Assembly: GCA_001443445.1 (NCBI GenBank)
Contig: LDXN01000005.1
Location: forward strand, 1-64,000
Direction: 5' to 3'
Origin: Candidatus Dadabacteria bacterium CSP1-2
GTDB lineage: Bacteria; Desulfobacterota_D; UBA1144; Nemesobacterales; CSP1-2
Length of the DNA: 64,000 bases
Shown here: positions 1 to 64,000 of the stretch, piece after piece
How positions within the stretch are numbered: position 1 is the stretch's first letter
Layout of the letters: each line of letters begins with the position of its first letter
The notes under the pieces: generated by a model
What the model was told of the DNA's origin: nothing
The model's database searches: none
Seen by the model: the letters and a program-made list of their open reading frames with translations, nothing else
Program-made: the position numbers and the translations under genes

Positions 1-138
1 GGGGCTGACCGTAGTCTACATGCGTCAAGTATCTACGCCTCTCAATCGGGGCCTTACGCCGCGATTGCCTTGCTCCTTACTAATCCCCTTATTAACTGTT
101 TGATTCAAGGTCTGCTTGCCGAGGGGTTCCTCATTTAA
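1..138 (+). CDS. Possible C-terminal end of an unidentified protein
   Basis: Frame 1 is open from the window edge to a TAA at 136-138, giving 45 residues with a hydrophobic tail (IALLLTNPLINCLIQGLLAE). I do not recognise the family. The stretch is more GC-rich than what follows. It could be the end of a membrane protein or simply an open frame. The remaining bases up to 252 hold nothing I can identify. Confidence 0.3.
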   Translation, partial: GADRSLHASSIYASQSGPYAAIALLLTNPLINCLIQGLLAEGFLI

Positions 139-252
139 AAGAGAGAAATAAAAACCAAGGATAAAGATTTCAGATAAATATTTAGAAGCCTATTAAACAT
201 TTCAAATGTGTATCAAAGAGGAGTAACAGCTGAAAGCTTTTAAACTTCTAAC

Positions 253-1155
253 TTATTTTGTGGGTTTAATTGCTAGTATAGAACAGGTAGCCTCCTGTAT
301 TACCTTTTCTGCAACGCTCCCTAACATAAGCTTCTTTATGCCCTTTCGTCCGTGGGTATTCATAACTATAAGATCTGGTCTCTCGTCCTCTGCATACCGA
401 ATAATTCCTAGGTATGGGTTTATTGATTCAATTACCTTATGCTTAATTTTTACTTTATTACCCTCTTGAGAATATATTTCAGCAATTTTATTTTTAAGCT
501 CATCATCGTGTAGCCCCCGAATCTCATTTAATATCTTTACAGGAAATTCATAAGGATATGACATAAGCTCTAATACATAGATCACAGAAATAATTCCATT
601 AAATGCTTTGCCTAAAGAAATTGCGTATCTTAAAGCTGAATCGAATTTCTCAGATACATCAAACGGTACAAGTATCTTTTTTATCCTTGGCAGTGTTTTT
701 TCTCTCCTGCTTTTTACTGCGAGTACGGGCAATTGAGATCTCTGTAGCACTTTAATAGTGTTACTGCCGATTAACATTCTACCCTTAAGCCCTAAACCTC
801 GTTTCCCCATTATAATAAAGTCCGCTTTCTCTTCATTAGCAACTTCAATAATCTTTTCATGCGGTGCCCCGGATAAAACCTTAAATGAGAATTCTAATCC
901 CTCCCTCTTAAGCTCCTCTTGAACACCTTCGAACACATTAAACCAATTAGCTTTGATTGAGGCGTCTTCAGCCAATCCTTCTATGTCTAATCTCTCACCA
1001 ATAAGACCCCAGAACCTTTTATCAATGGACTTAATTACGTGAAGCCCTACAATTTCTGAATTGAACGCTTTCGCGAGGACTTTAGCGTAGTTCAATGCTT
1101 CTTGAGCCTCTTTTGATCCATCCGTTGTCCAAAGTATCTTGTTTATTTTTACCAT
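253..1155 (-). CDS. Tandem universal stress protein (UspA x2)
   Basis: 300 residues containing two Usp domains (about 3-148 and 156-299). Each starts with the usual strand ('KILWTTDGS', 'KILVPFDVS') and ends with the nucleotide-binding pattern G-x2-G-x9-G-S: 'GKRGLGLKGRMLIGS' in the first domain and 'HGRKGIKKLMLGS' in the second. Family members bind ATP or AMP and are induced by starvation, oxygen loss or other stress. The gene lies 87 bp downstream of the DUF2267 gene on the same strand and has no convincing promoter of its own, so the two are probably co-transcribed from the sigma-54 site at 1678-1693. It is a paralogue of the tandem Usp at 41666-42553. Confidence 0.93.
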   Translation of the reverse strand: MVKINKILWTTDGSKEAQEALNYAKVLAKAFNSEIVGLHVIKSIDKRFWGLIGERLDIEGLAEDASIKANWFNVFEGVQEELKREGLEFSFKVLSGAPHEKIIEVANEEKADFIIMGKRGLGLKGRMLIGSNTIKVLQRSQLPVLAVKSRREKTLPRIKKILVPFDVSEKFDSALRYAISLGKAFNGIISVIYVLELMSYPYEFPVKILNEIRGLHDDELKNKIAEIYSQEGNKVKIKHKVIESINPYLGIIRYAEDERPDLIVMNTHGRKGIKKLMLGSVAEKVIQEATCSILAIKPTK

Positions 1156-1242
1156 TTGTGTCCCTCGCTATTATATATGGAATAAATATTGTACTATGTC
1201 GTGCAATATGATAAACATCTCTAACTATAAAACAGAACAAGT

Positions 1243-1626
1243 TCAGGCTGAAAACCACATATCTTTTAGGTCCTTAGGCAATTGAGCAGCAACATCATCT
1301 GCCTCGCCCTTCGTGATTTGCTCTTTAAGAACCTTAAAAACAGTTTTAGCTACTATCTCTGCTATAACTATGCTTTCTAACCGCCCTTCCATCATAATCC
1401 TTTCTAAGAACTCATCCTTGTGAAACTTTATCACTCCTTTTTCCTCGACCTCTTCCCACATCTCCTTTATCCCCGATGGGAGTTGTGATTTCAAATCTCG
1501 GCTTTCGTCCTCGGTTAATCTGGCGCTCAGAAGGTGAAAAACTATTTTACAAAGCTCCTCGGCCCTTTCTCTTGTTCTGATGTTTGCGTACTGCTGAATC
1601 CTTTTTAAGAACTGACCCTTATCCAT
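1243..1626 (-). CDS. DUF2267 family protein
   Basis: About 127 residues, with two helical halves ending in similar motifs ('LTEDESRDLKSQLPSGIKEMW' region and 'ITKGEADDVAAQLPKDLKDMW' region), characteristic of DUF2267. The molecular function is unknown; members often sit among stress and Usp genes. I chose the ATG at 1626 because a strong AGGAGG lies a few bases upstream; the longer ORF start at 1644 would translate the Shine-Dalgarno itself. A sigma-54 promoter precedes it, so it appears to belong to the RpoN regulon of this window. Confidence 0.85.
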   Translation of the reverse strand: MDKGQFLKRIQQYANIRTRERAEELCKIVFHLLSARLTEDESRDLKSQLPSGIKEMWEEVEEKGVIKFHKDEFLERIMMEGRLESIVIAEIVAKTVFKVLKEQITKGEADDVAAQLPKDLKDMWFSA

Positions 1627-1677
1627 TTTATCCCTCCTAAACAAGAATTGGATTTTGTCTACACATATATTAAGTCC

Positions 1678-1693
1678 AGCAATTTTTGTACCA
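1678..1693 (-). promoter_or_regulatory. Sigma-54 (-24/-12) promoter for the DUF2267-usp unit
   Basis: On the minus strand the site reads TGGTACAAAAATTGCT, with GG and GC separated by exactly 10 bases, as sigma-54 requires. It lies about 50 bp upstream of the ATG at 1626. I did not find a clear copy of the TGTC/GACA enhancer motif in the 150 bp behind it. Confidence 0.7.
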
Positions 1694-1850
1694 GGTATTT
1701 AAACTTTGGGTTGACAAATACTTTTAATAGTAAGGTGCTGATATTTGGCTACGCTAAGTATTTAGAAAAAAGGAAGTAAGGAAAGATAGCCATAGCTCAT
1801 TCCTTGCATATAACATGTTTATGAATGAAATGGCATAATATAGTTTTGTC

Positions 1851-3548
1851 ATGGAACTTACTGAAAATGCGCTAAAGGTTCTCAGGACCCGTTACCTAAT
1901 GAAGGATGAAAAGGGAAATGTCATAGAATCGCCTGAAGACATGTTCAGGCGTGTTGCCCGGAGCATAGCTAGAGTAGAAAAACATTATAATGAGGATGCT
2001 GATTACTGGCAGGAGAGTTTTTTTAATTTGATGACTTCGCTTAAGTTTCTTCCCAACTCTCCCGCCCTTATGAATGCTGGTAAATCAATGGGACAGCTCG
2101 CTGCATGCTTTGTCCTTCCGGTGGAGGACTCTATGAAGAGCATATTTGATACATTGAAGAATGCAGCATTGATACTCCAGAGCGGTGGTGGAACAGGTTT
2201 TTCCTTTTCAAGATTGAGGCCAAAGGCTGATATTGTGAGGTCAACTGGTGGAATTGCCAGTGGACCTGTTTCTTTTATGAGGATTTATAATACGGCTACT
2301 GACGTTATAAAGCAGGGGGGTGCGAGACGAGGGGCAAACATGGGGATTCTGAGGATAGACCATCCTGATATACTCGAATTTATTCAGGTCAAACGAAATG
2401 AGAGGGAATTGAACAACTTTAATATTTCTGTTGCTGTGACTGACGCATTCATGGAGGTATTGAAAAGAGACCAAGAGTACGATCTCATCAATCCAAGGTC
2501 AGGAGAGGTTGTAGGGAGACTCAGAGCAAAAATTGTCTTTGATGAAATTGTTGAAAGTGCATGGGAGACAGGGGATCCTGGATTGATATTCGTGGAGAGG
2601 ATTAATAGTGCTAATCCAACACCGCACCTAGGCCAGATTGAAAGCACAAACCCCTGTGGAGAGCAACCGCTTCTACCTTATGAGGCATGTATACTGGGTT
2701 CCATGAATCTCTCAAAGTATGTCAAAGATGGGGTTATAGATTACTATTCACTTGGCAGCGATATAAGGATAGCCGTACGGTTTTTAGATGATTCGATTGA
2801 CGCTAATATTTATCCCCTTCCTGAAATCGAGAGGATGCATAGGGGAAACAGGAAGATCGGGCTCGGTGTCATGGGTTGGGCTGATATGCTAATACTTTTG
2901 AGAATCCCTTATAACCATAGCAAGGCATTTGAGCTTGCAAGTAGGATAATGAAATTTATAAGTGGAAAATCAAGAGAGGCATCGGCTGAACTGGCTGAAA
3001 AACGGGGGGTCTTCCCGAATTTTAAAGGTTCAATTTATGACGCACCGGCTATGCCTAGGGTAAGAAACGCAACGACAACCACCATTGCACCCACTGGAAC
3101 CCTTTCCCTAATTGCAGGCTGTTCAAGCGGTATTGAACCTCTATTTGCAATCGCCTATAAGAGGCTTGTTCTTGACACAGAATTGAATGAGATAAACCAA
3201 TACTTTCTTGAAGTTGCCCAAAAAATGGGATTTTATACGGATGAAGTAATGAATAAGGTTATAAAGAGTGGGAATCTCAAAGGGATAAAGGAGATACCAA
3301 AGGATATTAGAAGGCTATTTAAAACAGCACTCGAAATCCCTCCCGAAGACCATATTGAGATGCAAATAGCGTTTCAGGAATATACAGACAATGCAGTGTC
3401 AAAGACGATTAACCTTCCAAATAGAGCAAAGAAAGAGAGCGTTGCAAAGGCTTTTTTACTGGCATATGAAAAGGGTCTTAAGGGTATAACAATCTTTCGA
3501 TACGGCGCAAAAAGAGGAACGCTGGTCAAATTTGCTGATTCTGACTAA
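1851..3548 (+). CDS. nrdJ: Adenosylcobalamin-dependent (class II) ribonucleoside-diphosphate reductase, tail-less
   Basis: 565 residues. It reduces ribonucleotides to deoxyribonucleotides with a B12 radical. Visible landmarks are the N-terminal substrate-site region 'NSPALMNAG..LAACFVLPV', the glycine-rich 'LQSGGGTGFSF', the active-site loop 'STNPCGEQPLLPYEACILGS', and the phosphate-binding 'TTIAPTGTLSLIAGCSSGIEP'. The protein stops soon after 'GITIFRYGAKRGTLVKF', so the C-terminal cysteine-pair tail that normally re-reduces the active site is absent. A decayed copy of such a tail lies at 25992-26187. The ATG at 1851 has no obvious Shine-Dalgarno. A near-match to a sigma-54 site just upstream (TGGCATAATATAGTTT) lacks the -12 GC. 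The shorter length compared with common class II enzymes is consistent with compact thermophile types. Confidence 0.93.
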   Translation: MELTENALKVLRTRYLMKDEKGNVIESPEDMFRRVARSIARVEKHYNEDADYWQESFFNLMTSLKFLPNSPALMNAGKSMGQLAACFVLPVEDSMKSIFDTLKNAALILQSGGGTGFSFSRLRPKADIVRSTGGIASGPVSFMRIYNTATDVIKQGGARRGANMGILRIDHPDILEFIQVKRNERELNNFNISVAVTDAFMEVLKRDQEYDLINPRSGEVVGRLRAKIVFDEIVESAWETGDPGLIFVERINSANPTPHLGQIESTNPCGEQPLLPYEACILGSMNLSKYVKDGVIDYYSLGSDIRIAVRFLDDSIDANIYPLPEIERMHRGNRKIGLGVMGWADMLILLRIPYNHSKAFELASRIMKFISGKSREASAELAEKRGVFPNFKGSIYDAPAMPRVRNATTTTIAPTGTLSLIAGCSSGIEPLFAIAYKRLVLDTELNEINQYFLEVAQKMGFYTDEVMNKVIKSGNLKGIKEIPKDIRRLFKTALEIPPEDHIEMQIAFQEYTDNAVSKTINLPNRAKKESVAKAFLLAYEKGLKGITIFRYGAKRGTLVKFADSD

Positions 3549-3553
3549 GGTCT

Positions 3554-3580
3554 TAAAGAGTAAATATATTCGGCTCTTTA
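3554..3580 (+). terminator. Possible hairpin after nrdJ
   Basis: TAAAGAG and CTCTTTA form a 7-bp stem around a 13-base loop, a few bases after the nrdJ stop. There is no T-run, so termination is only suggested. Confidence 0.3.
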
Positions 3581-3659
3581 CTAACACCATTCGGAATATT
3601 CATCATTAAAAAATGTTTGATTCTCAACCCGAATCTTTAGGCTTCAATTTCGAAATCAT

Positions 3660-4133
3660 CTACTCTTTTTCATATGTATAATCAATCACTGTTGGATTAA
3701 CCAATCGCTCGAAGTCTGCATATTGCATGCGAATAGCTTCAGTGTGACTCCCTGCGTTGAAAACAATTTCCTTGTCTTCTTTTAGTGGTTGTGCAACATA
3801 GACAGGCAGACCATATAAATTACCAAAGGGTGGCATAGCACCAACCTCACAGTCGGGAAAGAGGTTTTGAAACTCTTTTTCAGAGGCTAGCGTAACCTCT
3901 TTGATCCCAGTGGCAACTTTAAACCTCTCGAAATCAATCTTCTGCGGAGCTGGTATAACTGCCATTGCAAATCGGCCATCGATTTTAAGGATAACAACCT
4001 TAGCCATTTCCTTTCCCGGAACATGCATAATAGCAGCCAGTTCCTGAGCGGTGTATCCTTTTGAGTGGGTAATTAACGTGTATTTGATATTGTTCTGATC
4101 CAGATAATCTCTTAATTTCGCTGAAACAGACAT
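3660..4133 (-). CDS. YbaK/EbsC-type aminoacyl-tRNA deacylase
   Basis: 157 residues of the YbaK/ProX editing-domain fold. These proteins hydrolyse mischarged aminoacyl-tRNAs such as Cys-tRNA(Pro) or Ala-tRNA(Pro). Typical features seen are 'KVVILKIDGRFAMAVIPA' with the catalytic-type lysine region, 'EVGAMPPFGN', and 'IVFNAGSHTEAIRM' near the C-terminus. A good AGGAGGG precedes the ATG. It follows the CBS gene on the same strand after about 100 bp and may be read from the same sigma-54 promoter. The amino-acid specificity cannot be read from the sequence. Confidence 0.88.
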   Translation of the reverse strand: MSVSAKLRDYLDQNNIKYTLITHSKGYTAQELAAIMHVPGKEMAKVVILKIDGRFAMAVIPAPQKIDFERFKVATGIKEVTLASEKEFQNLFPDCEVGAMPPFGNLYGLPVYVAQPLKEDKEIVFNAGSHTEAIRMQYADFERLVNPTVIDYTYEKE

Positions 4134-4233
4134 TTTCTTGCCCTCCTTTATAGGAGATAAACCTTTAGAATAATCTCTATAACTATAACATAGCTGTTAT
4201 ATTGATAGGTATTTGCTTCGAAAACACTGCTAC

Positions 4234-4656
4234 TTATAACCTAGGGCCTTCCCTCTCAATTATACTAGCCACATCAGCCATTTCTTTACCTAACAGATAG
4301 ATAATATCGTCAAGTGTCATAATACCTTTTAAGTTCCCCCTAGCATCTACAATAGGGAACCTCCTTATACCCTTTCCCTTCACCTGTTCGAGGGCCTCAA
4401 ATAGACCCATGCCCTCTTTTAATGTTACAATCTCTTTAGTCATCACATCATCAACAGAACTCTTTTCAGGATCAAGCCCCTTATTTACAACTCTTAGAAG
4501 AATATCCCTATCTGTTGCTATGCCTACAGGCTTTCCGCCCCCAACAACTATGACACTCCCTATATTCTTTTCTTCCATAAATTTTACTGCTTCTTTTATG
4601 GGGGTTCCTTGGTTTACAACCACAACCTCTCTACGACAGAGATTACCAAGACTCAT
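4234..4656 (-). CDS. CBS-domain pair protein, copy A
   Basis: 140 residues made of two CBS motifs (about 8-60 and 72-130), with signatures 'GSVIVVGGGKPVGIATDRDIL' region and 'RFPIVDARGNLKGIMTLDD'. Stand-alone CBS pairs bind adenine nucleotides or related ligands and act as energy sensors; the partner is not evident here. It is very close to copy B at 6908-7330, including the upstream promoter region, so the locus was duplicated. A sigma-54 promoter and a full enhancer motif lie upstream. Confidence 0.92.
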   Translation of the reverse strand: MSLGNLCRREVVVVNQGTPIKEAVKFMEEKNIGSVIVVGGGKPVGIATDRDILLRVVNKGLDPEKSSVDDVMTKEIVTLKEGMGLFEALEQVKGKGIRRFPIVDARGNLKGIMTLDDIIYLLGKEMADVASIIEREGPRL

Positions 4657-4710
4657 AATTTCATACCTCCTTTTCGCTAAAAATTTTTCTTTTTCTATGT
4701 AATTAATAGT

Positions 4711-4726
4711 AGCAAGCCATATGCCA
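4711..4726 (-). promoter_or_regulatory. Sigma-54 promoter for CBS copy A
   Basis: Minus strand TGGCATATGGCTTGCT, a full match to the local consensus with GG-N10-GC. The predicted start of transcription gives a leader of about 45 nt before the ATG at 4656. Confidence 0.85.
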
Positions 4727-4803
4727 CTTGACCCTGCACATATAACTTGGTGAAATTTCTAAGTATTCCACAGAGAGATGCCCAATTGTAGAAAAAATAA
4801 ATT

Positions 4804-4827
4804 TGTCAGAATTTAAGACATCGGACA
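4804..4827. promoter_or_regulatory. Three-half-site enhancer motif (UAS)
   Basis: TGTC-N9-GACA followed by TCG-GACA: an inverted pair plus a third half-site in direct repeat. Its centre is about 103 bp from the -12 GC of the CBS copy A promoter. A further lone half-site TCTGACA lies at 4873-4879, towards the divergent candidate promoter at 4952. Confidence 0.75.
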
Positions 4828-4951
4828 CGGGGGTAGTTTTATTTCCTCTTGAAAGAAGGTAATTCCCCTATATCTGACAAAATGGATTTGTTAAGTCGTT
4901 GTATAAGATTAGATTCTAGCTTCTATAGTAACCATGTCTCGAGGAAACTAT

Positions 4952-4967
4952 TGGCATAGGATATGCC
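4952..4967 (+). promoter_or_regulatory. Candidate sigma-54 promoter towards the phaC-like gene
   Basis: TGGCATAGGATATGCC has the correct GG-N10-GC spacing, but the -12 region (ATGCC) departs from the usual TTGCT. It points towards the small ORF at 5129 and the PHA-synthase-like gene. Between it and 5128 I see only a weak hairpin (about 4990-5020). Confidence 0.45.
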
Positions 4968-5128
4968 TCATGCTTAAAGTAAAAAGGGATAAAGGGGCTG
5001 CTTTTCTTCTCCTTTTATCGGAGTTGGAGTGTATTACTTAGGTTTTAGGCAAGTATCCGATGAAGAAGTGAGGGGATACTAAAGAAAGCCAAAACTGTTG
5101 ACGAGTTTTGTATAAGAGAGGTAAAAAT

Positions 5129-5287
5129 ATGGAAGTGATGAATATAACGGATATGAAAGAATTAATCGAGGTAGCAAGAGGAGATAGATATGCTGACCTT
5201 ATTTTGAGAGGCGGTAAAATAAGGTCGGCATATCCGCATGTTCTGAATAAAAGATCGGGTAAAGTAATAGTACTTCTAGCAATATAA
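5129..5287 (+). pseudogene. Adenine deaminase N-terminal remnant or small leader ORF
   Basis: 52 codons starting ATG with an AGAGAGG upstream. The first 30 residues (KELIEVARGDRYADLILRGG) look like the extreme N-terminus of adenine deaminase / amidohydrolase proteins, after which similarity stops and the frame ends. It is either a truncated gene remnant or a short translated ORF 17 bp upstream of the phaC-like start. No catalytic residues are present. Confidence 0.45.
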
Positions 5288-5304
5288 TTAGGGGAGATTT
5301 GGAA

Positions 5305-6411
5305 ATGAGTTTTAATTCCTTTTATCCTAGCTTCGATATTTTCTATGAGAATTACAGGGTTCTTGGGAAGAGAGCTTCCTTAAAGTATTTATCTCGGATT
5401 GAAAAGCTTCTTTTTGGACATGCGCTTGAAGTAGGTCAAACTCAATCTGAGGTAATATCCGAAATCGGGAAGGTTAAAGTGATCCACTATCTTCCGTTTA
5501 AAAAGCGGATCTATCCCGTACCTGTGCTTATAATAACCCCACTTTTATCAAAACCCTATATACTCGATTTATATCCCGGTTTGAGTTTTATTGAATATTT
5601 GCTTAAACAAGGTCTTGACGTCTACCTAATAGATTTTGGAGCACCTGACAATGACGACCAGTACTTAGGATTCGAAGAATATATTTTCGGTTACATACCA
5701 TCTGCAGTAGAAAGTGTTTTAAAAGCAACGTCTTCTAACTTATTATCACTTTTGGGCTATTGTCTCGGAGGCGTTTTTACTCTGCTATACATGACTTTAA
5801 CCGATGATAACCCGGTTAAGAATATAGTGCTTGTTGCAAGCCCTGTTGATTTTTCAAAAATGGGTCTTCACTACCATTATTGGAGAAACGTTGACGCAGA
5901 TCAATTAGTTAATACGTTTGGGAATATTCCTCCGGAATTAATAATAATAAGCTTTAATTTGATCGCTGGTATCAAGGACCCATTTCGTTATTTTAGGAAG
6001 TCTCTTGGCTTTTTGCAAGATATTTCAAACAAAGAATATGTGAAAAGGGAGTTGCTTATCAACAGATGGTTGATAGAATCACCCCCTTTTCCAGCTAATG
6101 CTTTTAAGCAGCTTATTAAAGAGTTTTTCTATAAAAATGCCCTGATTAAAATGGATCTTCGAGTGAAAGGGAAACTAACAGATCTATCCAGAATAAGATG
6201 TCCTATTCTAGTTCTTTACCATACAGCGGATGTGGTTTCCCCGCCGGAATCAGCAAGAGTTCTTCTCGACCTCATTTCAAGTCAAGATAAAGAATTCCTT
6301 GAGGTCTCAGGAGGGGATGCAGGACATATAGACATTATTATAGGAACCGAAGGACCTGAATTTACCTGGCCTTGCATTGCGTCATGGCTAAGGCGTAGGT
6401 CAAATAAATAA
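5305..6411 (+). CDS. phaC: Poly(3-hydroxyalkanoate) synthase-like alpha/beta hydrolase (PhaC, class III-like)
   Basis: 368 residues. PhaC polymerises hydroxyacyl-CoA into storage granules. The lipase-like box carries cysteine rather than serine ('LGYCLGG', about residue 155), as in true PHA synthases. The other triad members fit 'HTADVVSP' (Asp) and 'GDAGHIDII' (His). The length matches class III PhaC, which normally needs PhaE; no phaE is visible here. I start at ATG 5305 because GGGGAG lies 8 bp upstream; a TTG at 5299 would be an alternative. Upstream is a candidate sigma-54 site. The function could also be a related PHA-like acyltransferase. Confidence 0.85.
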   Translation: MSFNSFYPSFDIFYENYRVLGKRASLKYLSRIEKLLFGHALEVGQTQSEVISEIGKVKVIHYLPFKKRIYPVPVLIITPLLSKPYILDLYPGLSFIEYLLKQGLDVYLIDFGAPDNDDQYLGFEEYIFGYIPSAVESVLKATSSNLLSLLGYCLGGVFTLLYMTLTDDNPVKNIVLVASPVDFSKMGLHYHYWRNVDADQLVNTFGNIPPELIIISFNLIAGIKDPFRYFRKSLGFLQDISNKEYVKRELLINRWLIESPPFPANAFKQLIKEFFYKNALIKMDLRVKGKLTDLSRIRCPILVLYHTADVVSPPESARVLLDLISSQDKEFLEVSGGDAGHIDIIIGTEGPEFTWPCIASWLRRRSNK

Positions 6412-6419
6412 AAACATAT

Positions 6420-6761
6420 TAATATACCCTTTACAATCACATCTACAGCTTCTTCTGGTGTAAGTCCATGAGCCATTAGTGTCTCAAGTTGCTTTTTATC
6501 TACGCTTCCAATTGCTGCCTCGTGGGTTACCTTTGCAAGGGGATGGGACACATTTACAATGGGAATCGCCTTTGCAATAGCTTTGTCTTTTACTATCTCC
6601 ATGCAGTCCATATGGCCCCTTGCACCTTTAGCGTTGCCTTCTGCGATGTTTATAACCTCTGACGATGCTTCACCCTCAAGGGCAACCCTTGTCTTTATCA
6701 GTCCCCTTGAGTTCTTACCTGAAAGCACGACCTTTTCTTTTATAACTTTTACAATCAGCCA
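6420..6761 (-). pseudogene. SufB/SufD fragment
   Basis: The minus strand encodes a stretch clearly like the C-terminal core of SufB/SufD, the Fe-S assembly scaffold: 'SGKNSRGLIKTRVALEGEAS', 'NAKGARGHMDCMEIVKDKA', 'HEAAIGSVDKKQLETLMAHG' and 'EEAVDVIVKG'. There is no start codon in a sensible position; in-frame TGA precedes it near 6770. Similarity ends abruptly after 'VKGIL', where it runs into the 3' end of the phaC-like gene. It is therefore a truncated remnant. Confidence 0.8.
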
Positions 6762-6907
6762 TGTATTTCTTCTTCACACCTCCTTTGTGGAAGAGAAAAA
6801 GCACCAAGACTCCGATGTTGTAAGATCTTCTGCTGACTAGGAGTTTTTATTTATGGGAGAATCTCTCACTTTATAGTGATAGCTATTCCCTTCAAAGGCA
6901 TTGCTAT

Positions 6908-7330
6908 TTATAACCTAGGGTTCTCTTTCTCAATTATGCTTGACACGTCAGACATCTCTTTACCAAGCAGATAAAGAATATCATCAAGGGTCATTATGCC
7001 TTTTAACTGACCCTTAGCATCTACAATAGGAAATCTCCTTATACCCTTTCCCTTCACCTGCTCAAGGGCTTCAAATAAACCCATATCCTCTCTTAATGCT
7101 ACAATATCTCTGGTCATCACCTCATCTACAGAAGTCTTTTCAGGGTCTAGTCCCCTATTCATAACCCTTAGAAGAATATCTCTATCCGTTACTATGCCTA
7201 CAGGCTTTCCGCCCCCAACGACTATGATACTTCCCACATTCTTCTCTTCCATGAACTTTGCTGCTTCTTTTACATTTGTTCCTAGATTTACGCATACGAT
7301 CTCTTTACGACACATATTTCCAAGGCTCAT
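6908..7330 (-). CDS. CBS-domain pair protein, copy B
   Basis: 140 residues and the same two-CBS architecture as copy A, differing at only scattered positions (for example 'GSIIVVGGGKPVGIVTDRDIL'). The duplicated unit includes the promoter and enhancer. It probably binds an adenine nucleotide and signals energy status, but no partner domain is attached. The SufB/D remnant lies between the two copies. Confidence 0.92.
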   Translation of the reverse strand: MSLGNMCRKEIVCVNLGTNVKEAAKFMEEKNVGSIIVVGGGKPVGIVTDRDILLRVMNRGLDPEKTSVDEVMTRDIVALREDMGLFEALEQVKGKGIRRFPIVDAKGQLKGIMTLDDILYLLGKEMSDVSSIIEKENPRL

Positions 7331-7376
7331 AGTATAACCTCCTTTTCACTAAAGGTTTTTCTTCTTCTATTTAAAT

Positions 7377-7392
7377 AGCAAGCTATATGCCA
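7377..7392 (-). promoter_or_regulatory. Sigma-54 promoter for CBS copy B
   Basis: Minus strand TGGCATATAGCTTGCT with GG-N10-GC. It corresponds position for position to the promoter of copy A. Confidence 0.85.
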
Positions 7393-7468
7393 CTAGGCTC
7401 GATACACATAACATGCTGAGATGTTCAAGAATTCTTTAGAGAAGTGCTACTAATTAGAAAAACATATT

Positions 7469-7492
7469 TGTCAGAATTTAAGACATCGTACA
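7469..7492. promoter_or_regulatory. Three-half-site UAS for CBS copy B
   Basis: TGTC-N9-GACA-TCG-TACA: the first two half-sites are perfect and the third has one change. Its centre is about 102 bp from the -12 GC of the copy B promoter. The remaining 7493-7684 shows no further gene or clear promoter. Confidence 0.7.
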
Positions 7493-7684
7493 CATGAATT
7501 ATTGTTAGCTGCTCAGCCTTCTATCATTTCTATACATCTTCCATATGTCGTTTGATACTTGTTGATCTACCAATTTAATTTATAAACAAACTTTTAAATT
7601 TGTTGAAAGGGTTCATAGTTGGTGAGATAATTTTTAGAAAAGATAAGTTCATCTATGATTTGTCCATAGGACTGAAACATCAAA

Positions 7685-8248
7685 ATGAGAACGTATATCG
7701 TTATTGTACTATTTATAGCGGTTTCTTTTCTCAATAAAGCTGGTGCAAAAGATGAGAAGAAACCAGTTTTAATATCAGCAGAAGAGTTATGTTCTAAGCT
7801 CTCGTCTGATGAGAATGCTTTCAAGGCATTTAAAGGAACAGAAATTATAACTTACGGTAGGTTATCTTCAGTTGGTGATAAAAGAAAAGCATATTTAGGG
7901 AATCGGATGAATACCATTGTTGATCTTGTAATTACGCCAGAATCAAAGAAAGAGCCGTTTGGTAAGGATTTTGCATATACAGATTGTTATATCTCCTGCC
8001 TCGTCAACGTTCCTGGAGAGCAGTGTGAACATCAAGACGGGAAATATGAGTGTAAAGAAATAACTAATCCAAAGCTTGAGGAGAATAAAAGGATTGTACT
8101 TAAACTCAGTGGCGGTGAATCTATTACTGTGAAGGGAGAGCCTGAGAATTTATCACAGATTCCTTTATATTCAGCAGGAGGTCGCAAAAAACAAATTGTT
8201 AACATTATCTTGTCGAAGTGTGAAATAGTAAAAATTGAGAAGAAGTAA
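7685..8248 (+). CDS. Exported protein with probable OB-fold (tRNA_anti-like)
   Basis: 187 residues. Residues 1-21 form a Sec signal peptide ending 'NKAGA'. After this, 'ISAEELCSKLSSDENAFKAF' and 'KGTEIITYGRLSSVG' resemble the pattern of tRNA_anti-like OB-fold proteins of unknown function. The mature part holds several cysteines ('CYISCLVNVPGEQCEH', 'YECKE', 'SKCEI') that could form disulfides in the periplasm. No partner gene is adjacent and no strong promoter is visible. The family assignment is tentative. Confidence 0.6.
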   Translation: MRTYIVIVLFIAVSFLNKAGAKDEKKPVLISAEELCSKLSSDENAFKAFKGTEIITYGRLSSVGDKRKAYLGNRMNTIVDLVITPESKKEPFGKDFAYTDCYISCLVNVPGEQCEHQDGKYECKEITNPKLEENKRIVLKLSGGESITVKGEPENLSQIPLYSAGGRKKQIVNIILSKCEIVKIEKK

Positions 8249-8443
8249 GCGTGCTAAAACAGGCATAAAGAAGGTTCTTCGATATTGTATTAAAAAAGTA
8301 AGCTTTTGGGGTGTATTTTGATAACTGTTAATAAGGCTCAAGCCCTAAGTTGTGAAGCTATCCACAAAAGTTGACGTTCGAGCTTTATAGCAAATTTAAC
8401 CAGTGACAGTGCTATGTTTAACTTGTAAGAATACTTAGTAGTT

Positions 8444-10849
8444 ATGAAACAAAACGCCAAATACATCCGTTGGTTAGAGGAGATTATTATTAATGATATT
8501 CCTCTAGTTGGCGGTAAGAATGCCTCTTTAGGTGAGATGTACTGCGAACTTACACATGAAGGGATTAAAATTCCGAATGGATTTGCTGTAACTGCCGAGT
8601 CATATTGGCATGTATTAAGCTCTGCAGGCATTCTTGACAAACTCAAGGAGGTAATGACAGGGCTAGATAAAGCCAATGTAGCCGATCTTGCCAGGCGGGG
8701 AAAGACGGCGCGCGATTTAATCTTAGGTGCTGGTATCCCCAATGACCTTTGGGATGAAATAAAGACTGCATACGATAGGCTCTGTAAAGAGTATGGCCCT
8801 GATACCGATGTTGCAGTAAGGAGTTCTGCAACGGCGGAAGACTTACCCACTGCTTCTTTTGCGGGCCAGCAAGAAACTTATCTAAATATCCGCGGATATC
8901 ATGCTCTGAGGGAGGCCTGCAGCAAATGCTTTGCATCACTATTTACGGACAGGGCTATATCCTATCGTATAGACAATAACTTCGACCACTTCAAGATAGC
9001 CCTTTCGATAGGGATAATGAAAATGGTCCGATCCGATTTAGCGACAAGCGGTGTGACTTTTACTCTTGATACGGAAACGGGTTTTCGTGATGTGGTTTTT
9101 ATCACAGCCTGCTATGGACTCGGGGAAAACATTGTCCAGGGAGCTGTTAACCCCGATGAGTACTATGTATTCAAGCCTACGTTTAGAAAGGGTTACAGGG
9201 CTATTATTAGAAAGAATCTAGGAGATAAAAGGATCAAAATGATTTATGGCCGTGGTGACTCAAAGGTCTTAACACGAAATGTAGAAGTACCGGAAGCCGA
9301 CCGCAAGCGGTTCTGTCTTATTGACGATGATATTCTCACATTAGCACGATATGCGATTGTTATAGAAGACCACTACTCAAAGAAAGCAGGTAAACCTCAG
9401 CCAATGGATATTGAATGGGCAAAAGACGGTATAAGTGGAGACTTATTCATTGTTCAGGCAAGGCCGGAAACGGTTAAATCACAGAAGGCTATGGATGTCC
9501 TTGAGACATATCACTTAGATAGGAAAGGCCCTGTATTGGGAAGAGGCAAGAGCGTTGGAGAAAAGATTGCAAGTGGCAAGGCTCGTGTTATCCCTGATGT
9601 ATCACACCTTCCCTTATTTAAACCTGGAGAGATAATTGTAGCTGACACTACCACACCCGATTGGGAGCCTGTGATGAAAACTGCTGCAGCCATTGTAACA
9701 AACAGGGGAGGAAGAACCTGCCATGCAGCCATAGTTAGCCGTGAACTTGGCATTCCTGCGGTGGTTGGTGCGGAGGATGCTACGGAAAAAATCAAAACTG
9801 GAAAGGATGTGACTGTAAGTTGCGCTGAGGGAGATGAAGGCATAGTTTATGAAGGAACACTCCCATTCCATGTTGAAAAGCTTTTACTCAAAGATCTACC
9901 ACGGCCGAAAACAAAGATTATGATGAATCTTGGAAATCCAGAGGAAGCGTTTTCTCTGTCTATGATTCCTAATGATGGCGTAGGTCTTGCACGAATGGAG
10001 TTTATTATTAGCAGTTATATAAAAATTCATCCAATGGCTCTTATACATCCTGAAAAGGTAACTGATGAAAAGGTAAAAAAGGAGATAAATGACCTTACAT
10101 TTGGTTATGAAAATAAGGAAGACTATTTTATAGAAAAACTGGCCCACGGTGTTGGAACTATCGCAGCGGCCTTTTACCCAAAACCTGTTATTGTGCGTAT
10201 GAGTGATTTTAAATCCAATGAATATGCGAGTCTTATAGGAGGAAAATACTTCGAACCTAAAGAAGAGAATCCTATGATAGGCTTCCGCGGGGCTTCCCGT
10301 TACTATGATGAAAGGTACAGAGAGGGCTTCGCCCTTGAATGCAGGGCAATGAAAAAAGTCCGCGAAGAGACGGGACTCACTAACCTTATCATCATGATCC
10401 CCTTTTGCCGGCGTGTGGATGAAGGAGAAAAGGTTCTGGCCGAGATGGCAAAAAATGGCCTGAGACGTGGTGAAAATGGACTTAATATATACGTCATGTG
10501 TGAAATTCCAAATAATGTCTTAATGATTGATGAATTCAGTAAACTTTTTGATGGTTTTTCAATCGGTTCTAACGATCTAACACAGCTTGTCCTCGGCGTT
10601 GACCGTGATTCTGAACTCGTTTCGCATGATTTTGATGAACGAGATCCTGGGGTGATGAGGATGATTTCTATGGCCATTCAGGGAGCCAGGAGGAATCATC
10701 GCCATAGTGGATTATGTGGTCAAGCACCAAGCGATTATTCTGAGTTCGCAGAGTCTTTGGTAAGAGAGGGAATTGATTCTATGTCACTCAATCCTGACTC
10801 GGTAATGAAAATCACCCTTAGAGTTATAGAGATGGAAAAGAGACTTTAA
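8444..10849 (+). CDS. ppsA: Phosphoenolpyruvate synthase (pyruvate, water dikinase)
   Basis: 801 residues. It converts pyruvate and ATP to PEP, AMP and phosphate for gluconeogenesis. Domain order is standard: N-terminal ATP-grasp region ('VGGKNASLGEM', 'VAVRSSATAEDLPTASFAGQQET'), the swivelling phosphohistidine domain ('GGRTCHAAIVSRELGIPAVVG'), then the TIM-barrel PEP-binding domain with 'EIPNNV' and the catalytic cysteine loop 'HSGLCGQAPSD'. There is no good Shine-Dalgarno before the ATG at 8444. Upstream 8249-8443 holds no gene and only a weak -35-like TTGACG near 8370. It pairs functionally with the PFOR in this window (pyruvate formation). Confidence 0.95.
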   Translation: MKQNAKYIRWLEEIIINDIPLVGGKNASLGEMYCELTHEGIKIPNGFAVTAESYWHVLSSAGILDKLKEVMTGLDKANVADLARRGKTARDLILGAGIPNDLWDEIKTAYDRLCKEYGPDTDVAVRSSATAEDLPTASFAGQQETYLNIRGYHALREACSKCFASLFTDRAISYRIDNNFDHFKIALSIGIMKMVRSDLATSGVTFTLDTETGFRDVVFITACYGLGENIVQGAVNPDEYYVFKPTFRKGYRAIIRKNLGDKRIKMIYGRGDSKVLTRNVEVPEADRKRFCLIDDDILTLARYAIVIEDHYSKKAGKPQPMDIEWAKDGISGDLFIVQARPETVKSQKAMDVLETYHLDRKGPVLGRGKSVGEKIASGKARVIPDVSHLPLFKPGEIIVADTTTPDWEPVMKTAAAIVTNRGGRTCHAAIVSRELGIPAVVGAEDATEKIKTGKDVTVSCAEGDEGIVYEGTLPFHVEKLLLKDLPRPKTKIMMNLGNPEEAFSLSMIPNDGVGLARMEFIISSYIKIHPMALIHPEKVTDEKVKKEINDLTFGYENKEDYFIEKLAHGVGTIAAAFYPKPVIVRMSDFKSNEYASLIGGKYFEPKEENPMIGFRGASRYYDERYREGFALECRAMKKVREETGLTNLIIMIPFCRRVDEGEKVLAEMAKNGLRRGENGLNIYVMCEIPNNVLMIDEFSKLFDGFSIGSNDLTQLVLGVDRDSELVSHDFDERDPGVMRMISMAIQGARRNHRHSGLCGQAPSDYSEFAESLVREGIDSMSLNPDSVMKITLRVIEMEKRL

Positions 10850-10925
10850 ATTTATAATCTTCGTATCATGCAGTATCAAATCTAACTCAAAAGGGTAGAT
10901 TTATTTCTTCTCGAACTCCCAATTC

Positions 10926-11960
10926 TCAACTTCTCCCGATTCCTTCAACTGAAATCTCATTTCCTTCAAGCTTAATCTTAACATCATCCAAAAATCTTTT
11001 TACAACTTCGGCATTAGTTTTAACATGCGGAGCAACTTTTGGAATCCTAAAAGATGATTTACCGCGAGCCAGAGCAAGTGGTAAGATTAGCTGGTCTGAC
11101 ATGTTTTCATCAACCGTTGCATCACTTTTAAGAAAGCTGAGCAACTTTTGACAAGCCTCCTCAGCTACTACCTCCATTCTTTTTCCTATTTCTCCAAGCG
11201 CACTATAGCTCACATTAGTATTTTCAAACACCGCTTTTAAAAACACAATCGCACCGCGCCCATATGACGATAACTCCCTTATTTCTACTATACTCGGAAT
11301 GTTATTTCCACTAAGTATTTGAAGAACCCTCTCTTTTCCCCTTTCAGCAACACCTTTTGAAAGCCCTCCCACTGCTGAAATTCCAAATACCTTTACTAGA
11401 TTACCTCTTTCTTTAATTTCAAGTGGGAAAATAGTCTTTACAGGCTCAATACTACAGATTATTTCTCCCCCACCTTTTGGATAGAATCCCGCACGTTTCA
11501 ACTCTATGTCTGTACGAAATCCTATTCGTTTCATAAATAGGAGCCATTCTTCTTCAAGAAATTCTATAGGAGGACTCAAGGGAACATGGGTGCCACCCCT
11601 TACGGTAATAATAGAACCAGATTTTCCCTTGAGAGCTAGAGGAAAAAAGATTGTTTGAAGAACAAGGGATGTCGCCCCTGCAGTCCCTATATCAAACTCA
11701 TACTCCCCTGATTCTACTTCCTTCGGAACAAACCTGAGTTTGAGTGAACCGAGTTCTGCTCCCTCTACATAAGCAGAGCTTATCCTTGCTGCTGAGTGTA
11801 CCGATGCGAGGTGCTGAGGGCGTAGTCCAGGTTTTTCCCTTCCTGCCCTTATATTTATTATCTCAAACGGTTTTCCTGTAATGATTGAGAGTGAAAGGGA
11901 TGTTCTAAGAATCTGACCTCCACCCTCCCCAAAAGACCCATCTATCTGTATAAGATCCAT
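10926..11960 (-). CDS. rtcA: RNA 3'-terminal phosphate cyclase
   Basis: 344 residues. RtcA converts RNA 3'-phosphates to 2',3'-cyclic phosphates using ATP. Diagnostic segments are the N-terminal 'IDGSFGEGGGQILRTSLSLS', 'GTAGATSLVLQT', 'GGTHVPLSPP', 'GFYPKGGGEI' and 'NMSDQLILPLALA', with the nucleotidylated histidine in 'KVAPHVKTNAEVVKRF'. RtcB and archease are 4.3 kb away in a separate unit rather than in one rtcBA operon. I found no sigma-54 site in front of this gene; the palindrome at 12038-12052 (TGTC-N7-GACA) has the wrong spacing for the regulon motif. Confidence 0.95.
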   Translation of the reverse strand: MDLIQIDGSFGEGGGQILRTSLSLSIITGKPFEIINIRAGREKPGLRPQHLASVHSAARISSAYVEGAELGSLKLRFVPKEVESGEYEFDIGTAGATSLVLQTIFFPLALKGKSGSIITVRGGTHVPLSPPIEFLEEEWLLFMKRIGFRTDIELKRAGFYPKGGGEIICSIEPVKTIFPLEIKERGNLVKVFGISAVGGLSKGVAERGKERVLQILSGNNIPSIVEIRELSSYGRGAIVFLKAVFENTNVSYSALGEIGKRMEVVAEEACQKLLSFLKSDATVDENMSDQLILPLALARGKSSFRIPKVAPHVKTNAEVVKRFLDDVKIKLEGNEISVEGIGRS

Positions 11961-12172
11961 AAGAAGCGCTAGATTTACTTAACCCTTAAGTTACTCCAAC
12001 CTATCTACGATATAGGAGATAAAATTATAACACCACTTGTCGTTTTAAGACAAAATTATCTAGGTTGGCTTTTAACTATAGTGACTTCTTTAGGCGTGTT
12101 GACAACTAATTAATTACCATGAGATAATCCGATATAAAAATTTATGGATAATTGGTTGATTCCACTATTAGC

Positions 12173-12190
12173 CGATAAAAACATTTATCG
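12173..12190. promoter_or_regulatory. Perfect short inverted repeat in the rtcA-amzA intergenic region
   Basis: CGATAAA-AACA-TTTATCG, a perfect 7-bp stem with a 4-base loop, lies between the divergent rtcA and archaemetzincin genes. It could be an operator or an RNA hairpin. No other feature is clear between 11961 and 12251. Confidence 0.35.
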
Positions 12191-12251
12191 CCAATTTATT
12201 GACACATGAGAGTTAAAAAGAAGAGATAAGAAACGAAATAATAAAAAGAAC

Positions 12252-12761
12252 ATGAAAAAAACTTTAATAATCCCTTTTAAGACGATAGACAAAGAGATAA
12301 TAAATCATCTGGGAAAGAAAATCACAGAAATCTTAGGATACAAGGTAGTAGTTAATAAAGAACAAATAAGTATCCCTAGCAGTAGAAAAATAGGGCTTCA
12401 ATTATTTGCAGAAGACCTTTTCCCTACTTTAAGAGGAGAGTTGATGAAAACAGATGCAGATGCAGTATTGGGTATTATAGACAAGGACCTATATGCCGAG
12501 AATTTTAATTTTATATTTGGCTTAGCTTATTCGGATTGTTCTCTGATATCACTGCATAGACTGATTTCAGAGGATAAAGAACTGTTCTATACGAGAGCAG
12601 TGAAAGAAGCGATTCATGAACTTGGTCATTTAGCAGGGTTAGGTCATTGTCCTAATATAAGTTGTGTTATGCATTTCTCAAATGGATTAGGGGACACAGA
12701 TATAAAAAACGAAACTTTTTGTACTAAGTGTGATAAGAGGTTTAGAAGCCGTGGTAGATAG
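12252..12761 (+). CDS. amzA: Archaemetzincin zinc metalloprotease
   Basis: 169 residues. The active-site motif HELGHLAGLGH (about 121-131) gives three zinc-binding histidines and the catalytic glutamate. It is followed by the metzincin methionine turn in 'CVMHFSNG'. The family's extra four-cysteine zinc site is complete ('HCPNISC...FCTKCDKRF'). Archaemetzincins are mostly archaeal with sporadic bacterial members; substrates are largely unknown (aminopeptidase or endopeptidase activity reported). It starts at ATG 12252 and is divergent from rtcA. Confidence 0.92.
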   Translation: MKKTLIIPFKTIDKEIINHLGKKITEILGYKVVVNKEQISIPSSRKIGLQLFAEDLFPTLRGELMKTDADAVLGIIDKDLYAENFNFIFGLAYSDCSLISLHRLISEDKELFYTRAVKEAIHELGHLAGLGHCPNISCVMHFSNGLGDTDIKNETFCTKCDKRFRSRGR

Positions 12762-12955
12762 TATATCAGAGATAGGGAAATTATATGTTGGAACATCGGG
12801 TATGGACAAAAGCCCTCTTTAGCTCAAATATATAGATAAAGAATTGAAAATCAGTGCTTATAAAATGAGGCTCCCTCGTGAAATGAGAAGTATATTATTT
12901 AAAGATATATTAAGCTGAGGGTTACAATAATTCCATTAGGGAGGTCATAACTTAA

Positions 12956-13360
12956 ATGAAATTAAAAAAGATAGAAAAAGATTTTATTTCCTTACAACGT
13001 GTGATAAGGGTATCTACAGTTGACAAAAACGGCACGCCTCATAATGTTCCTCTGTGTCACGTCATGGATGGGGATCGCATCTATTTTGCAACAGAAAAGG
13101 GTTCAAAAAAGGTTAAGAATCTAATGGAGAGTGGTAAAGCGGCTTTAGTATGCGATGAGTATAGTGAGATCTGGTCTTATCTCAGGGGAGTATGCATCCA
13201 GGGCAAGACCAGGGTTATATCTCAAGGGCAAGAGTTCCGTAAAGCCAGGAAACTGCTTTACCAGAAATACACACAGTATGAAGGAGCATTTCCAATTGAA
13301 GAGGGGAAGACCGTAATAATTGAGATTATTCCGCAAAACATCGTAAGCTGGGGGCTTTAA
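12956..13360 (+). CDS. Pyridoxamine 5'-phosphate oxidase-like flavin-binding protein
   Basis: 134 residues with the split-barrel PNPOx-like fold: 'RVIRVSTVDKNGTPHNVPLCHVMDGDRIYFATEKGSKKVKNL' region and 'VCIQGKTRVISQ'. Such proteins bind FMN, F420 or heme-like cofactors; the substrate is not predictable. An AGGGAGG lies 10-12 bp before the ATG. The GNAT gene follows after 75 bp on the same strand, so they may be co-transcribed. Upstream 12762-12955 holds only a short DUF72-like trace ('LYVGTSG' near 12786-12806) ending in a stop. Confidence 0.8.
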   Translation: MKLKKIEKDFISLQRVIRVSTVDKNGTPHNVPLCHVMDGDRIYFATEKGSKKVKNLMESGKAALVCDEYSEIWSYLRGVCIQGKTRVISQGQEFRKARKLLYQKYTQYEGAFPIEEGKTVIIEIIPQNIVSWGL

Positions 13361-13435
13361 TTAAAAGAACGGTCTTGGTTCTGCTCCCAACTAATTAACC
13401 ATTTCCAAAGATAAAGTTTAAGGGAGGCTTGAATT

Positions 13436-13891
13436 ATGATAGTAAGGGAGGCTACCAAAAGAGATGTTAGGGCTTGTGCCACAATAGAAAAGCAGGAATC
13501 GGGTGAGAGTATAGAGATAATAGAAAATGAAATAGAAAATCAGATTGGTGATGAGAATCATTTTATTTTTGTGGCTGAAGAAGACAAAAGGGTTGTTGGC
13601 TACATATCTGCAGAATGGCAGAAGTGGAATATCTCCCTTTACATAGACAGCTTATATATAGATAAAAACTATAGATTTAAAGGATACGGTTCTAAACTTT
13701 TAAAACAAATGATAAGGAAATCGAGAGAAGTAAAGTCTAAGAAGGTCTTTGTTGACGTCGAAGCAGGTAACAGAAATGCGATTATTCTTTATCTGAAAAA
13801 TAGGTTTGAGATAAATGGTTATATCCAGGATTTTTACAGGAGTAAAGAAGAGGGTGATGCAGTGTTTCTAGTATTGTATAACAAATATTGA
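13436..13891 (+). CDS. GNAT family N-acetyltransferase
   Basis: 151 residues of the GNAT fold. The acetyl-CoA-binding motif A is visible as 'SLYIDKNYRFKGYGSKLLKQMI' (about 78-99), followed by 'VFVDVEAGNRNAIILYLKNRFEI', which resembles RimI-type or small-molecule acetyltransferases. AAGGGAGG is placed well before the ATG at 13436. The acceptor substrate is unknown. Confidence 0.85.
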   Translation: MIVREATKRDVRACATIEKQESGESIEIIENEIENQIGDENHFIFVAEEDKRVVGYISAEWQKWNISLYIDSLYIDKNYRFKGYGSKLLKQMIRKSREVKSKKVFVDVEAGNRNAIILYLKNRFEINGYIQDFYRSKEEGDAVFLVLYNKY

Positions 13892-14395
13892 GGTTAGAAT
13901 AGAAGTAAAAGATTGAAATTGTTATTCACTCTCATGCCAGTGCTTCAAATGTACTGTGTATAAGTTTAGATCAATTTTATTTCGGTGAAAAAAATCATAG
14001 AGCCAAAATTTTTCTTGACTTTCATATCCATCCGCAGTATTTTAAAATCATATAGATTAAATAGGTGGGTGACGTTCAAATGGGGTAGGTTATATACAGT
14101 ATAGATGTTGTTTTCTTTACACAGCAAGTGCTGTTTCGCTAAAGACAGATATCCTTAACCATCTTTTATGCATTCTGAATATAGCTTCTAGAAGTATCTT
14201 TAACACCTACCTATATATAAATACATATAGCATCAACTTCCTTAAGAGAGATTTTGTTGATTCTTTTTTTAAGGTTTTTAAAATGACCCTTAGCGGGGGT
14301 GAGTAATATTTACTAAATATTTTTGTTAACAATAGCTTTTCTTAATTGAAAAAGTTATCAGAAGTTTTAAGTACATAGCAAAAGGGAGGTGTCCG
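13892..14395. other. 504-bp intergenic region without a recognisable gene
   Basis: I see no coding frame worth calling. There is one fair sigma-70-type pair, TTGACT (about 14011) and TATTTT after a 17-base spacer, pointing plus, and some AT-rich direct patches. No sigma-54 site and no UAS motif were found. It may hold the promoter of the small-gene group beginning at 14396 or an unrecognised small RNA. Confidence 0.35.
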
Positions 14396-14629
14396 ATGTT
14401 TGATATTAAGATTTATGAAAATGAAAAGGAACTAGAAACTATAAAGAATCTGACATACACACAAAAAGAGGCAATAGAGAGGGTTCTTGCAAGAATAACT
14501 GATAGAGTAGAAGGCTTCAGATTTGTGCCTGAGCATATTGAGATAAGAAGTAAGCAGCTCGGCCGTCGAAAAGTTTCCTATTTATACTTCGATCCAAAAG
14601 AGGGTTTTTGGATAAGAAGATCTAAGTGA
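14396..14629 (+). CDS. Small protein of unknown function
   Basis: 77 residues, no family recognised. It has a strong GGGAGGTGT before the ATG, a charged amphipathic first half ('YTQKEAIERVLARITDRVEGF') and a basic C-terminus ('LGRRKVSYLYFDPKEGFWIRRSK'). It heads a run of three small plus-strand genes just upstream of a response regulator. The composition suggests a soluble, possibly nucleic-acid-binding protein, but this is a guess. Confidence 0.6.
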   Translation: MFDIKIYENEKELETIKNLTYTQKEAIERVLARITDRVEGFRFVPEHIEIRSKQLGRRKVSYLYFDPKEGFWIRRSK

Positions 14630-14657
14630 GCAATTACGTGGGAGGGGTGGCTGTTTT

Positions 14658-14885
14658 ATGAAGAACTTGAAGAAAAAAAAGACCGGTCGGCACAAACAAT
14701 CATCGTCAAGAAAGGGAGTGGACGTAACTCAGTGCGACTCGGAACAATTGAGCGAGGATAAGCTTGATGAAGCTCTCGCCAATACTTTCCCAGCAAGCGA
14801 TCCACTTCCATGGACATCGGATGTCAGGAAAACCGCTTCTGAGACAAAAGCAGAGAAAGATGCAAAGAAAATTTGCCGAGGATAA
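14658..14885 (+). CDS. Small basic protein with FPASDP motif
   Basis: 75 residues: a lysine/arginine-rich, probably disordered N-terminus, then 'LDEALANTFPASDPLPWT'. The FPASDP(x)W-type motif occurs in many small uncharacterised bacterial proteins found near stress genes. It starts 28 bp after the preceding gene and has GGGAGGGGTGG upstream. Function unknown. Confidence 0.6.
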   Translation: MKNLKKKKTGRHKQSSSRKGVDVTQCDSEQLSEDKLDEALANTFPASDPLPWTSDVRKTASETKAEKDAKKICRG

Positions 14886-14993
14886 AAAGAACGAAACAAT
14901 GAGCTTGCGTCTCAACACCGATCCTGAAGACAAAGCGTTAATTTTCAAATATTGGGTAAGGAATGCAAGAAATATGGATTAAGGGATGTTGCC

Positions 14994-15233
14994 ATGAATA
15001 TATTAGAAACCTATCAAAAATCGGTATGGATAATTACATATCTTAAGAAGCGCCCGCGAGGTGGAGCTATAGATCAAGGTGTTAGTCTTGATGAGATAGT
15101 CAGGGCTATTAGGTTAAAACGAAAGGATATTTACCCGGTAATTGATTGTCTAATTAAAGAAGGGTTTATAGAAAGACCTGATGTGAGTAACGACGGTATG
15201 TTTAGGCTAACCTATAAATCATTAATATTTTAG
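14994..15233 (+). CDS. Small winged-helix-like protein
   Basis: 79 residues from ATG 14994 (AAGGGA about 9 bp upstream; an in-frame ATG at 14952 would add 14 residues). 'SVWIITYLKKRP', 'SLDEIVRAIRLKRKDIYPVIDCLIKEGFIERPD' and 'FRLTYKSL' fit a winged-helix DNA-binding fold. It is probably a small transcription factor or adaptor. The target is unknown. Confidence 0.55.
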   Translation: MNILETYQKSVWIITYLKKRPRGGAIDQGVSLDEIVRAIRLKRKDIYPVIDCLIKEGFIERPDVSNDGMFRLTYKSLIF

Positions 15234-15308
15234 ATAATTGGTTAACATCCTTGGCAAGAGCTTAAAAGGCCGTATCGAAATTAATCTTCTATACCTATAC
15301 CCTCTCTT

Positions 15309-15324
15309 GGCACATTAATTGCGA
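15309..15324 (+). promoter_or_regulatory. Sigma-54 promoter for solo receiver 1
   Basis: TGGCACATTAATTGCG, with GG-N10-GC and the classical TGGCAC -24 box. It lies 42 bp before the ATG at 15366. No UAS copy was found in the preceding 150 bp. Confidence 0.8.
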
Positions 15325-15365
15325 AAAGATTATTAGTTGGGCTAATAAAGAAAGTGAGGTGGATC

Positions 15366-15782
15366 ATGGATAGAATCTTAATAGTGGATGATGATAAGAA
15401 CGTAAGGCTTGTGTATAATGAGGTTTTAAGCGATGTGGGGTATGAGGTTTTGGAAGCTGAGAATGGAAAAGAAACCTTTGATATCCTGGATCGTGAACTG
15501 ATAGACCTTGTTGTGTTAGATATAAAGCTTAGAGCGGAAAGTGGGCTTGATGTACTTCAAAAGATAACCAAGGAGTTTCCAAAACTTCCTGTTATTCTTT
15601 GTAGTGCTTATGCATCTTATCAGGACGATTATACATCTTGGCTAGCCGAGAGTTATGTTATTAAGTCAACCGACCCAGAAGAATTATTGAGAGAGATAGA
15701 GAAGGTTTTACAAAAAAGAAGTGGAGATAACTCTAAGGGATACATTGAAACGATGAGCGGTAAATCTAGGGAGCGCTGTTAA
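15366..15782 (+). CDS. Single-domain response regulator (receiver), copy 1
   Basis: 138 residues from ATG 15366; GAGGTGG lies just upstream, which argues against the longer start at 15354. It is a full receiver domain: acidic pair in 'ILIVDDDKN', phospho-acceptor Asp in 'DLVVLDIKL', Ser in 'ILCSAYAS' and Lys in 'SYVIKSTDP'. There is no output domain, only a basic tail. It probably relays phosphate or binds a partner. It is a close paralogue of the receiver at 35991-36443, and both have sigma-54 promoters. Confidence 0.9.
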   Translation: MDRILIVDDDKNVRLVYNEVLSDVGYEVLEAENGKETFDILDRELIDLVVLDIKLRAESGLDVLQKITKEFPKLPVILCSAYASYQDDYTSWLAESYVIKSTDPEELLREIEKVLQKRSGDNSKGYIETMSGKSRERC

Positions 15783-15784
15783 GG

Positions 15785-15808
15785 TGTCGGATGTCAGAGA
15801 ATCTGACA
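15785..15808. promoter_or_regulatory. Three-half-site UAS, reverse orientation
   Basis: It reads TGTC-GGA-TGTC-N9-GACA, the reverse complement form of the regulon motif, with all three half-sites intact. Its centre is about 80 bp from the -12 GC of the promoter at 15863-15878. Confidence 0.75.
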
Positions 15809-15862
15809 ATATAAATTGCTTCATTTTTCTATAAACTATATATGATCTAATGAAACTCATGG

Positions 15863-15878
15863 TGGCATAGAATTTGCT
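15863..15878 (+). promoter_or_regulatory. Sigma-54 promoter for the thiamine-binding protein gene
   Basis: TGGCATAGAATTTGCT, perfect local consensus, 30 bp before the ATG at 15908. Confidence 0.88.
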
Positions 15879-15907
15879 GGTCATCAGTGATTAAAGGAGG
15901 TGTTGTT

Positions 15908-16225
15908 ATGGCACTTGCAGAAGTCAGCGTCATCCCAATTGGCACTCCTACATCAAGTATCGGAGATTGGATTGCCGAGGCAGTGAAGGTATTAGAAAAA
16001 GAGGGAGCAAAATACGAATTAAGCCCGATGGGGACGCTCATTGAAGGTAAAGCCTCGGATATTTTCACGCTTGTAAGAAAGATGCATGAGGGAGCGCTGA
16101 AAAAAGGGATCAACCGAGTTGTAACTACGCTGATAATAGATGACCGTCGTGATAAAGAGGTGACGATGAAAAGTAAGGTTGCTGCGGTTAAGAAAAGGCT
16201 AAAAGACTCTGCTAAATCAAAATAA
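15908..16225 (+). CDS. MTH1187/YkoF-type thiamine-binding protein
   Basis: 105 residues from ATG 15908 (AGGAGGTG upstream). The compact ferredoxin-like fold is recognisable from 'AEVSVIPIGTPTSSIGDW', 'YELSPMGTLIEG' and 'RVVTTLIIDDRRDK'. Members of PF01910 bind thiamine or related ligands; the physiological role in bacteria is unclear. It stands alone under its own sigma-54 promoter and UAS, which makes it a regulon member. Confidence 0.85.
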   Translation: MALAEVSVIPIGTPTSSIGDWIAEAVKVLEKEGAKYELSPMGTLIEGKASDIFTLVRKMHEGALKKGINRVVTTLIIDDRRDKEVTMKSKVAAVKKRLKDSAKSK

Positions 16226-16289
16226 AATCGTTATCAACGATTTATGGAACTCCATACAAGTTTATAACCTTCGATCGTCTAAAAATGAA

Positions 16290-17696
16290 CTATCCCTTAA
16301 TTACAGCAATAGGTTTCAATCTAGCAACCTTCTTGGCGATTCCTGCCTCATGTATAACACCTACAACCTTGTTAACGTCTTTGTATGCTTCGGGTGACTC
16401 CTCCGTAAGCCCTTTTGATGAACCCGCATTAACGACAATCCCCATGCTCTCAAGCCTTTGTCTAAGCTCTTCTACGCTTACCTCTTTCCTGGCCCGTGTG
16501 CGAGACATCCTTCTTCCTGCGCCGTGACAGCTCGATCCAAAGCTTGAAATCATTGCTTTTTCTTGTCCAACTAGGATATAAGAATTTGTCCCCATACTTC
16601 CGGGAATAAGTACCGGTTGACCTGGGAAGGAACGGGTGGCGCCTTTTCGGTGAATAACAAGATTATATCTTTTTCCATCTAATGTGTACTCTTCGATTTT
16701 TGCGATATTGTGTGCTACATCATAAACCATGCTAAGCTCCCCTCCCTCTTTGCCTAAAACGTCTTTCCACGCCTTTCTCACTTCCCATGTAATGAGTTGT
16801 CGGTTTGCCCATGCGAAGTTTGCACCTGCTGACATCGCTTTGAAGTACTCTTGTCCCTCCCTGGATTTAAATGGAGCGCATGCTAATTCACGATCAGGCA
16901 GAACTATGCCATAGTTAGGCATAACCTTCATCATAATCCGTATATAGTCAGTTGCAATCTGATGCCCAAGCCCCCTAGAACCAGTATGAATCAGAACTGT
17001 TACCTGGTCTTTAAAAATATTGAGTTTTTCGGCTTCGCCATTATCAAAGATTGTCTCAACAATCCCAACCTCCACAAAATGGTTGCCTGCCCCCATTGTT
17101 CCAAGCTGATCCCGACCTCTGCTTTTTGCATGCACTGAAACGAGTTCTGGCGCTGCGGTGTGTAGTACACCCCCTGATTCTATATGTTCGAGGTCCTGAG
17201 CCTCTCCATACCCAAGTTCGAGCATTCGCTCTGCCCCCTTCTCAAGAACCATATCGAATTCTCTACCTTTTAAATCGAGCCTCCCTCCTACCCCTACGCC
17301 TGAGGGGACCTCATGGTAAATTGTTCTCCCAAGATTACGGAGGTTAGGTTTAACTTCTGAGAATGTTTTCTCCGATCGCAAGAGTCTTACTCCACAATTA
17401 ATGTCGTAGCCGATGCCACCCGGAGAGATGACACCCTCTTCACTGTCAAAAGCCGCTACTCCGCCAACGGGGAAACCATATCCCTCATGAATATCGGGCA
17501 TGGCAAGGGCGTATCCCTTGATTCCTGGGAGTGTAGCAACATTAACGAGCTGCTCTAAAGACTTGTCAACTGCAATTGAATCGAGCATTTCATCATCTGT
17601 ATAGATACGAGCTGGCACCCTCATGTCATCACGAAAGCTTTTTGGAATTTCCCAAAGAAAATCCTCTATCTTTATGAGATTCGATTTATTAAACAT
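16290..17696 (-). CDS. rtcB: RNA-splicing ligase RtcB
   Basis: 468 residues. RtcB joins RNA 3'-phosphate (or 2',3'-cyclic phosphate) and 5'-OH ends with GTP and Mn2+, in tRNA splicing or RNA repair. Metal and guanylylation motifs are visible: 'GYDINCGVRLL', 'GTMGAGNHFVEV', 'IHTGSRGLGHQ', 'FGSSCHGAGRRMSR'. No intein is present. Archease lies directly upstream on the same strand, but a separate sigma-54 promoter and UAS sit in the 180 bp between them. In E. coli rtcBA is sigma-54 dependent through RtcR; here the site matches the window-wide motif instead. Confidence 0.97.
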   Translation of the reverse strand: MFNKSNLIKIEDFLWEIPKSFRDDMRVPARIYTDDEMLDSIAVDKSLEQLVNVATLPGIKGYALAMPDIHEGYGFPVGGVAAFDSEEGVISPGGIGYDINCGVRLLRSEKTFSEVKPNLRNLGRTIYHEVPSGVGVGGRLDLKGREFDMVLEKGAERMLELGYGEAQDLEHIESGGVLHTAAPELVSVHAKSRGRDQLGTMGAGNHFVEVGIVETIFDNGEAEKLNIFKDQVTVLIHTGSRGLGHQIATDYIRIMMKVMPNYGIVLPDRELACAPFKSREGQEYFKAMSAGANFAWANRQLITWEVRKAWKDVLGKEGGELSMVYDVAHNIAKIEEYTLDGKRYNLVIHRKGATRSFPGQPVLIPGSMGTNSYILVGQEKAMISSFGSSCHGAGRRMSRTRARKEVSVEELRQRLESMGIVVNAGSSKGLTEESPEAYKDVNKVVGVIHEAGIAKKVARLKPIAVIKG

Positions 17697-17730
17697 GATT
17701 GTTATTGCACCCTGATGAGCTTATATATTT

Positions 17731-17746
17731 AGCAAAATATATGCCA
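17731..17746 (-). promoter_or_regulatory. Sigma-54 promoter for rtcB
   Basis: Minus strand TGGCATATATTTTGCT, GG-N10-GC, about 35 bp upstream of the rtcB ATG. Confidence 0.85.
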
Positions 17747-17821
17747 TTAAATTCAATGTGCTTAATTTCATAAATTAATTAATATTCTTAGAGAGCAACT
17801 TCCCACAAGATAAGGCACATC

Positions 17822-17845
17822 TGTCATTAAACAAGACATCTAACA
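17822..17845. promoter_or_regulatory. Three-half-site UAS for rtcB
   Basis: TGTC-N9-GACA-TCT-AACA: two perfect half-sites and a third with one change. Its centre is about 101 bp from the -12 GC of the rtcB promoter. Confidence 0.7.
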
Positions 17846-17873
17846 CTAAAAACCTCTAAAACGGTCTCCATAG

Positions 17874-18281
17874 CTAAATATCAAAAATAAGCATGGTTTC
17901 CCATATCCCATCTTTTTTCTTTTTCACCTCTGCCTCATGATAGGTCACGGCTTTTATATCCTCACCCAATGATTTTGCTCTAAAGCCACTGAGCTTTGCT
18001 TCTAGTGAGCGCTCCGATAAGCTCTTAAAAATCACCTCATTGTACACTTCTTTATGTATGTAGGTTGCAAGTAAAACTTCATTGAGAAAATCTATCAGGA
18101 GTGCGGTTGCATCCACTGCTTCAAGGGCAATAGTTCTCTGTTTGACCTCCTTTTTGTTGTCGACCTTCGGTTCGATAATTTTCATCATTCCATAGACAGC
18201 CTCTGAAAAAAGCTTCTCGAGAGAATCCGCTTGAACAATCATCCTAACATCGGCGGTGTGTTCTAGAATTTTGTAGGTCAT
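17874..18281 (-). CDS. Archease, RtcB activator
   Basis: 135 residues from ATG 18281 (the preceding TTG is the longer-ORF start). Typical archease features are 'YKILEHTADVRM' with the metal-binding Asp, 'LLIDFLNEVLL' and 'IKAVTYHEAEV' near the C-terminus. Archease speeds up RtcB guanylylation and gives it multiple turnover. Gene order archease-rtcB supports the pairing. Confidence 0.93.
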   Translation of the reverse strand: MTYKILEHTADVRMIVQADSLEKLFSEAVYGMMKIIEPKVDNKKEVKQRTIALEAVDATALLIDFLNEVLLATYIHKEVYNEVIFKSLSERSLEAKLSGFRAKSLGEDIKAVTYHEAEVKKKKDGIWETMLIFDI

Positions 18282-18475
18282 CAAGATTTAAAAATAAAAA
18301 GCTATTCTATAATAGTGACGTAAAAACTCAGCTTTTTCTTAACTCACTTTTATTACGGCTTACCGTCAGTAAACCTTATCATATTAATGTTAATACCATC
18401 TATCTAAAATATATTAACATTTAAAGCTTACTTTAAATTAGCTCCATTCGAAGAGCTTCTTCTCTGGGTCATTTC

Positions 18476-19024
18476 CTATAGAGATATAAGACCATATTTC
18501 CTACTTTTTTTCCTATATATGATGTTTACCTCGCCGGTTTCAGCATTTCTGAAAGGTAAAAAGAACCTGCCTTCGTCTTGAAGAACCATTAAAGCCTCCT
18601 CTACATTGAGGGGTTTCGCTATAGGGAATTTTTCTTCTGCTATAAGATCGAGGATAGAAGAGGGTAACTCCTCTGTATGACTCTTTACCTTCTCTCTCGC
18701 GATCTCCTTTCTTTGCTCAATCCATCTTTCCTTTAGCCTATTGAGTTGCCTTTCTATATCGTCAAGGGCAAATTCAAGAGACATAAGGATATCTTTACTT
18801 TCCTCCCATGCATGGAGCGTTCCGCCACCAGGTGTTTTAAGATATACATCAATATCAACACGATGACGATGCCTATGCTTTTCTACTGTAAAGGTTACAA
18901 CCACTTCTACCTCGCCCTCTCCAACCTCCTTCAAATGGCGTTCAAAAGTAAAAAGCTTATGCTCAACATAACTCTTAAGATCCTCCGATATATCAATGCC
19001 TTTCCCAATAAACTCTATTTTCAT
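18476..19024 (-). CDS. hpf: Ribosome hibernation promoting factor, long form
   Basis: 182 residues. The N-terminal RaiA/HPF domain (about 1-100; 'MKIEFIGKGIDISEDLKSYV', 'VVVTFTVEKHRHRHRVDIDVYL') binds the 30S decoding centre. A charged linker leads to the C-terminal dimerisation domain ('KPLNVEEALMVLQDEGRFFLPFRNAETGEV'), which builds 100S dimers in starved cells. It overlaps the phosphoribosyltransferase stop by 4 bp, so they are translationally coupled. It probably belongs to the unit starting at the weak sigma-54 site 20446-20461. Confidence 0.93.
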   Translation of the reverse strand: MKIEFIGKGIDISEDLKSYVEHKLFTFERHLKEVGEGEVEVVVTFTVEKHRHRHRVDIDVYLKTPGGGTLHAWEESKDILMSLEFALDDIERQLNRLKERWIEQRKEIAREKVKSHTEELPSSILDLIAEEKFPIAKPLNVEEALMVLQDEGRFFLPFRNAETGEVNIIYRKKSRKYGLISL

Positions 19025-19701
19025 AATCTTACCTCCTTATGGAATTGATCTATAGTTTTAGCTTCCTCTAGGTATTCCTTAACTTCATCATCAGATACTT
19101 GTCTAAAATCTTGATAATGCTCTCCAACTGCGAGAAAGGGAGAAGGGGTATATATTATAACCAGCTCATCGGCTAATTTATTTAATTCTTTGACAATCCC
19201 AGGGGGAGCTACCGGAAGAGCTATGATTAATTTCTTAATACCAGAGGCTCTTAGAGCATGTATAGTGGCTATCATAGTTGCCCCTGTAGCAATACCATCA
19301 TCAATTAAAATAACATCTTTCCCAATAAAAGAAGGCAATCCTTTACCATCACGATATAGAATTTGTCGACGTTTTATCTCTTCTTTTTGAAATGATGTTT
19401 CTTCTTCTAAATAGTTGTCAGGACAGTAATCTATCAAATCTTTATTAAGAAATATTTCGCCATTTTCTGCCAATGCTCCTACGGCAAGCTCAGGATTATC
19501 TGGAAATCTTAACTTTCTCGTTATAAAGACATCTAGAGTAGTCTTAAGCGATTTAGCTACTTCAAAGGCTACGGGAACCCCACCACGGGGAAGGGCTAAT
19601 ATGAGAATGTTTTCTTGAGATTTATACTTACTCAGTATATTAGCCAATTTTATTCCTGCTTCTTTTCTATCCTTAAAAAGCTTAATCCTTTCTATATCCA
19701 T
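19021..19701 (-). CDS. Phosphoribosyltransferase-domain protein
   Basis: 226 residues from ATG 19701 (a GTG at 19707 is the alternative). The PRPP-binding signature 'VILIDDGIATGATM' is intact, and 'ILALPRGGVPVAFEVAKSL' is the usual N-terminal loop of this uncharacterised PRTase family often found near stress and Usp genes. The substrate base is unknown. It overlaps hpf by 4 bp, which links its expression to ribosome hibernation. Confidence 0.88.
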   Translation of the reverse strand: MDIERIKLFKDRKEAGIKLANILSKYKSQENILILALPRGGVPVAFEVAKSLKTTLDVFITRKLRFPDNPELAVGALAENGEIFLNKDLIDYCPDNYLEEETSFQKEEIKRRQILYRDGKGLPSFIGKDVILIDDGIATGATMIATIHALRASGIKKLIIALPVAPPGIVKELNKLADELVIIYTPSPFLAVGEHYQDFRQVSDDEVKEYLEEAKTIDQFHKEVRL

Positions 19702-19771
19702 TTTCACTTAAAAAGATTTATAAAGTTTCATATAAAATTCTAGTTGCTATTTTACTAATTTGGTGACACAC

Positions 19772-20017
19772 CTATTCCTGGTAATAATCAGGCTCACCAC
19801 TAGCCAATAAATCATTAAGCATTTCATCGAAGCTTTCCTCGTCTATACTATCAGGAAAGAAAAACTCTGACTTATGATAAAAACCATCGGTTTCCATGCG
19901 ACCGGTTTTCTTTAATTCGGAGATTCCAAAGTTATTACATATATCCCTTAGACAGCGCTCAAAGTTAGGAATTGAATAACGATCTATCTCCGCATCTACA
20001 TACCATTTTGTTCTCAT
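19772..20017 (-). CDS. Small acidic protein of unknown function
   Basis: 81 residues, no recognised family. It has a clear GGGAGGTG before the ATG. Composition is acidic in the second half ('DSIDEESFDEMLNDLLASGEPDYYQE'), while the first part ('WYVDAEIDRYSIPNFERCLRDICNNFG') looks folded. It lies 70 bp upstream of the phosphoribosyltransferase on the same strand, so is likely in that operon. Confidence 0.6.
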   Translation of the reverse strand: MRTKWYVDAEIDRYSIPNFERCLRDICNNFGISELKKTGRMETDGFYHKSEFFFPDSIDEESFDEMLNDLLASGEPDYYQE

Positions 20018-20202
20018 AAAACACCTCCCAATATCTCAAAAATTCAACAAGAAAAGGGATAACTTTGTAAATGCTTCATAAGGAAAGTGACGTTTTATTC
20101 TATTTGTAAGAATTATCTACATGAGACAAATAGAATTTTAAAAGGTCTCTTAGATCCTTTTTCCGATCTTCTATGTAACCCCTTCCTTATTAGTTTTCTC
20201 CA

Positions 20203-20415
20203 CTAGCAGCCAACGCAGGTATAGCCGAATAAGGACTCATGCGCCTCTTTAAGATTCCTGAAATCACAATTTCTTTCATTACCTATTGTGAAGGACTCAA
20301 TGGTAGGCTCGGCTTCGAAAACTCTAGCTTCTTGAGCTAAGTGTTTTTTGTCTTTTAGTTTGATCTCTCTGACAGGATTACCTGAAGGATCGTAAAGTAT
20401 ATATATCTTTTTCAT
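20203..20415 (-). CDS. Small cysteine-containing protein of unknown function
   Basis: 70 residues from ATG 20415, chosen because GGAG lies 9 bp upstream and the predicted sigma-54 transcript starts near 20435, leaving too little leader for the ATG at 20430. 'KKIYILYDPSGNPVREIKLKDKK' looks like a beta-hairpin start; the C-terminus ends 'FGYTCVGC'. No family recognised. It is probably the first gene of the unit running to hpf. Confidence 0.5.
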   Translation of the reverse strand: MKKIYILYDPSGNPVREIKLKDKKHLAQEARVFEAEPTIESFTIGNERNCDFRNLKEAHESLFGYTCVGC

Positions 20416-20445
20416 CTTAATAGGCTCCATCGATATATATATTCA

Positions 20446-20461
20446 TACAAAAAACGTGCCA
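20446..20461 (-). promoter_or_regulatory. Sigma-54-like promoter with GT at -12
   Basis: Minus strand TGGCACGTTTTTTGTA: an excellent -24 box and correct spacing, but GT in place of GC at -12. The same variant occurs in front of the nos cluster (58978-58993). Support comes from the UAS 121 bp behind it. Confidence 0.55.
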
Positions 20462-20556
20462 CCTTATTAATAATAGATAAATAAATGCAGGCCAGTATAA
20501 GAACTGCATTTTTATTATGGTTCTCATATTGTGTAATTATCGGGCAGGCGTTTTAA

Positions 20557-20580
20557 TGTCTGATAATCGGACATCTGACA
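20557..20580. promoter_or_regulatory. Three-half-site UAS upstream of the 20203 unit
   Basis: TGTC-N9-GACA-TCT-GACA with all three half-sites perfect. It is about 121 bp from the -12 element at 20446, in the helical series seen elsewhere. Confidence 0.75.
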
Positions 20581-20631
20581 GATTACTTATTAAAAAGTAA
20601 GTCTACTTGCAAGTTATTAGCTAAGGGGAAA

Positions 20632-20674
20632 TAAAAAAGGGCACTTAAGAAACAGTGTTAGTTCTTTAATGCCC
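20632..20674 (-). terminator. Rho-independent terminator after the sigma-factor gene
   Basis: On the minus strand GGGCATTAAAGAA pairs imperfectly with TTCTTAAGTGCCC and is followed by a run of T (TTTTTTATT). It lies downstream of the small basic ORF that follows the primary sigma gene, closing that unit. Confidence 0.7.
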
Positions 20675-20735
20675 TTATCAAAAAGTTGAAATAGAGTGGC
20701 AGAGATACTCACAAAGTTTATATGCCTTCAAGCAT

Positions 20736-20864
20736 TTATGTTTGTTTTATCAAGTTCCTGTGTTTTACTCGCTTTCTTTTCATTTTATCCTTTTTGGATA
20801 AAATCACCCTTGTTGGCTTTTTGGCAACGGGTTTTCTTATCTTTACCTGTTGTCTCTTTTTCAT
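20736..20864 (-). CDS. 42-residue highly basic peptide after sigma factor
   Basis: An ATG begins one base after the sigma-factor TAA (TAAAATG) and gives 42 codons with about half Lys/Arg ('MKKRQQVKIRKPVAKKPTRV...'). The tight stop-start junction suggests translational coupling. It ends well before the terminator. No family is recognised; the composition resembles basic tails of DNA/RNA-binding proteins. It could be an ancestral C-terminal extension separated by a stop. Confidence 0.45.
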   Translation of the reverse strand: MKKRQQVKIRKPVAKKPTRVILSKKDKMKRKRVKHRNLIKQT

Positions 20865-20865
20865 T

Positions 20866-22017
20866 TTATTCGAGAAAGCTCTTTAGGGTGTCTCTAAACC
20901 CAGATGTTTCAAGCTTCTTAAGTGCATCTCTTTCGATTTGTCTAATACGTTCACGCGATAGGTCAAACTTCCTTCCAATCTCATCAAGTGTGTGTGTGCT
21001 TTTTTGATTAATTCCAAATCTCAACATAATTATCTCCTTTTCTCTAGGTGTAAGAATTGAAAAAGCTTCGCTTATTCTCTCAGCAAGTGACGCATGAGCT
21101 ACAACAGAGTCTGGAGCAGGTAATCCTTTATCGGGTATAAGATCGAGAAGGGTTGTTTTCTCTCCATCTACTATGTGTGAGTCAAGTTGAACGACATCGC
21201 CTTCTGCCTCTAAAATCCGCTTTACACCCTCTACGGGTATTCCAGATTTCTCAGCAATTTCTTCAGGCGTCGGTCTTCTTCCCATTTGTTTATGTAGCAT
21301 TGAGCTTATTCTCTTCACCTTGCTTGCTTTCTCAAGCACATAAACGGGTACCCTAATTGTTCTTGTCTGATCTAGCAAGGCCCTAATTGTGGCCTGATGA
21401 ATCCACCATACTGCATAAGTTGAAAACTTGAACCCCTTTGTATGGTCAAATCCTTCTATCGCCCTCATCAAACCTATGTTTCCTTCTTGAATAAGGTCCG
21501 GAAGTGGGAGTCCACGTCCTATGTATCTCTTAGCTATACTCACAACTAACCTTAAGTTCGCGTTAGCGAACCTTTTCTTTAGCTCCTTTGCCTTTTCTGA
21601 ATATGCTTTTGTGAAAGCATTAAGCCTATTTATTCGCTTTGTAAGTTTTTTTCTCACATCATTCTTGATCTTACTAGCTCTTTTCTTTGAAAGTTTTGCA
21701 ATAAGCGTCTCCGTCTCCCTTACCTTTGCCTCGCATTTCTTTATTTTTGCAGAAATTTCTTTCTCTCCCTTCGATGTGAAAAGAGATTCAGTTCCTAGGT
21801 CCTTAAAGTAGGCAAAGAGGAGTCTAACCTGTTCATCTGGAACATCTTGACTTTCCTCATCTTCTATATATTCAAACTCCTCTGGTTCAAACTCAGACCC
21901 GGGCTCCGCCTCGTCTAACATGAAACTGTTTCCAATTTCATGAGAAGCAAAAACCTCTTCCTCTTGGATAAACTCTCCAAGTTCATTTTCATCTAAATTT
22001 ATATTTTTTACCTCCAT
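20866..22017 (-). CDS. Sigma-70 family RNA polymerase sigma factor (RpoD/SigA-like)
   Basis: 383 residues. Region 1.2 '[15 protein letters not shown]', region 2 '[42 protein letters not shown]', the 2.4 helix '[19 protein letters not shown]', region 3 '[14 protein letters not shown]' and region 4.2 '[27 protein letters not shown]' are all present, as in primary sigma factors. The acidic N-terminus replaces a full region 1.1, and there is a lysine-rich non-conserved insert (about 85-140). It may be the housekeeping sigma or a group-2 relative; another rpoD elsewhere cannot be excluded. Confidence 0.92.
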
Positions 22018-22591
22018 TTCTTACCTCTTAGTAGTTAATTTATTTATTAAGAATCTAATAATGAATTAAAAGAACATGCGGTTTTCTATTGGCTTTTTAG
22101 CTTGTCTCTTAAGCTTAGTTTCTATAAAATAGCAAGAAATTACCTGCTTAATGCCTTGCCATAAAATGAAATCTCTTGAGGATAACTGCAGGGAGTATCA
22201 CCTTTAGGAAGTATAGTATTAACCAAAAATCTCTAATCAGTTCAGGGTGATACTTATTAAAAGCCAATAAGCAATTCACATTTATTCTATTTTTATCCCC
22301 TCTCTCCACCTCAGATCTATATATTATTAACATAATTCTATTAACAGGGTTTGTCAAGCATATTTTTCGCAATTGCGATACATAAATTATTCATTCCATA
22401 CATATAACTAATTGAAATTCGAGAAACTTTCTCTTCTTGTACGCAATTGCTAATGTAAAATCAGCAAACACCGTTAATATACCTTACTAACAAAATAACA
22501 AAACTAATTAAATAATCAAACTTTTAAGCTATTTGTTCCTAGTTGGGTTTTAGATAAATATTCCACTAATCTTCTTTCAAATAAAGCCATT
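22018..22591. other. Long intergenic/leader region between the two sigma genes
   Basis: It holds the 5' leader and promoter of the RpoD-like gene (minus strand), the GCAATTGC palindromes, and AT-rich sequence leading to the UAS of the rpoH-type gene. I see no convincing coding frame or structured RNA. Confidence 0.4.
22329..22357 (-). promoter_or_regulatory. Sigma-70 promoter for the RpoD-like gene
   Basis: Minus strand TTGACA, 17-base spacer, TATGTT. This predicts a leader of about 300 nt before the ATG at 22017 and makes the minus-strand ORF at 22148-22372 non-coding. A palindrome TCGCAATTGCGA at 22367-22378 sits just upstream of the -35, with a related GCAATTGC at 22443-22450; these may be operators. 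Confidence 0.6.
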
Positions 22592-22615
22592 TGTCCTATT
22601 TTAAGACAGCTGACA
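22592..22615. promoter_or_regulatory. Three-half-site UAS for the rpoH-type gene
   Basis: TGTC-N9-GACA-GCT-GACA. The centre is about 88 bp from the -12 GC of the promoter at 22678. Confidence 0.72.
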
Positions 22616-22677
22616 TAGTGTGTAATACGCTCGTGGTTTTCAATCTCATTTTATCTGTCTTTACATATTATGCTCCA

Positions 22678-22693
22678 TGGCATAGAACTTGCT
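22678..22693 (+). promoter_or_regulatory. Sigma-54 promoter for the rpoH-type sigma gene
   Basis: TGGCATAGAACTTGCT, perfect spacing and box. It overlaps the longest-ORF start at 22689, showing that translation must begin further downstream (22731). Confidence 0.88.
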
Positions 22694-22730
22694 GATAAAG
22701 AATACTATATTATCGGGGACTCGATATATA

Positions 22731-23654
22731 ATGGTCGAAAATAAACAAAACGTAGAAGAGGAAAAAGAAGAAAAGGAAAAGGGGAGCGAATATCTAAATA
22801 AATCACTTCCTGCTCCTACCGATTCCGTTAAGAAGTATATGGCTGAGATAAGCAAGTACCCAATTCTTAGTCGTGAAGAAGAATATAGACTTGCTGTGAT
22901 GTATAGAAAAAAAGAAGATTTAGAGGCGGCAAAAAAGCTTATTACTTCAAATCTAAGATTTGTAATAAAGATTGCATATAAATATAGAAACTACGGCATA
23001 AACCTCATGGAATTAATTCAGGAAGGTAACCTTGGACTTATGCAGGCTGTAAAGAAGTTCGACCCGACAAGGGGGTACCGTCTTATTACTTATGCTGTAT
23101 GGTGGATAAGGGCGTACATTCAGAGCTACATTATAAAAACCTGGAGCCTTGTCAAGATCGGAACAACACAGGCACAAAAAAAGCTCTTCTATAAACTGAG
23201 CTCTGCAAAGCGTAAGATGGAGCTTACAAATAAAATCCTAAGTCCTGAGGATTATAAAACTCTTGCTAAGGAACTCGGGGTTTCAGGTGAAGCTATTGCC
23301 GAAATGGAACAGAGAATGGCTGGCAAAGACGTATCACTTGATGTTGAAATTAGGGAAGAGGGAGAGAGGGCAACGCATCTGGATTTTCTTGCAGATAAGT
23401 TAGCAAGTCAGGAAGAAATACTCACAAAGATTCAGGAGGAGGAAAAGATTAAAAGGGAATTAGACACGGCCCTTAAATCTTTGGAGGAGAGGGAGAGGTT
23501 TATAATAGAGAATAGGATTCTTAGGGATAACCCTCTAACACTTGAAGAACTTGGTACAAAACTCAACATTTCGAGAGAGAGGGTAAGACAAATTGAAAAC
23601 GAAGCATTGAAAAAGATGAAAACGATCTTGAAAAACATGGGTGTAAGTAGGTGA
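22731..23654 (+). CDS. rpoH: RpoH-type (sigma-32-like) RNA polymerase sigma factor
   Basis: 307 residues from ATG 22731. Region 2 ('LITSNLRFVIKIAYKYRNYG..LMELIQEGNLGLMQAVKKFDPTRG', 'YAVWWIRAYIQSYIIKTWSLVKIG') is followed by 'AQKKLFYKLSSAKRKM', which matches the RpoH box that separates sigma-32 from RpoD, and by region 4 'TLEELGTKLNISRERVRQIENEALKKM'. RpoH directs the heat-shock and protein-quality regulon. Here it is placed under sigma-54 and the UAS, so the RpoN programme would feed a second sigma factor. The charged N-terminus (EEEKEEKEKG) is not conserved in the family. Confidence 0.9.
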   Translation: MVENKQNVEEEKEEKEKGSEYLNKSLPAPTDSVKKYMAEISKYPILSREEEYRLAVMYRKKEDLEAAKKLITSNLRFVIKIAYKYRNYGINLMELIQEGNLGLMQAVKKFDPTRGYRLITYAVWWIRAYIQSYIIKTWSLVKIGTTQAQKKLFYKLSSAKRKMELTNKILSPEDYKTLAKELGVSGEAIAEMEQRMAGKDVSLDVEIREEGERATHLDFLADKLASQEEILTKIQEEEKIKRELDTALKSLEERERFIIENRILRDNPLTLEELGTKLNISRERVRQIENEALKKMKTILKNMGVSR

Positions 23655-23754
23655 TTTTAGCAACTCAATTTAGTACAACTATTTTTGGTTAAATAGAATC
23701 TAAGTTTTTTACGTAACGTGGATACTATATTTCCTCAAGATCGGGTGATTATTT

Positions 23755-24825
23755 CTATAATCCTATTCCATCTATAGTTGTGCCACAGTGGGGGCAATGA
23801 GAATTTTCAATAATATTCTTCAAAACAGAGAAACCGTACCTTTCTATAAGTAGCTTTTTACAATTATAGCAATAAGTATTCTCTCCTCCCTCGCCCGGAA
23901 CATTTCCTTCATATACGTATCGGAGACCCGCTTTTAAACCAATATCTCTTGCTTTACGAAGTGTACTAACAGGGGTTATCGGTTGATCAATAAGCTTATA
24001 AGCAGGATAAAACTGAGTAACGTGCCAAGGTACTTCCTCTCCTACACTCTTTATAAATTCAGCAATTTGCCTTAATTCCTCCTCTGAGTCATTAAGATTA
24101 GGTATAACAAGTGTTGTAACCTCAATCCAAATTCCGAGCTCTTTGTATGTCCTGATGGAATCTAGGACAGGTTGGAGGTTTGCTCCGCAGATCCTTTTAT
24201 AAAACCTATCCGTAAAGCCCTTTAAATCTATGTTAGCAGCGTGGAGGTAGGGTTGGATAGCGGTTAAAGCATCTTTAGTAATATATCCATTGGTAACAAA
24301 TATATTTTTAAGCCCCTCTTCTGCAGCGAGTTTAGCGGTATCATAAGCCAATTCATAGAATATGGTCGGCTCAGTATAGGTATACGCTATTATGTCACAG
24401 CCTGAAGCTTTAGCGGCTTCAACTATTTGCTCCGGTGTTACCTTTTCCCCAGGAATCATCTTTTCTAGAAGCGGGCAGATCGGTTCTGGTTCTTCAGGAT
24501 TAATATCTTTTTCATGCCAGTGTACCCCTTTGGGATACTGAGAAATTTCAAAGTTCTGGCAATAGAAGCATCTAAAATTGCATCCAACTGTAGTTATTGA
24601 GTAAGCCCTCTTGCTAGGATAGAATTGAAAAAGTGGTTTTTTCTCTATAGGATCAATATCTCGTGCTACGACTTTATCATATACAAGCGTATATAACTTT
24701 CCACCCCAGTTTATCCTAACCCCGCACACCCCTTTTTTACCATCCTTTATCTTACACAGATGGCTACAAAGGGTGCACAATACCCTATTTTCTTCTAGTC
24801 TTTCATAAAATAGAGCCTCTTTCAT
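23755..24825 (-). CDS. amrS: AmmeMemoRadiSam system radical SAM enzyme AmrS
   Basis: 356 residues from ATG 24825. An N-terminal cysteine motif ('LCTLCSHLCKIKDGKKGVCGVR') precedes the radical SAM cluster motif CNFRCFYC and a TIM barrel ('YTEPTIFYE', 'IDLKGFTDRFYK', 'TTLVIPNLNDSEEE'). A C-terminal zinc-ribbon-like segment follows ('YCYNCKKLL..CPHCGTTIDG'). AmrS works with AMMECR1 and Memo proteins in a conserved but biochemically unresolved system; the partners are not in this window. The longest ORF starts at 24918, but that ATG is the -24 box of the sigma-54 promoter, so residues before 24825 are not translated. Confidence 0.92.
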   Translation of the reverse strand: MKEALFYERLEENRVLCTLCSHLCKIKDGKKGVCGVRINWGGKLYTLVYDKVVARDIDPIEKKPLFQFYPSKRAYSITTVGCNFRCFYCQNFEISQYPKGVHWHEKDINPEEPEPICPLLEKMIPGEKVTPEQIVEAAKASGCDIIAYTYTEPTIFYELAYDTAKLAAEEGLKNIFVTNGYITKDALTAIQPYLHAANIDLKGFTDRFYKRICGANLQPVLDSIRTYKELGIWIEVTTLVIPNLNDSEEELRQIAEFIKSVGEEVPWHVTQFYPAYKLIDQPITPVSTLRKARDIGLKAGLRYVYEGNVPGEGGENTYCYNCKKLLIERYGFSVLKNIIENSHCPHCGTTIDGIGL

Positions 24826-24901
24826 CTTCTTAGATTTTTTACCATTAGTTACTTTATTTGTGTAATCATCTAAAAATCTTTGGTCTGCTTTCCTATTATT
24901 T

Positions 24902-24917
24902 AGCAAACCATATGCCA
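24902..24917 (-). promoter_or_regulatory. Sigma-54 promoter for amrS
   Basis: Minus strand TGGCATATGGTTTGCT, perfect match. Transcription would start near 24890, giving a leader of about 65 nt to ATG 24825. Confidence 0.88.
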
Positions 24918-24994
24918 CTTGTTTAATCTATATAACTTGAGGAGGTGTCTAAGGGTTATATAAAAGGTTGCTTTTTATTAAAGTAAGGTATGTA

Positions 24995-25018
24995 TGTCAG
25001 AATCTAAGACATCTGACG
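24995..25018. promoter_or_regulatory. Three-half-site UAS for amrS
   Basis: TGTC-N9-GACA-TCT-GACG. The centre is about 103 bp from the -12 GC. It lies just 20 bp from the 3' end of the neighbouring ZIP transporter gene. Confidence 0.75.
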
Positions 25019-25037
25019 AGTGGCAGTTCAATCAGGG

Positions 25038-25850
25038 CTAACCAAATGCTACATCGAGTACCATCATTACAGCAAAGCCTATCATTGCACCTATAGTAGC
25101 TAAATCTGTATTGCCATTACGCTGAGATTCTGGGACAAGCTCTTCGATAACTACAAAGATCATAGCACCTGCTGCAAAACTCAAAGCGTATGGCAGAATG
25201 GGCTGTACAAAAATAACAGCTACCGCTCCAAGAACACCGGCGATAGGTTCAACTATAGCGGATAATTGCCCATACCAAAAACTTTTTAAACGGGACATTC
25301 CTTCACCTCGAAGAGGCATAGAGATTACAAGTCCTTCTGGAAAATTTTGAATCCCTATTCCAATAGTCAAAGCGATGGCAGCCGATAAAGTAGCGGAAGG
25401 AAAGTCAGAGAGAACAGCTCCAAAGGCAACTCCAACTGCAAGACCTTCAGGGATATTGTGCAGGGTTATAGCAAGAACAAGCAAGATACTCCGCTGCCAA
25501 GATGTTTTAATTCCCTCAGCCTCTTCCGCAGAAAAACCGACGTGGAGATGTGGAAGTATTTTATCAATACCCCACAAGAAAATACCCCCTACAAGGAAAC
25601 CCACTGTAGCTGGAAACCAAAGTGGAATATCTTTGCCTTCTGACATACTGATAGCCGGGGCAAGTAGTGACCAAAAGCTAACAGCTATCATAACCCCACC
25701 AGAAAAACCAAGCATACAGTCGAGTATTTTTCTACTCACATTGTTGACGATAAATACTACGGCTGCTCCAAGAGCGGTCATTGCCCATGTAAAACACGTT
25801 GCGATAAGAGCCTGTAGTACAGGGTTCAAGTTTTGAAAAGAATCAGTCAT
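25038..25850 (-). CDS. ZIP family divalent metal transporter (GufA-like), copy 1
   Basis: 270 residues with eight predicted membrane segments. The metal-binding helix motifs are 'LVLAITLHNIPEGLAVGVAFG' (segment 4) and 'IGIGIQNFPEGLVISMPLRGEG' (segment 5). A short histidine-containing loop 'PHLHVGF' lies in the cytoplasmic loop. It imports zinc, iron or related metals across the inner membrane. It is related to the ZIP protein at 47386-48135. No regulon site was found upstream (25851-25991 holds nothing clear). Confidence 0.9.
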   Translation of the reverse strand: MTDSFQNLNPVLQALIATCFTWAMTALGAAVVFIVNNVSRKILDCMLGFSGGVMIAVSFWSLLAPAISMSEGKDIPLWFPATVGFLVGGIFLWGIDKILPHLHVGFSAEEAEGIKTSWQRSILLVLAITLHNIPEGLAVGVAFGAVLSDFPSATLSAAIALTIGIGIQNFPEGLVISMPLRGEGMSRLKSFWYGQLSAIVEPIAGVLGAVAVIFVQPILPYALSFAAGAMIFVVIEELVPESQRNGNTDLATIGAMIGFAVMMVLDVAFG

Positions 25851-25991
25851 GTTCCTGAGTCTCTCTATAAGTTCTGTTCATCGTCATTTTATATTAAACC
25901 ACAAAATTATTCACCTCTTTGTGCTTTGCTAGGCCCTTCCCACGATTCTGGCTGGATAGTTCTTAAGGTGTTGTTTATTACGTTATTATAA

Positions 25992-26187
25992 GGATCAATA
26001 TGTCTGAATGATGCCAAAGTAGAAGGCGTAAAAAAGCCTATAACTTAGCTTATGAGCTTGGATGCAAGGGGATTACTATCTTTCGCTACGCCTCAAAAAG
26101 GAACGGGTGCTAGAGCTAGGTTCGGAGGAGGAATTTTTTGAAAAAGAATACTTCTCAAAATGTGATCCACAAGCCTGTAAGTTGTGA
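25992..26187 (+). pseudogene. Decayed C-terminal tail of a class II ribonucleotide reductase
   Basis: Translated in shifting frames this gives 'NDAKVEGVK', 'AYNLAYELGCKGITIFRYAS', then 'ERVLELGSEEEFFEKEY' and the ending 'CDPQACKL'. The first parts match the end of the RNR at 1851-3548 (which ends 'KGITIFRYGAKRG'); the last part is the type of cysteine tail missing from that gene. At least two frameshifts are seen, at A-runs near 26031 and 26096. It is a remnant of a second, longer reductase gene. Confidence 0.8.
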
Positions 26188-26198
26188 GGATAGTGGTT

Positions 26199-27539
26199 TT
26201 ATGGGTTAGATAAGTGTGAAATAAATCCACTTATTATCCCTTCTAAACTCGGTTTTCCTATCTCCTTTATATCATAAGTTACTCTCGCATACAGTTTATT
26301 AATTTTGATATATCTCCCCAGGTCTATTGGTGTTCCTATAAGAACTGTATCACACGGTACCCTGTTTATGGTTTTCTCTAGGTCTTCCATTTGTGCCTTC
26401 CCATAGCCTATCGCAGGAAGTACTTTCCATATATGGGGATACTTCTTATAAACCTCTTTTATGCTTCTTGTCGCATAGGGACGAGGGTCTATTATTTTTG
26501 CTTTTAACCTTTTTGCCTCTAATGCTCCTGCCCCATAGCTTAAGCCTCCATGAGTTAATGTTGGTCCATCTTCTACCACCAGTACTCTTTTTTTCATAAC
26601 TAGTTGTGGCTTATCTATATACTTAGGCATATCAGCCATTATTATCTTGGCTTTTGGATTAAGTCTTTTCACGTTTTCCTTGATGAGTGTCACATCTTTT
26701 TTCTTTGCTGTTTTGACTTTGTTTATGATAACAATGTCTGCCATCATAAGGTTAGCTTGACCCGGATAATAACTTACCTCGTGTCCCGCTCTTCTTGCAT
26801 CCGCTATAACGATATGAAGGTCGGGCTTAAAAAATGGCAAGTCGTTGTTTCCCCCATCCCATATTATAATGTTTGCCTCCTTTTCAACCTCTTTTAATAT
26901 TTCACTGTAGTCCACACCCGCATAGACCACTACGCCCTCCCTTATGTGAGGCTCATATTCCTCTATTTCTTCAAGAGTACAATCGTTTTTTCCCAAGTCC
27001 TCGTATTTGGAAAACCTCTGACATATCTGCTTTTTCAAATCACCATAAGGCATAGGGTGTCTCACTACCACAGCTTTATAACCTTTTTCCCTAAGAATTC
27101 TAATTATTTTTCTGGTTGTTACACCTTTTCCTGACCCAGTTCTTACAGCACAAACAGAAATTACAGGCTTTTTGGATTTCAGCATGGTACTATAGGGTCC
27201 CATGAGTCTAAAATCTGCCCCGTAAGAGAGCACAATACTGGCTTTCTCCATTACCTCTTCATTCGATAGGTCGCTGTAGGCAAGGATTGCCTCATCTACC
27301 TTATTCTTCTCTAGGATTTCTTTTATCCGGGACTCTGGATATATGGGGATGCCTTTCGGATAAAGCCCTCCGGATAGCTCAGGCGGATATATTCTCTTTT
27401 CTATATTGGGTATTTGTGCCGCTGTGAATGCTATGACTTCATAATACTTTTTATTTCTAAAGAAGATATTGAAGTTATGAAAATCCCTCCCAGCAGCTCC
27501 CATTATTACCACTTTTCTTTTACTTACTCCGTTTCGCAT
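26199..27539 (-). CDS. cpgS: Cyclic 2,3-diphosphoglycerate synthetase
   Basis: 446 residues. This enzyme makes cyclic 2,3-diphosphoglycerate, a thermoprotectant and phosphate store of thermophilic methanogens, from 2,3-DPG and ATP. Seen are an N-terminal nucleotide-type fold ('KVVIMGAAGRDFHNFN'), a P-loop 'RTGSGKGVTTRKI', 'IIIWDGGNNDLPFFKPDLHIVIADARRAGHE' and 'VLVVEDGPTLTHGGLSYGAG', all typical of this family. Homologues occur in scattered bacteria, where the product has rarely been tested. Upstream (27540-27831) there is no clear gene; a partial UAS-like TGTCGGATGT lies at 27678 but with no sigma-54 box. Confidence 0.88.
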   Translation of the reverse strand: MRNGVSKRKVVIMGAAGRDFHNFNIFFRNKKYYEVIAFTAAQIPNIEKRIYPPELSGGLYPKGIPIYPESRIKEILEKNKVDEAILAYSDLSNEEVMEKASIVLSYGADFRLMGPYSTMLKSKKPVISVCAVRTGSGKGVTTRKIIRILREKGYKAVVVRHPMPYGDLKKQICQRFSKYEDLGKNDCTLEEIEEYEPHIREGVVVYAGVDYSEILKEVEKEANIIIWDGGNNDLPFFKPDLHIVIADARRAGHEVSYYPGQANLMMADIVIINKVKTAKKKDVTLIKENVKRLNPKAKIIMADMPKYIDKPQLVMKKRVLVVEDGPTLTHGGLSYGAGALEAKRLKAKIIDPRPYATRSIKEVYKKYPHIWKVLPAIGYGKAQMEDLEKTINRVPCDTVLIGTPIDLGRYIKINKLYARVTYDIKEIGKPSLEGIISGFISHLSNP

Positions 27540-27831
27540 TTTGGGTTAATAGACCTTTGTGTAGAAGTTCCTTTCTATCAAGTATGATCCCAAATTTAAA
27601 TTTTATGGGTGCTATTGTGCTTTTAACTTAGCTGCATCTTCACACATCATTAATTGAAATTAACAATTAACCTTCTTTGTCGGATGTGAGAACCGTATGC
27701 GTATTTAGAATTATTGATATAGCATGAGCTCTAACATTTATAAATATTTTGTCTCTTTTTATATTCGGTCGAAACCTCATAATGTTAATCGTAACTCACT
27801 AGACTAGAATAAAAATAAGTTCCTTTTTTCA

Positions 27832-29016
27832 TCATGCAATCTGGTATTTGCCTTCGATAACCTTTTTCCATAAGTTAGGCATTTCATCGAGCATTTCTTC
27901 TGCTATAATTCTTATAGCTTCGTTATCTATTTTCTTACCTTTAACCCTTATGTCCAGAACCTGAGGTTGATTTATTGGCTTTCCTATCTCAGAAGCGATA
28001 TAAACATAAGCTTCATCTGCAAGACCCGTCTCAACTATTGCCTTACTCAAATCATTTGCAAACAGATTGTAAATCTTGCCAATGTGGCTTATAGGATTCT
28101 TACCGGCGGCTGCTTCTAAACTCATAGGTCTATAAGGTGTTATCAAACCGTTAACCCTATTTCCCCTTCCTACCTGACCGTCATCACCTTGCTCTGCGCT
28201 TGTCCCTGTAACAGTAAGATATATACTCTCGTTTTCATAGCTATCCGCTGTATTGATTTCAACTTCTAGATTTAAGCCAAGGGAAATCTCTTTAAGCAAA
28301 AGCTCCTTAACCTTTCTTATCTTATCAATATAATCGTCTAAACCTTGAATATATTTGTCTACAGTTGCCATCGCAACTGTAAGCCTTATCTTCTCTTTAT
28401 TTCTTATACCTATAACCTTTATGTCCTCTCCTATAAAAGGATATTTCCTCTTTGTCTCACCGCTGTTAAGTAATTTCTCTGTCTTATAAACTGTTTTCTC
28501 GAGTTCATCAAAAGGATAAAAGCCAGCTCCGATAGAGGTGTCATTTGATAAAGGCACCTCTCCTTTGCCAAATCTTTCGAAAAGCTCAACTAAGCCCTGG
28601 CTTCCAGGTCTTATCTTTACCTTTGTAATTATGTGGTTTTCAGCATCAAGATGCCTTATGTTTTCTTTTAACCATTTACGCATTGCCTCTATCGCTATTT
28701 CGTCAACGGGTAAACTTCTTCTATTTTTTTCTTTTATAGCCCTTCCCACAATTGTTAGTTCTATTGGCTCAATAATCTCTCCCCCATTATAAAAAGGGCT
28801 TGCAATCCCTCCGACAAGAAGTCCTTTATCAACGTTATGGTGCATCACTACACCAAACTCGTCCAAATAATATTTGCTTAGGGCAATAGAAACCTGTTCA
28901 GCAACGTTATCACAAATTGTGTCAGGATGCCCTATACCTTTTCTTTCAACAATTTCGGAATCCTCTTCATAAGCCGCCTTTCCGGTTAAGGATCTAACAA
29001 AAATATTTCTTTTCAT
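27832..29016 (-). CDS. Archaeal-type S-adenosylmethionine synthetase
   Basis: 394 residues. It makes AdoMet from methionine and ATP. The sequence belongs to the divergent archaeal MAT family rather than bacterial MetK: 'ERKGIGHPDTICDNVAEQVS', 'HHNVDKGLLVGG', 'GTSAEQGDDGQVGRGNRVNGLITPYRPMSLEAAAGKNP' region. I start at ATG 29016 (GGGTGAT upstream); the longer frame uses a TTG at 29031. Archaeal-type MAT in bacteria is usual in some thermophilic lineages and fits the neighbouring cpgS. Confidence 0.93.
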   Translation of the reverse strand: MKRNIFVRSLTGKAAYEEDSEIVERKGIGHPDTICDNVAEQVSIALSKYYLDEFGVVMHHNVDKGLLVGGIASPFYNGGEIIEPIELTIVGRAIKEKNRRSLPVDEIAIEAMRKWLKENIRHLDAENHIITKVKIRPGSQGLVELFERFGKGEVPLSNDTSIGAGFYPFDELEKTVYKTEKLLNSGETKRKYPFIGEDIKVIGIRNKEKIRLTVAMATVDKYIQGLDDYIDKIRKVKELLLKEISLGLNLEVEINTADSYENESIYLTVTGTSAEQGDDGQVGRGNRVNGLITPYRPMSLEAAAGKNPISHIGKIYNLFANDLSKAIVETGLADEAYVYIASEIGKPINQPQVLDIRVKGKKIDNEAIRIIAEEMLDEMPNLWKKVIEGKYQIA

Positions 29017-29192
29017 GTAATAATCACCCAAGATAATATATCTGATTCAATTTAAGTATTAGGACTTATTTAAAACATTTTAAAATAAGAAACCATCCCT
29101 GAGGAGTTTAAAGAGAAGCGGTAAAGGACAAAGAAACTCACTAATGAAAAGGGAGTAATTGCCGCAATCAGTCTTAATCTATCTCTTCCATC

Positions 29193-29471
29193 CTAGGCTT
29201 GAGTTTCTTTAGCACCTTGACTTTGGTTGTATACTCCATCTCCTCCGGCGGGAAGTGTTGCAGGCATAAACGGTCCGTGCCTTGTTATGTAAAGCGCCTT
29301 CTCCATCGCTTCGTGCCTTACGTAATCCCAACATGAACCGGCAAAGTAATCAACCGGTATATGTTCTCCCATCGGGCTCTTCGGGTCTTCAAGTCCTTGA
29401 AGCCTTCCATCTGCAAGGTTTTGGTGTTCTAAAACGGCTTTATCCCCGACTTGAAAAAATGGCTCACTCAT
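29193..29471 (-). CDS. Small protein of unknown function
   Basis: 92 residues, family not recognised. 'FFQVGDKAVLEHQNLADGRLQGLED', 'IPVDYFAGSCWDYVRHEAMEKALYITRHGPFMPATLP' reads like a real soluble protein, with one cysteine. A GAGGG lies rather far (about 16 bp) from the ATG. It lies between MAT and the DHOD-like gene on the same strand and could be the last gene of the PFOR unit or independent. Confidence 0.5.
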   Translation of the reverse strand: MSEPFFQVGDKAVLEHQNLADGRLQGLEDPKSPMGEHIPVDYFAGSCWDYVRHEAMEKALYITRHGPFMPATLPAGGDGVYNQSQGAKETQA

Positions 29472-29675
29472 AATATATCTAGCGCCCTCTTTTTATTACC
29501 CTAAGATGATGTTTATATGTATTTTATTCATAAAGAGGTTATATAACAATAATGCCTCTTCATCAAAGTAAATACTCTTTGATACTTATCCAAATTAAAT
29601 TAAAATGATTGCAAGGATCAAAAGCCTTGCCTAGGCTCATTTCGGGAGCCCTCCGTGAGCAGCAGAGCCGTATAG

Positions 29676-30674
29676 TTATGCTTTCGGTTTATAGGTAAGA
29701 AGGCCACGCATATACTGAGAGCGTTCGAATGCAGAAGGGTCCTCACAATTCTTTTGGCTCATACTTCCCTGCATCTGTTGTACAGATTCGTATTCATGCT
29801 CTTCCATCCAGTTACGTACTCCTTGCTCTATGATACGAATATGTTCTATACCATGTCGTAGAAGTACGGAGCAGAGCATAGTAATATTAGCACCGACCAT
29901 AAGCATTTTTATTACATCCCGTGCTGTATGAACGCCACTTGTCGCAGCTAGATCAGCCTTAACGCGTCCATATAGAATAGCAATCCATCTAAGAGGGAGT
30001 CGCAAGGCCTGTGGTGTACTCAGAATAATGTTTGGTCTAACCTCTAGGGTTTCAAGGTCAATATCTGGCTGATAAAAACGATTAAATAGAACTAGAGCGT
30101 TTGCCCCTGCGTCGTCAAGTCGTTTGGCCATATAGGCTATGTTGTTGAAGAAGGGGCTCAGTTTAAGCGCCACCGGGATTTTAACCTCGGATTTCACCGC
30201 CTTGAGAATCTCAACATAAGTCTGCTCAACCTGCTCAGAGGTCATTTCTATATCAGCAGGTATATAGTATATGTTGAGTTCTAATGCGTCTGCCCCGGCT
30301 CGCTCTATCCTTTTTGAATAGTCTATCCACCCTCCAACCGAAGTGCCGTTAAGACTGGCAATGATAGGAATACTCACCGCTTCTTTAGCCTTTTGGATAT
30401 GATACAAGTAGCTCTCTGGTCCGACATGGAACTCTGTTGGTTCTGGGAAAAAGGTAAGCGCCTCGGCAAAGCTATTAATGTGATGAGTAAGGTGGTGATG
30501 AAGCTCATAACGCTCTAGTCTTAGTTGCTCTTCAAATAATGAATGAAGTATGACGGCTGCAGCGCCCGCATCCTCCATCCGTTTGATATTGTCAATCTCT
30601 TCAGATAGAGGAGATGCTGATGGTACCAGTGGCGTACGCAAGGTCATTCCTAAATACTTTGTGCTCAAATCCAT
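29676..30674 (-). CDS. Dihydroorotate dehydrogenase-like flavoprotein
   Basis: 332 residues from ATG 30674 (AGGAGGG upstream). It is a TIM-barrel FMN protein of the DHOD family: 'TPLVPSASPLSEEIDNIKRMEDAGAAAVILHSLFEEQ', 'IIASLNGTSVGGW', 'ADALELNIYYIP', 'IPVALKLSPFFNNI', 'ATSGVHTARDVIKMLMVGA'. This branch is commonly adjacent to pyruvate:ferredoxin oxidoreductase genes, as here (66 bp downstream of it), rather than in pyrimidine operons. A redox partner role with PFOR is possible but not demonstrated. Confidence 0.85.
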   Translation of the reverse strand: MDLSTKYLGMTLRTPLVPSASPLSEEIDNIKRMEDAGAAAVILHSLFEEQLRLERYELHHHLTHHINSFAEALTFFPEPTEFHVGPESYLYHIQKAKEAVSIPIIASLNGTSVGGWIDYSKRIERAGADALELNIYYIPADIEMTSEQVEQTYVEILKAVKSEVKIPVALKLSPFFNNIAYMAKRLDDAGANALVLFNRFYQPDIDLETLEVRPNIILSTPQALRLPLRWIAILYGRVKADLAATSGVHTARDVIKMLMVGANITMLCSVLLRHGIEHIRIIEQGVRNWMEEHEYESVQQMQGSMSQKNCEDPSAFERSQYMRGLLTYKPKA

Positions 30675-30739
30675 CAATCTGCCCTCCTCTCGTAATTGCT
30701 TATGGAGTTACCTTTCTGCAACACCTGTGCGTAGCGATG

Positions 30740-34324
<3,585 letters not shown>

Positions 34325-34493
34325 TAGCTCATACTACCCCTTTCTTTATCTCCGTCTTCGCTGATATATGAGGAAATCAGAATAAGAATTCTTTTTCTCA
34401 AGGTATCGGCGAAGACATGGGCTCAATGGAAATTTCTTATCTTATAATATGGTGATAAGTTCAATTTTATTCTCCACTATCCTTAATTTTATT

Positions 34494-34509
34494 GGCAAAT
34501 TATATGCCA
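34494..34509 (-). promoter_or_regulatory. Sigma-54 promoter for nifJ
   Basis: Minus strand TGGCATATAATTTGCC, correct spacing. It gives a leader of about 160 nt. Confidence 0.8.
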
Positions 34510-34743
34510 AGTTACCACATTCCAAATCGTAATATAATAGGTTTACGTTTGACTTCTCTAACGCCACTTCAAGAAATAAGTTCTTAATCTAAAGAGAGTT
34601 ACAATAGTAGCAATGTAGAACTCAAATAATGTGGGAACATAAAGGCTTCCGCTACCTTGACTTTACTTTGACATAAAACTTATCAACTAATCTTTTGGAA
34701 TTTTTTTCAGAATCTTGTAAATTGGCCTAATTTAGCAAACCTT

Positions 34744-34767
34744 TGTCAGATGTAAGAAAATAGGACA
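34744..34767. promoter_or_regulatory. Three-half-site UAS upstream of nifJ, reverse orientation
   Basis: TGTC-AGA-TGTA-N9-GACA, the reverse form with one half-site degenerate. Its distance to the -12 GC is about 260 bp, the longest in the set. The rest of 34325-34859 holds no gene I can call. Confidence 0.6.
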
Positions 34768-34859
34768 AACATCGAATAGATAAAATGAGATTAGATTATT
34801 TTATCTCTAATGTCTTCCAATAGAGGGGATGGGGGACCTAATATGAATATATGTTTTTC

Positions 34860-35165
34860 TTACTCGTTAAAGTGTTTCATATAATTTATCCGCTTTAAGC
34901 ATTGCTTCTTGCAAGTAGGGGCACAACCAAAAATAGAACAATATGCAATGTCTACGAAGGGAGAATGGTCTCTCGAAGCTGATCTAATGACTTCTATAGT
35001 TGCTTTTCTTCCGGTAACAGGGCATCTTATGTATTTCCTATCAGTAATTTCATCGAAATAGTATTCCATATGAGGATATAACGTACCTCTTTCTTTTAAT
35101 CGTTTTTCTGTCTCGGAGTGCCCTGTGGATTTCTTCTCCGTAACATCATCAAAGTACCACTCCAT
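34860..35165 (-). CDS. Small cysteine-rich protein with an internal repeat
   Basis: 101 residues. 'MEWYFDDVTEKK' (1-12) is repeated as 'MEYYFDEITDRK' (33-44). The second copy runs into 'CPVTGRKATIEVI' and a cysteine cluster 'CSIFGCAPTCKKQC', which looks metal-binding. No family is recognised. It is downstream of the 66-residue coiled-coil gene on the same strand (213 bp gap) and may share its sigma-54 promoter. Confidence 0.6.
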   Translation of the reverse strand: MEWYFDDVTEKKSTGHSETEKRLKERGTLYPHMEYYFDEITDRKYIRCPVTGRKATIEVIRSASRDHSPFVDIAYCSIFGCAPTCKKQCLKRINYMKHFNE

Positions 35166-35378
35166 ACGAGAAGTTAACGCATTTCTTTCCTTTGATTTTA
35201 ATCTTTTAATTTTCTTGCCCTCTTTTCTTTTTTAATTTAATTCCATGACCTTGCATTTAAAGAGAGAAAAGTCCTAAATTATCAACCTTATCTTCGATAA
35301 ATGCCGCTTATGTCATCTTGTCAAACTCTTTTTCATTACCTTCATGTGGAAATCCTTTTTGTATTTATGAATCCATGC

Positions 35379-35579
35379 CTATTTTTCCATAAAAAATTCT
35401 GGTGCGTGTTTCTTTTCCTCTTTGCTCTCTGGATGTAAAATCCCTTTAAGTTCTCTCAAATCTTTTTCTATAGTATCTAGCCTTGTGATGATGCTATCGA
35501 GCTTTTCTATAACCATCTCCGAGGTTAACCTCTTTTTTGGAATAATTTCTTTCTTACGTCTCATTAATTGTTTTTTCAT
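35379..35579 (-). CDS. Small coiled-coil protein
   Basis: 66 residues. A basic N-terminus (KKQLMRRKKEIIPKK) leads to a heptad-rich helix 'VIEKLDSIITRLDTIEKDLRELKGIL', typical of a short coiled coil. The function is unknown. It has its own sigma-54 promoter and shares the UAS at 35717-35740 with the divergent receiver gene. Confidence 0.65.
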   Translation of the reverse strand: MKKQLMRRKKEIIPKKRLTSEMVIEKLDSIITRLDTIEKDLRELKGILHPESKEEKKHAPEFFMEK

Positions 35580-35627
35580 TCAAATTACCTTTTCTTGTTA
35601 CTAAATCACATCCTTGTTTTATAATAT

Positions 35628-35643
35628 TGCAAACTGCATGCCA
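35628..35643 (-). promoter_or_regulatory. Sigma-54 promoter for the coiled-coil gene
   Basis: Minus strand TGGCATGCAGTTTGCA, GG-N10-GC, 49 bp before the ATG. Confidence 0.8.
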
Positions 35644-35716
35644 CAAGATTCAATATATAACTTCTTTAAATACCAACAAATTCTAACGACAAATTTATTA
35701 TTAAACGAGGTATACA

Positions 35717-35740
35717 TGTAAGAATTTAAGACATCTGACA
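35717..35740. promoter_or_regulatory. Shared three-half-site UAS between divergent sigma-54 promoters
   Basis: TGTA-N9-GACA-TCT-GACA. It lies about 99 bp from the minus-strand promoter and about 79 bp from the plus-strand promoter. The rest of 35580-35990 holds no gene. Confidence 0.75.
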
Positions 35741-35793
35741 ACATCCTGTACCATAATGTTTCAATGAATATAGATAATCTATATAAATTTTTG

Positions 35794-35809
35794 TGGCATA
35801 ATACTTGCT
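35794..35809 (+). promoter_or_regulatory. Sigma-54 promoter for solo receiver 2
   Basis: TGGCATAATACTTGCT, perfect match, followed by a leader of about 170 nt to the ATG at 35991. Confidence 0.85.
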
Positions 35810-35990
35810 TAAATATTTAAATAATAATTAATCGCTAAACTAACTAGGGTTGAGCAAAGGGTGAATGAGAAATAAGTGTATTGGTTAGGCTTATTCTAGT
35901 TTTAATAAGTATGTTTAACTGGGAAAGAAGCTTAAGCAACTTATGTACGAGCAGCAAATCAAGTTTAATTCTAGGAGAAGGGGGTGAATT

Positions 35991-36443
35991 ATGGGAAAAA
36001 TCTTATTAGTAGACGATGAACCAAATATAAGGCTTTTGTACAAAGAGTTATTGAACGATGAAGGTTACGAAGTTTTAGAAGCTGAAACAGGAAAAGCGTC
36101 TTTTGATATACTACGACGTGAGCCAATTGACCTTGTTGTGTTAGATATAAAGCTTAGATTAGAAAGTGGTCTTGATGTACTTCAAAATTTGACGAAAGAA
36201 TTTCCTAGTCTTCCTGTTATACTTTGTTCAGCTTATGCATCCTTCCAGGACGATTATATATCTTGGCTTGCAGAGGCATATATTGTAAAATCAAGTGATA
36301 CTGAGGAATTATTGAAAGTGATAAAAAAGATTCTAAACAAAAAGAGAAAGACCAAGGGCAATACACCCGTGACAGAGGCTGAAATGAAACAAGAAGAAGA
36401 CTTACAAATAGTTTCTACAAACCATTTAATGAAATCGACATAG
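35991..36443 (+). CDS. Single-domain response regulator (receiver), copy 2
   Basis: 150 residues; GGGGGTG precedes the ATG. Receiver residues are intact: 'ILLVDDEPN', Asp in 'DLVVLDIKL', 'ILCSAYAS', Lys in 'AYIVKSSDT'. It is highly similar to copy 1 (15366-15782) through the whole receiver and differs in the C-terminal tail. With no output domain it probably acts as a phosphate sink, relay or protein-binding switch, perhaps for the kinase at 43586. Confidence 0.9.
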   Translation: MGKILLVDDEPNIRLLYKELLNDEGYEVLEAETGKASFDILRREPIDLVVLDIKLRLESGLDVLQNLTKEFPSLPVILCSAYASFQDDYISWLAEAYIVKSSDTEELLKVIKKILNKKRKTKGNTPVTEAEMKQEEDLQIVSTNHLMKST

Positions 36444-36546
36444 GTAATGGAAATATCAAGTAATTACTATGAAGGATAACCTATATCGGAACTGATTCAG
36501 TTACATGTGAGAAAGGGATAAGGATCATTTCTCCCATTCGACTTAT

Positions 36547-37434
36547 CTAAGTCAATTGAGAAATCCAATCTACTATAGCTTTTATAATCTCATCCGGATT
36601 TTCCATGCAATCATGCATAGCTTTCGGTATGTATTTCACTGTTACATTAGAATTCCCAGCCTCACGAACCAGATTTGCTAGTTCTTTAGACTCCCACGGC
36701 TCAAGTATGTCGTCATTTTCTCCTTGAAGAAAAAGGATTGGAGCTTTAATTTTTGATATTAACTTGTATGCTATAGCATTATGAGCCTCTGGTCCTCTCA
36801 TAAACCACCAGGTTTTGTATGTAAAGATTTCAATGTGAAACGGGTTGAACGTAGGTCCCCAGGCTCGATAAACTATAAAGATTTGATCCTTGGAACTCTT
36901 ATAAGGATCTGGCTCTAAGATCTCTTTGGCTTTCCTGTATACCTCATCATAGGACGGCTCGCTATTCCACTTGTCCCAACGTTTTTTTTGAGCCTCTGGA
37001 AGAGAAAAAGCACATCCCTCAAGGATTAAGCCATGAATACAAGGGTCGGATTTTTTTGAGGCATAATAGGCGACTAGGTTTGCTCCTAAACTATATCCCA
37101 GGATAAAGATTTTACTGAAGCCTTCTTTTTTGAGTAAATCTAGAGATGCATCTATATCATTTATAATGTCATCGAATATACCCACTCCCATTATCTGCCC
37201 CATAAAGGCCATTCGGGTGTTAACGGAAAAGGAATTAATTCCGTGCTCTAGGAGGGCTTGTGGAAGCAGCCTGGGGGTGCCTCGGGCAAGAAAATGTCCA
37301 AGCACGCCGTGGATATATAAGATTATAGGTGTGTTTAATATATCTTCCTTATTATCGGAACTACTTAAAAGTAGGAGAGCATCAAGTTGAAAGCTGTCCT
37401 TAGTTTGAAAACTTATAAGATTTTTGCGGATCAT
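36547..37434 (-). CDS. Alpha/beta hydrolase, copy 1
   Basis: 295 residues. The oxyanion strand 'ILYIHGVLGHF', nucleophile elbow 'GYSLGAN', acid in 'GENDDILEP' and histidine 'AMHDCME' make a complete Ser-Asp-His triad. There is a lid-type insertion with 'KKRWDKWNSEPSYDEVYRKAKE'. It is paralogous to the next gene (37460-38365), separated by 25 bp, so a tandem duplication. The substrate is unknown (ester or polyester fragments possible). Confidence 0.85.
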   Translation of the reverse strand: MIRKNLISFQTKDSFQLDALLLLSSSDNKEDILNTPIILYIHGVLGHFLARGTPRLLPQALLEHGINSFSVNTRMAFMGQIMGVGIFDDIINDIDASLDLLKKEGFSKIFILGYSLGANLVAYYASKKSDPCIHGLILEGCAFSLPEAQKKRWDKWNSEPSYDEVYRKAKEILEPDPYKSSKDQIFIVYRAWGPTFNPFHIEIFTYKTWWFMRGPEAHNAIAYKLISKIKAPILFLQGENDDILEPWESKELANLVREAGNSNVTVKYIPKAMHDCMENPDEIIKAIVDWISQLT

Positions 37435-37459
37435 AATTTAGATTTTAGGAAACGCAGGT

Positions 37460-38365
37460 CTACTTTTGGAATCTTCTATCAAGCCATTTTATTATTATAT
37501 CTCCTAGTTCATCTTCCTTCATTTCCAAGGCGTGACCTGTATTCAGATAAAAGGCTGATACATCTTTATTGCCTGCATCAAGAGAAATCTGAGCTAATTC
37601 AAAAGTCTCAATTGGGTCTATTACATCATCGTGCCAACCCTGAGTAAGAAGAATTGGAATCTTTATTTTTTCTATTTGTTTATATGCCGTTGCGCCATCG
37701 GCCTCAGGTCCTGCAAGGAACCACCATGTCTTGTAAGTGTAGATTTCGGTATGGTCTGGCCTGTATGTATCTCCTCGCGCCTTATAGATCAAAATGGTGC
37801 GGTCTTCAGATGCGTTGTATGGGGCTGGCTTAAGAAACTCTTTTGCCCTTTTATAAACCTCCTCGTAAGAAGGTTCGCTTTTCCATCTATCCCATCGGCG
37901 ACGAATCGAGCCGGGCATTGAACGGGGAGTTGCAAGGGCGATCACACCTTTTAAGCTTGGATAGGAAGATGGGTCATTTCGCAAAGCCGCGTATCTGAGT
38001 ACTATACATCCGCCCAGGCTATAACCTGATAGGATAATCTTCTTATAACCTAATTCCTTTAGAAATACTATAGCCGTATCTATTTGAGGCACAGTGTCTT
38101 CGAGTATTCCAAACCCGAAAAACAGGCTGAAATTCGCCATGCGTGTATTTATAGCTAGCGAAGAATAACCTGCTTTTGCTAGGATCGGAGGTAAAAAACG
38201 CTGACTTCCATCTAAAAAGTTTCCTAAGAAACCATGTACATGAATAACAATTGGCTCTTTTTCAGATTGATCACTTTGAGCTGTAGTATGGTAAAAAAGA
38301 GCATCTATTTTACTTTTGCCAAAGGGAATAGATATAAGTTCTTGCTCCATAAATTTCACTTTCAT
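37460..38365 (-). CDS. Alpha/beta hydrolase, copy 2
   Basis: 301 residues with triad motifs 'GYSLGGC', 'GWHDDVIDP' and 'TGHALEM', plus the same insertion seen in copy 1 ('RRRWDRWKSEPSYEEVYKRAKE'). It is co-directional with copy 1 and with the CBM48 esterase. There is no signal peptide, so it acts in the cytoplasm. Roles in storage polymer or ester mobilisation are possible given the phaC-like gene in the window, but not shown. Confidence 0.85.
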   Translation of the reverse strand: MKVKFMEQELISIPFGKSKIDALFYHTTAQSDQSEKEPIVIHVHGFLGNFLDGSQRFLPPILAKAGYSSLAINTRMANFSLFFGFGILEDTVPQIDTAIVFLKELGYKKIILSGYSLGGCIVLRYAALRNDPSSYPSLKGVIALATPRSMPGSIRRRWDRWKSEPSYEEVYKRAKEFLKPAPYNASEDRTILIYKARGDTYRPDHTEIYTYKTWWFLAGPEADGATAYKQIEKIKIPILLTQGWHDDVIDPIETFELAQISLDAGNKDVSAFYLNTGHALEMKEDELGDIIIKWLDRRFQK

Positions 38366-38411
38366 CTAAGTACCCCTACTTGATTATTATAAAAAGAATT
38401 AGAGATCTATT

Positions 38412-39761
38412 TCAGAATGTTACTTCAATCTCTTTATCCTCTTCTTGAATATCCACCTGCTGTGTTCCTTTATGTGTGTCTATGTAAACCACGCCAGGTA
38501 GCTTTAGTATTTTAGAACTTAGTTTTAATTTTAATCTTTTTATATTTTCAATTGTGAGTTTAAGCCGGTTATTCTCATTAATGTTAGCTTCGATCTTGAT
38601 TGGATGTTCTATTTGAAAAGGTGAGAAATCTAGCCAGAATATACTGTTTTTTAAAAAACCGTTAGGGGCTGTGTAGTTAATACTCTTGGGAAACCTATTC
38701 CTTTTAAATCTCCTAAACCAGTCAAAGACCCTGGGCAAATCCTCATCTACCATATACCATGTGTGACCGTGTTCTGGGTAGGAGTTAAGCTCAGTTGGCG
38801 CTCCAAGCTTTTTTACTATCTCATGGAGTGTAAGTGCTTCATCAAATGGTATGGCTTCATCTCCACCGCCATGAGAAATATATAGGGGAAGATCTTTCAA
38901 GTTTTTTAACATCCTGTGAGGATAAGGCAGTCTATCTAAAAATTGTTCCAGTTCATCCCTGGTTATCCTTTCTATTGTCTCTTTATAAAACCTGAGGCGA
39001 TAAGGTCCAAATACTACCGCCGACGCTGCAATTAGATCCGGATAATACAAGGAAACAAGTAGAGCCTCCAATCCTCCATATGACATTCCGGTAACGTACA
39101 CGCGGTCTTCATTTATCGTGAAGCTTTGCTTGATAAATCCTAGAAGCTCTGGAAATACGTCTAATTTACCCTGACGAATGTACTGACCACCTAGGTAGAC
39201 TGAAGGAATTATTGCAAGGTATCTGTTTTCTCTGACATAAATATGAAGTTCCTGAGACTTTATATAGTTATTTAGGCATATTATGACTGGAAGTTTCTCG
39301 CCTTCTTCATATTGGGGTGAGATGTAATGAAATTCAAACCTCTGTTTGTACCTTGAAGAAAAATACGAGCCGTTGTAAATCTGTCGTCCTTCCAGCGTAA
39401 ATTTATCCCGCTCAGGATGCCCCTTTGGCAGAATATCTCCACTTGATCCAAGATAAATAACTGAATTAGCACCGCCTGCGACATCTGGATTTAGATCCTC
39501 ATTATTTGGGTCATTTACCCAGTTCCCGTCAACAATGTATTTGTAATCGTAGGACCTATTTGGTTTTAGTTCTACAATGATACGCCATACGTCATCCTTT
39601 CCTTTTATTAAAGGGGTGTATCTCTTTTTCCATCCATTAAAATCCCCTGCAAGGAAAATCTCTTTATCTGAGGGTGCATAGTAACTAAAAAGTAGCCCTT
39701 CTTTAACACGGACTGGTTTCGTTGCCCACCAACCCTCATATTGTTTAACTAAATCCAGCAA
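38412..39761 (-). CDS. Esterase with N-terminal glycogen-binding (CBM48/AMPK-type) domain
   Basis: 449 residues. Residues about 20-105 form an early-Set/CBM48 domain ('IFLAGDFNGWKKRYTPL', 'DYKYIVDGNWVNDPNN'), as in AMPK beta and glycogen-active proteins. Residues 150-370 form an esterase-D-like hydrolase with nucleophile 'GMSYGG', acid 'GGGDEAIPF' and 'EHGHTWY'. A beta-rich C-terminal domain of unknown role follows. No signal peptide is seen. The protein could remove ester groups from glycogen or another polysaccharide; this is inference. Confidence 0.8.
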   Translation of the reverse strand: MLDLVKQYEGWWATKPVRVKEGLLFSYYAPSDKEIFLAGDFNGWKKRYTPLIKGKDDVWRIIVELKPNRSYDYKYIVDGNWVNDPNNEDLNPDVAGGANSVIYLGSSGDILPKGHPERDKFTLEGRQIYNGSYFSSRYKQRFEFHYISPQYEEGEKLPVIICLNNYIKSQELHIYVRENRYLAIIPSVYLGGQYIRQGKLDVFPELLGFIKQSFTINEDRVYVTGMSYGGLEALLVSLYYPDLIAASAVVFGPYRLRFYKETIERITRDELEQFLDRLPYPHRMLKNLKDLPLYISHGGGDEAIPFDEALTLHEIVKKLGAPTELNSYPEHGHTWYMVDEDLPRVFDWFRRFKRNRFPKSINYTAPNGFLKNSIFWLDFSPFQIEHPIKIEANINENNRLKLTIENIKRLKLKLSSKILKLPGVVYIDTHKGTQQVDIQEEDKEIEVTF

Positions 39762-39809
39762 TTGCTCATGGCCCTTCTTTTTTATCTAAAATTTCTTTCT
39801 ATTCTTCTA

Positions 39810-40253
39810 TCACTTTGTCCATTCTTCGTGCCTTACTACCAGCACCGGACAAGGAGATGAGAAAATTACTTTGTGGCTAGTAGTACCTATAGCCATTTGA
39901 CCGGTCTCTGTCTTAAGCCCGTGAGAGCCCATAACTATCAAGTCAATATTTTTTTCTTTTGCAAATGTATTAATAACGCGCCAGCGTGGTCCTATAATTA
40001 TATTCGTCTTGGCTTGAACCCCTTTTTTCTCGAAAGTCTCTCTCTCTTCTTCTATCTTTTTCTCCATCTGTTTTTCGAGTTCCTTATAAAATTTTTTGAT
40101 TTCCTCATCTATCCCAGGATACTCCAAGGGTTCTATAGCATGGATTATATATATACTAGCCTCAAGCTTCTCTCCTAAATAAAGGGTGTATTCTCTTGCC
40201 TTTTCTGAATACACTGAAAAATCGGTAGGGAAAAGTATTCTTTTTATTTTCAT
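39810..40253 (-). CDS. Universal stress protein, single domain
   Basis: 147 residues; 'RILFPTDFSVYS' at the N-terminus and the nucleotide motif 'GSHGLKTETGQMAIGTTSHKVI' near the C-terminus. A charged helix 'EKQMEKKIEEERETFEKKG' lies in the middle. It lies between the alcohol dehydrogenase and the esterase on the same strand. No separate regulon promoter was found in the 172 bp upstream. Confidence 0.9.
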   Translation of the reverse strand: MKIKRILFPTDFSVYSEKAREYTLYLGEKLEASIYIIHAIEPLEYPGIDEEIKKFYKELEKQMEKKIEEERETFEKKGVQAKTNIIIGPRWRVINTFAKEKNIDLIVMGSHGLKTETGQMAIGTTSHKVIFSSPCPVLVVRHEEWTK

Positions 40254-40425
40254 CTTTTTATCTCCTTCGCTTTACATTTTTTTATATATCTTATCACACA
40301 TTCTAATTTTGAAAGAATGATTTCACTTAAATTCCTTTCACTAATAACTGTGTTTCTACTTAGTCCAAATGCCGATCAATTAACCCAGCATTTTCGCAGG
40401 ATACATCACATATCCGCCTTTACCT

Positions 40426-41484
40426 TTAAGGTTTTATGGCTACTTTGATGACTCCATCGAGTTGATTCGAAAATATTCTATAGGCTTCTTCTATTTCATC
40501 TAATGAAAACCTATGGGTAATGAGTTGTCTCAAATTAACTCTTTCACTTTTCACCAAATCAATCAGCCTTCTCATCCTTTCCTTTCCGCCGGGGCATAAT
40601 GTAGAGACAACCCTCTTGTCCGCGATACCATAACCAAAATCCTGAAGAGGAATGCCGATAGTTCCGAGTTGCGCAGGATAAACGCCGAGACTTGATATTG
40701 CTCCTCCGACGCGCGTGCACTTTACACAATTCTCAAAGCTCTCCTGAAGGCCTATCGCTTCAATCGCAACATCCACTCCTCTTCCGTTTGTAATCTTTAT
40801 GATCTCTTTAACCGGGTCCACCTTTTTAAAATCCAGCGTAATATCCGCCCCCATCTGCTTTGACATCTTCATTCTTGCGGGAATGGTATCAACCGTGATG
40901 ATTAAAGCGGCGCCTTTGAGTTTAGCTCCCGCAGTGGCGCTAAGCCCAATCGGTCCCTGCCCAAATACGGCGACGGTATCCCCAACTTGAATATTTGCGC
41001 TTTCGGCTCCCGAGAGACCCGTTGAGAAGATGTCCGTTGTAAAAAGCACGTCCTCGTCTGAAAGCTCATCTGGAATCCTAGTTAAATTCGCCATGGCGTT
41101 TGGAATCTTTACGTAATCCGCCTGACAGCCATCAATTGTGTTTCCCATCTTCCATCCGCCCAAAAACCCTCCGCACTGAGACCAGTTTGCAGAAAGGCAG
41201 TATCCGCACTGACCGCAGGGAGTAATGGCGTTAATCGCCACGCGCTCTCCATTTTTATAGCCGGTAACACCCTCGCCGAGTTCATGAACGATCCCGATCG
41301 GTTCGTGTCCTATGATTTGACCAACTCTCACAGGATATTCCGCTTTCATTATGTGAACATCCGTAGCGCAAATCGTAGTGAGTGTCACTTTAACCACTGC
41401 CTCGCCGGAACCTGCTTTTGGAACTGGACGGTCTTCAAGACCTATTTTATTAGCGCCCTTAAATACGTTTGCCCTCATCTTCAT
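40426..41484 (-). CDS. Zinc-dependent alcohol dehydrogenase
   Basis: 352 residues of the medium-chain dehydrogenase family. The catalytic zinc site is 'CATDVHI..GHEPIG', the structural zinc cysteines are 'CGQCGYCLSANWSQC', and the Rossmann loop is 'VFGQGPIGLSA'. It resembles NAD(P)-dependent secondary-alcohol/isopropanol-type dehydrogenases. AGGAGG precedes the ATG. A sigma-54 promoter lies 41 bp upstream, so the gene and the usp-esterase-hydrolase genes behind it may form a regulon operon. Confidence 0.92.
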   Translation of the reverse strand: MKMRANVFKGANKIGLEDRPVPKAGSGEAVVKVTLTTICATDVHIMKAEYPVRVGQIIGHEPIGIVHELGEGVTGYKNGERVAINAITPCGQCGYCLSANWSQCGGFLGGWKMGNTIDGCQADYVKIPNAMANLTRIPDELSDEDVLFTTDIFSTGLSGAESANIQVGDTVAVFGQGPIGLSATAGAKLKGAALIITVDTIPARMKMSKQMGADITLDFKKVDPVKEIIKITNGRGVDVAIEAIGLQESFENCVKCTRVGGAISSLGVYPAQLGTIGIPLQDFGYGIADKRVVSTLCPGGKERMRRLIDLVKSERVNLRQLITHRFSLDEIEEAYRIFSNQLDGVIKVAIKP

Positions 41485-41524
41485 TTTGACACCTCCTACA
41501 AAGTAATTTCTCTACTTTCTAATG

Positions 41525-41540
41525 AGCAATATTTATGCCA
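41525..41540 (-). promoter_or_regulatory. Sigma-54 promoter for the alcohol dehydrogenase
   Basis: Minus strand TGGCATAAATATTGCT, correct spacing. A degenerate UAS (AAGACA then ATACA, about 41616-41639) has its centre about 101 bp behind the -12, the preferred distance, but the motif itself is weak. Confidence 0.82.
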
Positions 41541-41665
41541 GACCAAGATTTAATGACTTTACTTATGATTCTGATATGAAATTTAAGTTCATTATAAGAG
41601 GCTTGATAGATAATTGCTAGGTTTTTAAGACAAAATACAAGTATGGTGATAATAAATCATTATCT

Positions 41666-42553
41666 CTAGGGCTTAATTGTTAATACAGGGCATGGGGACT
41701 CACTTATAACCTTTTCGGCTGTACTCCCTAACATAAATCTAACAAGGCCCTTTCTTCCGTGTGTTGTCATTATTATAAGATCGATCCCATTTTCCTCTGC
41801 AAAATTTACAATTCCGAACCACGCCCTCAGGTATAAGGTCACCATTTCTTGTATGTTAATCCCTTTTGTCTTTTCTTTGGGAATCTTATTTAAGTAAGAC
41901 CGCAATTCTTTTAGAGCCAGAACGCGCAGTTCCTCTATTATTTTACTTGTTGAAATCTCATAGCTGTGATGAAGCTCTAATGTATGAAGAAGGTATATTG
42001 TTGAATTAAATCTATTAGCTATATCAATGGCAAAGTCTAATGAAATTGAGGTAAGCTCTGATAAGTCTGTAGGAACAAGTATCTTCTTTATATCAATTTT
42101 ATCTCCCTTCTTATGTCTTACAGCTAAAACAGGTGCATTTGCCATCCTTAATACCTTATTTGTATTACTTCCAAGAAGAATTCTATCTTTAAGCCCTAAC
42201 CCTCGCTTTCCCATCGCAATTAAATCTACTTTTTCTTCCTTAGCTACCCTTAGAATCTCTTTATGCGGTATTCCGGTCTCAATACATACGTCCAACTTTG
42301 TAGCTTTTAGTTCAAGTTGTTTTAATGCCTTATTGATTCTGTTATATTCTTTTTTCTCTAGTAATGCCTGAATTGAGAACAACTCTTTTTTTACATCAAC
42401 CGGTACCTTCAATCTTTCTATATCAACGGGCTGGACAACGCTTAAACCGACTATCTCAGATCCGTACTTACTTGCGAGCAACTCAACATATTTTAAAGCC
42501 ATATCAGATTCCATTGAACCATCGGATGCCCATAGAATTTTGTTTATTTCCAT
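41666..42553 (-). CDS. Tandem universal stress protein (UspA x2), copy 2
   Basis: 295 residues, two Usp domains (about 3-147 and 153-295). Nucleotide-binding motifs are 'GKRGLGLKDRILLGSNTNKV' and 'HGRKGLVRFMLGSTAEKV'. It is closely related to the tandem Usp at 253-1155. A sigma-54 promoter and a perfect UAS lie upstream, shared with the divergent acetyltransferase gene. Confidence 0.93.
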   Translation of the reverse strand: MEINKILWASDGSMESDMALKYVELLASKYGSEIVGLSVVQPVDIERLKVPVDVKKELFSIQALLEKKEYNRINKALKQLELKATKLDVCIETGIPHKEILRVAKEEKVDLIAMGKRGLGLKDRILLGSNTNKVLRMANAPVLAVRHKKGDKIDIKKILVPTDLSELTSISLDFAIDIANRFNSTIYLLHTLELHHSYEISTSKIIEELRVLALKELRSYLNKIPKEKTKGINIQEMVTLYLRAWFGIVNFAEENGIDLIIMTTHGRKGLVRFMLGSTAEKVISESPCPVLTIKP

Positions 42554-42636
42554 TGAAACCCCCTTAACTAAAAGAGTTTATCACCATTTTCACTCCTTAA
42601 AAAACATAGAATGCACTCAGGTGATTAAATAACATT

Positions 42637-42652
42637 GGCAAATTCCATACCA
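42637..42652 (-). promoter_or_regulatory. Sigma-54 promoter for tandem usp copy 2
   Basis: Minus strand TGGTATGGAATTTGCC, GG-N10-GC; slightly off the local consensus but in phase with the UAS (80 bp). Confidence 0.75.
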
Positions 42653-42706
42653 TAAAAATTTTTCACCATATGTCAATATTTCTATGACCCTCAGTTAACA
42701 GGATTT

Positions 42707-42730
42707 TGTCAGAATATCTGACATCTGACA
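42707..42730. promoter_or_regulatory. Best-conserved three-half-site UAS, shared by divergent promoters
   Basis: A perfect palindrome TGTCAGA-ATA-TCTGACA followed directly by another TCTGACA. The centre is about 80 bp from the minus-strand -12 (usp) and about 79 bp from the plus-strand -12 (acetyltransferase). Confidence 0.82.
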
Positions 42731-42783
42731 ACAATTAAAGCCATTGTGACCGAATAAGCTTGATAAAATCCCTGAGTTGATGA

Positions 42784-42799
42784 TGGCATGGATTTTGCT
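42784..42799 (+). promoter_or_regulatory. Sigma-54 promoter for the GNAT gene
   Basis: TGGCATGGATTTTGCT, perfect spacing. It overlaps the longest-ORF ATG at 42788, which therefore cannot be the start. Confidence 0.85.
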
Positions 42800-42817
42800 A
42801 ATTCTAAAAATAAAGAG

Positions 42818-43402
42818 ATGATTATATACCCAAGGGAATTAATACTAAAGGATAAAACAAAAATAATAATCAGACCTCTTGAGGAGGATGATATAGAGGG
42901 TTTATTCAATTTCTTCGGCAAAATACCAAGGTCTGATCTTATAATTTTTAAAGACGATGTAGGTAAACTGGAAACCGTTGAAAGCTGGTTTACAAGCTCT
43001 AAGTATAGTAAGGTTTTTCAATTAATAGCTTTAAATGGCAAAGAGATTATAGGGAAGGGTACACTTCATAAAGAGGGTATTTATTGGAGATCCTCTACAG
43101 AGATTAAATTAATTGTAGATCCAGAGCATAGGGGAAAAGGGCTTGGTCTTCAAATGTTTAAGATCCTTTTAGCAGAGGGCCTAAATCACAACTTTGAAAA
43201 GGTCGTAGTGCGATTTACAAATGATAACAAGAGTTTTGTAAGAATTTTAGACCACTTTGGTTTTAAACCTGAAGCTGTACTTACTTGTTATATAAAGGAT
43301 GAGCAGGCCGAGATAAGGAAAGACCTTGTAATTGCATCGTATAATCTTAAGGATTGGGCAAGAAGGTTTGAATTTTATAGCCTGATTTATAGTGAGAAAT
43401 AA
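42818..43402 (+). CDS. GNAT family N-acetyltransferase with PaaT-like N-terminus
   Basis: 194 residues from ATG 42818. 'IIIRPLEEDDIEGLFNFF' is the usual GNAT beginning and 'VDPEHRGKGLGLQMFKILL' is the acetyl-CoA-binding motif. The start was moved because the sigma-54 promoter covers 42784-42799 and transcription should begin near 42810. This leaves a leader of only about 8 nt with no room for a normal ribosome site. The substrate is unknown; protein acetylation as in Pat-type enzymes is possible. Confidence 0.82.
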   Translation: MIIYPRELILKDKTKIIIRPLEEDDIEGLFNFFGKIPRSDLIIFKDDVGKLETVESWFTSSKYSKVFQLIALNGKEIIGKGTLHKEGIYWRSSTEIKLIVDPEHRGKGLGLQMFKILLAEGLNHNFEKVVVRFTNDNKSFVRILDHFGFKPEAVLTCYIKDEQAEIRKDLVIASYNLKDWARRFEFYSLIYSEK

Positions 43403-43457
43403 CCAATTGTCATTATGTTTACCTTGTAAGCCAAATAACCGAATGCTAAACTCATAA

Positions 43458-43585
43458 AAGAGACTGAAGAACCTTGGCTCAATTGAGATGCAGATTTTCT
43501 ATAGGCAGAAAGTGATTAGAAGGCTTCTACAGTCTACAAGAAAACCTCGCAAGGAGCCAAAAGATAGCTCTTTAAGAGATACTAG
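43458..43585 (+). pseudogene. Fragment of a second histidine kinase (DHp helix)
   Basis: The frame after a TAA at 43455 reads 'KRLKNLGSIEMQIFYRQKV' and 'IRRLLQSTRKP', which matches the kinase just downstream at its dimerisation helix ('RLDSIEKQIFYAQRVMQRLL', about 44567-44640). DNA similarity is also evident. It is the leftover of a paralogous kinase gene immediately before the intact one. Confidence 0.75.
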
Positions 43586-45118
43586 ATGCAAGATAAGGGT
43601 AAGACAAAGAAACAACTCATCAACGAACCTATAGAAATGCATCAAAGTTCTGAATCTAAAATCGACATAGATCTGGAAAAGGGAAATTTTCGCTTAGTCG
43701 TAGAGTTGGTTCCTAACGCCATATTGATGGTGAATCAGAAGGGTGAAATCATTCTTGTCAACTCCCAGGCGGAGAAGCTGTTCGGTTACAATAGGGAAGA
43801 GCTAATCGGACAGAGTGTAGAGATTCTGGTGCCTGACCGTTTTCGAAGCAAGCATTCTGAGTACAGTAAAAGCTTCTTTGTTAACCCCCAAGCCAGGCTA
43901 ATCGGAATGGGTCGAGACCTCTTTGCTCTACGAAAGGACGGAAGTGAGCTTCACGTTGAGATTGGTCTCAACCCAATCAAAACGGAAGAGGGAGTGCTAG
44001 TCCTAGCTGCTATCGTGGATATAACTGAGCGCAAGCTTGCAGAGGAGATGCTTCGTGAAAGCGAGGAAAGGCTTCAGGCTGTAATGGATAATACCACTGA
44101 TGCAATTATGGTTTATGATGAAGATGGCATGGTAATTGCAATGAATAAAGAGGCAGAAAGGTTATTTTGTAGCAATAATAAAACGGGACTTAAAAACATA
44201 TGGGATGTTATACCGCTAGAAAACCGAGCCGATTTCTCTAATATCCTTAAGAGTGTGAAAGAGGGGAGCAGATTATTAGATTACGAGATAGAAAAAATAA
44301 TAGATAATGGAGAGAGAATCCCTGTAGGTATAGGGTTAGTATATATGACTGATGGAAGTGGAATGTTTATTGAAACGATAAGGGATATAAGGGAAAGAAT
44401 TAAACTTAGGAATAAAATAGTAGAAATTGAAAAAGCTCAGGTTATTGGAAAGATGGCGGAAGGTATTGCTCATCATATGGGAACTCCTCTTGCATCTATG
44501 CTTCTAAGGGTTCAGATGCTTAAAGAAGACATTAACGGAATTCCAGAGTATAAAAAGTTTATGGAAAGGCTTGATTCAATTGAAAAGCAGATTTTCTATG
44601 CTCAGAGGGTGATGCAGAGGCTTCTTAAGTTTGCAAGCAAACCAGAGAATGTAAAGCGTCCTGAGAAGGTTTTTTATCTTATTGAGGAGGCAGTAGATAT
44701 AATAAAACCTCTTCTTAGGAAGGAAGGCATTGAGCTTGAGTTATGCCTAGGTGAAGGTGTGAAGGTCTGGGCTGATAGTAACTTACTACTGCTTGTTTTT
44801 TCAGACATCATGATGAATGCAGTGGATGCAATGCCTAGCGGTGGAAGGCTTTCGATAACCACTTCTAATGTAAATCCGGATGTGCAGGTACAGATATCTG
44901 ATACTGGGATAGGAATTCCCAGAGCTGTACTTCCATTTATTTTTGATCCATTTTTTACAACTAAGCCTGCTGGAAAGGGAACAGGTTTGGGTCTTTCCGT
45001 AGCTAAGCGGATTATACTAGACCATAATGGGAAGATTAGTATAGAAAGCACAGAGGGTGAGGGAACTAGTGTTTTAATAAGACTTCCGATTTATAGTGAG
45101 GAAAGAACACTTGCATAA
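43586..45118 (+). CDS. PAS-domain sensor histidine kinase
   Basis: 510 residues. PAS 1 (about 35-150; 'AILMVNQKGEIILVNSQAEKLFGY'), PAS 2 (about 160-275; 'AIMVYDEDGMVIAMNKEAERLF'), then a DHp domain with the phospho-acceptor in 'EGIAHHMGTPL', and an HATPase domain with N box 'MMNAVDAMP', G1 'ISDTGIGIP', F box 'FDPFFTTK' and G2 'GKGTGLGLSVAKRI'. There are no membrane segments, so it senses a cytoplasmic signal such as redox or energy status. It overlaps the activator gene by 8-23 bp, a classic two-component pair. Confidence 0.93.
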   Translation: MQDKGKTKKQLINEPIEMHQSSESKIDIDLEKGNFRLVVELVPNAILMVNQKGEIILVNSQAEKLFGYNREELIGQSVEILVPDRFRSKHSEYSKSFFVNPQARLIGMGRDLFALRKDGSELHVEIGLNPIKTEEGVLVLAAIVDITERKLAEEMLRESEERLQAVMDNTTDAIMVYDEDGMVIAMNKEAERLFCSNNKTGLKNIWDVIPLENRADFSNILKSVKEGSRLLDYEIEKIIDNGERIPVGIGLVYMTDGSGMFIETIRDIRERIKLRNKIVEIEKAQVIGKMAEGIAHHMGTPLASMLLRVQMLKEDINGIPEYKKFMERLDSIEKQIFYAQRVMQRLLKFASKPENVKRPEKVFYLIEEAVDIIKPLLRKEGIELELCLGEGVKVWADSNLLLLVFSDIMMNAVDAMPSGGRLSITTSNVNPDVQVQISDTGIGIPRAVLPFIFDPFFTTKPAGKGTGLGLSVAKRIILDHNGKISIESTEGEGTSVLIRLPIYSEERTLA

Positions 45119-46460
45119 ATGTAATGTGCTTGTTGTTGATGATGATGAAGAATTAGTAAATGCTGTAAAGGAGCTTCTTGAAAGAAAGGGGTATGAGGTG
45201 AATACAGCCTTTTCTGGGAAAGAGGCGATTGAGAAGATGTCGTCATTTCCCCAAATTTGTGCTGCTCTATTAGACCTTGTCATGCCTATGATGGATGGTT
45301 TTACATTGCTTGATAAGGTTAAAGAAAATCATCCAGAGACAAATGCAATTATTATTACTGGTCATGGTACGGTACCTAATGCCGTAGAAGCGATAAAACG
45401 TGGAGCTATGGATTTCATAACCAAGCCGTTTGACAAGGATTTACTATTAAAGAAGCTTGAGGTAATAAAAAAGACACATGAGCTTGAAAACAGGATAACT
45501 GAACTTAAAGGGTTGCTTTCTGAGAAGTATGGTTTTGAACAGATCATAAGCAGTTCTCGGGTAATGGGTAGTGTATTTGAGAAAGCTACTGCTGCTGCTC
45601 GCACCGATGCCTCTGTGTTTATTGTAGGAGAGACTGGAACAGGAAAGGAGCTTTTAGCAAAGGCTATTCATTTAAAGAGTGATAGAAGTAACCAACCTTT
45701 TATTGCAGTAAACTGCGCAGCGATACCTAAGGAGCTAATGGAATCAGAATTATTTGGGTATAAGAAGGGATCATTCACTGGTGCGATGAAGGATCATGAT
45801 GGGCTTTTTATGGCTGCAAATATGGGCACGATCTTTCTAGATGAAATAGGAGAGATGCCAAGGGATCTCCAAGTAAAAATACTTAGGGTTCTTGAGGAGC
45901 ACAAGATAAGACCAATAGGGTATACAAGTGAGATACAAGTTAACATAAGGATAATAGCTGCGAGTAATCGTTCTATTGAACAGCTTAAAAATACCTATTT
46001 AAGGGAGGACCTCTTCTTTAGACTTGCCGTTGTTGTAATAGAACTCCCACCACTTAGAGAGAGGAGAGAGGATATTCCTTTACTTACACAATACTTTATA
46101 ACAAAGTTCAACGAGAAGTATTCAAGGAACATAAAAGGGGTAACAGAGGGGGTATTCACATCACTTTATCGCTATCATTTCCCTGGGAATATAAGGGAAT
46201 TAGAGAATTTGATAGAGGGCATAATAGCTATTTCACCGCCGGAAAAGGAGACAATAACCGAAAAGGACTTAAAGACACATTTACTATGGCAGGAAACAAA
46301 GCCTTCGGAACATACGCTTCTTTCCTTAGAGAAGCTCGAGAGGTTTGCCCTAGGGCAGGCGCTTCGCGAATCTAAAGGGAATAAATCGAAAGCGTCTGAG
46401 ATTCTAGGTATCTCAAGGGATACCCTTTATAGGAAGTTAAAGCAATTTGGGATGGAATAG
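45096..46460 (+). CDS. NtrC-family sigma-54-dependent response regulator
   Basis: 454 residues from GTG 45096 (TTG 45111 with a better-placed AGGAAAG is an alternative). Receiver domain 1-120 ('VLVVDDDEEL', Asp in 'ALLDLVMPMMDG', Lys in 'FITKPFD'). AAA+ domain about 140-380 with Walker A 'GETGTGKE', the sigma-54 contact loop 'GSFTGA' (Ser in place of the common Ala), Walker B 'GTIFLDEIGEM' and arginine fingers 'LREDLFFRL'. Fis-type helix-turn-helix at the end ('NKSKASEILGISRDTLYRKL'). It is the natural candidate for the activator that binds the TGTC/GACA enhancers across this window; no binding evidence exists here beyond co-location. Confidence 0.95.
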   Translation: MRKEHLHKCNVLVVDDDEELVNAVKELLERKGYEVNTAFSGKEAIEKMSSFPQICAALLDLVMPMMDGFTLLDKVKENHPETNAIIITGHGTVPNAVEAIKRGAMDFITKPFDKDLLLKKLEVIKKTHELENRITELKGLLSEKYGFEQIISSSRVMGSVFEKATAAARTDASVFIVGETGTGKELLAKAIHLKSDRSNQPFIAVNCAAIPKELMESELFGYKKGSFTGAMKDHDGLFMAANMGTIFLDEIGEMPRDLQVKILRVLEEHKIRPIGYTSEIQVNIRIIAASNRSIEQLKNTYLREDLFFRLAVVVIELPPLRERREDIPLLTQYFITKFNEKYSRNIKGVTEGVFTSLYRYHFPGNIRELENLIEGIIAISPPEKETITEKDLKTHLLWQETKPSEHTLLSLEKLERFALGQALRESKGNKSKASEILGISRDTLYRKLKQFGME

Positions 46461-46612
46461 TAGTTTATTTAGTTGTGCTCACGACAAAGCCTTATTACTA
46501 ATGGTTTCAAAAGTTTAATCTCGTAATAAACGCTTATTTAGGTTAATTCTCCCAAGTTTAATGATATATTGACAGTAATGTTGAGGGTAGCAGAGAAATA
46601 AAGAGATATTTC

Positions 46613-46636
46613 TGCAAAATTTTCTGACATCTGACA
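46613..46636. promoter_or_regulatory. UAS upstream of CBS copy C
   Basis: The two tandem half-sites TCTGACA-TCTGACA are perfect; the outer half-site is degenerate (TGCA). The centre is about 104 bp from the -12 GC at 46728. Other sequence in 46461-46772 shows no gene. Confidence 0.65.
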
Positions 46637-46714
46637 TAAAGTAAAACCAAAAGTATATTATAGAATAAGGCATCCGAAGTAAAATATTATAATGCTATAA
46701 AGGTTGAGATTACT

Positions 46715-46730
46715 TGGCATACAAATTGCT
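46715..46730 (+). promoter_or_regulatory. Sigma-54 promoter for CBS copy C
   Basis: TGGCATACAAATTGCT, perfect match, 42 bp before the ATG at 46773. Confidence 0.88.
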
Positions 46731-46772
46731 AATTATTTTTATAGGATTAAATAAATTAACGGAGGAGTAAAT

Positions 46773-47195
46773 ATGCTTGCAAAGAATGTTATGAAAACTG
46801 AAGTTGTTACAGTATCGCCATCGGTTCCGATAACAGAGGCTGCTCTATCAATGAGAGAAGAGGATATAGGCGTCCTTGTCGTAGTAGATGATGGAGGAAG
46901 GCCTGTAGGAATAATAACAGATAGGGATATTGTGGTTTCAGTCGTAGCCAATAGTGAAAACCCCGTTGAGATTTTAGTTGAAGAGGTAATGACCAAAAAA
47001 TTAATTGTAGTTCAGGAAGATACAAGTATATTTGAGATACTTAAAATACTCGCAAAGAATAATATAAGAAGAGTGCCTGTGATGAAAAAGGGAAAGCTTG
47101 TTGGAATAGTATCGGTAGACGACCTTATTGTTGTTATCACAACGGAGCTTTCTAACCTAGCTTTGGCTTTAAGTGGCACCTCAAAGGTTCTTTGA
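46773..47195 (+). CDS. CBS-domain pair protein, copy C
   Basis: 140 residues, two CBS motifs ('IGVLVVVDDGGRPVGIITDRDIV', 'RRVPVMKKGKLVGIVSVDDLI'). It is more distant from copies A and B than they are from each other but has the same length. GGAGGAG precedes the ATG. It lies directly behind the kinase/activator pair with its own sigma-54 promoter, as expected for a target of that activator. It probably binds an adenine nucleotide. Confidence 0.92.
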   Translation: MLAKNVMKTEVVTVSPSVPITEAALSMREEDIGVLVVVDDGGRPVGIITDRDIVVSVVANSENPVEILVEEVMTKKLIVVQEDTSIFEILKILAKNNIRRVPVMKKGKLVGIVSVDDLIVVITTELSNLALALSGTSKVL

Positions 47196-47385
47196 TCAAA
47201 AGAAGATGCTTGTAAAAAATTGGATGAGGCAAAATCCAATAATTGTGGAACCCGAGACGGGAGTCAAATCTGCTTTTTTACTTATGTAATTCTCTTAGTT
47301 AAAAAACAAGTGAGAAAATTTGCGTCTAAAAAATCACTATTTTGAAATCATACCAGAAGAAGATTTTATTCCTTATAAAAGTTCG

Positions 47386-48135
47386 CTACAATCCCAATCC
47401 CGATGTTATTAGAAGCATCAGGACTAATCCAATTATCACACCCCATGCAGTTTCTTGTCTAGAGCAACTACGGAGACTATCTGGTATCAGTTCGGCAGCG
47501 ACTAGATAAATCATAGCGCCGCCAGCAAACCCTAATCCAGATGGTAACAGGGGCATGAATACAGATACTAGAAGAAATGATGGCACAGCAAGGAGCGGTT
47601 GCGGCACGCTTGTCAAGATTGCATACCATGCACACCTCCATAACGATACACCCTTTGCGCGAAGTGGAAGCGTGACAGCCATTCCCTCAGGAATGTTATG
47701 AACAGCAATCGCAAGTGCAAGAAGTAGGCCGAATCTCAGCTCACCTGTCGCATAGCCTACACCAATCGCCACTCCTTCAGGGATGCTATGTATAAACATC
47801 GTCACCACAATCAGTACAGCTTGACGCGAGTCTACCGTGTTTAAGTTGGCAATACGCCAGTCGTTATCCTCCATGCGGCTTGCAATCCACGCAACAAAAG
47901 CAGCGCCAGCTAGCATTCCCAATACAACTTCCCACACGCTACCTCGACGGAGAGCCTGGTCAGCTAGGCTAAATACTGACGCTGAAATCATCATCCCACC
48001 TGCAACTGCCGACGCTATACCTTGCCACCTTACTGACGGGTGTCGGACAAAGGCAAACGGCAAGGCGCCTAGACCAGTTGCCAGGTCGGTTAGCAGTGCT
48101 ACAACGAAGACTTGAATAACTATATTGTCCAGCAT
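47386..48135 (-). CDS. ZIP family divalent metal transporter, copy 2
   Basis: 249 residues, about eight membrane segments. Metal-site helices are 'VTMFIHSIPEGVAIGVGYATG' and 'LAIAVHNIPEGMAVTLPLRAKG'. Related to the ZIP at 25038-25850 but with a higher-GC, different codon use, which hints at separate acquisition. It probably imports zinc or iron. No regulon promoter was found upstream. Confidence 0.9.
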   Translation of the reverse strand: MLDNIVIQVFVVALLTDLATGLGALPFAFVRHPSVRWQGIASAVAGGMMISASVFSLADQALRRGSVWEVVLGMLAGAAFVAWIASRMEDNDWRIANLNTVDSRQAVLIVVTMFIHSIPEGVAIGVGYATGELRFGLLLALAIAVHNIPEGMAVTLPLRAKGVSLWRCAWYAILTSVPQPLLAVPSFLLVSVFMPLLPSGLGFAGGAMIYLVAAELIPDSLRSCSRQETAWGVIIGLVLMLLITSGLGL

Positions 48136-48257
48136 GACGACGAGAAAATTATAATAATAAGCCTCATAGAGACAAAACTAAGAAGAAAAGCTTGCAATCT
48201 TCTCCTTATGTATGCAAAAAGACCTAAAACTACTAACTAAACCCACAACAAAAATGT

Positions 48258-48671
48258 TCATGTTTTCTTCTGAGTAAGTCTAATCAGGTATTTTCTTCCC
48301 TCTTCTGCAAGAAAGATAATTGGTGGAAATGCAAGAAGAAAAGCCCAATCTACAGGATCCAGAGAGAATGTATTAAATATTTTTTGAAAGAGAGGGAAAT
48401 AGACTATTATATTAATTATAACAAGCTCAGCCGCAATGCCAAGCAAAACCGATCGGTTATTTAAAAAACCTATTTTAAATACCGACTCTCTTTCTGTGCG
48501 GCAGGCAAAGACATTTCCTATTTGAGTTGCTATAATGCCGGCTAGACACATAGTTGTGGCTTTTAGGTAGATCGGGCCTGATGAAATCAATTCCATACCC
48601 GGACGCCACCCGGAGGAATAGTAAATAAAGAAGTATCCCGCCATACAGGCTAGTGCCTCAATTATCCCCAA
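48258..48671 (-). pseudogene. Out-of-frame C-terminal membrane domain of the P-type ATPase
   Basis: 137 residues with about four membrane helices ('EALACMAGYFFIYY', 'LKATTMCLAGIIATQIGNVFAC', 'GIAAELVIINIIVYFPL', 'FLLAFPPIIFLAEEGRKYL'). It is the cation-ATPase C-terminal domain that should continue the gene at 48662-51469. One base shift separates them. As a free-standing protein it would not be functional, so the ATPase is either broken, read by frameshifting, or affected by a sequence error. Confidence 0.85.
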
Positions 48672-51469
48672 AAAGCCATAAGCCCGAAGTAGCAGGGCGG
48701 GTCTAATAGCCTTTTTTTTGATGATCTAGGTGGCTGGTTCATTACCCCTGGTTCCGGACTCTCAGCTCCGAGTCCTAGGGCAGGAAGTAAGTCAGTACCA
48801 AGATCAACAGCCAATATCTGCATTATGGTAAGAGGTAAAGGAATCTTAAATAAGACAAAAAGAATGAAGGGAATTATTTCAGGAATGTTAGATGCAAAAA
48901 TATACGTTACAAATTTCTTAATATTTGAATATATTGCCCTTCCTTCCTCAATACCTGCGACAATACTTGCAAAATTATCATCCGTAATAATAATTGTAGC
49001 GGACTCTTTTGCAACGTCTGTCCCACGGAGACCCATTGCAATACCTACATGCGCCTTTTTAAGAGCTGGGGCATCGTTAACGCCATCCCCGGTAACAGCC
49101 ACGATTTCTCCCATATCCTTAAGAGCGTCTACTATCCTCATCTTATGATCGGGAGAAACCCTTGCAAATATAACCCCCTTTCCTCGTAAGGCTTCCTTAA
49201 GTTCATCGTCATTCATTTCTGTAAGCTCAGTACCTGTAATGATCCGAGCGTTTTCATCCCTTACAAGACCGATTTTTCTTGCGATAGAGTGTGCAGTAAG
49301 ACCATAGTCACCTGTAATCATGATAACTTTTATGCCTGCGGTTTGGCATAAGCTCACTGCTTGAGGAACCTCAGGTCGAGGAGGGTCCATCATCCCAGTA
49401 AGTCCCATAAAGGTAAGTTCATGTTCAACCTCACTTGGAGAGTAAATATCTTTTTTCTCTACTTCTCCATAAGCCAGTCCTAAAACCCTTAGTCCCTCAC
49501 TGGCAAAATTATCGAGGTGTTTTAGAATGCTAGTTTTGATTTCATCTGTTAAAGGCTCCTTCTTGCCATCTACATAAACCGAGTTACAAAGAGAAAGGAC
49601 CTCACGAGGCGCCCCCTTTACATTAGCCAGAATATTTTCCCCCTCCATTAGATTTATTGTAGACATGCGCTTTCTTACTGAATCAAATGAGAGTTGAAAG
49701 ATTCTTGGGTTCTTATCCTTTATATCTTTAAAGTCAAAGCCTGCTTTCTTGGCAAGTACTAGGAGTGCTCCCTCAGTAGGGTCACCGGCAATACTCCAGA
49801 ATGGTTTTTCATTCGACGGAGCTAGAAGCTCTGCATTATTGCAGGTGACGCCTATCTGAATTAGCGCTTCCATCCCTGACTTTTTTATTTCTTCCCGAGA
49901 CAGCGGAGAGCCATTATAAAGTATTTGACCACTTGGATCATATCCTGATCCTTCGATTTCAAAAAGACTATTGTTAAACCAAAGCCTTACTACGCTTATC
50001 TGGTTTGTAGTAAGAGTGCCAGTCTTGTCAGTACAGATAACAGTTGTGCATCCAAGGGTCTCGACAGATGACAGCCGTCTTATTATTACATGCCTTTTTG
50101 CCATTCTCTGCACTGCCATAGCCAGAGCCAAACTTACTGTGGGAAGAAGTCCCTCCGGAACGTTAGCTACAATAATCCCTATCGCAAATATAAAACTCTC
50201 AAAAGTTGTAAGATGGACAACGTAACTACCAAGGATAAAGAACAGGATCCCCATACTTATAGCTAAGATACTTACTACCTTTGTTACCTTTATCATCTCC
50301 CTCTGAAGCGGGCTTAATTCTTCTTTTATAACTTGAGTTAATCGCGCAATTTTACCTATCTCAGAGTGCATGCCAGTGGCGATAACTATGGCCCTTCCAC
50401 TGCCTGAAAGAACATTCGTACCCCCAAAAACAAGGTTAGGGATTTCGGTCCAAAGGAAATTCTTTCCATCAAAAACAGGCTCGGAAATCTTATAAACGGG
50501 TCTGGATTCACCTGTCAGGGCGGAGTTATCAATCTGCATATCAAAGGCTTCAAATAGTCTTCCGTCAGCCGGCACTTTATCCCCTTCTTCAAGTAGGATT
50601 ACATCCCCAGGAACTATCTCAGAGGTTAAGATCCTATCCTCTTTACTGTCTCTTAAAACCCGGCTGTAGGACGGAATAAGCTCCCTTAGAGCTTCGATCC
50701 CCTTTTCAGCTTTGTATTCCTGCCAGAAGGAAAAGGCAGCGTTTATAAAAATAACAGCAAGTATCGCCCAAGCCAGCTCAGGCAAATTAGCTATAAAAGC
50801 CAGGATTCCGGCTACCCAGAGAAGAATTGCAAGGAGATTGGTGAGATTAGCAGAGAAGCGAAGGATAAGTGGTTTTCTTCTAATTTTCTCAAGTAAATTT
50901 GATCCGAACCTCTGGAGTCTTCTTTTTGCCTCCTCTCTAGACAATCCCCTTTCGGTTGTGCCGAGTTCTAGTAAGAACTCTTTTTTCGGAAGATTAATAT
51001 ATGTATCCCAACCTATCCTTTCTGCGTTGATAATCTCATTTATTAATCCTTCCTTACTATATGCAGTGAGAATAGCATCGCAGAGTTTTTTATTTCGAAG
51101 GAGTCCCTCTGCTTTTGAAAGAATTTGGAGATGGGTTTCGCTCTCTTCTAATGGAGATAAAAGGAGAAATATAACTCGAACTGGTCTCTTATCAGGGGAT
51201 TCAAAATCTATTCCAGACCTTGATATCGCCAAACAGGCAACTACCTCTTTTATCCCCTCGATTGTAGCATGCGGTATTGCTACTCCGTTTTCAAACGTGG
51301 AAGGTGAAACCTTTTCTCTTTCTAAAAGTACGGCGACTATATCATTAGGATTTTTAATCTTCTTGGTCTTGTAAAGAATATCAGCTACTTCGTGTATCGC
51401 TTGCGCCTTTTTCTTTGCCTTTAGATCTAGTTCGATTGTATTTTTATCTAATAGTTCAGAGATCTTCAT
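48662..51469 (-). CDS. PTS-IIA domain fused to P2-type cation ATPase (frameshifted)
   Basis: 935 residues before the frame break. Residues 1-150 form a PtsN/fructose-type EIIA domain with the phospho-histidine His67 in 'GVAIPHATI'. From about 160 on it is a P-type ATPase: N-terminal cation-ATPase domain, 'LTGES' actuator loop, M4 'VPEGLLPT' (Na/K/Ca-type), phosphorylation site 'CTDKTGTLT' and hinge 'TGDGVNDAPALKKAHVGIAMG'. It would move a monovalent or divalent cation across the inner membrane, with the EIIA part as a regulatory input. The frame ends near 48668 after 'KKRLLDP'; the last four helices are in the other frame (48258-48671). Upstream (51602-51617) is a poor sigma-54-like site. Confidence 0.88.
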   Translation of the reverse strand: MKISELLDKNTIELDLKAKKKAQAIHEVADILYKTKKIKNPNDIVAVLLEREKVSPSTFENGVAIPHATIEGIKEVVACLAISRSGIDFESPDKRPVRVIFLLLSPLEESETHLQILSKAEGLLRNKKLCDAILTAYSKEGLINEIINAERIGWDTYINLPKKEFLLELGTTERGLSREEAKRRLQRFGSNLLEKIRRKPLILRFSANLTNLLAILLWVAGILAFIANLPELAWAILAVIFINAAFSFWQEYKAEKGIEALRELIPSYSRVLRDSKEDRILTSEIVPGDVILLEEGDKVPADGRLFEAFDMQIDNSALTGESRPVYKISEPVFDGKNFLWTEIPNLVFGGTNVLSGSGRAIVIATGMHSEIGKIARLTQVIKEELSPLQREMIKVTKVVSILAISMGILFFILGSYVVHLTTFESFIFAIGIIVANVPEGLLPTVSLALAMAVQRMAKRHVIIRRLSSVETLGCTTVICTDKTGTLTTNQISVVRLWFNNSLFEIEGSGYDPSGQILYNGSPLSREEIKKSGMEALIQIGVTCNNAELLAPSNEKPFWSIAGDPTEGALLVLAKKAGFDFKDIKDKNPRIFQLSFDSVRKRMSTINLMEGENILANVKGAPREVLSLCNSVYVDGKKEPLTDEIKTSILKHLDNFASEGLRVLGLAYGEVEKKDIYSPSEVEHELTFMGLTGMMDPPRPEVPQAVSLCQTAGIKVIMITGDYGLTAHSIARKIGLVRDENARIITGTELTEMNDDELKEALRGKGVIFARVSPDHKMRIVDALKDMGEIVAVTGDGVNDAPALKKAHVGIAMGLRGTDVAKESATIIITDDNFASIVAGIEEGRAIYSNIKKFVTYIFASNIPEIIPFILFVLFKIPLPLTIMQILAVDLGTDLLPALGLGAESPEPGVMNQPPRSSKKRLLDPPCYFGLMAFWG

Positions 51470-51638
51470 TCTTTCAATACCGGTTTTGATTTTGTCTAAA
51501 CTCTATTATATGAACTATGATTGTAAAGTATAACGTATGCTTAGATCGCAACTGTTATATAATCGTTATTTATTATTTTTGTTACCTACTCCATATCCAC
51601 ATGCAAAATTAAGACCGAAGAAATAAACGTAGAGATAA

Positions 51639-51812
51639 ACTCATGAACCTGAGGACTGCCCTATTAATATCGGTCGTTTCAGAAAGGTATTTATAAATGA
51701 GAATGTAAAGGGGATCACTTTAAATAATGTTTATATCGAACATGGATCACATACGATTGTTTATATAGCTGACACGGATGGCTACAATAATATGGTTACA
51801 ATAATATTGTGA
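51639..51812 (+). pseudogene. Possible small-protein remnant
   Basis: An open frame of 57 codons without a start codon reads 'THEPEDCPINIG...GSHTIVYIADTDGYNNM'. The 'H-x-PEDCP' start recalls small DUF3303-type alpha-beta proteins. It follows a TAA and has no ribosome site. Probably a gene fragment in a decayed intergenic region. Confidence 0.3.
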
Positions 51813-51956
51813 AATTTCTAGAGCCGGGGATGTTAATGTGTGCCTCATCCATCTCGCCGGGTTCCTCTTTACAAGTTGCTGAAATTTTGAAGAAATAAAG
51901 TTATACCAATTGCATATGAAGAGTCCATATGATTCTTCAAAGCAGGCTCAAGATCA

Positions 51957-52092
51957 CCGTTCATGGTTCGACAGGCCTGTCCTGAGACTAGATGAAGGGC
52001 TCGCCACGAACGGCGAACCTCAGATACAGTGTTTAAATACCGTTCGCCCGTTCGGCTGAGCTCACGACGAAGTCTGAGCACAGTCGAAGGGT
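51957..52092. repeat. Dispersed palindromic repeat element ('TTCGACAGGC / CGAACGG' type)
   Basis: The segment contains inverted pieces such as GGTTCGACAGGCCTGTC, CGCCACGAACGGCGAAC and the answering CCGTTCGGCTGAGCTC and CAGTCGAAGGG. This is a well-known kind of short intergenic repeat found in many bacterial genomes. It is flanked by similar ACCAAT...TGAAGAG stretches (about 51906-51923 and 52138-52157). The frame at 51869-52141 is an artefact of it. Confidence 0.6.
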
Positions 52093-52164
52093 GTGCTTGT
52101 CCTCTAAAACCCTTTGTGAAATATAGCCTGTGTAAAACCAATGGTTATTTGAAGAGACATTAGA

Positions 52165-52974
52165 TCAAATATCCTTTCTTTCGAAAATAAAAAGAGCTAC
52201 TAGTAGTGGAAGTAAAAGCCAAGCAAGGAGGGCTATTGAGGAAATTATCATGCCTGTGAAACTTCCAAGGGTTTTACTGAGCACTGCTCCTGCAGGTCCC
52301 ACAAGAGCTGCACTACCAAGTGATGTAAGAAGTGTAGTCCTTACAAGATCTGCAGGATTTAAAAACAGAAGTGCAATGATTAGCTCTCCGTAAGCTAGGG
52401 TTAAACCCACCAAGATAAAATCGTAGATGATCACAAACCAAAACCAGACCATAAAGCTAATCCCGATAGATTTTGCTTTTTCCCCTAAGGTTATTGATAC
52501 CAGTGAGGCAATTGAGAGAAAAATAAGAGAAAGCAGAATAGAAAGAAAAACAAGTAATAAAAAGTGTGATAGCTCCTTAGAGCCTATGTTTAAAATAAGA
52601 ATTAGCCCAGCAGAAATAAAGCCAAGAAGAAGAGTTGCTGTTATGGCTATTCCAAGACCGAGATATTTCCCTAATACAGCTTCTTTTCGGCTAATGGGCT
52701 GTATTAAGAGCAATTCCCACGATTCTTTAGCTCCTGTAAAACTGTTTGCTCCCATTATGAGAGCCATAAGGGGGACAAGAATTAGAGCAAGGTTCAGTAA
52801 GCTCACGGCAGGTTTTAAAAAGGTATTATCCCCGCCACTTACGATTCCAGAATAAGCTACAGTTGAGTCAAGGAGAATAAAAAGAACAGCAAAAAAGAAA
52901 AACCATCTGTCTCTTATAGCGTCTAAAAACTCTCTTTTAGCGATGACGTAAACCGATCTCATCTCAGTGTTCAT
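52165..52974 (-). CDS. nosY: NosY-type ABC transporter permease
   Basis: 269 residues with about six membrane segments, beginning 'VYVIAKREFLDAIRDRWFFFFAVLF', typical of ABC-2 permeases in nos clusters. With NosF and NosD it supplies a sulfur species or copper for maturation of the NosZ copper centre. The start overlaps the end of nosL by about 11 bp. It is the last gene of the operon. Confidence 0.9.
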   Translation of the reverse strand: MNTEMRSVYVIAKREFLDAIRDRWFFFFAVLFILLDSTVAYSGIVSGGDNTFLKPAVSLLNLALILVPLMALIMGANSFTGAKESWELLLIQPISRKEAVLGKYLGLGIAITATLLLGFISAGLILILNIGSKELSHFLLLVFLSILLSLIFLSIASLVSITLGEKAKSIGISFMVWFWFVIIYDFILVGLTLAYGELIIALLFLNPADLVRTTLLTSLGSAALVGPAGAVLSKTLGSFTGMIISSIALLAWLLLPLLVALFIFERKDI

Positions 52975-53422
52975 GTCTTTGTTTCCAGTCTATATTGAAT
53001 AGGGATTTAAACTCCTTGACTTCACCCTTGGTTTTGTCTGCAGTTTCTTTGGTTTTAATTAGGTCTTTAAAGGCTATGATTCCATATCCCATTGGTGTAT
53101 GAATCCCTTGAGAAAGTGCAAAGTAAGCTTCTTCTCCCTTAATCCAGGTTGCGCTATCAAAGTCCATCACCCAAAAGTGAGCCTTATCGAGACTCAAATC
53201 ATTGGATTGAGCATAAGCCAGCATGCACCCAATATCGTCAAATTTGTGAACTTTTCTTTTTGTAACAATCTCAGCCGAGTAGTGAAAATCATCTATCATC
53301 ATCCGACAGTATTCACACATGTCCGTTCCCTTGTTGATAGAAACAGGAGAATTTTCGGATTGACAGCTAATAATTAACAAAAATAAAAAGATTGCTATCC
53401 TAATACCAATTCGATTTTTCAA
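52964..53422 (-). CDS. nosL: NosL copper-binding lipoprotein
   Basis: 152 residues. I place the start at TTG 53422, because this gives a clean lipoprotein signal ('MKNRIGIRIAIFLFLLIISC'); the longest ORF runs back through a repeat element into nosF. The mature protein carries the NosL motif 'MCEYCRMMI' and 'KFDDIGCMLAYA'. NosL delivers Cu(I) to NosZ in the periplasm. The gene lies behind a palindromic repeat (53441-53512). Confidence 0.88.
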   Translation of the reverse strand: MKNRIGIRIAIFLFLLIISCQSENSPVSINKGTDMCEYCRMMIDDFHYSAEIVTKRKVHKFDDIGCMLAYAQSNDLSLDKAHFWVMDFDSATWIKGEEAYFALSQGIHTPMGYGIIAFKDLIKTKETADKTKGEVKEFKSLFNIDWKQRHEH

Positions 53423-53440
53423 AAGGGTACAACCCAGCCT

Positions 53441-53512
53441 GTCATTGCGAGAAGCGAAGCGACGAAGCAATCTCAAAATAAGGGATTGCTTCGCTAAAGC
53501 TCGAAATGACAA
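53441..53512. repeat. REP-like inverted repeat between nosF and nosL
   Basis: GTCATTGCGAGAAGCGAAGC ... AGGGATTGCTTCGCT ... CGAAATGAC forms a long imperfect hairpin. This 'TCATTGCGAG..GAAGCAATC' type repeat is common in many environmental bacteria. It has been inserted in the intergenic gap and fills the false N-terminus of the long nosL ORF. Confidence 0.7.
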
Positions 53513-53531
53513 CTTTCTTTTGAATGCGCTG

Positions 53532-54458
53532 CTATTTAATAGAATTTGTATAAGTATCGGAATCACCCTCCGTGTATTTGATAAAGATTTCTTCAAGTGA
53601 TGAGTCTTCTGTCCATAAGTCCATAACGTTGAACCCATTTTCCACGAGAGTTTTAATCACCTTTGATTTATCCTCCGGAGTGATAAAGAACCTGAGTCTA
53701 TTTCCATTAATTGTAGCGTTCTTTGCTCCTAAGTCCTCGACAAGACTGAGTGCCTGTGAACTCAGATTTTCGATTACTACTTCAAGTATTGATCCCATTT
53801 TAAGCCTGGTCCTTAGGCCCCCTAATGTATCAAGTGCCACAACCTTTCCTCGAATGAGTATAGCGATCCTGTCGGCTAGTTCCTCTATGTAACTGAGGAT
53901 ATGGGATGAGAGGAGAATCGTTTTCCCCTTACTTTTCTCTTCCCTGATAAGCTTTTTAAAAGCTATTCTTCCCTCAGGATCTAAACTGATTGTAGGTTCA
54001 TCAAGGATAAGGATTGGAGGGTCAGAAATAATCGCCTGGGCAAGGGCAAGCCTCTGAAGCATTCCACCTGATAAGGCTCCGACTTTTTTATTTCTCTGTT
54101 CAAGAATTCCTACAGCACTGAGGGCATTTTCCAAATTGTTATTATTTACCCCTCTAAGAGAGGCATAAAATTCAATAACTTCAAGCACGCTTAAGTTCTC
54201 ATGAAAAGAGATTCTCTGGGGAAGGTATCCGATTCTCTTTTTTATCTCTTTTGGATTTTTACTAACCTCAATATTATCAACTGTGATTTTTCCACCACTT
54301 GGATGTACTAACCCAACAATAGTGTTGAGAAGAGTGGTTTTACCTGCACCATTTGGACCGACTATGGCAAAGGTCTCAGCCTTTTCGATATCGAGAGAAA
54401 CTCCTATAAGGGCTTTTATATTTCCATAATCCTTAGTAAGATTTTCTATTTTAATCAT
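53532..54458 (-). CDS. nosF: NosF ABC transporter ATPase
   Basis: 308 residues. Walker A 'GPNGAGKTT', signature 'LSGGMLQRLALAQA', Walker B 'ILILDEPTISLDPEG' and the switch histidine 'LLSSHILSY' are all intact. It energises NosY. The ATG overlaps the nosD stop by 4 bp, so the two are coupled. Confidence 0.95.
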   Translation of the reverse strand: MIKIENLTKDYGNIKALIGVSLDIEKAETFAIVGPNGAGKTTLLNTIVGLVHPSGGKITVDNIEVSKNPKEIKKRIGYLPQRISFHENLSVLEVIEFYASLRGVNNNNLENALSAVGILEQRNKKVGALSGGMLQRLALAQAIISDPPILILDEPTISLDPEGRIAFKKLIREEKSKGKTILLSSHILSYIEELADRIAILIRGKVVALDTLGGLRTRLKMGSILEVVIENLSSQALSLVEDLGAKNATINGNRLRFFITPEDKSKVIKTLVENGFNVMDLWTEDSSLEEIFIKYTEGDSDTYTNSIK

Positions 54459-55753
54459 TTTGAATCTTCTTCAATTTGAACGGGATTCATTAACGGATAT
54501 GGGTCGTTTAACTCCACAGGATTTAACACAGGAAGAACCCTTTCTGCAAACTCAAGTGCTTTTAACCCTGGACTTTCTAAAAAAACTGTAAGGTCGGGAT
54601 ATCGTTTCATAAGGTATGATAGAAGCTTTACCGGCTTGTATGGAATGTCTCCTATTCCATCTCCATTTAAATCATATCCATTATATCCCTTGTAGTCGCT
54701 CCAGTAATTTCCCGTTGAGTTTTTAAAAAACCGGTTTGTTGTGCGGTCTGTGTCCGTCATCACCTGATATGTATTATCTAAAAAGTTATTGGCATATAGA
54801 ACGTTATCATTGGAGCTAGAGAATAGATCAATTGCCCAGCCGTTTTGTGAGAAGATATTCTTAGTAAAAACATTTCTATTTGCATCATCCATAAAAATCC
54901 CTACAGTGTTATTAGCGATTAAATTTTCTTCAGTAATGCTATCGGTTAGAGATTTAAGAAGCATTCCGAAACCGTTTGGACCTAGGTTATCTTTGAAAGT
55001 ATTTCCTCTAAGAATGATGTTCTTAGAATACATAAGTGCGCTTCCTGTTCCATTTCTCTCAAATGTATTTCCTTCAAATGTGTTTTTATCTGAATACATA
55101 TAGTGGAGACCGTATCTTACGTTTCTCTCACAGTGGTTATTTCTGATTAAGTTACCTGGTGAGAACTCTACGTATATACCATCCCTATGCTTTCTTATGT
55201 GATTTCCTTCTATTGTGTTATTTGGCGACTTCCAGAGATGTACTCCGTTTCCATTTGTTTCTTCCGTTGTGTAATCTGCTCTTCCATAGGATGTGTTATT
55301 CCTAATTATGTTATTAGGGGACGAATAAAGATAGACACCGATTATATTATCCTCAAGTTGGTTTTCTTCTATAGTAACCCCTTCTGAATTCATTACCTTT
55401 ATTCCGCTTTCATCTTTGCGAAGATCAACTCCACTTTCTCGTATAGTGAAACCCTTAATACTGGCTTTATCAGTCTCAATTCTCACAACATCGCCTCTAT
55501 AATCACCCTCAATAACGGGATTTTCTTCACCAATAAGATGCACGCTTTTATTTATAACTATGTTCTCTTTATAAACTCCGTTTTTAACAACTATTGTATC
55601 TCCTTCATTCGAAACCTGGAGAGCTTCTGTAATAGAAGAATAGGTCAGTCCTTTTCCTACGGTGATCTCCCTCGTAAAGGATCTCACTTGGAAGCTAGTG
55701 AGGAGAATTAAACATGCGATTAAGATAATCTTTTTTGTCTTGATTCGAGCCAT
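54455..55753 (-). CDS. nosD: NosD periplasmic copper-site maturation protein
   Basis: 432 residues from ATG 55753, where a normal Sec signal begins ('MARIKTKKIILIACLILLTS'). The rest is a right-handed beta-helix of NosD/CASH repeats ('GNTFKDN', 'NTIEGNHIRKHRDGIY' and similar). It ends with 'NYWSDYKGYNGYDLNGDGIGDIPY', the usual NosD C-terminal repeat. NosD helps assemble the CuZ cluster. It overlaps the upstream membrane-protein gene by about 34 bp. Confidence 0.93.
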   Translation of the reverse strand: MARIKTKKIILIACLILLTSFQVRSFTREITVGKGLTYSSITEALQVSNEGDTIVVKNGVYKENIVINKSVHLIGEENPVIEGDYRGDVVRIETDKASIKGFTIRESGVDLRKDESGIKVMNSEGVTIEENQLEDNIIGVYLYSSPNNIIRNNTSYGRADYTTEETNGNGVHLWKSPNNTIEGNHIRKHRDGIYVEFSPGNLIRNNHCERNVRYGLHYMYSDKNTFEGNTFERNGTGSALMYSKNIILRGNTFKDNLGPNGFGMLLKSLTDSITEENLIANNTVGIFMDDANRNVFTKNIFSQNGWAIDLFSSSNDNVLYANNFLDNTYQVMTDTDRTTNRFFKNSTGNYWSDYKGYNGYDLNGDGIGDIPYKPVKLLSYLMKRYPDLTVFLESPGLKALEFAERVLPVLNPVELNDPYPLMNPVQIEEDSK

Positions 55754-56379
55754 AGTATTATCGGACCAAGGATTGCAGCAAAGCCCACGAGTATAGAACC
55801 GGTGCCCGGAAGGCTTATGACTGTAAAATTTGCAAGTCGCTTCCATCCTATAACAGGTGGCATATAAGGATCTATTTTTATGGCTGCTTGGGGACTAAGG
55901 TTATGTCCATATTCATATAGCCACCTGTAGAAATCACCGATCATAAAAATCCCAAATAGGATAAATAAAATCCATCCAAGTGTAGCAAAATGCCATTTTC
56001 CCACTATTGCTGATAGAAGTGCCAGTATACTAAAGGCAATAATCATGAAAGGAAGCCATCGGAACTCCTTGAATTCATCGGGTCTTATCTCGTGCATCCC
56101 TATGTAGTGGTTAAGACCGTTAATTAGCCTGGGAACATTACTTGTCATCCCAGTTTCGGGATTATACTCAGTTAATTTGTTTGCGTATATGGACATCTTT
56201 ATACCTTTTGGATACTGAGGAGCCACTAGTGTTATAGTCCAGACGGGGAGAAATATCCCCGGGATAATTAACAGGGCTGCGGCAAGAATAAGGATTCGCA
56301 CTCGCTTTGATAAGCTAATGGGAATCTCATAACTTTTGCCTGTGCGATTATCTATAATAGTTAAGGTGTCTTTAGCCAT
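55720..56379 (-). CDS. Nos-cluster membrane protein (NosB-like position)
   Basis: 219 residues with about five membrane segments ('ILILAAALLIIPGIFLPVW', 'MIIAFSILALLSAIVG', 'TLGWILFILFGIFMIGDFYRWLYEYGHNL', 'GSILVGFAAILGPIILWLESRQ'). It is placed between nosZ and nosD, like the conserved membrane protein of Sec-type nos clusters. The extreme N-terminus 'LTIIDNRTGKSYEIPI' is oddly like the start of citrate synthases, probably by chance. The function is unknown; electron transfer support to NosZ is presumed. Confidence 0.75.
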   Translation of the reverse strand: MAKDTLTIIDNRTGKSYEIPISLSKRVRILILAAALLIIPGIFLPVWTITLVAPQYPKGIKMSIYANKLTEYNPETGMTSNVPRLINGLNHYIGMHEIRPDEFKEFRWLPFMIIAFSILALLSAIVGKWHFATLGWILFILFGIFMIGDFYRWLYEYGHNLSPQAAIKIDPYMPPVIGWKRLANFTVISLPGTGSILVGFAAILGPIILWLESRQKRLS

Positions 56380-56444
56380 GTCATATCTCCTTTACCTGAG
56401 AGAACAAGAGTCATTTTTATAATACCTACTACAATTAGAAAATC

Positions 56445-56530
56445 GAGAGAGGAGAAGGACAAAAAGACTACCTCCTCTCTTTTTCCAACTAGTTTTTTAT
56501 TTGGAGCCCTTAGGAACTACCTCATATACC
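56445..56530 (-). repeat. Duplicated nosZ 3' end with terminator
   Basis: This segment repeats the end of nosZ plus its following hairpin (compare 56547-56636). In the right frame it encodes 'VYEVVPKGSK' and a stop, against 'GYIEVASKGSK' in nosZ itself. Each copy is followed by a stem of GAGAGGAG / CTCCTCTC or GAGAAAGGAG / CTCCTTTCTC type, so there are two tandem terminators. It looks like the leftover of a second nosZ copy. Confidence 0.65.
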
Positions 56531-56545
56531 CTTTATTGTAGAGGA

Positions 56546-56588
56546 TTGAGAAAGGAGAGGGACAAAGAGATTGTCACCCCTCCTTTCT
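56546..56588 (-). terminator. Hairpin directly after nosZ
   Basis: On the minus strand GAGAAAGGAG pairs with CTCCTTTCTC around a 20-base loop, 12 bases after the nosZ stop. There is no strong T-run, so it may act as a processing or attenuation hairpin inside the nos operon. Confidence 0.45.
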
Positions 56589-56600
56589 CACATCGGTTTT

Positions 56601-58433
56601 TTATTTGGAGCCTTTAGAGGCTACCTCGATATAACCTTGCATTTCCTGATGAAGTGCTGAGCAGAAGTTTGTGCAATAAAATGGATAGATACCCGGCTTC
56701 TCAGCAACCCATTTAACCGTTTTTGTTTCACCAGGCTCAATCTGCATATCTACGTTAGAGAAATTGATTCCGAATCCATGAGTAATATCCACGTCCTGTT
56801 CTAGATTAGTTATATGGAAGTAAACATTATCACCTTCCTCGAATTTAAGGATATTAGGAGTGAAATGGCTCCTTATCGCAATCATGTAGACGTCTACCCT
56901 ATTTCCGTTTCGCTCTACGCGAGCTTGGTCAGCACTTTTAATTGCGTATGGGTCTTTGTTTTGGTCTAGCGGATATACAAGCTCAGGTTTTATGAGAGTA
57001 GCATCTATTATCTGACCATAGTGGGGTTCCACAGGGGTGGGAAAATCAAGTAGCATTTCCATCTTCTTGCCGGAAATATCAATAAGCTGAGCGCTTTCTG
57101 GATGCGAAGGTCCTACAGGTAGGTATCTGCCTTTAGCGATTTTGTTCATGGCAAGAACGAACTTACCCCTTGGTTTAACAGTATCTCCGTGTATAGCGGC
57201 GAGATGCCCGATATTGTAATAAACTGGTATCTTATCTACCACTTCCCATGTCCCAAGCTTCCATTTGGCAATCGCAGAATCCACAAAAAGGGATGTATAA
57301 GCATATCCCTGGTCATCAAATTGGGTATGAAGAGGACCTAAACCTACAGGAACTTCAGCAACCCTCACAGATTCGTACTTGAGGATTGGTATACCCATAA
57401 CTTCTCCATCAAAATCGCCTTTTTTGATAGCTTCCTGCATTTTCTCAAAACCGTGCACAGTGACTACTGCAGCGAGCTTTCCACCCCCAACTATATATTT
57501 CCCATCAGGAGTGACATCGGAACCATGCGGGCTTTTAGGTGTAGGCAGAAAGTAGACGATACCTTTTACCTCTTGCGGATCAATGACTTTAACACCGTTT
57601 ATCTCCTTGTACTTTCCCTCCTTAATAGCTTCTTCAGCGGCTTTCCAGTTTACAGCGGCTATAAAGTCCCTGTCTTTTTGAGAGGCTTCGACCTCTAAAT
57701 CCTTATACGCCTCTTCTGAGTTGTAACAGCTAAAAAAAGCCCAACCGTAACTGACCCTTTTACCGGCATCGGCTAAGTCATAATCAAATGGCGGCATCAG
57801 GATTTGGAAAGCGTTTTCCATGTGACCAGTATTTTTATCCACACTTACAAAGGCGATTACGCCGTTAAAATTTTCTTTGTAGGTCTCAATTGGAACATCA
57901 CGGTTTGGCACAGGAATGGAAAATCTCGTTGCGCCAACCAAATACTCTGTATTGGGCGTGACGAATGGACTTGCATGATTCCCCCCTACGTTCGGAAGTG
58001 TAATTATTTCTTTCGTCACGAAATCCTTTAGGTCTATTCGGGCTATACGGCCATTGGCAGTATCATTGATAAATAACCACCTTCCATCGTAATCACCATT
58101 GGTTTCTGAAAGAGCTGGATGATGGGCATCCCCCCAAATGTAGCCCCCCATTATCTCCTTACTCCCCTCATCAATACCCCAGCCTATAGCTACGTCAGGT
58201 GCAAAAACGGGTATCATCTTTATTAATCTTCCCGAAGGGAGTCCAAAGACCCCAATCTGACCTGAATGACCACCAGAGAGAAAGGCATAGTAGCTATCAA
58301 GCTTTCCCGGTGGTACATAAACCTTCTCTGCCGGGCTTTGCCCTCCTTTGCAGGCAAATAGAAGCCCGAGAAAACCAACTAAAAGAGGGAGAGATAAGAG
58401 TCTCATTATCTTCCCACAATTTATAAGTCTCAT
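56601..58433 (-). CDS. nosZ: Nitrous oxide reductase, Sec-type (clade II-like)
   Basis: 610 residues. NosZ reduces N2O to N2 in the periplasm. The N-terminus is a Sec/lipoprotein signal ('LLVGFLGLLFACKGG') rather than a Tat signal, marking clade II. The beta-propeller histidine motifs of CuZ are seen ('GGHSGQIG', 'DAHHPALSE', 'GGNHASPF', 'PHGSDVTPDG', 'GPLHTQF'). The C-terminal cupredoxin domain has the CuA motif 'FYCTNFCSALHQEM'. AGGAGGT lies well before the ATG at 58433. The lipobox suggests it may be membrane-anchored. Confidence 0.97.
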   Translation of the reverse strand: MRLINCGKIMRLLSLPLLVGFLGLLFACKGGQSPAEKVYVPPGKLDSYYAFLSGGHSGQIGVFGLPSGRLIKMIPVFAPDVAIGWGIDEGSKEIMGGYIWGDAHHPALSETNGDYDGRWLFINDTANGRIARIDLKDFVTKEIITLPNVGGNHASPFVTPNTEYLVGATRFSIPVPNRDVPIETYKENFNGVIAFVSVDKNTGHMENAFQILMPPFDYDLADAGKRVSYGWAFFSCYNSEEAYKDLEVEASQKDRDFIAAVNWKAAEEAIKEGKYKEINGVKVIDPQEVKGIVYFLPTPKSPHGSDVTPDGKYIVGGGKLAAVVTVHGFEKMQEAIKKGDFDGEVMGIPILKYESVRVAEVPVGLGPLHTQFDDQGYAYTSLFVDSAIAKWKLGTWEVVDKIPVYYNIGHLAAIHGDTVKPRGKFVLAMNKIAKGRYLPVGPSHPESAQLIDISGKKMEMLLDFPTPVEPHYGQIIDATLIKPELVYPLDQNKDPYAIKSADQARVERNGNRVDVYMIAIRSHFTPNILKFEEGDNVYFHITNLEQDVDITHGFGINFSNVDMQIEPGETKTVKWVAEKPGIYPFYCTNFCSALHQEMQGYIEVASKGSK

Positions 58434-58467
58434 TTTATTTACCTCCTTTTTGTGATTAGATTTATCT

Positions 58468-58944
58468 TTATTCCTTATGCTCAGATTCTTCCTTTGCTTC
58501 TGAATCCTTTTCTCTTAAATACATAATGATTGCCTGCGCTTCTTCTGGAGTAACATTTTGATTAGGCATCTTTACCAGATAAGTTGCCAGCAGTTCCTTA
58601 GCTATAGGGTCTTTTTCTACCATTACTTCAGGATGAAGAATCTGGTTTTCGATCCAATCGAGCTTACGTCTTTTTGTAACACCAGCGAGATCCGGACCTG
58701 TTATTCTTCCTTTTCCAATTGTATGACATGCTATGCAGCCTTTGGTCTTAAATAATTCCTCACCCTTTTCTGCAAGCACCTCATTAATCGGAGGAGGAGC
58801 TTGTGGCTTCAACTGTTCTGCCTGAATTACTTCCTTCTTTGTTTCACCGACTTCTGATTCCGATTTTTCTTCTTTATCTCCTTTACAGGATAGGAGCATC
58901 ACAATAAAACCCACCAGAATTATCGTGGAGATCTTTCTTTTCAA
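58468..58944 (-). CDS. Lipidated mono-heme cytochrome c, nos-associated
   Basis: 158 residues from TTG 58944, chosen because GGAGGT lies 8 bp upstream; the ATG at 58959 would translate the ribosome site. A lipoprotein signal ends 'IVMLLSC', then a charged linker, then a cytochrome c domain with the heme motif CIACH and the axial methionine likely in 'VKMPNQNVT'. It is the first gene before nosZ and probably donates electrons to it. Confidence 0.9.
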   Translation of the reverse strand: MKRKISTIILVGFIVMLLSCKGDKEEKSESEVGETKKEVIQAEQLKPQAPPPINEVLAEKGEELFKTKGCIACHTIGKGRITGPDLAGVTKRRKLDWIENQILHPEVMVEKDPIAKELLATYLVKMPNQNVTPEEAQAIIMYLREKDSEAKEESEHKE

Positions 58945-58977
58945 TTCTCTTACCTCCATCTCGGTTAGCTTTAGTAA

Positions 58978-58993
58978 TACAAACTTTGTGCCA
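58978..58993 (-). promoter_or_regulatory. Sigma-54-like promoter for the nos operon (GT at -12)
   Basis: Minus strand TGGCACAAAGTTTGTA: consensus -24 box and spacing, but GT instead of GC at -12, as at 20446-20461. It lies 34 bp before the cytochrome start. The UAS lies about 77 bp behind. Confidence 0.55.
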
Positions 58994-59044
58994 ATTAGAA
59001 TACCTTATAATCATTGAATTCTAAAAAATTAGAAAGGTGTAAGG

Positions 59045-59061
59045 TGTCAGAAAATCGGACA
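59045..59061. promoter_or_regulatory. Two-half-site UAS for the nos operon
   Basis: TGTC-N9-GACA (TGTCAGAAAATCGGACA) is complete; the third half-site is degenerate (GGTTTAG). A lone GGACA occurs again near 59086. Confidence 0.6.
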
Positions 59062-59122
59062 GGTTTAGGGCATATGTGCCAAGGGTAGGACAAATATTCT
59101 AGTCTGGACATTGCAATTGATT

Positions 59123-60313
59123 TTACATAGGTAGTATTTGAACTTTTACTTTCTCTCCCTTTTTCAACAACTTTCTATTCCTTGGAACAACTATTAAGCA
59201 GTTTGACTTAGCAAAGGAGGAAAGCATATGTGAACTCTGATATTTCAAAGGCATAACAGTATTACTATAAAACATACCTCTTAAAAAATTAACTTTGCCT
59301 CCTTTATTTCTAATCTCTTTAAGTAAACTCAAAGTTTTCTCTTCAAGGAATATAGGATAAAGTCCCATCATCTTACGGATAGCAGGATACACATATCCAT
59401 AGAAGCAAACAAGAGATGAAACAGGATTTCCGGGAAGCCCAAAAATTATTTTTCCTTTATATCTTCCAAAATAGATTGGTTTCCCAGGCTTCTGTTCTAC
59501 TTTATAAAAAATCGTTTCTACTCCAACTTTCTCAAAAAGTTCTCTGACAAAGTCATATTTCCCCACCGATACCCCTCCACTGAAAATAATAACATCGGAT
59601 CCAGCAATGGCTTTTTCAAAAGCTTTATGAATGGCTCTAAAATCGTCTCCTCTTCTCACCATACTTATTCTTTCAATTCCCATATCTTTCAGAGCAGAGT
59701 AAATGGAAAAAGAGTTGGAATCATAAACTTTCCCTAGTTTTAGCGGAGTTCCTGGTATTACAAGCTCACTTCCCGTAACTATTAAGTAAGCGTTGGGTTT
59801 TCTTATAACTTTTACTTTGTCTATTCCCATAATAGCAAGAAATCCAATTACCACAGGATTAAGCACTGTCCCTCTACTCAGAACCTTTTGTCCCTTTCTA
59901 ATTTCTTCACCTTTCCATCTTATATTTTCATATTTACTAAAATTCTTTTTTATCAGAACAAAATCATCTTCTTGTTGAGTATACTCTTGCATAACAACAT
60001 AATCCGTCCCAAAAGGTATAGGTGCACCTGTAAAAATTTTAAAAGCATATCCTTCTCCCACAGTTATGTTCTTAAAATCACCTGCTTTTATCTCTCCTTT
60101 GATCTTTAATTTTATAGGTAGCTTGCCCCGAACATCAGATGAACGGATTGCATATCCATCCATGGCGGAACATGTAAAAGGTGGAAGGTCAATCGGAGAG
60201 AAAATATCTTCCTCCATAACGTAACCTACCGCTTCGAGCAAATTTTTACTAATAGGTTCAAGTGAATTTATGTTTTTTATGAGTAGATCTTTAGCTTGCT
60301 TGACGGTTATCAT
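59123..60313 (-). CDS. moeA: Molybdopterin molybdenumtransferase MoeA
   Basis: 396 residues from ATG 60313 (a GTG at 60325 is the longer alternative). MoeA inserts molybdate into adenylated molybdopterin. Seen are 'DLPPFTCSAMDGYA', 'IFTGAPIPFGTDYVVMQE', 'LIVTGSELV', 'GGVSVGKYDFVRE' and 'IIFGLPGNPVSSLVCFYGYV'. It is the last gene of the molybdate transporter-moaE-moeA unit and supplies cofactor for the nitrate reductase at the window end. Confidence 0.94.
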   Translation of the reverse strand: MITVKQAKDLLIKNINSLEPISKNLLEAVGYVMEEDIFSPIDLPPFTCSAMDGYAIRSSDVRGKLPIKLKIKGEIKAGDFKNITVGEGYAFKIFTGAPIPFGTDYVVMQEYTQQEDDFVLIKKNFSKYENIRWKGEEIRKGQKVLSRGTVLNPVVIGFLAIMGIDKVKVIRKPNAYLIVTGSELVIPGTPLKLGKVYDSNSFSIYSALKDMGIERISMVRRGDDFRAIHKAFEKAIAGSDVIIFSGGVSVGKYDFVRELFEKVGVETIFYKVEQKPGKPIYFGRYKGKIIFGLPGNPVSSLVCFYGYVYPAIRKMMGLYPIFLEEKTLSLLKEIRNKGGKVNFLRGMFYSNTVMPLKYQSSHMLSSFAKSNCLIVVPRNRKLLKKGEKVKVQILPM

Positions 60314-60370
60314 TTGTTTTACCACTTATACTTTATGCCTCCCATTATTTCACTTATGCCAAACATTACG

Positions 60371-60808
60371 CTACTTCCAACGATACGAACCGTCTTCGAA
60401 GATTTCCTTTTTCCAAATCGGAACTTTCTTCTTTATTTCTTCAACTACGTAATCTACTGCTTGGATTCCCTCTTTTCGGTGCCGAGAGAAAACCGCAACA
60501 ATAATAGAAGCTTCTCCAGCAACTATTCTTCCTATTCTGTGTTTTATAAGTATATCCCTTAATTTGAACTTCTTTAATGCTTTCTGCTTTATCCTTTCCA
60601 TCTCTTTTTCCGCCATCTCTTCATAAGCTTCATAAATTATTTCTCTAACGAATCCCTTTTTGGTTTTGTCTCTCCTTACAATTCCTGTGAAAATAAATAA
60701 TGAACCATTGAAGCCGTATTGAATATCAATAAGGTCTTGTAAGTGAAGCTCACCGATTTTTTCCTTTGTAATATATTTTTCTTTCGGGACATATCTTATA
60801 GTATTCAT
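60371..60808 (-). CDS. moaE: Molybdopterin synthase large subunit MoaE
   Basis: 145 residues. MoaE with MoaD adds the dithiolene sulfurs to precursor Z. The typical 'FIFTGIVRRDKTKKG', 'IKHRIGRIVAGEASIIVAVFSRHRKEGIQAVDYVVEEIKKKVPIWKKE' region is present with the catalytic lysines. No moaD is in the window. It starts 39 bp downstream of the transporter gene. Confidence 0.93.
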   Translation of the reverse strand: MNTIRYVPKEKYITKEKIGELHLQDLIDIQYGFNGSLFIFTGIVRRDKTKKGFVREIIYEAYEEMAEKEMERIKQKALKKFKLRDILIKHRIGRIVAGEASIIVAVFSRHRKEGIQAVDYVVEEIKKKVPIWKKEIFEDGSYRWK

Positions 60809-60847
60809 TTCATAGTTGTTATATCTTTAATTTTACTTTTTCGCCTT

Positions 60848-62137
60848 TTATTTTCCATCGAAAAATCTCCCAAATTTTTCAATACTAAATATCCCAGAGT
60901 GTAAAAGATAAGAAACTATAAATCCTATGATAAAACCTATAGCTGTAGAAAGAGAAATTATCGCCGCTGTTGTTATTATCATAATAAAGTAATCTGTTCT
61001 GGTTCTTACGTCTCTTGCGACAAGAGAAAGCTCTATACCTGAGAAAAGAAGAAGTACTCCAAGAATGCTAACTGGATAAGAGGCAAGAATCGTAAAAGCC
61101 GCTCCACCTAAAAACACTCCAAGAAGAATTTTTACTAAACCTAAAAATACCACACTTCCTCCGGTTCTTGCTCCAAACCTGTACTGCCCTGCAAGACCTC
61201 CTGCTCCATGACACATTGGCATTGCCCCAAACCAGCATCCAATAAGGTTCATAAGCCCAACACTTATCGAAACTTCCCTCGTTCCCGCCCCTTTTTTCGG
61301 AAATAAATCCCGCGAAAGTGCGCATACCGCAATTACAGAGTTTAGAGTCGTAAGGGGCACCTGTGGGATTGCACCTTTTAGAGTTCCAATTACAAAATCA
61401 TCCCTACTTAGATTAACAAAACTTGGTATATAGAAGCCGGGTTTTAGACCGCTAATGAACTCTGGTGATTCCAAAAACAGCATTATGAGTCCAAACAAGA
61501 ATATGACAAGTGCTCCAGGGATTTTTCTACTGAAAAAAAGAATGAGAACAAACACCCCGGTAAGTATCCCTACAAATATACTATCGTATCCAAAGAAGCG
61601 TTCTGTACTTAGAACCATTGAAAACCCCTTCATTATAAGTTGAAGGCCAAGTCCAAGTTGCAGTCCCCTTACTACGCTAAGCGGAATTATTCGGTTAAAA
61701 AATTCAATGACTTTTGTTATTCCGAAAAGAAAAATTACAAGCCCTGTTATTATTCCGGCAGAAAGGATCTCGTTTTTTGTGAGTCCTTCACTTATCGCAA
61801 CAGTAGCAATTGCTTTCATAGGCTGAACAGCCATTGGAATTCCGAAGAAAATACCTGTTATGGTATTAAAGAGGCCTGAGAAGAAAAGAGCACTTGCTAT
61901 ATTTAGTCCATTTATAGAAACCATTCCTACAAGGAGAGGAATAAATGTTCCCATATCACCAAGGGAGCCAGAAATTTCATTACGGTTAAAGCGAAGTGAT
62001 TTTATATTTCCCCTGATCTTCTCGAGCCAGGAAGTGTGAAGGGTAGCTTTAACATCTTCCTCAGGAATTACGGTAACGGGATTAGGGGTCATACAGCTTG
62101 TTCCATTTTCCTTTTGCAGATCGGTAATCTTCTTCAT
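60848..62137 (-). CDS. MOT1-type molybdate (or sulfate) transporter
   Basis: 429 residues, about ten membrane segments. 'NEISGSLGDMGTFIPLLVGMVSINGL' and 'GIPMAVQPMKAIATVAISEGLT' are the signature of the MOT1/SulP-related molybdate transporter family, with later 'PQVPLTTLNSVIAVCALSRDLFP' and 'PMCHGAGGLAGQYRFGARTGG'. It probably imports molybdate, given the two Mo-cofactor genes behind it in the same unit. A sigma-54 promoter lies 39 bp upstream. Confidence 0.92.
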   Translation of the reverse strand: MKKITDLQKENGTSCMTPNPVTVIPEEDVKATLHTSWLEKIRGNIKSLRFNRNEISGSLGDMGTFIPLLVGMVSINGLNIASALFFSGLFNTITGIFFGIPMAVQPMKAIATVAISEGLTKNEILSAGIITGLVIFLFGITKVIEFFNRIIPLSVVRGLQLGLGLQLIMKGFSMVLSTERFFGYDSIFVGILTGVFVLILFFSRKIPGALVIFLFGLIMLFLESPEFISGLKPGFYIPSFVNLSRDDFVIGTLKGAIPQVPLTTLNSVIAVCALSRDLFPKKGAGTREVSISVGLMNLIGCWFGAMPMCHGAGGLAGQYRFGARTGGSVVFLGLVKILLGVFLGGAAFTILASYPVSILGVLLLFSGIELSLVARDVRTRTDYFIMIITTAAIISLSTAIGFIIGFIVSYLLHSGIFSIEKFGRFFDGK

Positions 62138-62175
62138 ATAAGAAGGATTTCCTTACTTTAGTTTTTATTTTATAT

Positions 62176-62191
62176 TGCAATTTATGTGCCG
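62176..62191 (-). promoter_or_regulatory. Sigma-54 promoter for the molybdenum unit
   Basis: Minus strand CGGCACATAAATTGCA with GG-N10-GC. The first base deviates but the spacing and -12 are good. The UAS is 82 bp away. Confidence 0.75.
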
Positions 62192-62247
62192 AAAAATTCC
62201 TTAAAGTTTTTATTAGTAAATTTTGAGTTTTTTAATTGTTGTAAAAG

Positions 62248-62271
62248 TGTCAGATGTCTTATTTTATGACA
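62248..62271. promoter_or_regulatory. Shared three-half-site UAS between Mo unit and Rrf2 gene
   Basis: Reverse form TGTC-AGA-TGTC-N9-GACA with all three half-sites perfect. It is about 82 bp from the minus-strand -12 and 90 bp from the plus-strand -12. Confidence 0.8.
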
Positions 62272-62335
62272 AACACACTTTTCTAAAAAGAGCGATGTTC
62301 ATAAGATTCTTAGTAGGTTACATAACTTAAGCTAA

Positions 62336-62351
62336 TGGCATATAATTTGCT
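62336..62351 (+). promoter_or_regulatory. Sigma-54 promoter towards the rrf2-narG genes
   Basis: TGGCATATAATTTGCT, perfect match, about 187 bp before the Rrf2 start. Confidence 0.85.
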
Positions 62352-62443
62352 CATCAGTGTTAAGTAGGATAATACGAAAATTGAAAGCTATCTCATTTTT
62401 ATACTTATTCCAGGATTTCATTCAAACTTGATTTACAAAACGC

Positions 62444-62471
62444 TTGACAAGATTTTGGTTGAATATATGAT
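62444..62471 (+). promoter_or_regulatory. Second, sigma-70-type promoter for rrf2
   Basis: TTGACA, 16-base spacer, TATGAT, about 67 bp before the GTG. With the sigma-54 site this gives two promoters of different type for the regulator and perhaps narG. Nothing else in 62138-62537 stands out. Confidence 0.6.
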
Positions 62472-62537
62472 AGCTATTAATCATGATAAAAAGACCTGAT
62501 GGTCATCTAATCATGTTATCAAAAGAGGGAGTGAATC

Positions 62538-62981
62538 GTGCTGAGTCAAACAGTTGGCTACGCTATTAGAGCTCTTACTTACCTAGCCCGGATGAAGGAC
62601 AGGCCAGTTCTCGTGAGAGAAATCTCAGAGGCCACGAATACCCCTTATGCTTTTCTTGCAAAAATTATCAACACGTTGGGAAGGAAACAATTTGTTGTGA
62701 CACAACGAGGGATTAGAGGTGGAATTTCTCTTGCTCGAAAGCCCGAGTCTATAACCCTGTGCGAACTCTGCGCAGCGCTGGACGATCCACTTTTAAACAA
62801 GCGTTGTATACTCGGAATGCCTGATTGCTCTGATAAAAATGGATGTCCAATTCACCGCTTCTGGAAAAACCACCGGAAAGAGGAAATTGAGTTCCTTTCC
62901 AAGACTACGTTGGCCGATATTGCCACAATTCTGGACAGACAAAAGCGTGCGCAAGAAAGAAAACATAAAAAGAATCAGTAA
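62538..62981 (+). CDS. Rrf2 family Fe-S transcriptional regulator
   Basis: 147 residues from GTG 62538 (GAGGGAGTG upstream). The N-terminal winged helix 'TVGYAIRALTYLARMK...REISEATNTPYAFLAKIINTLGR' is typical of Rrf2/NsrR/IscR. Three cysteines in 'RCILGMPDCSDKNGCPIH' fit the Fe-S ligand set of NsrR-like sensors of NO or redox state. It lies 71 bp before the narG-like gene and probably regulates nitrate respiration. Confidence 0.92.
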   Translation: MLSQTVGYAIRALTYLARMKDRPVLVREISEATNTPYAFLAKIINTLGRKQFVVTQRGIRGGISLARKPESITLCELCAALDDPLLNKRCILGMPDCSDKNGCPIHRFWKNHRKEEIEFLSKTTLADIATILDRQKRAQERKHKKNQ

Positions 62982-63052
62982 GATGGGATAGAGAGTCTTT
63001 ACATTTGGGAGTCAACATAGAAGTAAGAATATGAGAAAGGAGGTTAATCACT

Positions 63053-64000
63053 ATGGGACTGGGTAGAAGGAGTTTTCTCAAATTAGGGCTGAGTGGGATG
63101 GGAGCCCTATTCTTTGCTTCAAATGTATTTGGTGAGATATCCACATTCTTTGATCCTGTGGATGTTGAAAATCCTTTGGCATTTTACCCCAATAGAGATT
63201 GGGAAAAAACATTCAAGGACTTGTGGAGATATGACAGTGAGTTTTCATTTCTTTGTGCCCCTAATGACACACATAATTGCTTGCTTAAAGCTCACGTCAA
63301 AAACAATGTCGTTGTCCGTTTAGCCCCGTCTTTTGGTTATTCAAAAGCTACCGATCTAGACGGAAATCAGGCATCGTGCAGATGGGAGCCAAGGTGCTGT
63401 CAGAAGGGGCTCGCCCTCGTAAGAAGGATTTATGGTGATAGAAGAATAAAGTATCCAGTTATAAGAGAGGGATTCTCAAAGTGGGTAAAGGATGGTTTTC
63501 CAAGAGATGAAAATGGAAAGCCCCCTTCAAAATACCTTGAAGGTAGAGGCAAAGAGGCGTTTATAAAGATATCCTGGGATGAGGCATTTGATATAACAGC
63601 AAGAGCTCTTGAAAACATAGCAAGAACATATAGCGGTGAAGAGGGAAAAAGAAAACTCCTTGAGCAAGGGTATGACCCTCTGATGGTGGAGGCAACGGGA
63701 GGTGCAGGAGTACAAACTCTCAAATTCAGAGGAGGAATGCCAGCACTTGGAGCAACAAGGATTTTCGCACAATATAGATTAGCAAATATGCTCGCTCTTC
63801 TTGATTCAAAGATAAGAAATGTAGAACCAGATAAAGCAAAAGGTGCAAGGGGTTGGGATAACTATTCTTGGCACACTGACCTTCCGCCTGGACATCCTAT
63901 GGTAACAGGACAGCAAACCGTAGATTGGGATTTAGTATGCGCTGACCACTCCAAAAATATCGTGGTATGGGGAATGAACTGGATAACCACAAAGATGCCT
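63053..64000 (+). CDS. Nitrate reductase / nitrite oxidoreductase-type alpha subunit, N-terminal part
   Basis: At least 316 residues, open to the window edge. AAGGAGG precedes the ATG. The Tat signal '[14 protein letters not shown]' shows export, unlike cytoplasmic E. coli NarG. '[25 protein letters not shown]', '[35 protein letters not shown]' and '[18 protein letters not shown]' place it in the DMSO-reductase superfamily, type II, near outward-facing NarG and NxrA proteins. It carries Mo-bisPGD and an Fe-S cluster. Direction of the reaction cannot be decided; linkage to nos and Mo genes favours nitrate reduction. Confidence 0.9.

Follow-up and report, generated by a model that had tools for sequence, protein, structure and literature searches.

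An EIIA(Ntr)-like domain fused to a P2-type cation ATPase in Candidatus Dadabacteria and other bacteria

The 64,000-nucleotide stretch of contig LDXN01000005.1 analysed here (referred to as the window), from Candidatus Dadabacteria bacterium CSP1-2, encodes a protein in which a PTS EIIA domain is joined in one reading frame to a P2-type ATPase. This fusion is genuine. We infer the phosphorylation, the ion and the direction of control, and consider it rather probable that a PTS-Ntr-type relay phosphorylates His67 of the EIIA domain and gates a Na+/K+-type pump. The wider account is that of one ancient fusion, which gave a pump bearing both a catalytic Asp phosphate from ATP and a regulatory His phosphate delivered from PEP by a PTS relay, was kept across several phyla including the anammox bacteria, and lets the PTS gate ion pumping directly; for this whole account the chances seem to us evenly balanced.

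The fused gene and the break in the window copy

The features of the window described in this and the next section lie on the reverse (-) strand unless stated otherwise. The fusion ORF (48662-51469) starts with ATG and is 935 aa long as sequenced, being frameshifted near its 3′ end. As the earlier note had proposed, the ORF begins with an EIIA domain: PTS_EIIA_2 (PF00359) matches residues 5-147 over profile positions 1-142 of 144, with 103 bits against a cut-off of 27, and in the whole-genome search the domain (51029-51457, about residues 5-147) scores 107.5 bits. The histidine predicted to be the phospho-acceptor is indeed residue 67 (codon 51269-51271) and aligns with the histidine of the GIAIPH motif in E. 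coli PtsN. The second active-site histidine, His113, is encoded at 51131-51133. The EIIA domain is followed by Cation_ATPase_N, E1-E2_ATPase, Cation_ATPase, Hydrolase and then the first 53 of the 175 positions of Cation_ATPase_C, and this ATPase part spans 48683-50995 (residues 159-929). The domain set of a P2-type ATPase is present (Cation_ATPase_N, E1-E2_ATPase and Hydrolase, with the DKTGT, TGES and TGDGVND motifs). The DKTGTLT motif with the catalytic Asp481, which is invariant in our alignment of 26 fusion sequences (A1), is found at 50009-50029, the PEGLL motif of M4 (ANVPEGLL in Na,K-ATPase) at 50144-50158, the SNIPE motif of M5 at 48878-48892 and the DLGTD motif of M6 at 48791-48805.

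Although 48258-51469 had been taken as one gene, it is not one open frame, since the ORF ends at 935 aa, with its last base at 48662. What remains of the membrane domain continues out of frame (48258-48707), and Cation_ATPase_C positions 57-175 are found in a different frame, in the ORF 48258-48671. The sister gene L003 is intact, with 1074 aa and 81% identity to the window copy. Alignment of the two reveals a single base missing from the window at 'GACCCGCC-CTGCTA' (48695-48698, about 48696) and no other gap in 3.2 kb. This one-base loss results in ten wrong codons and then a stop, leaving the last four membrane helices out of frame. The complete ten-helix membrane domain with Cation_ATPase_C is present in intact relatives of the L003 type and is not present in the window as sequenced. 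The description of the protein as a full P2-type ATPase thus holds for the relatives and not for the window copy, because the frame of the latter is broken late in the gene.

Judged by its sequence, the window copy is the same gene as in the relatives, broken either by one base or by a sequence error. Compared with L003, dN/dS is 0.11 after the break, 0.08 in the ATPase part before it and 0.19 in the EIIA part. Given that the missing base is the sole indel in 3.2 kb and that dN/dS is 0.11 versus 0.08 on its two sides, the break must be very recent or erroneous. It is possible, though doubtful, that the copy in the window is a functionless pseudogene or truncated pump, as the early stop and the loss of the last four helices would imply; it is also consistent with this that the same-genus genome G028 was found to carry no fusion at all in a search of 58 genomes of the window's phylum. 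However, the single indel and the similar dN/dS values point to constraint until very recently, and an error of one base in sequencing or assembly is no less likely. Such a loss would concern the window copy only and would be compatible with a relay-gated pump elsewhere. Programmed frameshifting at the A8 run (48712-48719), where A9 would also restore a frame, was considered and rejected: the L003 alignment puts the missing base about 15 bases further on, at a CCC run, and the split frame is seen in none of the relatives examined.

Distribution of the fusion and its gene neighbourhood

The fusion is found in at least 29 genomes besides that of the window; the earlier suspicion that it might be unique to this assembly can therefore be dismissed. 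This count consists of G029, G032 and at least 27 loci where the EIIA and ATPase parts share one reading frame; the latter come from the 80 closest loci in a scan of relatives with one genome per species. By record title, the carriers are Deltaproteobacteria (from groundwater), Planctomycetota/Brocadiales (anammox bacteria), Nitrospinota, NC10 and Fibrobacter, these phylum labels being the submitters' names on metagenome-assembled genomes. Among the 58 genomes searched in the window's own phylum there are 4 carriers, all belonging to the window's family: the window's genome, G029, G032 and G033, the last of which appears to be the L003 genome (also reached as G001). On plasmids the fusion was not found, and the matches there are to the ATPase part only. 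As nearly all carriers are metagenome-assembled, one may suspect an artefact of assembly or gene calling. However, 29 other genomes, whose ATPase identities fall to about 46%, have the same open frame across the junction, and these independent assemblies already refute an artefact, the probability of which we regard as negligible.

All fused sequences fall into a single clade in a tree built from the ATPase part (FastTree support 0.98); L024, whose contig begins within the gene, belongs to it as well. The non-fused ATPase relatives in this tree are without a comparable N-terminal extension. The 29 fused EIIA domains placed in a tree also cluster together and separately from the free EIIA proteins that their genomes encode, although the support is weaker (0.75).

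In the window, the fusion gene adjoins a ZIP-family metal transporter gene (47386-48135), which is also its neighbour in L003 and L185. A small CBS-domain protein is encoded nearby on the forward (+) strand (46773-47195), and L003 and L185 have it close to the fusion as well. With regard to the transported ion, the neighbourhood yields no conserved partner across phyla, only the ZIP and CBS genes within the window's family.

On the other side of the fusion gene, a gene cluster of nitrous-oxide-reductase type occupies 52165-58959. Its products are NosD (TIGR04247, 441 bits), an ABC ATPase and an ABC-2 permease, together with three proteins that we named by reading their sequences: a NosZ-like protein (56601-58433), a NosL-like lipoprotein and a small cytochrome c (58468-58959). 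The first 80 or so residues of the NosL-like ORF (52964-53638) resemble a translated interspersed repeat instead of a lipoprotein start, and the protein probably begins further downstream. Many contigs of the same genome carry short repeats of this interspersed kind, about 30-250 bases long and in dozens of places (matches to L179 450-660 and 5490-6030).

The EIIA domain, the pump and the putative phosphorelay

The fused domain is of the Ntr subtype, as had been claimed, in the sense that its best matches in the PDB by both profile and fold are PtsN structures (2a0j, 1a6j, 4gqx and 3urr). The profile of the fused domains hits 2a0j at 3.9e-21 and 1a6j at 9.8e-21, with mannitol EIIA next. The AlphaFold model of the window domain (pLDDT 94.9) has EIIA-Ntr 1a6j as its best fold match (TM 0.89). 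On the other hand, the score against the PtsN equivalog TIGR01419 is 73.3 bits, below the cut-off of 138.7, and by this measure the domain is PtsN-like but is not PtsN itself.

The EIIA part has diverged much further than the pump: across the 26 sequences the mean pairwise identity is 38% (minimum 18%) for EIIA versus 62% for the ATPase. Only M1, H67, P106, H113 and S118 of the EIIA domain are invariant in A1. H67 and H113 are unchanged in all 30 sequences considered (29 of 29 domains in the tree plus the contig-truncated L053), H113 likewise being present in 26/26 of A1. By simple arithmetic with random placement, the probability that both histidines would fall by chance among the four internal invariant positions is about 5e-4. 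H67 is kept even where the AIPH motif has drifted. The residue before H67 is other than Pro in 19 of the 26 sequences, with AIFH or AVFH in 17, AILH in L003 and SLGH in L025. Because this Pro is replaced, the competence of these 19 for phosphotransfer is uncertain.

By sequence and by fold the ATPase part is closest to Na,K-ATPase, which also provides the closest solved structures. The frameshifted 935-aa ORF scores 595 bits against the P2C model TIGR01106, below the cut-off of 946.1. Between 24 and 26 of the 26 fusion sequences retain the residues equivalent to E327, N776, E779, D804, D808, Q923 and E954 of Na,K-ATPase. The position of D926 is Asn in all 26, and also in the non-fused relatives; therefore, a 3Na:2K stoichiometry should not be assumed. 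Two of the 26 sequences have H-L instead of S-N in M5 (positions 860 and 861 of L003) and two have E for D in M6 (position 893 of L003), variants that possibly reflect a different ion preference. The placement of the EIIA domain on the pump is not readable from the full-length model, because its pTM is 0.61.

A relay acting on H67 would need a phosphodonor. The earlier note had named the lack of a ptsP/ptsO-type donor in the genome as evidence against its proposal. Taken literally such a lack is seen in the window's own assembly, but among 28 fusion genomes 26 contain EI (PF05524) and 25 contain HPr. In the Planctomycetota/Brocadiales carriers (G002-G006), EI and HPr even share one frame. Profile searches of the window's own assembly (2.48 Mb, 92% complete) found neither EI nor HPr, and neither was found in the NC10 genome of L025; in the closest relative (G001/G033), EI was found and HPr was not. 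The sole PEP-utilizers_C match in the window's genome (window 8444-10849) was rejected as a candidate, as it belongs to a PEP-synthase-like protein and not to EI.

A true loss of the phosphorelay from the window's genome is not concluded. In the same-genus genome, HPr and EI lie beside purD-glmS-glmU, and this HPr-linked EI is its only EI. The purD contig of the window's genome (C69) breaks off about 1 kb further along, within a transposase-like gene (IS110-type by our reading), and the HPr-EI block is absent in its entirety. Because C69 ends exactly at the HPr-EI place with the flanking block missing, the absence of these genes from the assembly is unproven. A GAF-type (PtsP-like) EI is present in the L003 genome and missing from the corresponding contig of the window's genome, C1, which is intact. 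Contig C30 carries rpoN-hpf-ptsN-hprK-rapZ-EIIA(Man), with ptsN in the neighbourhood of rpoN and no HPr gene adjoining. HPr kinase and EIIA(Man) genes are found beside ptsN both on C30 (L083) and in G001/G033 (L134), and an HPr gene in neither assembly. Between EIIA(Man) and a NagD-like gene there is a conserved 107-aa protein (L083 1192-1515 on C30; also L134, L180 and L183), which occurs in at least four genomes of the window's family and has no Pfam or NCBIfam match.

We propose the following model. A primary P2 (Na+,K+-ATPase-like) cation pump would carry a phospho-acceptor EIIA(Ntr) domain as its cytosolic N-terminus. Phosphate would pass from PEP to EI (either an HPr-linked EI or a GAF-type PtsP), on to HPr and finally to His67 of the fused domain. 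The latter would be the terminal acceptor and a built-in switch, with no sugar-transport step. In its unphosphorylated form the EIIA domain may dock on the cytosolic domains of the pump and restrain the E1/E2 cycle, and phosphorylation may free it. Na+ export and/or K+ uptake would then track the PEP/nitrogen state without a diffusible PtsN. That the unphosphorylated form is the restraining one is a guess by analogy with E. coli PtsN and YcgO. A link of the fused EIIA domain to potassium is likewise suggested by analogy, namely with E. coli and Sinorhizobium PtsN (PMC11808508, PMC9239096). This relay model is supported by the domain order, the single clade, the invariant H67 and H113, the PtsN-like profile and fold of the EIIA domain, the Na,K-type cation residues and the occurrence of both EI and HPr in almost every carrier, and it has precedents in YcgO, KdpD and LacS (see below). 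It is weakened by the loss of the Pro before the His in 19 of 26 sequences, by the lack of EI and HPr in L025 and the window assembly, by the lack of HPr in G001/G033, by the replacement of D926 and by the fact that outside the window's family no conserved neighbour gene indicates an ion.

The main rival explanation, which we consider unlikely but deserving of attention, is that the EIIA domain serves for docking or sensing and is not phosphorylated, much as in SLC4 transporters, its histidines being kept for binding of a metal, protons (pH) or a ligand. Lower down the list of fold matches there are indeed the cytosolic domains of the SLC4 exchangers AE1/AE2 and of the Na+-driven chloride/bicarbonate exchanger, the fused-domain profile matches SLC4A11 weakly, and the EIIA-like fold of SLC4 proteins has been noted before (PMC4664831). 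The drift of residues around H67 in many members and the two carrier assemblies with neither EI nor HPr are also consistent with this explanation. However, exactly the two EIIA active-site histidines are invariant while the rest drifts, and EI and HPr are present in nearly all carrier genomes.

Control might also run in reverse or sideways, with the conformation of the pump exposing or hiding the EIIA domain, which would compete with free PtsN for HPr-P or inform the PTS-Ntr of the ion status. Most carrier genomes have a free EIIA from the same family with which it could compete; no second EIIA was seen in G008, G017, G019 and G022, and one membrane pump would be a poor titrant of a soluble carrier. 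We regard this possibility as quite improbable and favor the relay acting on His67. In three of the fusion genomes (G018, G011 and G023), additional frames of about 450-850 aa include an EIIA domain; these may be sugar PTS enzymes or further fusions of EIIA with a transporter.

Comparison with known systems

Transporters regulated by or fused to EIIA domains are already known (LacS, PMC10710835), as is the action of free PtsN on K+ systems (PMC11808508, PMC9239096). Our literature search found no account of an EIIA-P-type ATPase fusion; an earlier mention is possible, as the main comparative-genomics review of the PTS (MMBR 2005) was outside the search. If true, the relay model would represent, as far as the literature found goes, the first covalent PTS control of a P-type ATPase. 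So far, the role of PTS-Ntr in ion balance is known from free PtsN acting on K+ systems that are separate from it. A fusion in which the invariant histidine pair is covalently tied to the pump names one target without a search, and the question it poses, whether a PEP/nitrogen relay sets the activity of a primary pump, can be tested with a single purified protein. The fusion further suggests that carriers living by ion gradients, such as the anammox bacteria, use the relay for ion control.

The fused domain is similar to PtsN acting with YcgO, TrkA and KdpD in that it is of the same subtype by profile and fold and has the same two active-site histidines, and the partners of PtsN move or sense K+ (PMC11808508, PMC9239096, PMC4664831). 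Unphosphorylated PtsN binds and inhibits YcgO (PMC11808508) and binds KdpD (PMC9239096). In contrast to the fused domain, which is a covalent part of a primary P-type pump, PtsN is free and diffusible and acts on separate transporters or a kinase.

In LacS, the EIIA-Glc-like domain belongs to a different EIIA fold family and is found at the opposite end of the protein. Unlike the fusion pump, LacS is a secondary sugar carrier. The resemblance is that LacS-type permeases are transporters with an EIIA-like domain of their own, and LacS is modulated by HPr-dependent phosphorylation of that domain (PMC10710835).

The pump part resembles the P2C ATPases (Na+,K+-ATPase and H+,K+-ATPase) and their prokaryotic relatives in its catalytic motifs and most cation-site residues. 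It differs from them in the TIGR01106 score of the 935-aa ORF below cut-off, in the replacement of D926 by Asn and in the EIIA domain in front. Finally, SLC4 anion exchangers (Band 3, NBCe1) are likewise ion transporters that begin with a cytosolic domain of EIIA fold (PMC4664831), although their transporter fold is different and they stand outside any phosphorelay. Since the human SLC4 exchangers share this N-terminal fold, the bacterial fusion offers a useful comparison.
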